Made by a program: the position numbers and the translations under genes
The notes under the pieces: model-generated
Database searches by the model: none
What the model was told of the DNA's origin: nothing
What the model saw: only the letters and a program-made list of their open reading frames with translations
Part shown: piece by piece, positions 1-40,484 of the stretch
How positions within the stretch are numbered: the first letter of the stretch is position 1
Layout of the letters: the number at the start of each line of letters is the position of its first letter
From: Candidatus Poseidoniales archaeon
GTDB taxonomy: Archaea; Thermoplasmatota; Poseidoniia; Poseidoniales; Thalassarchaeaceae
Direction: 5' to 3'
Assembly (NCBI GenBank): GCA_028821675.1
Contig: JAPKFG010000004.1
Coordinates: 1-40,484, forward strand
DNA length: 40,484 bases

Positions 1-2034
1 AGTCAGAACGATGGACATTCATTCAAGCGCTCCGTGAACTTCACGGGAACTGCTCATGATGGTACATGGGCTGGAATTTATGCTTCAGATGAATTAGCTC
101 GCTGGGACCAACAGGGCGCGGTTGAGCAGGTCCAGGTCAAGGACCCCTACACTAGCGATTGGATTGACATGCGACTAGCAGTTGACAACAGCAATTCTGA
201 TGGCGAAGTAACCTACAACAACCATCCTTACAGTCACTGGTATTTCGAGTATGATATGAGCGATCAGCCCGAAGGCGATTATACATTTGAATTCCGTTCA
301 TATGATGGTGTTACAGAATCGCAAATCGTTACACGGACGGTGAAACTGAACACTGAGCCACCCACCATTTGGGTCGATGGTCCAGCATCTGGCACTGTCA
401 TCGATGATGGAATCATTCACTTCACGGGTCGCGCTTCAGATGCCTACAGTGGTATTTTCGGCAGTGACATCCAACGAATCTGGTTTGAAGTCGATGGACC
501 TATCAATTTCGATGGAGTGCCCTACTACAACAAGTTCGACAAACCCGCTGGTACCGCTTGGTCTGCTGATTGGTCCGTTGGGCACCTTCTTTCAGGAACA
601 TACACCGTGAACGTCTGGGCCAGTGATTCCGCTTTCTGCACGAATTCTGCTGATGAATGTACACCGGTCGTACTGACACTTGAGGTTGACAATGACAACG
701 CAATCCCTGTTGTTCAACTTCTCACACCGTTCGATCTACAAACGATTGAGGCGAGTGAAGACACTCTACTGAGTGGCGTCGCGCGCGATACGGATGGCAC
801 GGTCACAAAGGTGGAGATTGTCATCAAGGATCCTCAGGCAGGTTTCCTAGAAATGCCAGAAGGTGAACATTCGTTGGTTCAGGATATTGCGGCCAATGGT
901 GGATGGGCAACCTCGTGGGATACGACTAATTTGGTCCACAATTATCACTATATTATCGAAGTTCGTTCGTTTGATGGATTCCAGTACAGTGATGCTGCAT
1001 CGATTGAAATCATCATCGATAACCCTCCAAATCAAGACAACACACGGCCCACATTCAATTCGACATCGTGGCCCGATTCGGCGACCATCTTCTGTGAAGA
1101 GACTGGAGCCTCACAGAATCGATGTGGCAATGGTTATTTCATCGACTTGACCCAATTCTTCTCTGATGTTGATGCGGGTGATAGCCTGTCTTACTACGTA
1201 TATGACAACCCTGACATGTTTGAGGATGATTATCATGCCGAAGTCGTCTTAATTAGCGGAGATGGAATTGCCAATTACAACCCAATGTCAATGTCGTTTT
1301 ACGAACCTGATATGGCCGATTGGTCTCTCGCCGCTGTAGTTTTCGAAGTTCGAGATAATGCTGATAGCAGAGTATACTCTGCTACTCTCGATTTAGATGT
1401 AGTCGGTGTATCGTTTACCTCGGAATGTGACGGAATCATGGTCGGTGGCGAAGAATTCGTCGAAGGATGCGATGGTCAGATTAGTCAATCTGATACCCTG
1501 ATCTACCGCGGAAACGGAAGACCCACAGTCAGTGTGATTGGAGAGACGGGAGCTGGTTTGCGTCTTGGTAGCACTGCTGTCGGTGAAGATGGTACGTGGA
1601 TGATGGAGATTCCGGGTAATCGTTTGGACAAAGGTGGCAACACCGTCGTCTTCGAATATGGTAGCATTGGACAACCACTGAATGAGGATTCTGAAATCGT
1701 CGTAGAAGGCGGTCTCGATGAGGGTTCAGGCATTTTCATGTGGATACTGATGGTTGTTGGTGCTCTGGTTGTTCTCGGAGTATTGGGTGCAGTCTTCGTA
1801 TTCTTCTTTGTGGAATTCGAAGATGAGTACGATGAGGACCTTGATGAGGCTTCGGCTGAAGAGGTTGATCCGTATGCATGGGCCAAGGAACGTCAGCAAC
1901 AGGATGCTGCCTCCGCTGTAGTCGAACAGGTGGCTCAACCTGCCGTTCAACAGGAAGCCACTCCAGCTGTATCCGGCTACCCTGGTTGGAAGTGGGACGC
2001 AGGGCAGAACAAGTGGATTCCGGACAATGAGTGA
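1..2034 (+). CDS. Ig-like surface protein, C-terminal part (5' truncated by window)
   Basis: The frame is open from base 1, so the ORF track's GTG at 34 is only an internal codon and the gene begins outside the window. The 677 visible residues hold several tandem beta-sandwich (Ig/cadherin-like) units, recognised by recurring P-x-V...G-x-A-x-D patterns such as FTGRASD and LSGVARD, plus a unit with FFSDVDAGDSL. One transmembrane helix lies at about residues 577-605 and is followed by a very acidic stretch (EFEDEYDEDLDE) and a Gln/Ala-rich cytosolic tail ending in the tryptophan-rich GWKWDAGQNKWIPD. The protein is therefore a type I surface protein with its ectodomain outside and about 70 residues inside. 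No enzymatic motif is visible. It is the same kind of protein as the products at 15366 and 30427. The next gene on this strand starts 95 bp downstream. The ligand and function are unknown. Confidence 0.85.
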   Translation, partial: SQNDGHSFKRSVNFTGTAHDGTWAGIYASDELARWDQQGAVEQVQVKDPYTSDWIDMRLAVDNSNSDGEVTYNNHPYSHWYFEYDMSDQPEGDYTFEFRSYDGVTESQIVTRTVKLNTEPPTIWVDGPASGTVIDDGIIHFTGRASDAYSGIFGSDIQRIWFEVDGPINFDGVPYYNKFDKPAGTAWSADWSVGHLLSGTYTVNVWASDSAFCTNSADECTPVVLTLEVDNDNAIPVVQLLTPFDLQTIEASEDTLLSGVARDTDGTVTKVEIVIKDPQAGFLEMPEGEHSLVQDIAANGGWATSWDTTNLVHNYHYIIEVRSFDGFQYSDAASIEIIIDNPPNQDNTRPTFNSTSWPDSATIFCEETGASQNRCGNGYFIDLTQFFSDVDAGDSLSYYVYDNPDMFEDDYHAEVVLISGDGIANYNPMSMSFYEPDMADWSLAAVVFEVRDNADSRVYSATLDLDVVGVSFTSECDGIMVGGEEFVEGCDGQISQSDTLIYRGNGRPTVSVIGETGAGLRLGSTAVGEDGTWMMEIPGNRLDKGGNTVVFEYGSIGQPLNEDSEIVVEGGLDEGSGIFMWILMVVGALVVLGVLGAVFVFFFVEFEDEYDEDLDEASAEEVDPYAWAKERQQQDAASAVVEQVAQPAVQQEATPAVSGYPGWKWDAGQNKWIPDNE

Positions 2035-2129
2035 TAGAGGACACTCCGGACTTGGTCATTGGGTCAGGTTGGGGGTGTTCACATCAGTATCAAAAAGGGA
2101 TGCGTATCAATCGATATGGAGTGGTCAGC

Positions 2130-4652
2130 ATGAGTCATCCCAAACCCGGAGTTCAAGAGCGCATCATGCTGCATCTACGCGACTATGCTGATTACACCGA
2201 TTCTGTTGAGGTTCCATTTGCACTTTCACAGATGGGAATTGCCAATGCGGTTGCCATTGCGCGTAGCAATGTACCTCGTGCAATTGCCGGATTGAAGGAT
2301 GCAAATCATTTGATTGAGCGACAAGCCCACGTTGCCGGAGTTAGTCGGAAGCGCAAGGCGTATTTCCTCACTGATTCGGGCATGGTTCAAGCAGAAGAAA
2401 CATGGAAGCGTCTCTCTGAGCACCCGGTTCGTCTTGTCGACAAAGACGGTGTGACACACACAACCACACTGGCTGGTTCAATCGACATTGCGACATTCCC
2501 ACTTCGAGCAGTGGATGTTCTTCGATACATGGATGATTTGGGGATGCTAGATCTCCGCACTCTTAACGAAGAATTGATTCAGCGCGATCTGGACAAGCAC
2601 GTCGAGAAACAACTCGTCATATCGTTGGGTGATTTGCCGCGCACTCGTGCCTTCTTTGGCCGTGAAACTGAACTGGACAATTTCTGTGCACTTATCGATG
2701 CGCGCTCCTCTTGTCTGTTGGTTCCTGGCATTGCTGGAATCGGAAAAACCGCACTCGCTGGCAAGGTCATCGAGCAATACACACATCGTCGAAATTTACT
2801 CTACCATCGTTGTCAGGATTGGGAAGGCAGTCATGCGTTCTTGGAAGCCTGTGCTGAATGGTTGTCGACTATCGGTGATGATGATTTATCCGACTATATC
2901 CATGCCACATCAGTCCCACAACCCTCCGTGGCTGTCAATCTCATCATCGGTGCATTGGAAGAAATTCCATCACTAATCGTCATCGACGACTTGCACAAGG
3001 TGAATGACGAGGCACTGTACGCCATCATTCGTGGTTTGTCTCAGCGTATGGGGGATGTCCAAGAATGTGGTTTGGTCATGTTCAGTCGCTCGTTCCGAGC
3101 CGTTGTTCCTCTGAAGGATGCTGAAGGCAACATTTCGGCACTGGTGCTGCCATTGGAAGGATTGGACCAATCTGCAAGTCGGCATTTGCTCACGTCGATG
3201 CCTGACATCGATATGTCGGCCTTCCTTCACATTTACACGCTCTCTCGGGGACACCCCCTCATTCTCCAACTGATTAATCGCGGTTCGGTTGGTTCAACCT
3301 TCCACGACTCATTGGAAACTTTCGTTGACGAGGAGATTTTCAGTCGACTTTCTGGTGCCGAAAAGCGGGTTCTTGGTGCCATCGCAATCTATCGCGAGCC
3401 GATGCCATTGGAGGCACTTTCCAATCATGAGATTGAGACGGATTTACTCGGGGATCTAGTCGAAAAGGGATTGGCACGCCAAGTCGATAGCGAAAATTAT
3501 GACGTTCACGATTTAGTTCGTGAATTCTTGCTTCGAACATTTGATGAGTCGACAGCAACCGCTCTACACGGAGCAGCATGTAATTGGTACCGCGTGCGTC
3601 GTGATGCACCAGAACAACAGTTGGAATACATCTACCATCTTGTGAATTCTGGCGATACGGATTCGTTAGGAGGAGTTCTTGATGAAAACGGTCGCTCTTT
3701 GGTTCGCAGTGGCCACATGGAATTGCTACCACTTCTGCTGGAACTTGAAGGTTCACAATTTGAACCGGGTACATGGGCGACTGTTCTTGAGATGCGAGGC
3801 GACATCCTGTCCCTCCAGGGTCGATGGGATGATGCTGAAGCCGAATACGAATCTGCTCTGCCGTTGGTGGAGAAACAGAAGATGCGTGAAATGCAAGGGC
3901 GATTATTGTCTAGCAAAGCGGATTTGGCCCTGCAGAGGGGGGAATCTGATGTTGCGTTAGAGTTGCATCGTCAGGCCCTTGAACTGTTCATCGATACTGG
4001 CGATGCCAAAGGCGCAGCCCGTACGTACAACAACATGGGGTACATTTTCCGTCAACTCAAGGATACCAAGCGTGCCCTCGAGGTCTATGACAACGTCGAG
4101 GAATTGCTTGAAACTGAATCGGATCCTGAACTCCTTGATGTCCGCATCAAGTTGGCCTCAGCCTTCCTTGAAATGGGAGAGATTGACCGTGCACGTGCGC
4201 ACGCCTTGTCCTCATACGAAGAAACCGAGAACTCAGATAATATCGCCCTACACGCCCTTTCTCGTACCGTCCTAGGTAGGTTTTATGCTCGAACAGGTGA
4301 TGCTGATCTCGCCCTTCACCACTATTCAGAAGCGTTGGAACAGATGGCAGAAGAGACAGACCAGCGCAGCGCCGTTGAAATCACCATCCTGTTAGGTGAG
4401 GCGCTTTCTGACGCTGGACGCCCTGAAGAGGCAGTAGGGCATTATCTGGATGGTTTGGCCATGGCTGAAGCCAACGATTTCCGCCCACTCATCGGCGAAT
4501 TGTTGGCGCGCCTAGGTGCGGCCGCCCCTGAGAAGTCTGAACGAATGAACTACCTTCAACGCGCCTTGACTGTTTTCCGTGAACTAGGAGCTAGTGGACG
4601 TATGAGCGATGTACAAGGCCAGATGCATCGCGCCATCATGGGCAGCCATTAG
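2130..4652 (+). CDS. Winged-helix / STAND ATPase / TPR protein
   Basis: This is an 840-residue multidomain protein. The first ~90 residues look like a winged helix, with a MarR-like wing around YFLTDSGMVQAEETW. A conserved entry motif FFGRETEL (about 173) leads into a P-loop ATPase with Walker A GIAGIGKT (about 199-206) and Walker B LIVIDD (about 280-286). The C-terminal half (about 550-830) is tetratricopeptide-like, with units such as ARTYNNMGYIFRQLKD and ALHHYSEALEQM. This order matches STAND-class signal-transduction ATPases of the MalT/AfsR type, which oligomerise on ligand binding. Here the HTH is N-terminal, whereas MalT has it at the C-terminus. I prefer ATG 2130 over the track's TTG-type start at 2031 because GGAGTGG lies about 8 nt upstream and MSHPKPG begins the recognisable HTH. 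The stop codon overlaps the stop of the convergent pilin-like operon by 4 nt. The role (transcription regulator or signalling switch) is inferred. Confidence 0.8.
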   Translation: MSHPKPGVQERIMLHLRDYADYTDSVEVPFALSQMGIANAVAIARSNVPRAIAGLKDANHLIERQAHVAGVSRKRKAYFLTDSGMVQAEETWKRLSEHPVRLVDKDGVTHTTTLAGSIDIATFPLRAVDVLRYMDDLGMLDLRTLNEELIQRDLDKHVEKQLVISLGDLPRTRAFFGRETELDNFCALIDARSSCLLVPGIAGIGKTALAGKVIEQYTHRRNLLYHRCQDWEGSHAFLEACAEWLSTIGDDDLSDYIHATSVPQPSVAVNLIIGALEEIPSLIVIDDLHKVNDEALYAIIRGLSQRMGDVQECGLVMFSRSFRAVVPLKDAEGNISALVLPLEGLDQSASRHLLTSMPDIDMSAFLHIYTLSRGHPLILQLINRGSVGSTFHDSLETFVDEEIFSRLSGAEKRVLGAIAIYREPMPLEALSNHEIETDLLGDLVEKGLARQVDSENYDVHDLVREFLLRTFDESTATALHGAACNWYRVRRDAPEQQLEYIYHLVNSGDTDSLGGVLDENGRSLVRSGHMELLPLLLELEGSQFEPGTWATVLEMRGDILSLQGRWDDAEAEYESALPLVEKQKMREMQGRLLSSKADLALQRGESDVALELHRQALELFIDTGDAKGAARTYNNMGYIFRQLKDTKRALEVYDNVEELLETESDPELLDVRIKLASAFLEMGEIDRARAHALSSYEETENSDNIALHALSRTVLGRFYARTGDADLALHHYSEALEQMAEETDQRSAVEITILLGEALSDAGRPEEAVGHYLDGLAMAEANDFRPLIGELLARLGAAAPEKSERMNYLQRALTVFRELGASGRMSDVQGQMHRAIMGSH

Positions 4653-5122
4653 AATCCAGGTTGCTCGACTTGAATCGTCACTTGGCCTGAATCCAAAACA
4701 ACCCATATTGTTTCGACACCTGCGAGATTAACGACTCCTGAATGATTGGTCGCTGCAGCCCCTGAAATAGGCTGACTTGTACGGTATACCTGTTCACCAT
4801 CCGAAAGGTGTACAGCATCATCAGTCAACCACATCTCAAGATTGAGTCCGATTGCCGATGACAAATGTAATTCTACAGGTTCAGCATAGCGTGCATTCCC
4901 ATCCAATCGTGCGGCTTCATCAGCTCGTTCAACGGCGGCACTCACTGATAGTAGATTTTCTTCCAATGCCTCTTCAGTCCAGCGATTCTGTGTGGAAACT
5001 TCGAGATCCCATACCCATATTGAAAATGTAGAAAGGAACATGAGTCCAAGCAGGAATGTGAATACATAACCAATCTCTGTGGCCGCCGCCGACTCGTCCT
5101 CAACAAAATTACGAGGCATCAT
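4649..5122 (-). CDS. Small pilin-like membrane-anchored protein
   Basis: This 157-residue product is the third gene of a three-gene operon. The ORF track starts it at 5287, but ATG 5122 is preferred because it shares its A with the TAA of the upstream gene (TAATG), a classic translational-coupling arrangement, and because the hydrophobic segment then sits near the N-terminus. The N-terminus MMPRNFVEDESAAATEIG is followed by a ~25-residue hydrophobic helix (YVFTFLLGLMFLSTFSIWVW). This resembles the short charged leader plus helix of archaeal type IV pilin-like and related DUF proteins. The rest (about 110 residues) is a soluble beta-rich domain with no recognised family. It is probably anchored in the membrane and exposed outside. 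It may be a minor pilin or an assembly partner of the two larger upstream products. The stop codon overlaps that of the STAND gene. Confidence 0.65.
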   Translation of the reverse strand: MMPRNFVEDESAAATEIGYVFTFLLGLMFLSTFSIWVWDLEVSTQNRWTEEALEENLLSVSAAVERADEAARLDGNARYAEPVELHLSSAIGLNLEMWLTDDAVHLSDGEQVYRTSQPISGAAATNHSGVVNLAGVETIWVVLDSGQVTIQVEQPGF

Positions 5123-7422
5123 TAGTAACCCCCCAGAGAGGTTTGGCTGGTCAGACTGGCCACTTGTAGATTGAACAATACAGATTCCCCTCCAGCATGG
5201 TATACGACTTCCGGTATCGTCGGCGATGTTTGTACCCATCCAACGTAATCGGTCAACATCTCCAACTGACCAGGGAAGGCCATCCAATCAGACGAATATT
5301 CAACCTCGGCTGCGCTTTCGGCTGCGATTGCAATCGCATATGGCCCATCCCATCCACGACGTACCTGATGTGCATTCATGGTCACAACTTGTTCTCGAAC
5401 ATCTAGGGTCAGTGTGATATCCATTTCAGTTGAACCTCCAACAGAATTCATGGTTGGCATGGCTACTGGAACGGTCGCAGCGAGTCGTGGTCCAGGACCC
5501 TCACGTGAAGGAGGGGGGACCAGGACATCAGCTTTGTACTCTGGATGATTTGTTCCGACAAAACCGCCTCTGGTTAAGATTTGAAGGTTAGTAACACTGG
5601 AATCGAAAGTATATGTTAGGCGTGGTAGATGAAGCGCCCATGCCGAACCTATTGTGGCATGCGTCTCATCACCAACAGCACCACGTATGGAGAGTTGTAA
5701 ACCAAAGAAATGCTCCCCCTCTTGCCAAGCGTTTCGAATATCACTGATCTTCCAATTATCCACAGATGTCCAGGGGAGTTCAATCTGTATCCAACCAGAC
5801 GCCCGAATTCCAACGGTGACACAACGTTCCGCACCATCTTCCAGAATTTCGGTTGAACCATTGTCACCCGTGGATGTATAGGTTCTGAGAATGCCAACAC
5901 TGGTCTCCAGTGAAATAGTTCCGATATGGGTGTTGTCCAACGTTATCACAGTCGCCGGTTGGCTGTGATTAGTTTGACCATTGGAATTGCTGGTTGCCCA
6001 CGACACCATGGGTGCAGCAGATTGCAGAATAAGTTCGGTCGACCCAAGTGCGGGCGCCTCAGCATTACCTCCACTGGTTGGGGCTTCAAACTTCCAATTC
6101 GAGCCGGATAGTCGTCCCGTATCAGTTGCTGGTGTCAGCGACAAACTTCCTGGCCGCCAACCGGCCGCATGGGTGGCAGTATCCCCTACAGTTTGTGTAT
6201 CCAAGAGCCATTCCACATGGATTGGCTCTCCTCCTTCAATCCATGATAGTTGATTTGCATCCCATGGGATTCGAATGTTGGAGTAGCTACTGATTGCGTA
6301 GTACAGACTGCCAATTTTTGCTGTAGTTGGCACGTTGTTCGGGTTGTGAATTAGTAATGACCCATCCATTGCAGGTGGCCGGAAATGCACCCCTGTCCAC
6401 GAACCAGTGCGGTCAGGCCACGCAATCGCTCCAGGCCCACTCCCATCGAGTTCCACCGCATCTCCCCAATGGAGAACTAAGCGTGCGTTGCTGGATGTTC
6501 TAACGACCAGTTGTTCTGCCTGTGAAACCGTAATTTCTCCTTGCCATGTGTGAATTGTGTCACTTTCATCTGAAGGAGATTGAGCGACAGAAATTGACGA
6601 CGATGCTCCACTACCTTCTGTTTCCCCAACCTCCCATTCAAGTGTAAATGGTGAATCAGATTCAAGGTAAACAGAATGAGTGTTTGCAATCAGCGGGATA
6701 GTCCAACTTCGCCCCTCATCGGAACCCGGTGCTGGTTGATCGGGAGTGGCGAGGAATGCGCCGCCCGCTCCTCGCCACATGACGACTCGCAGCGGCATCT
6801 CACTGTGAATCCACGCTTCACCATCCGTGGCACTAATCCCGGCCTGTGTCCACACCTCATCTGTGGCAATGATTTGCTGTATGGTCGTCTCATCATGTTC
6901 AAAACTCAGTTCGTTTGCACCGAGCAAGGTCGTCAGAGTATTGAGTGGTGTGGCTGAAATTGTTCCGTCCAGTATTGGGATTCGGTAATGATTCAACGAT
7001 TCTGCTGAAGCATGTAGATTCGTGGCACAGATGCTTTCAATGCGATGTTCCGCGTGCCTTATTCGCATCGAATCGTCGAGGTCGAGTACACCCTCCAGCC
7101 GCAATGTACTGTCAGGTTGGTGTGTGGCACTGTACCAAGTTCCACCTTCCAATAGTTGCCACCCCAATGTCCCAGTATGCGGTCGAATGGTCATTCTAGC
7201 CGCATCCCCCGGGGTGCCTGATTCACTCAACCGCTCGGTCTCAGATGCTAGATCTTCCATCTGACCTACCATGTTTTCTCGTTCTACAGCACCGTGCAAT
7301 TCGTCGATGACGGGCATCACCGTCACCATCATGCCAGAGATGATTGAAATCACTCCTGCGAAGAGCAACACGGTCGCAATCGCTGCCGAAACCGCCTCCT
7401 CCTCAAGTTCGCGTCTCATCAT
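5122..7422 (-). CDS. Large pilin-like surface protein
   Basis: The 766-residue protein begins MMRRELEEEAVSAAIATVLLF. The short basic/acidic leader and the ~25-residue hydrophobic helix are similar to the class III signal of archaeal pilins, which is processed by the prepilin peptidase. The remaining ~730 residues are extracellular, Thr/Ser/Gly- and Trp-rich and beta-strand-like, with no second transmembrane helix that I can see. ATG 7422 overlaps the preceding gene's TGA by 4 nt (ATGA), and its own TAA overlaps the next ATG, so all three products are probably made in fixed ratio. The length is far above that of ordinary pilins (about 120-200 aa), so it may be a pilin-like adhesin or tip protein rather than the main fibre subunit. 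Function is inferred from the N-terminus and operon only. Confidence 0.7.
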   Translation of the reverse strand: MMRRELEEEAVSAAIATVLLFAGVISIISGMMVTVMPVIDELHGAVERENMVGQMEDLASETERLSESGTPGDAARMTIRPHTGTLGWQLLEGGTWYSATHQPDSTLRLEGVLDLDDSMRIRHAEHRIESICATNLHASAESLNHYRIPILDGTISATPLNTLTTLLGANELSFEHDETTIQQIIATDEVWTQAGISATDGEAWIHSEMPLRVVMWRGAGGAFLATPDQPAPGSDEGRSWTIPLIANTHSVYLESDSPFTLEWEVGETEGSGASSSISVAQSPSDESDTIHTWQGEITVSQAEQLVVRTSSNARLVLHWGDAVELDGSGPGAIAWPDRTGSWTGVHFRPPAMDGSLLIHNPNNVPTTAKIGSLYYAISSYSNIRIPWDANQLSWIEGGEPIHVEWLLDTQTVGDTATHAAGWRPGSLSLTPATDTGRLSGSNWKFEAPTSGGNAEAPALGSTELILQSAAPMVSWATSNSNGQTNHSQPATVITLDNTHIGTISLETSVGILRTYTSTGDNGSTEILEDGAERCVTVGIRASGWIQIELPWTSVDNWKISDIRNAWQEGEHFFGLQLSIRGAVGDETHATIGSAWALHLPRLTYTFDSSVTNLQILTRGGFVGTNHPEYKADVLVPPPSREGPGPRLAATVPVAMPTMNSVGGSTEMDITLTLDVREQVVTMNAHQVRRGWDGPYAIAIAAESAAEVEYSSDWMAFPGQLEMLTDYVGWVQTSPTIPEVVYHAGGESVLFNLQVASLTSQTSLGGY

Positions 7423-8453
7423 TGGACCACAACCTGTTGGAGGATGACATCCAGATGGAAATCACTTGTTGTGGGGTGAAGTGTCAACCCCTCAACCCCA
7501 GAGAGCCTCCCATCGGGCCCAAATCCGACATATTCACTGGAATCTCCTGTTGCACGATGAAGGTCGAACGAATCGGTCCACTGACGCAAGTATCTAGATT
7601 CTGGATTGTCCAATCCTGTGAATTCAGGTAGTAGTTTCAGATTTCTGGCCTGATCGTTGAAGAAGGCAATCACCCCTCGGCTTTCCAAATCCAACGACAC
7701 ATCGGAGTTGCGCTGCATTCCTTCGATGTCGACATCAATTAGCACGAGACTGACGCGCAGACCTCCATCCAATGTCTGATCATGATGAAGTCGAGGATAA
7801 CTGCGAACATCGATTGGTTGATTCGGAAGTTGTTCGATTCGAGCCCCGTTGACGAGATTGATTTGAAAAGTACCTTCTGTGAGGGGGGTTCGTAGCTGAA
7901 CTCCATCCAATGGAGTTTGAATCCAACGGTGGATGGTTTGATTCATGTCATTCAGAACATCAACGCTAATCCACTCTTGCATACTCAGATTCGTTGTGAG
8001 TTCTCCTTGCCCCTCGCTCAAGTCCCATTGTTCGGAACCGACACTGGTTTGGATGGCCACCGAAGAAGCCGTCTCATTCAATGAATTCACATGGATGATT
8101 CCATTGTCGAGGGAAACTGACACCCGGTCATGGCCTGCAAGATCGGCACTGATTTGCCATATCTCTGCATTTCGAAGCGGTTCTATTGTGTCAAAGATGT
8201 GTTGACTGTTAACCACAATCCCTGTCCCAGCCGGCGATTCCGCGACCACTAACAAACGATCATTGAATTGCGTTGCAGCAACGCTTCCTGCCGCCCAATC
8301 CCGGTTGTCTGTCAAATCTTCCATGAAGGGTTGCATGACGATAATTACACCCGACATTGTCGAGATGACCATAGCCAACAACATCGTCACCCCCATGATT
8401 TCGGAAACCGCTCGCTCATCTGCCGATTGCCAGGTGGCGGCGGAGGGGCGCAT
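7419..8453 (-). CDS. Archaeal type IV pilin-like protein
   Basis: The 344-residue product carries the clearest archaeal-pilin signature in the window. The segment DERAVSEIMGVTMLLAMVIS (about residues 11-30) matches the D-R-A-V-S-x-x-x-G-hydrophobic pattern of archaeal pilin N-terminal domains, with the charged leader cut just before the hydrophobic helix. A soluble ectodomain of about 300 residues follows, rich in beta strands and lacking recognised enzymatic motifs. An in-frame TAA lies 24 nt upstream of ATG 8453, so no longer start exists. A CTAAGAAC box is centred about 25 nt upstream of the ATG, compatible with a leaderless transcript. It is the first gene of the three-gene overlapping operon (8453 to 4649). 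It may form the major subunit of a surface filament or an adhesive pseudopilus. No ATPase (PilB/FlaI type) or TadC-like platform gene is in the window. Confidence 0.75.
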   Translation of the reverse strand: MRPSAATWQSADERAVSEIMGVTMLLAMVISTMSGVIIVMQPFMEDLTDNRDWAAGSVAATQFNDRLLVVAESPAGTGIVVNSQHIFDTIEPLRNAEIWQISADLAGHDRVSVSLDNGIIHVNSLNETASSVAIQTSVGSEQWDLSEGQGELTTNLSMQEWISVDVLNDMNQTIHRWIQTPLDGVQLRTPLTEGTFQINLVNGARIEQLPNQPIDVRSYPRLHHDQTLDGGLRVSLVLIDVDIEGMQRNSDVSLDLESRGVIAFFNDQARNLKLLPEFTGLDNPESRYLRQWTDSFDLHRATGDSSEYVGFGPDGRLSGVEGLTLHPTTSDFHLDVILQQVVVQ

Positions 8454-8491
8454 GGACCGAGATACCGCCGTATGTTCTTAGCCATTCTCAT

Positions 8492-8512
8492 TTCACCTCA
8501 TACTGAGGTGAA
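8492..8512. repeat. Perfect inverted repeat, 9-bp arms, TAC centre
   Basis: TTCACCTCA and TGAGGTGAA are exact reverse complements around TAC. The site lies 4 nt beyond the WalJ-like stop codon and 39-59 nt upstream of the pilin operon start, just upstream of that gene's TATA-like box. It could be a terminator hairpin for the first gene, but no T-run follows. It could also be an activator or repressor dyad for the pilin operon. It resembles the other 3-nt-centred dyads in the window. Confidence 0.6.
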
Positions 8513-8516
8513 GATT

Positions 8517-9317
8517 TCAACGCGACAGGATCTCTGCTTCCGCCTGCCCGAGCCAGTGGCTGAATTCCGGTCCATTCTGCGTTGAGACTCGCAAATCTCC
8601 TGACCAATTTTCATTCTGAAACAACACTTCGCTTTCGGCGAGATGTGGGGCATTGTTTTTCTCGGAGAGATGACACAGAACAACACTTTTTGTTTGAGGA
8701 CCTAATATTTCCGCCAACAAGTCTGCAGTTTGCCGATTAGAAAGGTGTCCGCCTCGTCCCGATATTCGTGCTTTGAGATGTGCAGGATACGGACCTAGAG
8801 TCAACCGTTTTGCATCATAATTTGACTCGATTGAGATGTGTGCGCAACCCTTGAGATGTTGAATCAACTCCTCTGTCGGTTCACCCAAATCAGTCACTAC
8901 GGCGGCCCGGCCATTTGAGCCCGAATTGATGATGAATCCGACGTTATCCGCACCATCGTGTGGAATTGGCACAGGTAGTACCGACAAATCCGGCGAAATC
9001 TGCATGCGTTCAAGGGCCTCAAAGATACGGCATTGATTGATTGGATCGAATCCAAGTTGCGCACATGTCGTGAAGTTCGCGAACAATTGTGCCCCATGAC
9101 GTTTTTGGAAAATCCGAGCTCCTTGAACATGATCTGAGTGGTGGTGACTGAGAAGGATGGCATTTATTGACTTTGGATCAACTCCAATTTGTGCTAAACG
9201 ATGCTCCATCTGGCGTCCGCTGAACCCGCAATCGATGAGCACTTTCGACTCCTCTGTTTGCAGCAGCGTCGCATTGCCGCGGCTGCCCGAACCAAGGTGT
9301 GTAATCTCGAGTGTCAT
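8517..9317 (-). CDS. WalJ/YycJ-like metallo-beta-lactamase fold hydrolase
   Basis: The product is 266 residues. Family features are the N-terminal LGSGSRGNATLL, the metal-binding HHHSDH (fitting HxHxDH), VTDLGE in the middle, GHLSNRQTADLL, and the C-terminal CHLSEKNNAPHLA. All match YycJ/WalJ-type MBL hydrolases, which bind two divalent metals and are thought to act on nucleic-acid phosphodiesters. The ORF track runs to 9737, but that extension covers the divergent giant gene. ATG 9317 begins at the conserved TLEITHLGSGS and has AGGTTAGG just upstream. The gene is divergently transcribed from the 9567 gene. A CTAAAA box about 70 nt upstream (9385-9393) could be its promoter. The exact substrate in archaea is not known. 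Confidence 0.85.
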   Translation of the reverse strand: MTLEITHLGSGSRGNATLLQTEESKVLIDCGFSGRQMEHRLAQIGVDPKSINAILLSHHHSDHVQGARIFQKRHGAQLFANFTTCAQLGFDPINQCRIFEALERMQISPDLSVLPVPIPHDGADNVGFIINSGSNGRAAVVTDLGEPTEELIQHLKGCAHISIESNYDAKRLTLGPYPAHLKARISGRGGHLSNRQTADLLAEILGPQTKSVVLCHLSEKNNAPHLAESEVLFQNENWSGDLRVSTQNGPEFSHWLGQAEAEILSR

Positions 9318-9566
9318 CCTAACCTTAGGGACGGCCGACCGTACACCCCTTGAATGAAGCGCTTCATGATGGAATAAGAAGGCCATTTTAGATACCCTAG
9401 AAAAACGCCGAACGGTAATTTTTTTCAAGGTGATATTATCTATTTCACCGTCCCAAATCCAACTATTTCGATAGAAATACCTGACATTCCGTCCGAACGA
9501 CGCTCCATCAGCATCATAAGCGTGAGAGCGGGGATGCGGCTGTGGGTATAACCCACAGGTGAGCCC
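9318..9566. promoter_or_regulatory. Divergent control region with several dyads
   Basis: About 249 bp separate the divergent WalJ-like and giant-protein genes, the longest non-coding stretch in the window. It contains a perfect 14-bp palindrome ATGAAGCGCTTCAT (9354-9367), GGTGA/TCACC arms (9429-9433 and 9445-9449) around an AT-rich core TATTATCTATT, TATTTC/GAAATA arms (9464-9479), and the 9540-9558 dyad. On the minus strand ATCTAAAAT (9385-9393) is a possible TATA box for the hydrolase, which would put its transcript start near the 14-bp palindrome. The AT-rich 9432-9445 core could be the TATA element for the plus-strand gene. No credible small ORF is seen here. Confidence 0.5.
9540..9558 (+). 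repeat. Perfect dyad with ATA centre overlapping the RBS zone
   Basis: CTGTGGGT and ACCCACAG pair exactly around ATA. The right arm runs into AGGTGAG, the likely Shine-Dalgarno for ATG 9567, 8 nt upstream of the start. It could act as a DNA operator, or as an mRNA hairpin that partly hides the ribosome binding site. The closest parallel is the 30402-30420 dyad. Confidence 0.65.
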
Positions 9567-12500
9567 ATGCGTCGAAAGCAAACTGCGCTCTTGATTACGG
9601 TCCTTATTCTCGGCTCGATGATTTTCGTCAGTCAAATTCGTCCCAGTAGCCCGGTTCAATCGGTTCACCCTGGCGACACTACAGGCGAAGGCCCCCCGAT
9701 TACAGACCGAGACAAGGATGGAATGCCTGATCTTCACGAGGAAGCTTTCAGTGAATCCGTGTTTCTGGATTTAGGAGACCGTTCCCGAACGATTCCCGGT
9801 TTAGATCCGGATAACGGAACGGACAATCAGAGTGATCACGATTATGATGGCCTGACCGCGTTGATGGAATATTGTTGGCCTTACAGTTTGGATTCATGTT
9901 TCACTAACAACCGGACTGGCCTTCCAGGCAAACCTTCGGAAATTTCTGAGACTGGTTTGCGCTGGTATCTTGATCCGCGATCTGCTGACACCGATGGCGA
10001 TGGTTTGCCAGATGGATTTGAGGTTGCGATGTGTATGTCGAAAACCGGATATGAAAACGTTTCACACGTATGGAATTGCGATGCATTCGATCCACTGAAC
10101 AGCAGTGATGGCCTGATTGATAGTGACAGATGCCGCGATCTCACATTAGGCTGCGGTGATGGCTTCGATGTTGATCGAAATGGTATTATTGAACCGCACG
10201 AGTACTATACGAATGCCGAGGAATATATGTACGGCGCACCTGAAAATTGGGTCACTGAATTCGATGGTCTTCGGTGTTCTGGTGACTCGGATGACATTCC
10301 ACCTCTGGTCAATCCTTGCCGTACAGAAGAGACGCGTCCGACAGGTGAATCTGGCTGGCTTGGCACGGATCCTCTAGACAATGATACCGACTATTATCGC
10401 TGGGTTGGCAATCCCGGTCAAGCACTTGGTCAGACTCAGAAAGGCGATGGTATCGTTGATGGATGGGAGATTTACTTCCAACTCGACCCTCTCAACAGCA
10501 GTGACGCACTAATTGACAGTGATTGGGATGGCTGGGATTTCAATCGGGATGGGGCCATCTCCCCCGACACCTCAAGTTCGACGCTCGATCTAGGTGAGGT
10601 GTTCAGCAATCTAGAGGAGTACACCGTCTATCGTGATGATGGCAATTGGGTCACGGCTGGTGTCAAACACGCCCCTCTCGGCGTTGCAAGTCAAACGGTG
10701 ACCACATTTGATCAAGGCACAACGCCGAGTTTATTGCATCATAATGCGCATTCAATCTTCTCGGATGATAGCCATGGGCTGATCTATGTTGGGACCATGC
10801 GCGGCGTTACCGTCATGAACCCTTCAATGAATTATTCCAATCACTTTGAGTTGCCTTCAGGGGTTGATTTACTCGATTTGTATATGTGGTCAGATGGCGG
10901 TGATGATGGTGTTCTTCTTTTGTCTACGACTTCGGGTCTCATGACCCTTGCCCTAGATGTCGATGGTCAAATCTCATCCGTGGTCGATGACATTGAAACT
11001 GAAGCCCTGAATCTGATGGTGCCTATTCAGACCGGTAGTGGTGGGCAATCCATCCTGCTCGGCTTTGGTGCGGACCAGAGCGTTTGGCGCGTCACCCTTG
11101 ATTCACAAGGCCTCATCAGTTCTCCGACCACAGTCGTGCAACTCACGGCAGCCCTTCAACAGCAAGAGAATGCGACTGTAGAGACTGCAGTACATGTTGT
11201 TCTACCCAGTGAAGGCCCCCGTTTATTCGTGGGAACTGATCGCGGCTTACTGATGGCCAACAGTTCCGATTTTGTTGGCGGCTTCGAGTCAACTTGGATT
11301 TTTGATATCAGCAATGCCGAGGATTTCGTGATGCCAGCCGATGCCATTGATTCAGCCTTGGCCGCTCGCGTACAGACGCTATTTGTCGACGGCCCCCGTG
11401 ATGCCAACGGGGATATCACCAGTCCACAGACTCTCTGGGTCGGGACCCGGGGTGGTGTTCACCAATTCGATTTGATTGTCGGTCCATCGACCCCCCTTGG
11501 TGCATTTTCGTACGATCGAATGAACAATGAAGAAGAATTCACCGCCAATGATGTTCTTTCGATATTACCGCTAGGTGACGAGGTGATTATCGGTTCTCAG
11601 TGGGGCTCGTGGGCTCTTGATGCAGACCACACTCGTTCTTCTGGAGTGGAACCCGATCACACTCGAATTCCCGGACGCATTGTCGACATGACGGTGTTGG
11701 ATATTGACGGCCAACCCTTCTTGTTCGCAGCGTTAGATCCAGGTATCTACGCCAACATGGTTCTAATCGATCCATTATCGAATGATTCCGATGCGGATGG
11801 AATGCCAGATGGTTGGGAATTCATATTTGGATTAGATCCAACAAATCCCTTTGATCGCGATGATGATCCCGATGCCGATGGCGTAAATTTAAATCCGGAC
11901 GACAACGAATATTTCGATCGAAGTTGGTCCAATCTCGACGAGTTCCGCTATGTTGCGACTTCTGAGCAGGGATGGAACAGTACTGACCCCCAATTGTCCG
12001 ACACGGATGGGGACGGCTTGTTGGATGGCGAGGAATATTGGGGATTCTTCCTCGAAAAGACGAATTTCACCTGCCATTACCTCAATGGTGAATACCTGTG
12101 TGATGAACCAACAGGACAAGCCGCTCGTACAACTTACATCACCGGTTGGTCAGATTCTGGCGCTGGTGGCGGCACAGACCGCAGCATCGATCCGACGAAT
12201 ATCGATACAGACCAAGATGGAATGCCGGATGGTTGGGAAATCCAATATCGCCGTTGGATAGGACAGACATTCCATGGCGGAAACGATTGGTCTCTAGATC
12301 CCACAGATCCTACGGATGCGTTTGATGACGCGGATGGAGATGGTCTGACGAATATCTGCGAATATCAATGGCAACAAATTCGCCTTTTCGTCCTCGAACA
12401 AGGTCTGTACACACACAATGAAACTGCAGAAGGGGCTGCGGGCTGGGTCGACACAGACCCCAACCTCGCTGATTCTGATGGTGATGGCCTCCCTGATGGC

Positions 12501-15272
12501 TGGGAAGCCCGATACACCTGTTCCTGGTCCTCTGCTCAAGAGGGTTTGAATCCACTGAATGGTTCTGATGCAGGGAACAATCCTGATGGTGATGGATATG
12601 ACGTGAATCACGATGGTATCTTGCAACCAGATGAGATGTTGACCAATTGGATGGAGTATTACATGTCATCCTTAATCATGCTAGGGGATGTCGACCAAAA
12701 TGGCAATCCATTGCCAATAACCACATCACTGTTCAACGATTCATGGAATGGCTCGGCGACCGAGCCGTTCGGCTTCTATGTGACACAGGAAGTCATTGAC
12801 GACCAACCCCTTGCCCCTCAGGGGGACCAAGGCACCAGCGATCCATTGAGTCGTGACACTGATCAAGATGGCATGCCCGATGGTTGGGAGGTGTACTTCG
12901 CTCGCTGGGATGTGTACAATGATGGCTGGACGCTGAATCCGGTCATGGAGTTAGATTCCCTCGGTGATCCTGATGGGGATGGGATGACCAATTGGGAAGA
13001 ATACAATTCAATCGGTTCAAATTACACAGAGACAAACCCGGACCAATCCAGTCCTCAGTACTACGTTTTCGGCGTGGCAGGGATAGCCTCAATTCAAGTT
13101 TGGAATGAAGCTGGTTCGATGACACCATTTGGTGCCTTCATTACTCCGGAACAGATTGCCATTGGCGGGCGCACGTGCGATCCAAACAACCCAGACACAG
13201 ATGGAGACGGTATGTATGACGGAATTGAACTACTCTTCACGCAATGGAATCAGAGTGATATGGTTTGGACTCTGAATCCAATGGTTGCTGGTGATGGTCA
13301 TTATGATGCAGATCATGATGCCTTGACTGATTTACAAGAATTGAATCTGACCGTACAGAACCCTGTCAATGGCGGCTTATCGCCACCCGATGCTCCACGG
13401 ATGTGGGAAGAGGCCATTGCGATAAATGAGAATGCATTCTTGCAACGAATCAATTCGATGCTATTCGCCAAGGGCAATCGAGCAATGATTGCAGCTGAAC
13501 AATATCTTGATTGGCGCAGCAGTCCGGAAATCCCCCCTCCCCCTCTTTTGTCGACGATTATCGGCATCACAGATCCAACCAACAATGATTCAGACAATGA
13601 TCAGATGATTGATGGCTATGAGTACTGGTTTACCGAATGGGATTTGGATGGCAACCATTGGGAGATGAACCCTCTCACTTCAGCAGATGTTGATTTCGAT
13701 TCTGACAATGATTCGTGGGATTGCAACGGTGATGGGGTAATCGACGACAATGAATCCTATGACAATCTTGCCGAATATCAGGCTCGAATCTATGGTAACT
13801 ACGACCAACGTTTCACCGTGCCACCCGAGTTCGGTCTGGTCAGTTACGGGCGCGACATGATGAATGCTCACCAGGAAGAGACTGGAATGACTGAATTCCA
13901 AGCCCGCGGTCTTCTTTACGATCTTTTCGTCGCAAAGGATGTGATGAGCAGCGAGAGAATGCTGCGCATCAATGACGCATATTCAGACAATTGGAATTTG
14001 AGTCTTTGGGGAATCTCGGATCCAACTCACGCCGATTCTGACGGTGATACGATGCCAGATGGTTGGGAATTCTGTTATTCCATTTACACCGAGACTCTAC
14101 CTATGAACAGCTGGCGTTGGAGTTTGAATCCCGTGAATCCCCTCGATGTGGATTACGATCCCGATGCGGATGGATGGTTTGACCGTACTTCAGGAGATAT
14201 ACCAGCCGAGCAAGGTTCGTGGGACTCACGAACATTCACACCCTATGATTCAAGTCAGCAGCTTTCCCCTGGAAACAGCCCCCTATTCTTTACCAATATT
14301 CAAGAGTGGGAATTCGGAACACTACCAATCTCCAACGATACCGATGGAGATGCCATTCAGAAGGTTCGAGAAGAATCGAATGGAGTGACAACCGGGTATG
14401 ATTATTCATGGACACTCAGCGATGGCCGTGAGGTGTACAAGTTCGGTACCAATCCCATTGACGACGATACGGACGGTGACATGCTTCCAGACTGGTGGGA
14501 GCACGATACTGGATGGAACGAATCCAATGACAATTGGTCCTCATTCCTTCACATCAAGGTTGTCTGGGAGGATTTCGGAGCAACCAAGAAACCTCTGAAT
14601 GTTTCCGGGATGGATTTGGCACGCCCTAACATGGAATGGACTTGGGCCACCTTCGACCCACGCGACCCCACAGATTCCACCGCAGATCCCGACAATGATG
14701 GTGGCTGGGATTGCTCCGGGCCAACCTGCATTTACATCCCGTACAATAACTTCCAGGAATTTTATGGAAATACCACTTTGGCGAGTGCCACTCAGGTTCG
14801 AGGTTCACCGTTACTTTACCAAGGTGAACAAATTATGGAATGGTGGCAATTGCGTGGATATCTGTTGCAGACGGGTACGCCGAACGACATCTATGCCAAT
14901 TATTTCCGCATGTATCGAATCAACACAACCGATGACCTGTATGCCAACGTACTCTACGACAACGATATCGATTACATGCTTCTCGACCCGACCGATGATG
15001 TCTCTATCTGTAGAGGTGATTGGACTGACGATTGGGAACGACGTTGGGGTACTTTTGACCGATTCCCCAACATTGGCCAAGGTGAGTATGTATGGGGTTG
15101 GTGGAACCTCGATATCGATGGGGACAACATCGCTGATGGAACGGATCCAATCAACTACGATACTGATGGTGATTGGCTGAATGATTGGTTTGAGATTGAT
15201 GACGATATGGTTGATGGTGTTCGCGGAAATGGCGGCTCCCCCATCCGATATGACGATCGCACAACCACATGA
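9567..15272 (+). CDS. Giant secreted protein with calcium-binding D-rich repeats and a propeller-like region
   Basis: This 1901-residue protein starts with a signal peptide (MRRKQTALLITVLILGSMIF). ATG 9567 has AGGTGAG upstream. The body is built of about 20 Asp-rich loops of the thrombospondin-3/dockerin type, for example DTDGDGLPDGWE, DTDQDGMPDGWE and DPDGDGMTNWEEY. They are often paired in modules of ~90-110 residues with LNP and EEY landmarks, and such loops bind calcium in known families. Residues about 371-731 interrupt the array with a region of repeated G-T-x-x-G-h patterns (GTMRGVTVM, GTDRGLLMA, GTRGGVHQF), suggesting a beta-propeller like two-component-regulator propellers. There is no C-terminal transmembrane helix or obvious anchor, so it is either released or held by partners. 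The downstream neighbour is another giant surface protein, 93 bp away. It may be a surface-layer, adhesin or scaffold protein; no enzymatic site is visible. Confidence 0.85.
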   Translation: MRRKQTALLITVLILGSMIFVSQIRPSSPVQSVHPGDTTGEGPPITDRDKDGMPDLHEEAFSESVFLDLGDRSRTIPGLDPDNGTDNQSDHDYDGLTALMEYCWPYSLDSCFTNNRTGLPGKPSEISETGLRWYLDPRSADTDGDGLPDGFEVAMCMSKTGYENVSHVWNCDAFDPLNSSDGLIDSDRCRDLTLGCGDGFDVDRNGIIEPHEYYTNAEEYMYGAPENWVTEFDGLRCSGDSDDIPPLVNPCRTEETRPTGESGWLGTDPLDNDTDYYRWVGNPGQALGQTQKGDGIVDGWEIYFQLDPLNSSDALIDSDWDGWDFNRDGAISPDTSSSTLDLGEVFSNLEEYTVYRDDGNWVTAGVKHAPLGVASQTVTTFDQGTTPSLLHHNAHSIFSDDSHGLIYVGTMRGVTVMNPSMNYSNHFELPSGVDLLDLYMWSDGGDDGVLLLSTTSGLMTLALDVDGQISSVVDDIETEALNLMVPIQTGSGGQSILLGFGADQSVWRVTLDSQGLISSPTTVVQLTAALQQQENATVETAVHVVLPSEGPRLFVGTDRGLLMANSSDFVGGFESTWIFDISNAEDFVMPADAIDSALAARVQTLFVDGPRDANGDITSPQTLWVGTRGGVHQFDLIVGPSTPLGAFSYDRMNNEEEFTANDVLSILPLGDEVIIGSQWGSWALDADHTRSSGVEPDHTRIPGRIVDMTVLDIDGQPFLFAALDPGIYANMVLIDPLSNDSDADGMPDGWEFIFGLDPTNPFDRDDDPDADGVNLNPDDNEYFDRSWSNLDEFRYVATSEQGWNSTDPQLSDTDGDGLLDGEEYWGFFLEKTNFTCHYLNGEYLCDEPTGQAARTTYITGWSDSGAGGGTDRSIDPTNIDTDQDGMPDGWEIQYRRWIGQTFHGGNDWSLDPTDPTDAFDDADGDGLTNICEYQWQQIRLFVLEQGLYTHNETAEGAAGWVDTDPNLADSDGDGLPDGWEARYTCSWSSAQEGLNPLNGSDAGNNPDGDGYDVNHDGILQPDEMLTNWMEYYMSSLIMLGDVDQNGNPLPITTSLFNDSWNGSATEPFGFYVTQEVIDDQPLAPQGDQGTSDPLSRDTDQDGMPDGWEVYFARWDVYNDGWTLNPVMELDSLGDPDGDGMTNWEEYNSIGSNYTETNPDQSSPQYYVFGVAGIASIQVWNEAGSMTPFGAFITPEQIAIGGRTCDPNNPDTDGDGMYDGIELLFTQWNQSDMVWTLNPMVAGDGHYDADHDALTDLQELNLTVQNPVNGGLSPPDAPRMWEEAIAINENAFLQRINSMLFAKGNRAMIAAEQYLDWRSSPEIPPPPLLSTIIGITDPTNNDSDNDQMIDGYEYWFTEWDLDGNHWEMNPLTSADVDFDSDNDSWDCNGDGVIDDNESYDNLAEYQARIYGNYDQRFTVPPEFGLVSYGRDMMNAHQEETGMTEFQARGLLYDLFVAKDVMSSERMLRINDAYSDNWNLSLWGISDPTHADSDGDTMPDGWEFCYSIYTETLPMNSWRWSLNPVNPLDVDYDPDADGWFDRTSGDIPAEQGSWDSRTFTPYDSSQQLSPGNSPLFFTNIQEWEFGTLPISNDTDGDAIQKVREESNGVTTGYDYSWTLSDGREVYKFGTNPIDDDTDGDMLPDWWEHDTGWNESNDNWSSFLHIKVVWEDFGATKKPLNVSGMDLARPNMEWTWATFDPRDPTDSTADPDNDGGWDCSGPTCIYIPYNNFQEFYGNTTLASATQVRGSPLLYQGEQIMEWWQLRGYLLQTGTPNDIYANYFRMYRINTTDDLYANVLYDNDIDYMLLDPTDDVSICRGDWTDDWERRWGTFDRFPNIGQGEYVWGWWNLDIDGDNIADGTDPINYDTDGDWLNDWFEIDDDMVDGVRGNGGSPIRYDDRTTT

Positions 15273-15281
15273 TTTCAATCC

Positions 15282-15312
15282 CGGGTCACGGCCCCTTAAG
15301 GGGCCTGACCCG
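15282..15312 (+). repeat. Strong GC-rich hairpin between the two giant genes
   Basis: GGCCCCTTAAGGGGCC is a perfect 16-bp palindrome, and it extends through CGGGTCA on the left and TGACCCG on the right with a single bulged C (15289). It starts 10 nt after the stop of the 9567 gene and ends about 50 nt before the next start. No T-run follows, so it is not a typical archaeal terminator. It could be an mRNA processing or stabilising hairpin, or a barrier. Confidence 0.7.
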
Positions 15313-15365
15313 TGGGGAAGAGTTTGATAGGATAGACCGAGGTCGATTCTTTGCGGGGCGGGATT

Positions 15366-18300
15366 GTGAATACTGAAAAGCGGCCCATTCTGAAGAGTGT
15401 CACGCTACTCGCATTGTTCCTAGTATCTTTGTTTGCTGCCGCCATTCAACCACCCATTGAACCAATTCTCGACATCGAAGTGGTCGATTCGACCAGTGGC
15501 GGAGCCCGTCACCTGTACACCTTTGCTGATGGTTCATCTGAGGCTATCGCCCTCTATCAGTCCGGCACCCCTGCTCGTAACATTCAGGTGACAATGCCAC
15601 GGGGCGCTGAAGTCACAGGAGCAGAGGTAACGATTTCAGGAGCTTCAGCAACGGGTTGGAATAGCATTTCTGACACAACTCGAGCCGATTGGTCAGAAGG
15701 TACCCCGATTTTAATTGATACAAGAGGCGATTCGATTACGCTGTCACCCAAGGACACTCAAAATTGGTTTGAACCCCATGATTATGATTCAAATCCTTCG
15801 TCGGCAAACGCTTGGTATGACAACACCTCTTATTCCATTCGACAACCACATACAACAAATGTCAGCGAGACTCGTTTCACTTCTCAACTTTCCTTGCCCT
15901 CAGGAACCACTGCAACTTACAATGGCGCAGCGTTTGTGTATCGAAACATGATTTTCGCATCGACATGGGATTCCAATTTACTCAAGAACACAGTCAAGGT
16001 ATTGTTCCCGAACAATGGGACACAGATGACCTCTGGTCCAAACAATCAGCCACTTCGTCCTGATTTGGATATCGGAACGTGTTCGGTACCGTCTCTTGCA
16101 AGTTCATGGCAAGCCTATGGTTGGCGAGATTGGGCCATAACCGATGATGAACGTGCATTCGGAATCTTATCGGCATATAGGAGCCAAAACGCTGTACAGT
16201 ATCATCGAATCATAGAATGGGATATTCGTCATCCTCTGGCTTGGAAGTGTATTTCTTCCTACGATGTCAGTAGTGGAGGGTATGGTGATTACACCGCCAT
16301 TTCATACGATCGAACACGCGATAGTATCTGGGTCAACCATGGAGTTCGTAAATCCGTGATTCAGTATGAGTTCGATGGCGCAGGGGGATTTGAGCGTAAC
16401 AGCACTGATTTCTACACTTATTTCATGTCGAGTGGCCAAGTTCGTGGTATGTCTGTCCACGGCGATATTTTCTGGTTTAGAACCTATCAAACTTGGAACT
16501 CAGATCACTTGGAGTGCTTTGCAGTTACGGGTTCACCTGGAAGCGTGCTAACCAAGCAAACTGGCTCAACCTCGGTTCCAGCCAATGGATATGGACTCCA
16601 TTATGATGGCCAACGATTGAATACACTGGATCACTATTCATGGACTCAAGGGCAGCGCTACCGGGAATATGGCAGCGGTATATCTTACCTAATTACCGCC
16701 CAACCTGGAACTTCAACTTGGGTTAGTGAGATCATGGAAGTCGACGAAGCCATCGTTGCTGCCAATATGGAGGTCTCTTGGACGACCAGTGCTGCCGGTG
16801 ACCGTGTCGAATACTGGATTAGTGCTGATGGTGGAACGCACTGGGTCTCTGTAACAAACAATGAGACAGTCCACTTCGATTATCCTGGAACCGAACTGAA
16901 ATGGAAAGTACAGTTGGTTGGGACAACCGCCGTATCATGGTGGGTTTCCATCGATTATGCTTCCGAGTATGAATCTGCAGGAGAATGGGAGTCACCCACA
17001 TTGTCGACAGGCACCCAGGTCGGGCGAATGCGTGCGACATGGACTACCGACGTACCTTCTGGAACTAACACTGCAGTGTGGGTGTCCAACGACGAAGGCC
17101 AATCTTGGGTATCGGCTGAAAACGATGTAGAGATTGATTGGGGTACAGATGTCGGAAACAAACTGATTTACAAGATTGGCCTAAACACCAGCGATTCCAC
17201 AATCACCCCCTCGTTAGATGAGTTCACCTTGCACTACGAAGAAGGATATCCAAGTGGTGTCAGAATCGATATCGGCGATGATGGAACCGATGAATACGTT
17301 GGCACAGGTGGATTACAGGATCCGATTGTGGTGACAGGTCAATCTCTTGTGGAGGCTCTCAACAATGAGATTCCACAGAATGGCGAAGGTTCTGTCAACA
17401 TCACATTCACAATTCGTGCAGCTAGCCCAGGTCGGGTCCGTCTTTCAGATCTCGACATCACCTATCGTTATCGCACGCGGGTGATTGACACATCCATAGA
17501 TGGTGGGATGCTGGTTCCCGATGGGACCAATCGAATCCTCGTGACTCAGATTGCAATCGGTGATGATGCCACGCTTCTGCAACAAGTCGATTTGACGCTG
17601 CAATCCAGCCATGGTGCTGACCCACTCCTGCGTTGGCAGGTCGGCGATTCCTGTACTGAAGAAGCAGATGGTGACAACATCGTCATGTTCGATGCTGGAA
17701 ACTGCACTTCAGTCTCTACGGCGGAAGACCTTGTCAGTATCCGCATGCCGATTCAAGCGGAGTGGGGGTGGGATGATGAATCTTCGACAGAAGTGAATAT
17801 CAGCGTCACAGACGATATCGGCTTGGCTGTCAATAATTACGAAACCGAGAATCTCAATTTGCGTGTTGAGAATGACATACAATTGCTCGATATGATGGCA
17901 ATCGACGAGTCTGGTCGAGAACTCTTAGCTTACGACTGGATGCGAGGTGGAACCAACCTCACCTTCAGTGGCACCATTGCCTTTGAAGGTACGACATTGT
18001 CACCCCAAGCGGGCCAATTCAACCTTGAGTTATCGGGGGAGAATCTTACTCAAGATGGGGAGCCGATGGGTGATGGGGCAGAGATTTTCATGTTGGAAGC
18101 CAATCCTGCATACGGGCAGTACTACATGACATTCCAAACGCCCATACAATCTAGTCAAGGTGGAATGTTATTCCAATTATCTGCGATTTCTCTACACAAT
18201 GGTTCCAATTATGTAAATCCGAATTTCAATACCATGCGAATAGTTCTAGATGGAAATAGTCCATTGGTCATGGATGCGACACCTGAAGATGGAATCGAAG

Positions 18301-20882
18301 TCCACGCGGGCTCACAATCCATCAGCATCGTTGTGGAAGATTCGGTTGATCCGCCCACTGAGATCACCCTTCACTTCTGGATCGAAGCCCAAGATGATTT
18401 GAATTACAATCTCGTTCCAGATGCCGATGAGTATCGCACTTCACTACTTCGTTCCCCTGAACACTTACCTGGTGGACTCAATGTCTTTAGTGGAATCATC
18501 GACGATAGTACGAACGATCATGGGGAGAAGGTTTCGTTCTATGTCAGTGGCACAGATCAGCAAAACAATGTCCTCGCCAGAGGCGGTGGCCCGGTCTGCC
18601 CAGATGTCCCCACGCCCTGCGGTATCGGTTCGCTTATCACCCCTGACTGGGATGCTGATTTGGTGACCTATTCGATTCGTGAGGAATTTTCACCCCTCAT
18701 TGAGACCGTGAATTCTACTCTATTGGGTCATGATGGCGAATCTCCCCTCCATCCTGGGACCGAGTACATCGCTCGGTTGTTGATTGGGGACGGGAATGGT
18801 TGGCAAGACATCCAATCTGTCCACATATCATTGATTCAGGATTTTAGCGATGAACGTGCTTCTATTTGGGCCAATTTCACACGACCTGAGGATGGGCACG
18901 TTATGCATCTTGAATCAGGAAGCACTGCGGTTGCTGTTTCCAATCTCTATAGTTCATCCTCAACAGAACCAACCAACAATAGCATCCTCTATCTCGACAT
19001 TCGCTTCCAACTCACATGGTGGTTCCCAGAGGAATTCGACACCAATGGCGAGACAACCTTCGTCCCGATTGTCAAGGTCATCGATTGGCCTTGTGATCTC
19101 AACACCGATGTGCCTTGTCACGAAGATGCCGGAGGTTTGGGTTATGATGAATGGAGCCTAGACAATGATTTGAGATTCGACATGGTAACGGGCCACTTCA
19201 CAGCCACGGATTTGGCTACGGGTCGTAATTTGTACCGTCCTGGCGAGGATCCAGAATTGATTGCTGCCGGGCAAGTGGTACGCGTATCTGGTCGAATTCT
19301 TTTCAGTGAAGATTCAACTCCTGCCCCAGAAGGTGCTTTCGATATCGTGGTCGGGGATTTGGAGCGTTCGTGGTCCGCAGTACCCCGGGAAGGAGGTGAT
19401 TTCACTCTCGACATCCTTGTTCCAAACGTTAGAAGCGGTGGTCTCGATATGTACGCAGGACTTGAGAATCTCCCCGGATTGGCAGACGATACAACTGAAC
19501 AGCAACCTCGAATTCAATTGGTGGTCGATGGAACACCCCCCGAAATTCGTTCTATCGGACCGGATGGTGACGTTCGATTGAGTGATGCCAATCAGTTACC
19601 GGTCAGCCTGCATGTGTCAGACGAACATGGCTTTGATACAGATCGACCGGCTGAGATACATTGGAAGATTCGAGCGGGTACAAGTGAAATTTCAAGGGGC
19701 AATCAACCCTTCCAGCAAGGCACCCCAATTGGAGCCGATTGGAGTTGGGAAGGTCTCATGGATTTGACCGATTCCGGCTCTATTGAATTGCTGCCTGGGT
19801 ACATGGTAGATGTTTGGATTACAGGTTCGGATGAGGCAGGGAATCCCTATTTGGCTGAGAATAACACCGAGAACACCCCTCTGGTTCAATGGAGATTAAT
19901 TAGAATTGGTCCAGAGATTGATCTCCGCGGAGAACATACCGAGATCACATGGGCCAATCCCTCACCAGTCGGTGGCGAAGTCGCGGTGTTGTCTATTAAC
20001 GGCGTCAATAACAATGACGAATCGGGGGAAATTACCTTTATTCTCATAGAAGAAATGTCGACTGATCAATGGATTGAGGTTACCGACGTTGAAGCCGTTG
20101 TCACTGTCGAATCAATGGCCAATTGGTCAGCCACACTGGAGTTGCCGACCGAGGTTGTAGAAGAGAGCGAGATTCATAGATACCAACTCATTGCCCGTGA
20201 CCGACATATCGACATTGATTGGGTTACAATCGAACCGCTGGAGATTAAACCTCACACGGCACGTGATGGAGAAGCATTATCACAGCAGATTGATCAATCA
20301 AAGGGTTTGTTCGTCCTGTACATCATTGCCGTCGCATCACTCTGTTTTGGAGTTTCGATGTTGGTTCTTTACCGTCGCGAGAAACAGATGAAAATTGATG
20401 AAGAAGCAAGTTTGCTTGAACAATCGGAAATTATTGATATTGCTGAAAACACGGTGGCCCCTCCACCTGGATTTGACAATGCGCCACCTCCGGCCACAGT
20501 TTCCACACCACCCGGATTCGATAACATACCACCCCCCAACACTGTTGCTCCTCCATTCAGTACCGAACCATCCACCCCAACCGAACCGCCCCCTCCAACC
20601 GAACCCAACATTCATCTGGACTTCAGCGACAATGTATTCTCTCAAGTACTCCGTACTTTTGGAATCCGTAACAGCACCTCATTCCTTGCATTTGCCGGTC
20701 AATATGATGAGGATGGCAATGGATACTTGCGTCAGAGCGAATTGGAACAAGCTGCCGGTCAATATGTTGCAGGTGGTCACAATGAGATGATTACAACCAC
20801 CGGATATACTGATGAACAATTGCTCTCTAGTGGTTGGACTCAAGAGCAAATTGACACCGCTCGTGCTAACGGTCAAATCTGA
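15366..20882 (+). CDS. Giant beta-rich surface protein with cytosolic EF-hand tail
   Basis: The protein is about 1838 residues. The ORF track begins at TTG 15351. GTG 15366 is preferred because GGGGCGGG lies just upstream and a normal signal peptide (KSVTLLALFLVSLFAAAI) then follows NTEKRP; the choice is not certain. The ectodomain is a long chain of beta-sandwich units, including two similar W-rich modules (VSWTTSAAGDRVEYWIS and ATWTTDVPSGTNTAVWVS). Near the C-terminus a single transmembrane helix (GLFVLYIIAVASLCFGVSML) is followed by basic residues, then a proline-rich linker with repeated PPGFDN, a canonical EF-hand loop DEDGNGYLRQSE, and a final helix pair ending GWTQEQIDTARANGQI. By topology the EF-hand would be cytosolic. 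The downstream 159-aa gene is 17 nt away and probably co-transcribed. No enzymatic motif is visible. Confidence 0.8.
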   Translation: MNTEKRPILKSVTLLALFLVSLFAAAIQPPIEPILDIEVVDSTSGGARHLYTFADGSSEAIALYQSGTPARNIQVTMPRGAEVTGAEVTISGASATGWNSISDTTRADWSEGTPILIDTRGDSITLSPKDTQNWFEPHDYDSNPSSANAWYDNTSYSIRQPHTTNVSETRFTSQLSLPSGTTATYNGAAFVYRNMIFASTWDSNLLKNTVKVLFPNNGTQMTSGPNNQPLRPDLDIGTCSVPSLASSWQAYGWRDWAITDDERAFGILSAYRSQNAVQYHRIIEWDIRHPLAWKCISSYDVSSGGYGDYTAISYDRTRDSIWVNHGVRKSVIQYEFDGAGGFERNSTDFYTYFMSSGQVRGMSVHGDIFWFRTYQTWNSDHLECFAVTGSPGSVLTKQTGSTSVPANGYGLHYDGQRLNTLDHYSWTQGQRYREYGSGISYLITAQPGTSTWVSEIMEVDEAIVAANMEVSWTTSAAGDRVEYWISADGGTHWVSVTNNETVHFDYPGTELKWKVQLVGTTAVSWWVSIDYASEYESAGEWESPTLSTGTQVGRMRATWTTDVPSGTNTAVWVSNDEGQSWVSAENDVEIDWGTDVGNKLIYKIGLNTSDSTITPSLDEFTLHYEEGYPSGVRIDIGDDGTDEYVGTGGLQDPIVVTGQSLVEALNNEIPQNGEGSVNITFTIRAASPGRVRLSDLDITYRYRTRVIDTSIDGGMLVPDGTNRILVTQIAIGDDATLLQQVDLTLQSSHGADPLLRWQVGDSCTEEADGDNIVMFDAGNCTSVSTAEDLVSIRMPIQAEWGWDDESSTEVNISVTDDIGLAVNNYETENLNLRVENDIQLLDMMAIDESGRELLAYDWMRGGTNLTFSGTIAFEGTTLSPQAGQFNLELSGENLTQDGEPMGDGAEIFMLEANPAYGQYYMTFQTPIQSSQGGMLFQLSAISLHNGSNYVNPNFNTMRIVLDGNSPLVMDATPEDGIEVHAGSQSISIVVEDSVDPPTEITLHFWIEAQDDLNYNLVPDADEYRTSLLRSPEHLPGGLNVFSGIIDDSTNDHGEKVSFYVSGTDQQNNVLARGGGPVCPDVPTPCGIGSLITPDWDADLVTYSIREEFSPLIETVNSTLLGHDGESPLHPGTEYIARLLIGDGNGWQDIQSVHISLIQDFSDERASIWANFTRPEDGHVMHLESGSTAVAVSNLYSSSSTEPTNNSILYLDIRFQLTWWFPEEFDTNGETTFVPIVKVIDWPCDLNTDVPCHEDAGGLGYDEWSLDNDLRFDMVTGHFTATDLATGRNLYRPGEDPELIAAGQVVRVSGRILFSEDSTPAPEGAFDIVVGDLERSWSAVPREGGDFTLDILVPNVRSGGLDMYAGLENLPGLADDTTEQQPRIQLVVDGTPPEIRSIGPDGDVRLSDANQLPVSLHVSDEHGFDTDRPAEIHWKIRAGTSEISRGNQPFQQGTPIGADWSWEGLMDLTDSGSIELLPGYMVDVWITGSDEAGNPYLAENNTENTPLVQWRLIRIGPEIDLRGEHTEITWANPSPVGGEVAVLSINGVNNNDESGEITFILIEEMSTDQWIEVTDVEAVVTVESMANWSATLELPTEVVEESEIHRYQLIARDRHIDIDWVTIEPLEIKPHTARDGEALSQQIDQSKGLFVLYIIAVASLCFGVSMLVLYRREKQMKIDEEASLLEQSEIIDIAENTVAPPPGFDNAPPPATVSTPPGFDNIPPPNTVAPPFSTEPSTPTEPPPPTEPNIHLDFSDNVFSQVLRTFGIRNSTSFLAFAGQYDEDGNGYLRQSELEQAAGQYVAGGHNEMITTTGYTDEQLLSSGWTQEQIDTARANGQI

Positions 20883-20899
20883 TCAGGGGAGGCCGACTC

Positions 20900-21379
20900 A
20901 TGACTGAGGATTTACCACGAATACCCATACCTGATTCCCATTCAGATCCCACAGAGAAGATGGTGTTCTTGCAAGAGCAATTGGTTAATTTCCTGCGGCA
21001 ATATTCTATGCCATTAATCGAAGTGTCCCTCGTCTTTTCAAAATACACGCGACAATTGACTGAAGCACTTACTTCTGAGGCTGAAGTCCAAGGTGAAACA
21101 TTGCCTGACATATTGGCAGAACCTTGGCCATTGTTGGGTGATCAGGAACCCTTGAATGCATCCGGCCCAGGTTTGGAAACTGTTCTTGAGAACCTCGATG
21201 ATGATCGAATGGATATTCTCGATACAATTTTGCGTTCAGCGATTACAGCAACCGAAATGACATTGGCGGACGCACTAATGCAATTGCGTCAATGGGAACA
21301 CCTAACCCGCAACCAATTGGCCGATTCCAAAGGTGCAGGTCAACTGTTTTCGCCACTTGAAATCCCTGAGGATTGGTAA
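20900..21379 (+). CDS. Unrecognised soluble protein downstream of giant surface gene
   Basis: The product is 159 residues and I do not recognise the family. It is acidic, predicted mostly helical, and has no signal peptide, transmembrane helix or cysteine pair. The middle (LPDILAEPWPLLGDQEPLN) is proline/acid-rich and the last 60 residues form amphipathic helices (ILDTILRSAITATEMTLADAL). GGGGAGG lies about 8 nt before ATG 20900, and the start is 17 nt after the stop of the giant EF-hand-tailed protein, so the two are almost surely one operon. A cytosolic partner of that protein's tail is a reasonable guess, but nothing in the sequence proves it. Its stop codon directly abuts the stop of the convergent gene. 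Confidence 0.75.
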   Translation: MTEDLPRIPIPDSHSDPTEKMVFLQEQLVNFLRQYSMPLIEVSLVFSKYTRQLTEALTSEAEVQGETLPDILAEPWPLLGDQEPLNASGPGLETVLENLDDDRMDILDTILRSAITATEMTLADALMQLRQWEHLTRNQLADSKGAGQLFSPLEIPEDW

Positions 21380-21760
21380 TCAGAGCAGGAATTCCAGTGT
21401 CCGACGATGATTTGCAGCCTCAGAGACTGAAATCATCGCGACTCGATAAGCATCGAAGATGGACCATGCCCAGAGTACAGGCCACAGAATGAGTGTCAGT
21501 ACCAAGGGGAGTTGCAGCAACATCCAATCGAATCCTTTCTGATGCTGACGGTTGAAGTGCTGTCCCAAGAATAGGAAAGGAATTGCAGCCAACGCTCCAG
21601 CAATGAGGGGTTTGAGTGAACCCCAAGCACCTACGCCAGCCGTCAATTCATTCCAAATGAGCCGGATTGCACCGAGGACATCTCGTGTTCGCCCCAACGC
21701 TGTTGGGCCAGCAGAACTGGCGGGTAAGGAGACCACAAGATCATCTTCATCATCACTCAT
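21380..21760 (-). CDS. Small two-helix membrane protein
   Basis: The product is 126 residues and no family is recognised. An acidic N-terminus (MSDDEDDLVVS) is followed by an amphipathic stretch, then hydrophobic helices at about 49-67 (KPLIAGALAAIPFLFLG) and 80-105 (MLLQLPLVLTLILWPVLWAW). The second helix ends in SIFDAYRVA, a motif reminiscent of TM2-type small membrane proteins, though the match is weak. AGGTGAGG lies just upstream of ATG 21760. It follows the 192-aa membrane protein on the same strand with a 68-nt gap, so the two probably form an operon of inner-membrane components. The stop codon is directly adjacent to that of the convergent 159-aa gene, with no bases between them. Confidence 0.7.
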   Translation of the reverse strand: MSDDEDDLVVSLPASSAGPTALGRTRDVLGAIRLIWNELTAGVGAWGSLKPLIAGALAAIPFLFLGQHFNRQHQKGFDWMLLQLPLVLTLILWPVLWAWSIFDAYRVAMISVSEAANHRRTLEFLL

Positions 21761-21828
21761 CGCTCTGCCTCACCTGTTGCCTGCTTGTCCATCTTGTTCA
21801 ATGCTATGCATCCCTAGCGTCTCTATTC

Positions 21829-22407
21829 TCACCATCCACCTGGCCGTTGAGCAATCTGGTTGGAACTTCCGATGACTCGATACCATTGTAGGGCCACGAG
21901 GATATCCATAATCACAATCCCCCACAACACATAGTGAAATGGAATGCCTGATCGAGTGATTATACTGGTATCATCTGCAGTGAATTGAATGGCAATAATA
22001 GCGGTCAGCACCGCAGCGATGACAATGGTCCACATTCTACGTTTTCGAGCGAACATGCTCTGTTCCTCAAAGGTCTCTGGCAATATGCGCATTCCTAGGA
22101 CAACTCGAAGCCAGACGGGCAACAGACGACGGAAATTGTTGAGAGATTGCGAACATATCCAAAGGCCGAACCCAGACCCGATTAGAATACCTGTCCTCAT
22201 TGTGAATCCTCCATCATCCATGGCATCGAGGACGGCTGTAATGAAGGCGGTAGCGCCAGCCGCATAGGTTAGAGCATCAGCTAGAATGAGACTCCCATCT
22301 GCACCATCGCGTCCGGATTGATCTTCAAAGCGCCCGAGACTGTCGCGGTGGGCTCGAAGTTCCAATTCATCCTCGTCCATGTCCGTGTTGGCAGATGCCA
22401 CACCCAT
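21829..22407 (-). CDS. Four-helix membrane protein of unknown function
   Basis: The product is 192 residues from ATG 22407. The track's start at 22506 would run into the divergent peptidase gene, and a CTAAAGA box is centred 27 nt upstream of 22407, which supports a leaderless start there. ATG 22380 (MDEDELEL) is an alternative. After an acidic, charged N-terminus (about 45 residues) come four hydrophobic helices: ILADALTYAAGATAFITAVL, TGILIGSGFGLWI, MWTIVIAAVLTAIIAIQF and YVLWGIVIMDILVALQW. The charged loop between helices 2 and 3 includes ILPETFEEQSMFARKRR. I do not recognise the family. It lies upstream of the 126-aa membrane protein on the same strand. Confidence 0.7.
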   Translation of the reverse strand: MGVASANTDMDEDELELRAHRDSLGRFEDQSGRDGADGSLILADALTYAAGATAFITAVLDAMDDGGFTMRTGILIGSGFGLWICSQSLNNFRRLLPVWLRVVLGMRILPETFEEQSMFARKRRMWTIVIAAVLTAIIAIQFTADDTSIITRSGIPFHYVLWGIVIMDILVALQWYRVIGSSNQIAQRPGGW

Positions 22408-22429
22408 AATTGCTATGTTTGCCAATGGG

Positions 22430-22438
22430 GTCTTTAGC
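22430..22438 (-). promoter_or_regulatory. TATA-like box for the four-helix membrane protein
   Basis: On the minus strand GCTAAAGAC is centred at 22434, 27 nt upstream of ATG 22407. That is the spacing expected when transcription begins at or next to the start codon. Similar CTAAAG-type boxes stand at the same distance from 28544 and, less exactly, 8453. Confidence 0.4.
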
Positions 22439-22442
22439 CGCA

Positions 22443-23081
22443 ATGAAGGCCCAAATCTGGTTGACGGGATTCGAACCGTTCGGCCATCACGCCGAAAACC
22501 CCTCACAACAATTGGTCGAACGTCTCCTCAATACAACCCGGACACATCATTTCGTTGAGGCCACTGTTCATGCATTGGGATCTGTCTCGGTCGAGATGAC
22601 ATTTTCAGGAATGATACTCTCTGTCGATGAAGCGGGAAGCCGCCAGAGTGTCGAACATTTGACCGACATTGATGCTGTCGTTCATGTTGGTTTACATGAA
22701 AATACGGAGAAAGTACAACTTGAAATGAGTGCATCAAATGAGAATCATTTTCGGATTGCTGATAATAGTGGCCGGCAGATTTCCAGAGCATCCATCATTG
22801 AATCTGGTGATTCACAGTTACACACTACAGTGGCTCGTGATATTATTGAAAGTGCATTTTCAAGCAATGATGACGTAATCATAAGCGATGATTGCGGTCG
22901 GTTTGTTTGCAACGAGACCTATTATCGGACATTGCACTCAATCAATGCACAGGAGTTTCAATCAAGAGGGAGGGAATTGCCAGCCATTTTTGTACATATT
23001 CCTTCTTTCAATCATGTCTCCGCAGAAGTGCAGTTAGAAATTCTGTGTGAACTGTGTGCTCACATCGTAATGGCACTCTAG
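22443..23081 (+). CDS. pcp: Pyroglutamyl peptidase I (pyrrolidone-carboxylate peptidase)
   Basis: The 212-residue protein removes N-terminal pyroglutamate from peptides in the cytosol (peptidase family C15). The N-terminal LTGFEPFG is the family hallmark and sets the start at ATG 22443; the ORF track begins at a TTG 33 nt upstream. The three catalytic regions are visible: Glu in VQLEMSASN followed by the RIADNSG segment, Cys in GRFVCNETYY (usual GxYLCN) and His in FVHIPSF. Length is typical for the family (about 200-220). It is divergent from the four-helix membrane protein, and its TAG stop overlaps the TAG of the convergent UPF0201 gene through a CTAG palindrome. The role in archaea is probably peptide turnover. 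Confidence 0.93.
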   Translation: MKAQIWLTGFEPFGHHAENPSQQLVERLLNTTRTHHFVEATVHALGSVSVEMTFSGMILSVDEAGSRQSVEHLTDIDAVVHVGLHENTEKVQLEMSASNENHFRIADNSGRQISRASIIESGDSQLHTTVARDIIESAFSSNDDVIISDDCGRFVCNETYYRTLHSINAQEFQSRGRELPAIFVHIPSFNHVSAEVQLEILCELCAHIVMAL

Positions 23082-23602
23082 TCATCGGTTTGGATGGTAC
23101 TTCGACCCTTCTTATCGAACCATTCGGTCACACTACCGTCGGAACGCATACTCAATTCATCGCCCACAGTACGGGGAATCTCCTGCCTTCCCGAATGCCA
23201 AGTCGCTTCTTGCAACCAATCGACCAGATCTTCAGATTCAAGTATCACTTCGATGATTCCACCGATGGTTCGTTCGGTCTCCAACACGAATGCAACTTTT
23301 CGTGACAATGCTGCCTGTCTGGAAATCAGGAACGATGTAGAAGTTGCTTGTAGATTCAATGACATTGCATCCAGTGCAGTGTCAAGGATACGTTGCTCTG
23401 CGAGTAATTCTAGCAAATGATCCGGAGCCAACCCCTCACAGGTGAGTTCCACCGTCTCACGAATTACTGGAAACTCTTCTTCATCTGGTACGTTTTCAAT
23501 AAAAAAGTCAGGAAATATATTCTGCACGGCCTTTACACACACACCTCCAATTTCATGTGGCATCACACGTGTTGAAACGATGACCAGTGGCGCGCGAGTC
23601 AT
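23078..23602 (-). CDS. UPF0201-family archaeal protein (putative RNA-binding)
   Basis: The product is 174 residues. VIVSTRVMPHE, VKAVQNIFPD, LLAEQRILDTAL and the block FLISRQAALSRKVAFV followed by IGGIIEVIL match the archaeal UPF0201 (RNA_binding) family, whose members typically have P-T-E, A-V-x-N-I-F-P, R-I-x-D-A and N-K-Q-A-A at these points. The biochemical role of the family is not established. The ORF track begins at 23743, but ATG 23602 has GGAGG 9 nt upstream and leaves the divergent glycosyltransferase its own promoter space. About 30 extra C-terminal residues (SMRSDGSVTEWFDKKG) go beyond the usual family length. Its stop overlaps the stop of the peptidase gene. Confidence 0.8.
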   Translation of the reverse strand: MTRAPLVIVSTRVMPHEIGGVCVKAVQNIFPDFFIENVPDEEEFPVIRETVELTCEGLAPDHLLELLAEQRILDTALDAMSLNLQATSTSFLISRQAALSRKVAFVLETERTIGGIIEVILESEDLVDWLQEATWHSGRQEIPRTVGDELSMRSDGSVTEWFDKKGRSTIQTDD

Positions 23603-23686
23603 GGTGAACAGCCTCCGTTGTTCAAAGGCGCTTATTTTCGCTTTCGGGCACGGAACCTTGACACCCCCCTGATGTTGTGCAGATTC

Positions 23687-24733
23687 ATGGAACCCACTTC
23701 TGTGGTCGCCACGGTCATCCCCACGTGGCAGGAAGCCACGCATATCGAGCGTTGCCTTCGAAGTTTTATGGCCCAGACGTACCCCTCACACCTTCATCAG
23801 ATCGTGGTTTTGGATGGCGGTTCTACAGATGGTACAACTGCTATTGTTGAACGTCTTGCGGAGGAGAGTGTAAGTGAAGGAGGGCCGCAAATAACGCTGA
23901 TTGATAACCCCTTCAAATATGTCCCCCATGCGCGAAATATTGCGCTCGAATACCTCGATTCTGGTGTTGAATTCATCCTAGAGATGATTGGCCATGCATG
24001 GGTGCCACCTGACCATCTTGAAGTGCGTTTATCGCGATTCCATTCGATTGAGGCTGAATTGGGTACTCGACTTGGTGGACTTGGTGCTCGGGTTCTTGAA
24101 TCAGATTTGCCACTAGACAATGTTGGAAATTGGATTGAAGCCTCATTGGCCTGTCCACTGGGAGGGTCGGGTCAATTTGCTCGCTTCTCCAAAGACGGTC
24201 CGACGAAAATCCCTCCTTTCACATTGTATCGCCGTCAGGCTGTCGAAGCAGTTGGGGGTTGGAATGAAGGTTTCATCACCACTCAAGACAGTGAAATCAA
24301 TCTACGATTGATTGGCAATGACTGGCCTTTGTGGAGGACAGCGGCGACACATGTCAGAATGGCCAAGCGAACGACGGTGAAACAATGGTGGAGAATGGGC
24401 TACCGCTACGGTTTCTGGCGCATGAAACATGTCATCGACGCAAAATCCAGAATGCGCATCGGTGAGTTCCTGCCGTGGATTGGTCTTGCCATTGTTGCTG
24501 GATTAGCAATCGATGGGCAATCGACGTTTTTTCTGCCTAATTTCCTGTTACCAATCCTAGCCTATCTTTCGACCCTATTTGTGGTTGGAGGCGTCGAAGC
24601 TATGCGTTCAAACGATACTTCGATGATATGGGGTGTCCCTGCTTTGCTAATCCTTCTGCATACTTCATTCAGCATCGGTTTATTGGCCGGTGGATTCCGC
24701 CCCGGGAAGCCCCCCAATGACCGGGCCCTGTAA
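23687..24733 (+). CDS. Membrane-associated family 2 glycosyltransferase (ExoA-like)
   Basis: The product is 348 residues. The GT-A fold begins with ATVIPTWQEATHIERCL and contains the nucleotide-sugar motif VVLDGGSTDGT. GGWNEGF followed by TQDSEIN gives the later acceptor-side motif with the acidic ED/QDSE region. Three hydrophobic segments lie at the C-terminus (FLPWIGLAIVAGLAI, NFLLPILAYLSTLFVVGG, MIWGVPALLILLHTSFSIG), as in ExoA-type succinoglycan glycosyltransferases, which act at the inner face of the membrane. ATG 23687 is chosen because MEPTSVVATVIPT is a normal family start; ATG 23672 and the track's TTG 23618 are alternatives. Its likely work is building an extracellular or lipid-linked glycan, perhaps for the abundant surface proteins encoded around it. 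The sugar and acceptor cannot be read from the sequence. Confidence 0.88.
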   Translation: MEPTSVVATVIPTWQEATHIERCLRSFMAQTYPSHLHQIVVLDGGSTDGTTAIVERLAEESVSEGGPQITLIDNPFKYVPHARNIALEYLDSGVEFILEMIGHAWVPPDHLEVRLSRFHSIEAELGTRLGGLGARVLESDLPLDNVGNWIEASLACPLGGSGQFARFSKDGPTKIPPFTLYRRQAVEAVGGWNEGFITTQDSEINLRLIGNDWPLWRTAATHVRMAKRTTVKQWWRMGYRYGFWRMKHVIDAKSRMRIGEFLPWIGLAIVAGLAIDGQSTFFLPNFLLPILAYLSTLFVVGGVEAMRSNDTSMIWGVPALLILLHTSFSIGLLAGGFRPGKPPNDRAL

Positions 24734-24782
24734 GGGGTCGCCCAATAGATTCCTTGAAATTAGAGTTAGAGATGGTTGAGTC

Positions 24783-25577
24783 ATGGCGGAGCAGAAGAAT
24801 CAGGTGAATTCTTGGATTCTCTTCGTTTCACCAATCTTCGTTTTCTTGGCGATTTACAAACTTATTCCGGCGATTAAAGAACGACTGATTACCGATTGGA
24901 TTGGTATGCTCATTTATCTGATTGTGGCTGTATTAATCGGATTCTTCTTGTTCCGAAATGCTCGCACGATTCGTGATCATGAATGGCATCGGCGCAAGCA
25001 TATCAAGCGATTACAGAAGGACTACGCTGCCGAGGATAGAGGTGTTTGGTCCAAGGCGGATTTAGCCATGTCTGAACTTGAAGCCGATGCGGTTGGAATC
25101 GAGTCAGGCCTAATGTCTAAGAAGGCGTTGCAACGACTTGATGGCTCCATAGCAGAGTTGTCGGGTGATCGTAAGACTGCCGAAATTGAAAGTGATGATT
25201 CAGACCACGAAAATGTCGCATTGTTTACCGAATCTGAACATGTCAAACGTTCTACTTCCCGGGTCACAGGGGAAAGCGGTCCGGTTGATTCGGTCCAAGG
25301 TGTCACTCACGCGCGTGAAGAGCCGGAGAAAGGCCTGATTGGAGGAGTTCTGGACAAACTGAAGGAAACCGCTGCAACCCAATCGACTCCCGAATCACCC
25401 GCCACTCAAGAATCACCTCCTGCATCTGATGATTGGTATTCTCAAGAGATGCTTGGAGTAGCCACTGCAGGCCCTTCAGGCGTCACATCAACAGTTGTTG
25501 GCAACATCTGTGGCAGTTGTGGTCGCAACAATCCAGAATCAGAATCTTATTGCGAAAATTGTGGAAACAAGCTATGA
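24783..25577 (+). CDS. Two-helix membrane protein with C-terminal zinc ribbon
   Basis: The product is 264 residues. Two hydrophobic helices near the N-terminus (WILFVSPIFVFLAIYKLI and MLIYLIVAVLIGFFLF) form a hairpin, so most of the protein is cytosolic. A basic helical segment (HEWHRRKHIKRLQKDY) is followed by about 130 low-complexity Ser/Glu/Thr residues and then a rubredoxin-like zinc ribbon, C243-x2-C246-x10-C257-x2-C260 (CGSCGRNNPESESYCENCG). ATG 24783 is preceded by GAGATGG, and TTGAAATT stands about 26 nt upstream. It lies 49 nt after the glycosyltransferase and 60 nt before dnaJ on the same strand. The function is unknown, but the zinc ribbon suggests a protein- or nucleic-acid-binding tail at the membrane. 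Confidence 0.75.
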   Translation: MAEQKNQVNSWILFVSPIFVFLAIYKLIPAIKERLITDWIGMLIYLIVAVLIGFFLFRNARTIRDHEWHRRKHIKRLQKDYAAEDRGVWSKADLAMSELEADAVGIESGLMSKKALQRLDGSIAELSGDRKTAEIESDDSDHENVALFTESEHVKRSTSRVTGESGPVDSVQGVTHAREEPEKGLIGGVLDKLKETAATQSTPESPATQESPPASDDWYSQEMLGVATAGPSGVTSTVVGNICGSCGRNNPESESYCENCGNKL

Positions 25578-25637
25578 TTGTCAAACGTCGGGTTGAAGAA
25601 CAGGCGTCAGAACGCGGGAATAGACGGGGACTCGTAG

Positions 25638-26780
25638 ATGGCGGAGAAGCGCGATTATTACGAAATTCTGGAGGTGTCTAAAGATGCCAATGAAGACGAA
25701 CTAAAGAAATCCTTCCGTTCCCTTGCTAGAAAGTATCATCCAGACAAGAATCCAGATGATTCAGACGCTGAGCATTTGTTCAAGGAAGTCCAAGAGGCCT
25801 ATGCCGTTTTGTCGAATCCGGAACAACGACGCCAATACGATATGTTCGGCCATGATTCCCCTGGTGGGTCACCGTTTGGCCCCGGTGGATTCCAAGGTGT
25901 CAACATCAATCTCGATGATTTGTTCGGTGGTGGTGGTGGTGGTTTCGAATCCATCTTCTCCGGAATTTTCGGCGGCGGTCAATCATCCCGTGGCCGACGC
26001 GGAAATGATGTCCTGCTTCGACACAGTATTTCTCTTGAGAATGTGTTCGATGAGGCCGAGATTGAGATTTCTGCCAAACTTTCTACTTCCTGCGAGTCAT
26101 GTGATGGTACCGGCGCCCAAACACCCGAGGATCTCCAGCGTTGCTCCACTTGTGGTGGACAAGGCCGCATCATGCAACAGGTCAGAGTGGGACCTTTTGT
26201 TCAACAAATGGTGTCTGACTGTCCTGATTGTTCTGGCTTGGGAAATACCATTCGAAAGCGCTGTACGACTTGTCGTGGTACAGGTTCGGCCAAGCGTGAG
26301 CAAAAACTTCGCATCACCATCCCTCGCGGTGCTGAAGATGGCCTTCGTCTTCGACACCGTGGCAAAGGTGAACCCATCGCAAATGGTCAATCTGGGGACC
26401 TTTACATTCAGTTAGATATCGAACCTCATGCTTGGTTTGAGCGAGATGGCCCCGATTTGATTATGGCCCTCCCACTTGGTTATCCGGAGATGATGTTGGG
26501 CACACAAGTAGAGTTACCACATATCGATGGTAAACCCATGGTCATCGATGTACCTGCAGGTGCCAAGCCGAGTGAAACTCTGCTTGTCCCCGGGAGAGGT
26601 ATGCCACATCGTCGTGGTCGTGGACGTGGCGATGTCACCATTCTACTGAAACTGCATGTCCCCGAGAAATTCAACAAATCCATGCGCTCTACATTGGAGG
26701 AGATGCGCCCCTCATTCGGATTGCCCATTTCGGGCATCGAAGATGCCGTGCGTCGTGAAGCGCAAGGTCGTCGCAATTGA
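25638..26780 (+). CDS. dnaJ: Chaperone DnaJ (type I Hsp40)
   Basis: The 380-residue co-chaperone is complete. The J domain at residues 1-70 contains HPD ([10 protein letters not shown]). A Gly/Phe-rich stretch follows ([23 protein letters not shown]). The cysteine-rich domain has all four CxxCxGxG units: [24 protein letters not shown] and CTTCRGTG. The C-terminal substrate-binding domains complete the family's normal length. It stimulates DnaK ATPase and delivers unfolded proteins to it in the cytosol. No dnaK or grpE is visible in the window. The start is ATG 25638 ([11 protein letters not shown]). The stop TGA directly abuts the TAA of the convergent surface-protein gene. Confidence 0.97.
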
Positions 26781-28544
26781 TTACTCATCTTCCATGAGAA
26801 GTGCCCGAGCCGGAATCGCTGCCAGAGGCTTTCCTTCTACCAGTCCTGAAAGGTGCAAGTCGAGCCCAATCGCCTTACCTTCCAATTGCAGTCTCAGGAA
26901 TCGTGTGCTGCCGACCTCTAGTGTGTCTAGGAAGATTTCATCACCGTCGTAAAGTGAATTTGGAGATACCTTGGTGATTTGCCATGAAGGGCCACCTGCT
27001 GCTTCAAAGCGAAGAGCAGCCAATTTCCATGGTGCTTGCTCCACATGAATTCCCACCAGTAAACTGCCCGGCCCCATTCGCCAAGCCTTCAGTGTGACCG
27101 AATCGGTGTGATGGGTCAATGTCGCTTCACCCATCTCGGCGACGGTTGCTTTCCACTGCACTTCTTCTAACATTTCCAAAGCACTGATGATTTCATGTTC
27201 GCTACCATCAGTTTCGATTAGTCTGGCCAATCGCCCCCGAAGGCGCTTCAATCGCCCCCGTTCGTGAGCTTGCACCTCATCGGCCAATTTCGTCCCCCGC
27301 AAACTCCACAGAACATATCCCATCGGTGCCAGCATCAATAATCCAATACCGATGTAAAATGGGATGAATTCTTTCCATCGATCAACAATCTCACCTGCTT
27401 CAATGGGTGCATCATCTTCACTGGTGACATTTATTGTTTGTAGAATCAGATGATATCCGTTGGTCCCGATTGCTCCATCTATGCGACTGACCTTGACCAA
27501 GTGATATCCTGGTGTCATGTTGAGGCCCACCGCACTAGTTCCATCTACGACATCCAACGGAGTTAGGAATTCACCTGAGTTGTTCCATGATTGGATTTGC
27601 ACCATAGCATCATCACCTTCGATTGTCGCAATGAGTCGGTGTGTCTCCCACGTTTCTCCTGGTATGAGAATCGGATACACATCGACAGAATCCTGTCCAC
27701 TGAGATTTCCATTCGTCGTCCAGCGTTCATTCTCGATGGCCACCGCCTCGTTATGGAATCTAGTCTCATCGACTGTGTTGGGGCAATCATGCGGACACAA
27801 TTCATCGCCCTCGGATAGGATGGTTTTGTTCAATGACCACACTCCTGTAACCCCCTCTGTTCTTGCCCGGATGGTGAATTCATAATTCTCAAATCGTGAA
27901 TCCACCGCTGGTGTGTGCAAGGTCATGGCCGTAGCATTGTCGTCGAAATCAAGCTCTGCCACCTCTCCACTGGGCAAATGAGTCATGTATCCTACGAATT
28001 CCGTCATTTCCCCGCCAAACCATTGAATCTCAATGTCCGCATTTCCGCCAGTCGAGAAGTAAGTACGATCTCCTTCTGTGTCAGATTCATGGATGTATCC
28101 AGAGGCAGTCAAGTTCCCTAAGACGATTTCGTTATCTGCAGAATTAGAATGGACATAGATTTGATAGGAGTTCGGACTTGTGAAATTGGTATTGGATATC
28201 TCAATCCACATGGTATTCCCAGTTCCACTGAGCAGGAAAGTCATGGAGTCCCCTTCTTCTTCACCGTGAACCGCACCATCTTCACGAACCGTGATTTTCA
28301 GTGGTTCGTCTGCGGATACTAAATGGATGAAATGAACCGCCCCCGTATCATCACCTAGCGTAATGTTGTCGAGATCCTGCGGGTCACTCAATTGACCCTC
28401 ATAGATGAGTGTCGGCGTGTCATCTCCCTCCCAATCCAACACCGGACCGTTAACTGTTCCGACGCTGTTGAGCTGTTCTGCCGGAATCGGTGTTACACTA
28501 ATCAGAATGAGCAACAGTGCGAGAACCACTGCTCGTGTGCGCAT
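26781..28544 (-). CDS. Single-pass surface protein with large cytosolic domain
   Basis: The product is 587 residues. A signal peptide (AVVLALLLILISVTPIPA) precedes a ~350-residue ectodomain of beta-sandwich type, including a stretch (NTMWIEISN...SYQIYVHSNS) that resembles bacterial pre-peptidase C-terminal (PPC) domains. A transmembrane helix lies at about 389-412 (FIPFYIGIGLLMLAPMGYVLW). It is followed by a basic charged helix (HERGRLKRLRGRLARL) and about 130 further residues, probably a folded beta-rich cytosolic domain ending in acidic MEDE. A cytosolic domain of that size is unusual for this class in the window. The start is ATG 28544, with a TTCTAAAG box at -27 and a dyad between the two. 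The stop abuts that of dnaJ. Function is unknown. Confidence 0.75.
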   Translation of the reverse strand: MRTRAVVLALLLILISVTPIPAEQLNSVGTVNGPVLDWEGDDTPTLIYEGQLSDPQDLDNITLGDDTGAVHFIHLVSADEPLKITVREDGAVHGEEEGDSMTFLLSGTGNTMWIEISNTNFTSPNSYQIYVHSNSADNEIVLGNLTASGYIHESDTEGDRTYFSTGGNADIEIQWFGGEMTEFVGYMTHLPSGEVAELDFDDNATAMTLHTPAVDSRFENYEFTIRARTEGVTGVWSLNKTILSEGDELCPHDCPNTVDETRFHNEAVAIENERWTTNGNLSGQDSVDVYPILIPGETWETHRLIATIEGDDAMVQIQSWNNSGEFLTPLDVVDGTSAVGLNMTPGYHLVKVSRIDGAIGTNGYHLILQTINVTSEDDAPIEAGEIVDRWKEFIPFYIGIGLLMLAPMGYVLWSLRGTKLADEVQAHERGRLKRLRGRLARLIETDGSEHEIISALEMLEEVQWKATVAEMGEATLTHHTDSVTLKAWRMGPGSLLVGIHVEQAPWKLAALRFEAAGGPSWQITKVSPNSLYDGDEIFLDTLEVGSTRFLRLQLEGKAIGLDLHLSGLVEGKPLAAIPARALLMEDE

Positions 28545-28548
28545 GTGC

Positions 28549-28575
28549 CGGGCCTACGGCCCGCCGCCTTTAGAA
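28549..28575 (-). promoter_or_regulatory. Promoter with dyad (CGGGCC-TAC-GGCCCG) for 28544 gene
   Basis: The 15-bp perfect inverted repeat 28549-28563, with arms CGGGCC and GGCCCG around TAC, lies 4 nt upstream of ATG 28544. On the minus strand TTCTAAAG (28575-28568) is centred 27 nt from the ATG, a TATA-like position. The dyad fills the space between box and start, where bound protein would block initiation. The same AT-rich box could also serve the divergent arcS gene at 28610. Confidence 0.5.
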
Positions 28576-28609
28576 TCATTCAAGTCAAGTGCATTGACAG
28601 CCTCGATTC

Positions 28610-30370
28610 ATGGAGCACAAACCCTTGGCCCGTACGGTGCTGGCCCGTTGGCGCCATGCCCGCATCTTTGGGCTTGGCGATCGTGCTGCACCTGTGGCAT
28701 TTACCCCGGGTCTATGTTTGACCTCCCATGACCCGGAAATTGGCGTAGAGATGGCTCCCTTCACAATCGAACACAACTCCGAAAAATTACCTGCAACACT
28801 GTCGATTTCAGCAAGAGGGGCATGGTCGTATCCCTTTGGAGAGACCGATGTCCCCACATACACGGCTGATGAAGGTCATACATTGCCCCCTAGCCTCCAA
28901 GAAGCGGACTCTGGACTTGGCCAGAGTACGGGTCCACTGTTGCCTGTATCTTGGCAGCGATTGGTCCATGATGCAACTCTTCTAGATGCCAATCTATCAC
29001 CTGAAATCATTGTCATTCAGGATGCGGTTCAACTGGCTGGCCACCCTGGTCGACTGGTGCAAACCATCCACCTCATCCGTGAGAGATTCCCCGCCGCACT
29101 TCTCTGGGCCCCAGGGTTGGGTGGCCCAGACAATTGTGCAATCCTATCGTGGTTCGGCCTCGACCTATTCGATTTGCGACGTTCACAGCAGGCCGCAGCC
29201 CATGGAATTCTGTTGTCCAGAGATGGACCTCGGCACATCGATTCAACCAGTGGAGAATCATCTGAGATGGCAGCCCAACTCTCTGAATGGCGTGCGTCGT
29301 TGGCTGCGACACGGTCCGCAATTCAAACCGGTACCATTCGGGAACTTGTTGAGAAGCAATCTCTCAACAGCCCTCGTTTAGTCGAACATCTTCGGCGACA
29401 TGACGCTCAGTTGTCCGGTTCAGCGCCACTTTCAATGCATGTCGATAAGGGTCAAAGATTACGTTGTCACAGTTCAGTGAGTCGTGCAGATCCTCTTGTT
29501 CAAGATTGGATTCATCGCATTGAGAATGAGTACATGCCTGACGAAATTCAGCGCCAGACACTGGTGTTGTTGCCGTGCTCTGCCCGCAAACCTTACTCCG
29601 CCAGTCAGAGCCATCGTTTCTTTCGCTCTGCCATTCGCAATCGTAGAATTCATCAAGTCATCGTCACCAGTCCACTCGGTCTGGTTCCTCGTGAATTGGA
29701 AGAACAGTGGCCTGCTGCCCATTATGACATTCCAGTGACTGGGGATTGGGACGATGATGAATTGGCAACCATTCGACGAATGGTGACGGCATTGGTTGAG
29801 CGAGTCGGTTACAAGACCGTCATCAACCATTCTGGAATTGACTTTGAGATTGAGACGATTGACACTCGACCCGAGGGCGTGGGTGCCTCATCCAAAGCTG
29901 CCTGTGATGTTCTTAGAGAAGCCATCGAATCCATCGAAGGCGAGCCCATGCGAGAAAAGACATTCCTTCGTCACGCATTTGCATCCCTGAGCCGCTGGCA
30001 ATATGGGACGGATGCTTGGATGGAAGGATTGCGCGTTGGTGGTAAGCCTCCACGGTGGATGCTTCTGAAAGACAAACAGCAAATGGCGCAATGGCATCCT
30101 GATTCAGGCCGGTTCTCATTCACCAAGTCCATTCTACCAATCCTTCGTGAAACAGGTACACTTCGTGAGATAGAAATCGGCGGAGATGAACCCTGGAAAG
30201 GCGATATTTTCCCTCATATGGTCATTTCAGCCCCGGAAGACCTGAAAATTGGCGAAGAAATCCTCATCATTCGTGATGGGAAATTGCTTGGTTCGGCTCG
30301 CTGCAAGGCTGCCGGGTGGGAATGGAAGTGTGGTGCAGGGCGACTCGCAAGATCCCAACATCGTCTTTAG
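28610..30370 (+). CDS. arcS: Archaeosine synthase ArcS
   Basis: The protein is 586 residues, the usual size for ArcS. The signature PCSARKPYSASQSHRFF sits at about 322-338, followed by SPLGLVPRELE and YDIPVTGDWDDDE; together these identify the TgtA2/ArcS subfamily rather than TGT itself. The N-terminal half is TGT-like in layout (AAAHGILLSRDGP). The C-terminal ~80 residues form a PUA RNA-binding domain (APEDLKIGEEILIIRDG, LLGSARCKAAG). ArcS converts preQ0 at position 15 of archaeal tRNA to archaeosine, acting after TgtA. ATG 28610 opens the region divergent from the 28544 gene. Only 56 bp separate its TAG from the next surface-protein gene. Confidence 0.92.
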   Translation: MEHKPLARTVLARWRHARIFGLGDRAAPVAFTPGLCLTSHDPEIGVEMAPFTIEHNSEKLPATLSISARGAWSYPFGETDVPTYTADEGHTLPPSLQEADSGLGQSTGPLLPVSWQRLVHDATLLDANLSPEIIVIQDAVQLAGHPGRLVQTIHLIRERFPAALLWAPGLGGPDNCAILSWFGLDLFDLRRSQQAAAHGILLSRDGPRHIDSTSGESSEMAAQLSEWRASLAATRSAIQTGTIRELVEKQSLNSPRLVEHLRRHDAQLSGSAPLSMHVDKGQRLRCHSSVSRADPLVQDWIHRIENEYMPDEIQRQTLVLLPCSARKPYSASQSHRFFRSAIRNRRIHQVIVTSPLGLVPRELEEQWPAAHYDIPVTGDWDDDELATIRRMVTALVERVGYKTVINHSGIDFEIETIDTRPEGVGASSKAACDVLREAIESIEGEPMREKTFLRHAFASLSRWQYGTDAWMEGLRVGGKPPRWMLLKDKQQMAQWHPDSGRFSFTKSILPILRETGTLREIEIGGDEPWKGDIFPHMVISAPEDLKIGEEILIIRDGKLLGSARCKAAGWEWKCGAGRLARSQHRL

Positions 30371-30396
30371 AGCCAATGAGCCATAGTTGGGGGGTG

Positions 30397-30420
30397 TTAA
30401 ATACCGCCCATAGGGCGGTA
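30397..30420 (+). promoter_or_regulatory. TATA box plus operator-like dyad for 30427 gene
   Basis: TTAAATA (30397-30403) is centred 27 nt upstream of ATG 30427, the ideal spacing for a leaderless archaeal transcript. TACCGCCC and GGGCGGTA (30402-30420) form a perfect 8-bp dyad around ATA in the space between the box and the start, ending 6 nt before the ATG. A protein bound here would clash with TFB or polymerase, so this is a likely repressor operator. The right arm runs into GGATG, which is not a convincing Shine-Dalgarno. Confidence 0.65.
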
Positions 30421-30426
30421 GGATGT

Positions 30427-33400
30427 ATGGCCACTGCCTATCGAACGAACCACCTGAGCACCACTCTCGTCATGCTGATGATTCTCTCAGCATTGGCGCC
30501 AATGATGGCTCCACACACTGGAATCGAAGTTGTATCTGATGATGACACGCATCCAAATGCACTCAAACAGGTCGATCGAACAATGGAAACCGGAGGTCGA
30601 GCACCTTGCTCTGCCGTACAGAGTGACGGCGGAACTGCGGGAGATGCTGGAAATACCACAGCTACTGCCAAATCACAAGGTTCTGACCCCACTGTGACCA
30701 ATATGGATGGTTGTGTTGACACCACTGATGAACAGGATTGGTATTCAATGCAGGTTTCTGCGGGAAAAGATATCGTTGTTGTATTGCGTGATTTTGGTGA
30801 TGGTACAAACACAGATTTCGATTTGTTACTCGCAGATAGCACCGGTGGAAACCAACAAACTGGTACAGGTTATGTCGATTTATCCATGACCTATGCGGCA
30901 ACTGAGCGTGTTGAATTCACAACTAATTCATCCACAGCAGGTATGTTTTACATTCAGGTTTGGCAATATGCTGGAGATGGGAATTACAAAGTTGACATTT
31001 GGGTAAATACCTCTGTTCCAAAGCCCGATCTTGCTGTGAATTCAATCAGTGGACCCGCGAGCGCAATGGCTGGCGACACGGTCAATGTCACGTACACAGT
31101 AGAGAATTATGGCCCCGGCGACACTAACTCAACAAATCCGTATGATGTCGTGTTTATTCTATCTACAGACGACACTTATGATTGGGGGGATATAATCGTG
31201 GATAGCCATGTTACAGGACCTTACCTTGCAGCAGGAACCAATTCAGTCGAGAGCGCTCAGTTAACCATTCCCGCTGATATAGACAGCGACGATTATCACT
31301 GGATTGTATGGCCAGATGGCTGGGGCAATGTGACAGAGGCCGATGATCTCAACAACAACAACGCCAGTTCTGCAGTGACCACAATTTCGGGAATGCCTTG
31401 TCCGAATGTGGATGATGCATCAACGGGTGCCGATGTCGGAGAAGTCGAAGCAGATGCATATGACTTGGGTACAAATTTCACCGGCACAATCACTGGTTGT
31501 GTTTCCGGTGGAGACAAGGGTGATATGTACATGCTATCCATGGGACGCGGACAAAACATCACAGCCGTCCTCACGGCTGACAACTGGGATGCAGATCTCG
31601 ACCTCGATTTGTGGAACACCTCATCTCTTGACATCGATTCAAGCCTTTCCGGAAACAGCAATGAGACTGTGAGTACAGAAGGAACTGATGCCGATGGCGC
31701 TGCAGACACCTATTACATCAACGTCTCACAATTTTCTGGTCTCGCAAATTACACACTACAGATTTGGACCAATGGTACCATCTACGTGCCTCCTTATGAC
31801 TGCGGAATCCCTTCAGATTGGGGTCAATCCAATGCAGATGCCGGCGACAGCCGTGTCACCGCAATGAGTATCGGTGAAAACCCAGAAGCAAACGGTATGG
31901 GTTGTCTGGATATTGAAGATATGGCGGATGCTTACGGCTTCTCCCTCTCGGGCATGCATGGCATGACGGTGGAGTTAGAGTCCCACGATGGTGAAAATAT
32001 GCACCTGCAACTGTTCGATGGAAGCGATGATACGTTGGTCAGCGAGATGTATTCGACCAACGGTTCAGCGATGGCCGACACGACTGGATTGGATACAAGT
32101 GATCTCAATGGTGGCTACTATGTCATCATCAACGCGCACGAGGCAGAGGGTTGGTACAACCTCTCCTTCACACCGATTGAACCACCTCTGCCGAACCTTG
32201 TGGCCATCGCAGTCAACTGTCCAGTGAGTGGTCGAAGCACCGGAGAGCAGGTTTTCTTCGGCGTAGACATCAGTAGCGATGATGGCCCGATGGATGCCGC
32301 ATTCGCATGGCAAATGAGTTTGGTCGATGAAAATGGAACTGAAGTCATGGTCCTACTCCAAGACGCATATTCAGATGCACTTGATGGCAACGATGGAATC
32401 ATCATCACTGATGGAGACCTAGTTCTATTGGACAGCGCAACAATTTCTTCAGGAAACTACACCTGTGTATTGACCGTAGATGGCGGGGATGTCATTATCG
32501 AGTCCAATGAGACTGACAATACACTGACATCCGCAGCGTTTGAAATCATCAATTATGATGAATTGTTTGCGGATGACCTTGATCGCGACGGCGTACTCAA
32601 TGATGACGATGCTTGTCCAAACACACCTGGTGACTCGACGATGGACCGCCTCGGTTGCCAAGATGCAGATGGTGATGGATATTCCAACGGTGGAGACGTT
32701 TTCATTTACGAAGATACCCAGTGGAACGATACTGATGGTGATGGCTTCGGTGACAACAACGGGCCCAATGACTACAATGGCGACGACTGTCCAAATGAGC
32801 CCGGCATCATGTCTGGAACCAACGGAACGGGTTGTCCGCTTTGGGTTCCTGACACAGATGGTGACGGAATCAGTGACCAGAACGACGCATGTCCTGGGAC
32901 TGAAGCAGGAATTTCTGTTGATGCTCTTGGCTGCCCACTCGTGCTTGCGGATGATGACGATGACGGCGTCCCAAATCTGTTTGATTTGTTGTGCCCGAAC
33001 ACACCTGCTGGCACACAGGTCGGTATCCTGGGTTGTATCGATTCTGATGGCGATGGAATCGATGATTTTGCAGACCACTGTCTGAACACACCAGTGGGTG
33101 CTGAAATTGATGAGACGGGCTGTTCTACAGAAGAAATCCCGGTTGAACCTACAGGAGATCCCGCTAATCCAGGCACACCAGATACTGGTGGAGATGGTGA
33201 CCAATCAGGCGATACTGAGGGTGCAAGTGGTGACGAAACTGATCTGATGCTCTACATCATGATTGCAGCAGGAATTGTACTCCTGCTTGTTGTGATTCTC
33301 GGCCTCACTCTAGTTCTACGCTCGGGTGGCAAAGGTGGTGACCCCACAGAGCAAGCTTGGGCGACCGCAATCACTCCTGAGCAGCAGGCATACGAGCAAC

Positions 33401-33468
33401 AGTTGATTGGAATGGGATACACTGCTGAACAGGCTAGAGCCTACGCGAGTCAGTACTTCCAGAATTGA
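30427..33468 (+). CDS. PPC/CARDB/TSP3-repeat surface protein with UBA-like cytosolic tail
   Basis: The 1013-residue protein starts at ATG 30427 with a hydrophobic signal (TTLVMLMILSALAPMMA); the track's 30316 start lies inside arcS. Domains in order: PPC-like (about 100-195, DWYSMQVSAGKDIVVVL), CARDB-like (about 196-313, DTVNVTYTVENYGPG), a second PPC (361-445, GDMYMLSMGRGQNI), a third PPC (491-585), a second CARDB-like unit (585-710), and a run of thrombospondin-3 calcium repeats (712-900, e.g. DTDGDGISDQNDACPGT) with Cys pairs. A transmembrane helix (about 940-964, LMLYIMIAAGIVLLLVVILG) is followed by a short tail ending EQQLIGMGYTAEQARAYASQ, which looks like a UBA helix pair. It is probably an envelope-exposed binding protein. 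Its promoter is described separately. Confidence 0.85.
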   Translation: MATAYRTNHLSTTLVMLMILSALAPMMAPHTGIEVVSDDDTHPNALKQVDRTMETGGRAPCSAVQSDGGTAGDAGNTTATAKSQGSDPTVTNMDGCVDTTDEQDWYSMQVSAGKDIVVVLRDFGDGTNTDFDLLLADSTGGNQQTGTGYVDLSMTYAATERVEFTTNSSTAGMFYIQVWQYAGDGNYKVDIWVNTSVPKPDLAVNSISGPASAMAGDTVNVTYTVENYGPGDTNSTNPYDVVFILSTDDTYDWGDIIVDSHVTGPYLAAGTNSVESAQLTIPADIDSDDYHWIVWPDGWGNVTEADDLNNNNASSAVTTISGMPCPNVDDASTGADVGEVEADAYDLGTNFTGTITGCVSGGDKGDMYMLSMGRGQNITAVLTADNWDADLDLDLWNTSSLDIDSSLSGNSNETVSTEGTDADGAADTYYINVSQFSGLANYTLQIWTNGTIYVPPYDCGIPSDWGQSNADAGDSRVTAMSIGENPEANGMGCLDIEDMADAYGFSLSGMHGMTVELESHDGENMHLQLFDGSDDTLVSEMYSTNGSAMADTTGLDTSDLNGGYYVIINAHEAEGWYNLSFTPIEPPLPNLVAIAVNCPVSGRSTGEQVFFGVDISSDDGPMDAAFAWQMSLVDENGTEVMVLLQDAYSDALDGNDGIIITDGDLVLLDSATISSGNYTCVLTVDGGDVIIESNETDNTLTSAAFEIINYDELFADDLDRDGVLNDDDACPNTPGDSTMDRLGCQDADGDGYSNGGDVFIYEDTQWNDTDGDGFGDNNGPNDYNGDDCPNEPGIMSGTNGTGCPLWVPDTDGDGISDQNDACPGTEAGISVDALGCPLVLADDDDDGVPNLFDLLCPNTPAGTQVGILGCIDSDGDGIDDFADHCLNTPVGAEIDETGCSTEEIPVEPTGDPANPGTPDTGGDGDQSGDTEGASGDETDLMLYIMIAAGIVLLLVVILGLTLVLRSGGKGGDPTEQAWATAITPEQQAYEQQLIGMGYTAEQARAYASQYFQN

Positions 33469-33470
33469 GT

Positions 33471-33483
33471 GTAAGGGCCTTAC
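33471..33483 (+). repeat. Short hairpin after stop of 30427 gene
   Basis: GTAAG and CTTAC pair around GGC just after the TGA at 33466-33468. No T-run follows, so it is at best a weak terminator or mRNA end structure. Confidence 0.4.
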
Positions 33484-33504
33484 CAAGATGACGACGGAGG
33501 ATAA

Positions 33505-33521
33505 TCCCCCCGTAGGGGGGA
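33505..33521 (+). promoter_or_regulatory. G/C dyad in the uS15 leader region
   Basis: TCCCCCC and GGGGGGA pair exactly around GTA, 75 nt upstream of the uS15 start. It is preceded by GGATAATC, a possible but weak TATA element. If transcription starts upstream, the mRNA would carry a very stable C6-G6 hairpin; if it starts at about 33528, the dyad is a DNA site between box and start. I cannot decide between the two. Confidence 0.5.
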
Positions 33522-33595
33522 ATTTCCAGTTCAACTCATAGCGGAGCGGTTATGAAGGGGCAGCAGGTCGGCGGGACACTCGAGGTGCTCTATAC

Positions 33596-34051
33596 ATGGC
33601 TCGCATGCACAGTCCAGGTCGCGGAAAGAGCGGTTCAACCAAGCCCCTTGTCGACAAGGCACCTGAGTGGTCAAACACCGATCCCAAAGCCGTGACTGCA
33701 CTAATCCTTTCTCTAGCTGAAGATGGACACAACACTGCCACTATTGGCACCATTCTCCGCGATCAGCACGCGGTCCCCGATGCCCGCCTCGTTGTCGGTA
33801 AGAGAATCGGCCAGGTTCTCGCTGAAAATGATATTACACCTCAGTATCCAGAAGATATGATGAGTTTGATGCGCCGCGCGCTTCGCCTCATCAATCACCT
33901 AGAATCAAATCGTAAGGACCTCCACAATTCACGTCAACTTGAGTTGACAGAGAGCAAGATCCGCCGCCTCTCTCGCTACTACCAAGGCCATGGCCTACTC
34001 GACACAGAATGGGCATACAAGCGTGATCAACTCCGCCTCATGGTGGAGTAA
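33596..34051 (+). CDS. rps15: 30S ribosomal protein S15 (uS15)
   Basis: The protein is 151 residues, the archaeal/eukaryotic long form. The N-terminus MARMHSPGRGKSGSTKP matches archaeal uS15, and the C-terminal part LESNRKDLHNSRQLELTESKIRRLSRYY is the conserved helical 16S rRNA-binding core. GAGGTG lies 9 nt upstream of ATG 33596, one of the clearer Shine-Dalgarno sites here. The gene is 127 nt downstream of a surface-protein gene and 61 nt upstream of a RecJ/DHH-like gene, an order known from euryarchaea, where uS15 commonly neighbours a RecJ-like gene. The leader holds the 33505-33521 dyad, a candidate for regulation. Confidence 0.97.
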   Translation: MARMHSPGRGKSGSTKPLVDKAPEWSNTDPKAVTALILSLAEDGHNTATIGTILRDQHAVPDARLVVGKRIGQVLAENDITPQYPEDMMSLMRRALRLINHLESNRKDLHNSRQLELTESKIRRLSRYYQGHGLLDTEWAYKRDQLRLMVE

Positions 34052-34063
34052 TCAACTCCTGCC

Positions 34064-34102
34064 GTTGTGGTCAGGTCTTTGAACCGTAAGGGGAACCACA
34101 AC
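34064..34102 (+). repeat. Inverted repeat between uS15 and DHH-like gene
   Basis: GTTGTGGT (34064-34071) and ACCACAAC (34095-34102) are exact reverse complements with a 23-nt loop. The right arm ends 10 nt before ATG 34113. It could be a stem-loop in a shared transcript, acting on processing or on translation of the second gene, or a DNA dyad. Confidence 0.55.
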
Positions 34103-34112
34103 TCCGCCCCCC

Positions 34113-34979
34113 ATGTCACTACTTGACCTTCCAGCCTTCGCGACAGCCGCACCCGTGTTGCGTGAGGCAGCCCTCAAATTGCGAACGTCAGAGTCTTCTC
34201 TTACCATCGCTGCTCCGTTGAACGAGTCTGGTATCTTCGCCTCTGCCTTACTCGAAGCTGCACTGTTGGATGCCGGAATCCCCTACCAACGACGTTTACG
34301 GGAGAATGTGGAAGCTGCGAATGGCCCGAGCATTGTGATTGATTCAGCCCCGGTTTCTCAACTGCAATCTATTGTAACAGAACCTTTGTGCATCCATCTT
34401 GCACCGCTTGAAGTCGAGGCTCTGGTCGCTAGTGGGGGGGATTCTCGTAGGGGTATTCTCTCTCCAGTGGCCCTTGCTGCTGGACTAGGCAATTCGATTG
34501 CTCCTTCGGGGTCGATGTCACGTCTACTAATGCCTTGGGTCTTGGCTGGAAATTGGCTTTCCAGCGGTCTTGAGCATACCTACGATCCCGTGTATACTGT
34601 TCTTCGCGATTATCTATCGAATGAAGGATACATTCGGGTCGTGCCGATGCCCGAAGTCCCGGATGTTCACCCCGATAGTTTGCCGGGAATCGATTCGGTC
34701 GCACTTGGTGCTGTTCGTGATCGTTGGGGGCAACTCGATCTTGAAGGACGCGCTCAATCCCTGTCACATTTAATGAAACCATTGTTGGATGCGGAGTTGC
34801 CTTCAACTGCCCGTCTTGAGGAACTGGGTTGGCATCGCATTATGGCTGCTGGATGGGAGCGAGATTTGGCCAGTCAATTGTCTGGTTTCACCAAGTCATG
34901 GCGAGACAATACATCTGGCCGGCGCAGGCAAGCGAGTGACACCATCGATAGTCTGCTGCGAACCGGTCAGATGCCCTAA
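34113..34979 (+). CDS. Degenerate DHH/RecJ-like protein (putative, catalytic residues absent)
   Basis: The product is 288 residues. Its beginning follows the DHH phosphoesterase outline: a strand (SLTIAAPL), a helix with FASALLEAALLDAGIPYQ (as in the alternating Ala-rich helix after motif I of RecJ/GAN), a strand at SIVIDSAP and a strand at PLCIHLAP. The acidic and histidine motifs are replaced: motif I has no DxD, and the motif II and DHH-like positions read IDSAP and IHLAP. The later region (GNSIAPSGSMSRLLMPWVLAGNW) fits the linker of archaeal RecJ homologues. Position after uS15 supports the assignment. An inactive Cdc45/RecJ-like partner of GINS and the CMG helicase is possible. The assignment is inference; the C-terminal half is not recognised. 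Its stop overlaps the convergent gene by 4 nt. Confidence 0.5.
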   Translation: MSLLDLPAFATAAPVLREAALKLRTSESSLTIAAPLNESGIFASALLEAALLDAGIPYQRRLRENVEAANGPSIVIDSAPVSQLQSIVTEPLCIHLAPLEVEALVASGGDSRRGILSPVALAAGLGNSIAPSGSMSRLLMPWVLAGNWLSSGLEHTYDPVYTVLRDYLSNEGYIRVVPMPEVPDVHPDSLPGIDSVALGAVRDRWGQLDLEGRAQSLSHLMKPLLDAELPSTARLEELGWHRIMAAGWERDLASQLSGFTKSWRDNTSGRRRQASDTIDSLLRTGQMP

Positions 34980-37039
34980 CCTTCAATTCGCAGATTTCGA
35001 CCACATCCGCCGCATGGAATTCGCACCGGGCGTTCGGTTGTTTCAACTGGGTTAGATGTATTACAAGCGGGGCAATCCACAGTTGGAATATCTCTCGACA
35101 ATGCTTTTTCATAATCCTCTGAAAGAGACTCATCTCCAAGTACCCAATCGTTCTCATGTCGTGGGGAGATAATGGCCAAGGGCATCATCAGTACTGCGCA
35201 TGCGGTGGCGATTCCCATGACGAATGTTGGGGGTAAAGCGGAAAGTGCGTACACATAACTCATCATTCCTGTAAAGGCAATTGAAGAGATCCCCACAATC
35301 CATCTTGAACGATTTACTGTCAATCGAAGTCCCATTACAATTCCAGATACAAGCAACAATATTGTGGAAAGCAAGGTCACGAATGGGGAAAAAAGCGCAC
35401 TTCCAGCCACTGCATATTCGACCTCAAATTTGTCATTGTCTGAAATCCCATCAATCTCGATTGTGACTACTTCTGCTAAACCGACTCGATAGTGCGTCAC
35501 AGTCATGTCTGCTGGAATATCTTCCTTCATGACACTATACAGTCCAGAAAACGCACTCGTGGTCAGTTTGACATTCAAATCTACTGAGGGATCCCCATTC
35601 ATCGTCCAAATTCCATTTCCGAGTTGGGGTCTAATGAAATCGGAAATGAGCATAAGTCGCTCTTGTCCAGTCAATGCTAGGACAACATCAATTCGGATTC
35701 GCATTGGTGCATCATCAATCCCTGTGACCCCCATGAGGTCAATCATGACCTCGGGATTCATATCGAACAAATCGGCCTCAAACAAACCATCAGGGTTGAG
35801 TGCTAAACCCGTATTTCCCAAGAACAACTCAAGATTTCGTGTACTACTGTCAATGTGAGTCAATAGTGCTTCTTTTTCCACGTCATCGACTTTGCCGTTT
35901 TCTCTCAGAGTAGAGGCCCCTGTGAATCCTTGAATCTGGGTGAATAAATGATCTGAGGGCAACGAGGAATTGCCAATGTTGTCCATCCCCCAACGCAACC
36001 AGGATGCCATGGAACCTTCAATTTCCAATTCAACAGTACGCGTAATGTGTGTTCCATCATATTTCACATCAATGTCGACATCCAATCGACTGCTAACCGC
36101 TCTTGCCGGTTCCCCGAAGTGATAACTTTGGGTTCCTCCTCCGTCTTCAAATGTGATTTCATGATTTCTTCCGGTTGTTATGGGTATGTCGCCTCCATTC
36201 AACCAAATAGACAGATTAATCTGATAATTTCCATCTGATGGATTTGACCCTGGATTCCAGACAAACGGAACTTCGACGCCTCCAGATACGATGCTCGGTG
36301 AACGAACATCTGAAATGACGATGCCACCAATTTTGAACTCAAATTCTTCCAATGAAGACCACATTCGTTCGCCAAAGCCCGATTTCAAAATCACGGGGAA
36401 GAAGACCTCTTCTCCGACCACCAATGCATTCGGCATTTCGATTGTTACCAACGGAAGGGTTGCACGTAAGGCACTCCCCGTATCCTCGCCCCACATGAAC
36501 CGAATAGATGACTGATCACCCGGTTGTGTGAACATGACACTCCTCACCGCAAAAGTCACCTCAATTACATCGTTCATACTGATTGCAACCTGAGGAATTT
36601 CGATGTCTATTCCGACAAGATCCGATCCGGACATGAATGCCCCCGGTGTGCCACTTTCTGCTGTGTAGAGATTATTTCCAATCAACACATCAACGGTTGC
36701 ATTGGCATACATTCCTGCCGCATTCTCGACTTCATAGGCGATGTTGAATCTCCACGTAGACTCTGGCATCGTCGCACTTTCTTTCCATACAATGCTCCAT
36801 TTTGCAATCTCTTCAACGCCTTGTACAGATTGGCCGACTTCCTTTTCGTTGATTCCGACCAATTCATTCTCAAACGGCGTCATCGTCGCATTGTTGTTCT
36901 CCCCTATGAGAAAGAGTTCGAACTCACTTGGACCACAGCATACGATTTCAGCCGTTGCAGAAGGTACACTGAGTGGAATCATGGCCGCTAGTAACAGAAT
37001 CATGAGCCCGAAAGCACTGCGAGACTGGCCAGCCTGCAT
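34976..37039 (-). CDS. Surface/membrane protein with three C-terminal helices and zinc ribbon
   Basis: The product is 687 residues. A signal peptide (FGLMILLLAAMIPLSVPSATA) leads to a ~510-residue beta-rich ectodomain with no family I recognise. Three hydrophobic helices follow at about 545-625 (FVTLLSTILLLVSGIVMG, WIVGISSIAFTGMMSYVYAL and FVMGIATACAVLMMPLAII), then a cytosolic tail with a zinc ribbon: CPAC and CGGC 19 residues apart (close to GGCGRNLRIEG at the end). ATG 37039 is not preceded by a clear Shine-Dalgarno. It follows GluRS by 54 nt on the same strand and overlaps the DHH-like gene at the stop codons (CTAA). The cytosolic zinc ribbon is a feature shared with the 24783 protein. 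Confidence 0.75.
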   Translation of the reverse strand: MQAGQSRSAFGLMILLLAAMIPLSVPSATAEIVCCGPSEFELFLIGENNNATMTPFENELVGINEKEVGQSVQGVEEIAKWSIVWKESATMPESTWRFNIAYEVENAAGMYANATVDVLIGNNLYTAESGTPGAFMSGSDLVGIDIEIPQVAISMNDVIEVTFAVRSVMFTQPGDQSSIRFMWGEDTGSALRATLPLVTIEMPNALVVGEEVFFPVILKSGFGERMWSSLEEFEFKIGGIVISDVRSPSIVSGGVEVPFVWNPGSNPSDGNYQINLSIWLNGGDIPITTGRNHEITFEDGGGTQSYHFGEPARAVSSRLDVDIDVKYDGTHITRTVELEIEGSMASWLRWGMDNIGNSSLPSDHLFTQIQGFTGASTLRENGKVDDVEKEALLTHIDSSTRNLELFLGNTGLALNPDGLFEADLFDMNPEVMIDLMGVTGIDDAPMRIRIDVVLALTGQERLMLISDFIRPQLGNGIWTMNGDPSVDLNVKLTTSAFSGLYSVMKEDIPADMTVTHYRVGLAEVVTIEIDGISDNDKFEVEYAVAGSALFSPFVTLLSTILLLVSGIVMGLRLTVNRSRWIVGISSIAFTGMMSYVYALSALPPTFVMGIATACAVLMMPLAIISPRHENDWVLGDESLSEDYEKALSRDIPTVDCPACNTSNPVETTERPVRIPCGGCGRNLRIEG

Positions 37040-37075
37040 GGCAGGGCGACCGTGAGATTCGACTTGAACTTCACG

Positions 37076-37089
37076 TACGCGCGCGCGTA
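37076..37089. repeat. 14-bp alternating CG palindrome
   Basis: TACGCGCGCGCGTA is a perfect palindrome 4 nt past the GluRS stop and 36 nt before the next start. The alternating purine-pyrimidine run could form a hairpin or Z-DNA; its role is unknown. Confidence 0.5.
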
Positions 37090-37093
37090 GGAT

Positions 37094-38818
37094 TTAACCA
37101 TGCAATCGAACGAGACGTCGGGCCCCGTTTTCTTCAATGCCCTCAAGAATCGCGAAACCCATCCGTTCAAGTTGGACAACGGTTCCATCAGGGAATTCAT
37201 TCACCTCTAGCAATCCTTTCGCCGACACCAGTTCACCATCTTCTTCAAGCAATAAAACAGCAGGCTGTGCCATATTTGTTGGAATCCAATGGACGATGGG
37301 TGTGTTGTCTTGACGGGCGATTTGCAACACTTCCCCTTCGCCTTTGTCGTTCAGTTGAATGTCCGCGAAATCTTTCAAACGAATTTTGTTTGTACTGAAA
37401 TCATCCGCAGCGATGTTCACTTCTAATACGTCGGAATCCAATGTCCATGTCCGAACGCCTTTATCTGGATGTTCCGGGTGAATAGGTAGGGTTACATTTG
37501 CTGGAACATCGACATCAGTTGTCTTGAGCACGATGGTTCGTGGTGCGCGAACAAATGACAACCGAGGAGCTTCCGCATCGACAGCCTTTGCGTTCAGACT
37601 GTTCAGTGTCGCCATGGGAACCGCGATATCCTTCTGAGTCAATCCGAGATCAATCCAGAACTTCCGCATAGCCTTGGCATCATACCCCCTACGTCGCAAC
37701 GCTCTGAGCGTTGGCAATCTAGGGTCATCCCAACCCGAGTATTGCCCATTTGCAATGTCTGATTTCATCTGAGACGTACTGAAACTACCGAACTCATGCA
37801 CTTTGACACGCCCCCAGTACATTGTTTCAGGATAGGTCCAACCGAACTTTTCATACAGCAAGGTCTGCTTTCGTGTCGAGTCCATCAAGTCCTTTCCTCG
37901 GACGATATGGGTCACTCCTTGGAGGTGATCCTCCACAGCACTTTGGAAATCAAGCAATGGCCAGACTTTGTATCTGTCACCGACCAATGGATGATTGGCG
38001 TGTTGAATTCGTAAAGCCGGCCAATCTCGAAGAGCCGGATTTGGCAATGTCATATCGGTCTTGATTCGAACTACAGCGCCACCGGGCTGAATGGTACCAT
38101 CATTCATCTGGGCCCACAAGTCGATGTTCTCTTCCGTTGATCGATTTCGACAGGAACATTCAGTTTTTGAGATTCTGAATTCTTTGAACGCATCACTAGA
38201 GCATTGGCATACATAGGCATGATTTTCAGACAAGGCCTTGGTTGCATATTCGAGGTAGACCTCCATTCTGTCAGAGGCTCTGAGTATCCGATCTGGAGCC
38301 CGCCCTGACAGCCAGGTGAAATCTTCTTCAATCAGGGCATAAGCTTCCGGGTCGGGTCGTTTTACCACAGCGTCAGTGTCGTCAAATCGAAGAATGACTT
38401 CACCATCATACATTCGGGCTAATTCAGCGTTGATGACGACTCCCCTCGCGTGACCAAATGATAGTGGCCCATTGGGATTGGGTGCAAACCGAAGAACGAC
38501 TTTCCCCACCTCAGCATTTGGCAAGGGGGGTAGGCCCTCTCGTCGTTCCTTGACCTTCTTCTCTAATACATCGGGAGATTCATCTTCTAGAATCGTGCGA
38601 ATATACTCCAATCCTTTCTCTACAGCCAATGAATTGGCTTCAGCAACTTGACTGGCAATGAATCCAGTCAACTCTTGTGCCCGAGAGCGCAAATCAGGAT
38701 TTTCCCCCATCACTCTCCCCATGACAGAGCCGACCTGACCCTGTCCATCATACTCGAGTGCGTTCTGTAGAGCGTACTTGCGCAGTAGTGCAACCACCTC
38801 CGGCTCGAGTTCGCCCAT
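37094..38818 (-). CDS. gltX: Glutamyl-tRNA synthetase, archaeal type (non-discriminating class)
   Basis: The 574-residue class I synthetase charges tRNA-Glu (and, in the archaeal type, can also charge tRNA-Gln). RFAPNPNGPLSFGHARG contains the HIGH region at about residues 110-125, RFDDTDAVVKRPDPEAY the following conserved block, and DFQSAVEDHLQGVTHIVRG a GlnRS/GluRS core motif. CQC and CSC pairs (about 204-221) look like a zinc site. The C-terminal beta-barrel domains (TIVLKTTDVDVP...) are of the GlnRS-like archaeal type. Two signatures deviate: HIGH reads SFGH and the KMSKS region reads FSTSQM, with Gln where archaeal enzymes usually have Lys. ATG 38818 lies within a perfect dyad (see separate entry). 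RNase HII is 42 nt upstream on the same strand. Confidence 0.95.
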   Translation of the reverse strand: MGELEPEVVALLRKYALQNALEYDGQGQVGSVMGRVMGENPDLRSRAQELTGFIASQVAEANSLAVEKGLEYIRTILEDESPDVLEKKVKERREGLPPLPNAEVGKVVLRFAPNPNGPLSFGHARGVVINAELARMYDGEVILRFDDTDAVVKRPDPEAYALIEEDFTWLSGRAPDRILRASDRMEVYLEYATKALSENHAYVCQCSSDAFKEFRISKTECSCRNRSTEENIDLWAQMNDGTIQPGGAVVRIKTDMTLPNPALRDWPALRIQHANHPLVGDRYKVWPLLDFQSAVEDHLQGVTHIVRGKDLMDSTRKQTLLYEKFGWTYPETMYWGRVKVHEFGSFSTSQMKSDIANGQYSGWDDPRLPTLRALRRRGYDAKAMRKFWIDLGLTQKDIAVPMATLNSLNAKAVDAEAPRLSFVRAPRTIVLKTTDVDVPANVTLPIHPEHPDKGVRTWTLDSDVLEVNIAADDFSTNKIRLKDFADIQLNDKGEGEVLQIARQDNTPIVHWIPTNMAQPAVLLLEEDGELVSAKGLLEVNEFPDGTVVQLERMGFAILEGIEENGARRLVRLHG

Positions 38819-38850
38819 AGGGCGAAACCGCTCATAGACCGTTTTTGAAC
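38810..38850 (-). promoter_or_regulatory. GluRS start dyad and TATA-like box
   Basis: TTCGCCC and GGGCGAA (38810-38826) pair exactly around ATA, so on the coding strand the ATG start codon spans the loop and the first base of the arm. GTTCAAAAAC (38841-38850) is centred 27 nt upstream of the ATG, compatible with a leaderless transcript. The dyad could be an operator overlapping the start site. Confidence 0.45.
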
Positions 38851-38859
38851 ATGCGGGGT

Positions 38860-39588
38860 TCAGAACAGGGTACGCTGCGCGTTGGGCGGGGCATTCGAAT
38901 CGACCGGCCTTAGTGGAGGTGGTTCATTGTACGCCTGTTGCCACGCATTCTTGACGGTCATCCAACCCCATCGAAGACAATCGTGTGGGACTTTACCCTC
39001 AATCAGTCTTGGTATGGCTGCAATTGTCCCTGGGTCGGAGGGGTATCCTGACCCTAAATCGATGCCAATCTCAGATGAAAGTGTGTGGACAGATTGATCG
39101 CGGGCGACCTTGGCCAGAATCGATGCTCCAGCGACCGCCAAGCAATGTAAATCAGCTCCATGTCTACTGTCCATCAACCAACCTTCCCACGGCCAATCAT
39201 TGATGCGACTGGCGACATTGTTCCCAAATCTCCCCGCATCTACATCACAAGCATCCAATTGGAGCACACCCCCTCCATCTACCTGCAATTTTCGAGCTAG
39301 GGATGCGAACAGATTGACTTCGTGATCATTGAGGTTGGTCATGGCCATTGCGCGGTCTATTTCAGCAGGTTGGGATATGTACAATTCAATTTTCCATTCG
39401 CGTTCTTCCGCCTGTTCCCGAATCCAACTATCAAGTTCTTCTCGTTTTGATTTTGAGAGCAATTTTGAATCTGTCACTCCAGCATCATGCAGTAAGGGTA
39501 GGTCCACTTCAGGTAGACAAAGTGCTCCGACAACCAAGGGACCAATCACGGGCCCTCTGCCGGCTTCATCAATCCCGATTCGCCACAT
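38860..39588 (-). CDS. rnhB: Ribonuclease HII
   Basis: The 242-residue enzyme cuts the RNA strand of RNA-DNA hybrids and removes single ribonucleotides from DNA. MWRIGIDEAGRGPVIGPLV holds the first catalytic Asp-Glu pair and the conserved GRGP. LQLDACDVDAG supplies the next Asp and ASILAKVARD the last. The archaeal form is compact, as here. ATG 39588 is preferred because GAGGGAT lies just upstream and the start matches the family; the track's GTG 39600 (MRDSM) would overlap the upstream stop as GTGA and is an alternative. The upstream surface protein and GluRS downstream share the strand, so it may be part of one operon. Confidence 0.95.
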   Translation of the reverse strand: MWRIGIDEAGRGPVIGPLVVGALCLPEVDLPLLHDAGVTDSKLLSKSKREELDSWIREQAEEREWKIELYISQPAEIDRAMAMTNLNDHEVNLFASLARKLQVDGGGVLQLDACDVDAGRFGNNVASRINDWPWEGWLMDSRHGADLHCLAVAGASILAKVARDQSVHTLSSEIGIDLGSGYPSDPGTIAAIPRLIEGKVPHDCLRWGWMTVKNAWQQAYNEPPPLRPVDSNAPPNAQRTLF

Positions 39589-39596
39589 ACTATCCC

Positions 39597-40484
39597 TCAC
39601 AGATCGAGATCGATATCATCATCTGTTGCATTGTTATTCGATTGTGGCACCTCTTTACGCGCATGACGAATGGTTCGACCTGTCACCGATTCGGCCGGAG
39701 ACAATGCTTCATTGGCTTCGTGGGGCTCAGATACATCGAGTAATTCTTCAGTCAAACTCTCTATCGCTTCATAGTCGGCCTTTTCATCATGATGCTCGAA
39801 AACAGTGTGGGCTGCTTCCACGACATCATCGGAAGGAGTTGGGCGTTCTTGTTTCGCTTGCGATCTCATCTGGAAAGCCAATTTGAACGCTCCTGCATCC
39901 ATTTCCGGGCTGGGGGAAATTTCTGGCATCTCGACATTCTTCTCGCTGAATTTCCCCATCCAATCACCGACCTTCTCGGGTTCTTGATGTCTTGCAGCAA
40001 TCATTTCGTCCCATTCAGAATCCCTTCTTTGACGATATACGACTGCGCGGTGCAGAACAACAGCACCCACCATGGTCACAATGATTGAGATTAGAATTTG
40101 ATTCCAGTCATTCCAGTATGACTGGACACTGTCGACAAATTCATCCCATGCACTTTCCTCTTCGATGTTCTCTGGAGGCCAATATTCGGCGAGTATTTCG
40201 TATTCAGTACGATTTGTGAAAATGATGTTGGGTTCAAGCATACTCCGTATCTCAACAGTAATTGTCGCCGTTCGATTCAATTCTTGATTGCTAGGCAATT
40301 GCATCCAGGCTCTGAAAGTCACAGTGGCGTTGGGAGCGATGTCATGGAGGATGAAATGATTGGGTGTCCATTCGCCAATCTCCCAATCACTTGAAAATGG
40401 AGGGATCAATCCATATTCGGCGAAAATATTTGTTGATAATGTGACATCCAACCCATCGTCTGCATTGCCGATGTTTCTGAGTGT
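39597..40484 (-). CDS. Membrane-anchored surface protein, C-terminal part (truncated by window)
   Basis: The frame is open through the last base of the window, so the N-terminus lies beyond 40484 and the track's TTG at 40451 is only internal. The 295 visible residues begin with a beta-sandwich, CARDB/NEW3-like end unit (IAPNATVTFRAWMQLP, ATITVEIRS). A transmembrane helix follows (ILISIIVTMVGAVVLHRAVV, about 138-157), then a basic stop-transfer segment and a ~130-residue acidic, low-complexity cytosolic tail ending NNNATDDDIDLDL. It ends at TGA 39597-39599, just upstream of the RNase HII gene, with which it is probably co-transcribed. The function is unknown. Confidence 0.75.
   Translation of the reverse strand, partial: TLRNIGNADDGLDVTLSTNIFAEYGLIPPFSSDWEIGEWTPNHFILHDIAPNATVTFRAWMQLPSNQELNRTATITVEIRSMLEPNIIFTNRTEYEILAEYWPPENIEEESAWDEFVDSVQSYWNDWNQILISIIVTMVGAVVLHRAVVYRQRRDSEWDEMIAARHQEPEKVGDWMGKFSEKNVEMPEISPSPEMDAGAFKLAFQMRSQAKQERPTPSDDVVEAAHTVFEHHDEKADYEAIESLTEELLDVSEPHEANEALSPAESVTGRTIRHARKEVPQSNNNATDDDIDLDL

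Follow-up and report, generated by a model that had tools for sequence, protein, structure and literature searches.

A giant pilin-like protein in a conserved gene trio of Marine Group II archaea, probably one half of a two-locus type IV pilus

Described pilus systems and the three-gene locus

Archaeal type IV pili of the PilB3/PilB4 type combine an ATPase with the products of two TadC/PilC-like genes and several small all-beta pilins, and the pilins can be supplied in trans (Makarova et al. 2016, PMC4858521). The Haloferax PilB3 locus, for example, encodes no pilins, and the minor pilin arCOG02911 is often duplicated and varies in length from about 250 to 550 aa (PMC4858521). In the Thermoplasmatales, the CdiP pilus of Cuniculiplasma divulgatum has a platform split in two genes, two ATPase genes and pilin genes some 500 kb away from the operon for the machinery; its pilins are of small size (135 residues in CdiPB), and the accessible part of that paper describes no giant subunit (PMC12448462). 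Among bacteria, Streptococcus sanguinis forms a PilA-PilB-PilC tip complex of three minor pilins, in some of which a class III helix bears a bulky module. A role in filament capping and ligand binding is proposed for these minor pilins, and the large modular ones have been modelled at the filament tip (PMC8179133, PMC9934059). No planktonic archaea of surface waters are more abundant than those of Marine Group II, none of which has been brought into culture; their attachment to particles has been ascribed to archaellum ('flagella'), thrombospondin and flotillin genes (PMC6461757).

The window analysed here is a stretch of 40,484 nucleotides from a member of Ca. Thalassarchaeaceae (Marine Group II, order Poseidoniales; contig JAPKFG010000004.1). 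It contains three overlapping genes, P1, P2 and P3, which an original prediction made from the sequence had described as an operon of pilin-like proteins with an unusually large middle product. The open reading frames and N-termini bear out this description. Each product begins with a charged leader and a hydrophobic helix, P1 and P2 overlap in an ATGA (P2 ATG 7422-7420, P1 TGA 7421-7419), P2 and P3 overlap in a TAATG (P2 TAA 5124-5122, P3 ATG 5122-5120), and P2 is 766 aa long. A longer reading of P3 from a TTG at 5287 is a mechanical listing; orthologues favour a start at or near 5122. The features are as follows.

7419..8453, minus strand: P1, first gene of the trio, open reading frame for a predicted 344-aa prepilin of DUF7289 type
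8409..8453, minus strand: P1 leader MRPSAATWQSADERA, predicted cut before VSEI, from the sequence and the conserved A/G at -1 in orthologues
5122..7422, minus strand: P2, open reading frame for a predicted giant prepilin of 766 aa with a DUF7289-like N-terminus
7393..7422, minus strand: P2 leader MMRRELEEEA, predicted cut before VSAA, from the sequence and orthologues
6118..6987, minus strand: middle of P2 with a repeated beta domain (residues ~146-230 and ~345-435), from profile self-comparison and a structure model
5125..5700, minus strand: conserved C-terminal region of P2 (residues ~575-766), from the orthologue alignment
4649..5122, minus strand: P3, open reading frame for a predicted 157-aa prepilin of DUF7266 type
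5090..5122, minus strand: P3 leader MMPRNFVEDES, from the sequence, with the cut uncertain between sites before the first, second or third A

The system to which we assign the trio resembles PilB3/PilB4-type pili in having an ATPase with two TadC/PilC-like genes and pilins encoded in trans. With the CdiP pilus, of the same phylum, it shares a divided platform (PilC1/PilC2 here) and pilin genes remote from the machinery, and it differs in having one PilB, as compared with two ATPase genes. P2 is longer than the arCOG02911 range, a comparison made by description alone, and five pilin-type genes are distributed here over two fixed loci. The likeness to the modular pilins of S. sanguinis lies in architecture only, and a sequence relationship is not expected: that system is bacterial and its modules are recognised vWA and ConA-like lectin domains, whereas the P2 module matches no recognised domain. 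Systems of this kind are already known; what makes the present one a new variant is the giant conserved subunit, which seems to have counterparts near PilB/PilC in other Thermoplasmatota.

Prepilin N-termini, conservation and family relationships

The N-termini read MRPSAATWQSADERA^VSEIMGVTMLLAMVISTMSGVIIVM in P1, MMRRELEEEA^VSAAIATVLLFAGVISIISGMMVTVM in P2 and MMPRNFVEDES^AAATEIGYVFTFLLGLMFLSTFSIWVW in P3, where ^ is the predicted cut. In each, a charged leader of 10-15 residues is followed by a small residue and a long hydrophobic helix, starting VSEI, VSAA and AAATEIGY, respectively. When the 25 called genes of the window were screened with a FlaFind-like rule, all three passed, together with two further genes that resemble ordinary signal peptides. 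Because this rule alone is too loose (16 of 205 genes at other loci pass, some clearly non-pilins), weight was placed on conservation. Position -1 is A or G, with charged residues preceding, in nearly all of the ~50 distinct orthologues each of P1 and P2 (A in 47 of 49 for P2), and A or G stands directly before AATE in 49 of 49 distinct P3 orthologues. The arrangement of charged leader, small residue at -1 and site before a hydrophobic helix is found in all three proteins and in ~50 distinct orthologues of each. P1, P2 and P3 carry predicted class III (prepilin) sites, the P1 site, RAVS, being the one listed for Haloferax PilA pilins (PMC4371748). Ordinary signal anchors devoid of such a site, which the original prediction had named as part of what would count against it, were not what we observed.

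In all three proteins (~50 distinct orthologues each) conservation is highest where the helix begins, mean column identity being 0.74-0.80 over the first 30 residues of the mature protein as compared with 0.51-0.55 past residue 60. In pilins, the helix is expected to be conserved above the head, as the helices pack in the filament core.

The trio is also conserved as a unit. P1 occurs in 33 of 118 genomes and 4 of 11 genera of Ca. Thalassarchaeaceae, and P2 in 120 of 194 Poseidoniales genomes. All 41 loci having the three genes keep them tightly packed in the same order and on the same strand, and the layout recurs in the sister family Poseidoniaceae, including one single-contig genome; the trio is conserved across two families. 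The neighbours are the same everywhere: an Ig-domain protein, a STAND/TPR protein, an MBL hydrolase and a giant TSP3-repeat protein. This constant company of the Ig-domain protein and giant surface proteins is consistent with a second reading, raised at the outset, in which the trio encodes membrane-anchored class III surface proteins of an unpolymerised, bindosome-like surface complex, while PilB/PilC serve other pilins. Archaeal substrate-binding proteins with class III leaders are known (PMC4371748), and the size of P2 is unusual for a pilin; the evidence against this reading comes from the machinery considered below.

Both Pfam families to which the trio is related are without assigned function: DUF7289 (PF23960, cut-off 27 bits), matched by the N-termini of P1 and P2, and DUF7266 (PF23928, cut-off 27.6 bits), matched by P3. 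DUF7289 matches were obtained in 25 of 31 P1 orthologues, with Pilin_N matching weakly in 16 of 31, and the DUF7289 N-terminus in 22 of 26 P2 orthologues at scores under the cut-off; P2 covers only the first 70-odd of the 238 profile positions. The window copies of P1 and P2 scored 21.0 and 20.1 bits, both under the cut-off, while a Poseidoniaceae P1 orthologue exceeded it (28.2 vs 27). DUF7266 matched 6 of 28 P3 orthologues under the cut-off and not the window copy in the Pfam scan, while a Poseidoniaceae P3 orthologue exceeded the cut-off (28.0 vs 27.6) over profile positions 2-133 of 145. By sequence comparison, P1 and P2 are related to DUF7289 and not formal members of it; P3 belongs with DUF7266, of which the window copy is not a formal member. 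An NCBIfam scan of the trio gave nothing meaningful. In profile comparison, P1 and P2 share the N-terminal part only, and P3 had no detectable relationship to P1; a reading of P2 as P1 enlarged by an insertion, with a common C-terminal head, found no support there. No paper naming DUF7289 was found in the openly licensed literature searched, and an earlier description elsewhere is possible.

Assembly machinery at an unlinked locus

The original prediction had remarked that no assembly ATPase or platform gene lies nearby. This holds for the window's contig (C92), on which T2SSE and T2SSF gave no match, and not for the genome, in which PilB begins at the end of contig C102 and PilC2 lies with two further pilin-like genes on the 4-kb contig C33. 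In relatives the locus is complete, in the order PilB-PilC1-PilC2-pilin-pilin, with T2SSE and T2SSF above cut-off; the PilB of the window's lineage matches PilB3_C under cut-off. A Pilin_N protein of ~164 aa on contig C78 is a candidate major pilin. Further, Peptidase_A24 (PF01478) detected no prepilin peptidase in the 118 family genomes. Relaxing the search to E 10 led to a divergent multi-helix protein of ~335 aa, encoded in the same genome at G000:C29:6886-7860, which has GGADAK and D-x-K-x-RR motifs and exceeds PF06847 (Archaeal Peptidase A24 C-terminus; 30.4 vs 29.9). It is found in 6 of 11 genera, among them all four that bear the trio. Thus the suggested search for a prepilin peptidase and PilB/TadC homologues located an A24-type peptidase, PilB and PilC2 on other contigs, and the genome has both the peptidase and an assembly ATPase with platform.

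Co-occurrence ties the two loci together. P2 and PilC2 are both present in 112 of 194 Poseidoniales genomes and both absent from 73, with P2 only in 8 and PilC2 only in 1; this is a raw hand count from two match tables, uncorrected for shared ancestry, and it takes strong PilC2 matches only, weak ones (E > 1e-7) representing a separate FlaJ-like platform. All nine discordant genomes are less than 90% complete, and among the genomes at least 90% complete P2 and PilC2 are each found in 23 of 34. In the single-contig Poseidoniaceae genome (G132) the trio and PilC2 loci lie ~361 kb apart. In MAGs of another family of the same class, for which the name Marine Group III was inferred from their position, one operon has the gene order DUF7289 pilin, DUF7266-like, PilB, PilC1, PilC2, DUF7262/7288-like and small pilin-like gene. 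Its DUF7289 protein has 330-362 aa, one copy being above cut-off, and P1 aligns to this PilB-linked protein over 320 columns (E 2.7e-9). Because of the co-occurrence and the Marine Group III operon, we regard the trio as half of an archaeal type IV pilus system whose genes are split.

An archaellum-like set (FlaJ ~600 aa) and a Tad-like set also exist in the genome or genus, so the assignment to PilB/PilC rests on these same two observations. The trio could in principle serve one of those apparatuses instead of PilB-PilC1-PilC2, particularly as the same peptidase probably serves all systems. This is very improbable: one genus has the FlaJ-like platform and the peptidase without the trio, whereas PilC2 tracks the trio, and the Marine Group III operon couples the P1 family to PilB/PilC. 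The reading as an unpolymerised surface complex also loses its argument from a missing ATPase and platform, as these are in the genome. Against it stand the near-perfect co-occurrence of P2 with PilC2, the direct operon of the P1 family with PilB/PilC in Marine Group III and the presence of other large pilin-type proteins at PilB/PilC loci, and we consider it unlikely.

The account that we favour, and hold to be fairly probable, is that the trio encodes three prepilins of a two-locus archaeal type IV pilus, with P2 a modular pilin that likely caps the tip as an adhesin. The precursors of P1, P2 and P3 would be inserted via Sec with the head outside, and the divergent PibD/FlaK-type A24 peptidase (contig C29) would cut the leader just ahead of the helix. 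The ATPase PilB and the two-protein platform PilC1/PilC2, encoded with two small pilin-like genes at the unlinked locus (contigs C102 and C33), would then polymerise the mature subunits. P1 and P3 may be ordinary minor pilins, and P2 a pilin helix bearing a beta-rich head of ~700 residues; together with P1 and P3 it would most likely cap the filament tip and turn an adhesive surface toward particles or cells.

In Marine Group II, a pilus-type appendage separate from the archaellum would in this way be tied to defined genes, the pilin and assembly sets being found together although unlinked, and P2 is singled out as a candidate adhesin. DUF7289 and DUF7266 gain a testable role as type IV pilins acting with PilB/PilC. 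The analysis also flags, in Ca. Thalassarchaeaceae, a divergent prepilin peptidase that goes undetected by the standard Peptidase_A24 model.

The giant subunit P2 and its possible counterparts

The mature length of P2 is 670-763 aa in all orthologues save four truncated or broken copies; in the 766-aa P2 of the window, ~700 residues lie past the helix. In the orthologue alignment conservation is lowest in the middle of P2, between two conserved ends; column identity is mostly 0.5-0.7 in the C-terminal region, which contains the motifs GGFVGTNHPE, REGPGPR, RRGWDGPY and DYVGWVQ, as compared with 0.3-0.55 in the middle. The repeated beta domain of the middle was detected by profile self-comparison with a probability of 91%, as compared with at most 1.5% for 30 column-shuffled controls. 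In the structure model the middle is confidently beta-rich (strands mostly at pLDDT 80-90), while the helix and C-terminal region are of low confidence. The P1 model (pLDDT 76.6) has a helix at 11-72 (62 residues) followed by a beta-rich head.

The long helix and beta head of the P1 model have the lollipop outline that the original prediction had proposed to look for, while Foldseek matched neither the P1 nor the P2 model to a solved pilin; the matches obtained were local beta-sandwich or jelly-roll ones, with TM ~0.2 or less on the query. A sequence search of solved structures returned nothing for P2 and one chance-level match for P1, and the P2 head has no recognised domain in Pfam, NCBIfam, that search or Foldseek. 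The proposal of a surface appendage with a giant pilin-type subunit draws its support from the class III sites, the conservation in two families and the co-occurring machinery, with the lack of a solved-pilin match against it.

In a modular pilin, the pilin module is followed by a separate functional one that is not pilus-specific. Size and analogy suggest that P2 is probably a modular pilin and tip adhesin, and it is on these that the giant tip role first proposed for it still depends. Because of its bulk, the filament tip is its most likely position, and the modular pilins to which it is compared fit only at the tip (PMC8179133). The quickly evolving middle between conserved ends is what would be expected of an exposed binding surface. 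These points make it rather unlikely that P2, in a trio that still supplies filament subunits, sits along the shaft or at the base, for instance as a machinery part. Precedents for such positions exist, as system-specific minor pilins can be spread along the filament (PMC10191384) and for the minor pilin CdiPA a place at the base or in the machinery has been considered (PMC12448462).

A modular P2 at the tip agrees with large Pilin_N or DUF7289-like proteins near PilB/PilC elsewhere in the phylum. We tentatively suggest, as a possibility somewhat short of even, that type IV pili with giant modular pilins (~700-1,800 aa) at the tip occur across Thermoplasmatota, including Marine Group II. If so, lectin-like and other adhesive modules on DUF7289/Pilin_N helices would be the archaeal counterpart of bacterial modular pilins, and would give planktonic archaea a means of attachment to particles or cells. 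The large class III pilin-type proteins found near PilB/PilC in other Thermoplasmatota range from 722 to 1,782 aa: two, of 722 and 1,320 aa, combine Pilin_N with a ConA-like lectin domain, one of 1,782 aa has Pilin_N, CARDB and MAM domains, and one of 1,145 aa has a DUF7289-like N-terminus.

Neighbourhood of the prepilin-type trio

The three prepilin-type genes are flanked by a conserved set of neighbours. Directly upstream of P1, the 344-aa member of the trio, and on the same strand lies a gene for an MBL-fold hydrolase (window:8517-9317, minus strand), in an arrangement that is conserved with its 63-nt gap, and this gene and the trio perhaps form a single transcription unit. The homologous part of the hydrolase begins near 9317, and its 406-aa ORF, which reaches 9737, is probably too long. 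Convergent to the trio, and always kept adjacent to it, is a gene (window:2031-4652, plus strand) for a possible regulator, a STAND-type AAA/TPR protein whose N-terminus is winged-helix-like. Two adjoining giant surface proteins (window:9567-20882, plus strand), one of 1,901 aa with TSP3 repeats and one of 1,843 aa with a single helix near its C-terminus, are kept beside the trio in both Poseidoniales families.

Giant pilin-type proteins elsewhere in Thermoplasmatota

PilB/PilC (assembly ATPase/platform) loci of other Thermoplasmatota encode pilin-type proteins that range from 722 to 1,782 aa and bear ConA-like lectin, CARDB or MAM domains, and giant pilins look like a recurrent theme across the phylum.

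Large pilin-type proteins at PilB/PilC loci
L225:6338-8506, minus strand
L261:5257-12116, plus strand
L260:9132-12569, plus strand, 1,145 aa
L230:2403-7751, plus strand

In the L260 protein, a Hint/intein-like domain occupies residues 135-260, soon past the pilin helix, and the protein may be a self-splicing or self-cleaving pilin.

Assembly genes

On contig G000:C29 of the window's own genome, and at L231:3538-8022, the prepilin peptidase gene adjoins two FlaH/KaiC-like ATPase-type genes and a gene whose 359-aa product combines a class III-like N-terminus with a lamin-tail domain. A second ATPase of the window's genome, Tad-like, is encoded together with two platform genes on another contig (G000:C10; L143, L003). 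Among relatives, one TGA, which may be an error, the mark of a pseudogene or a read-through site, breaks each of the frames of the platform protein PilC2 at G211:C5:95106-96620 and G358:C8:62885-64396, from two genomes of genus g15.
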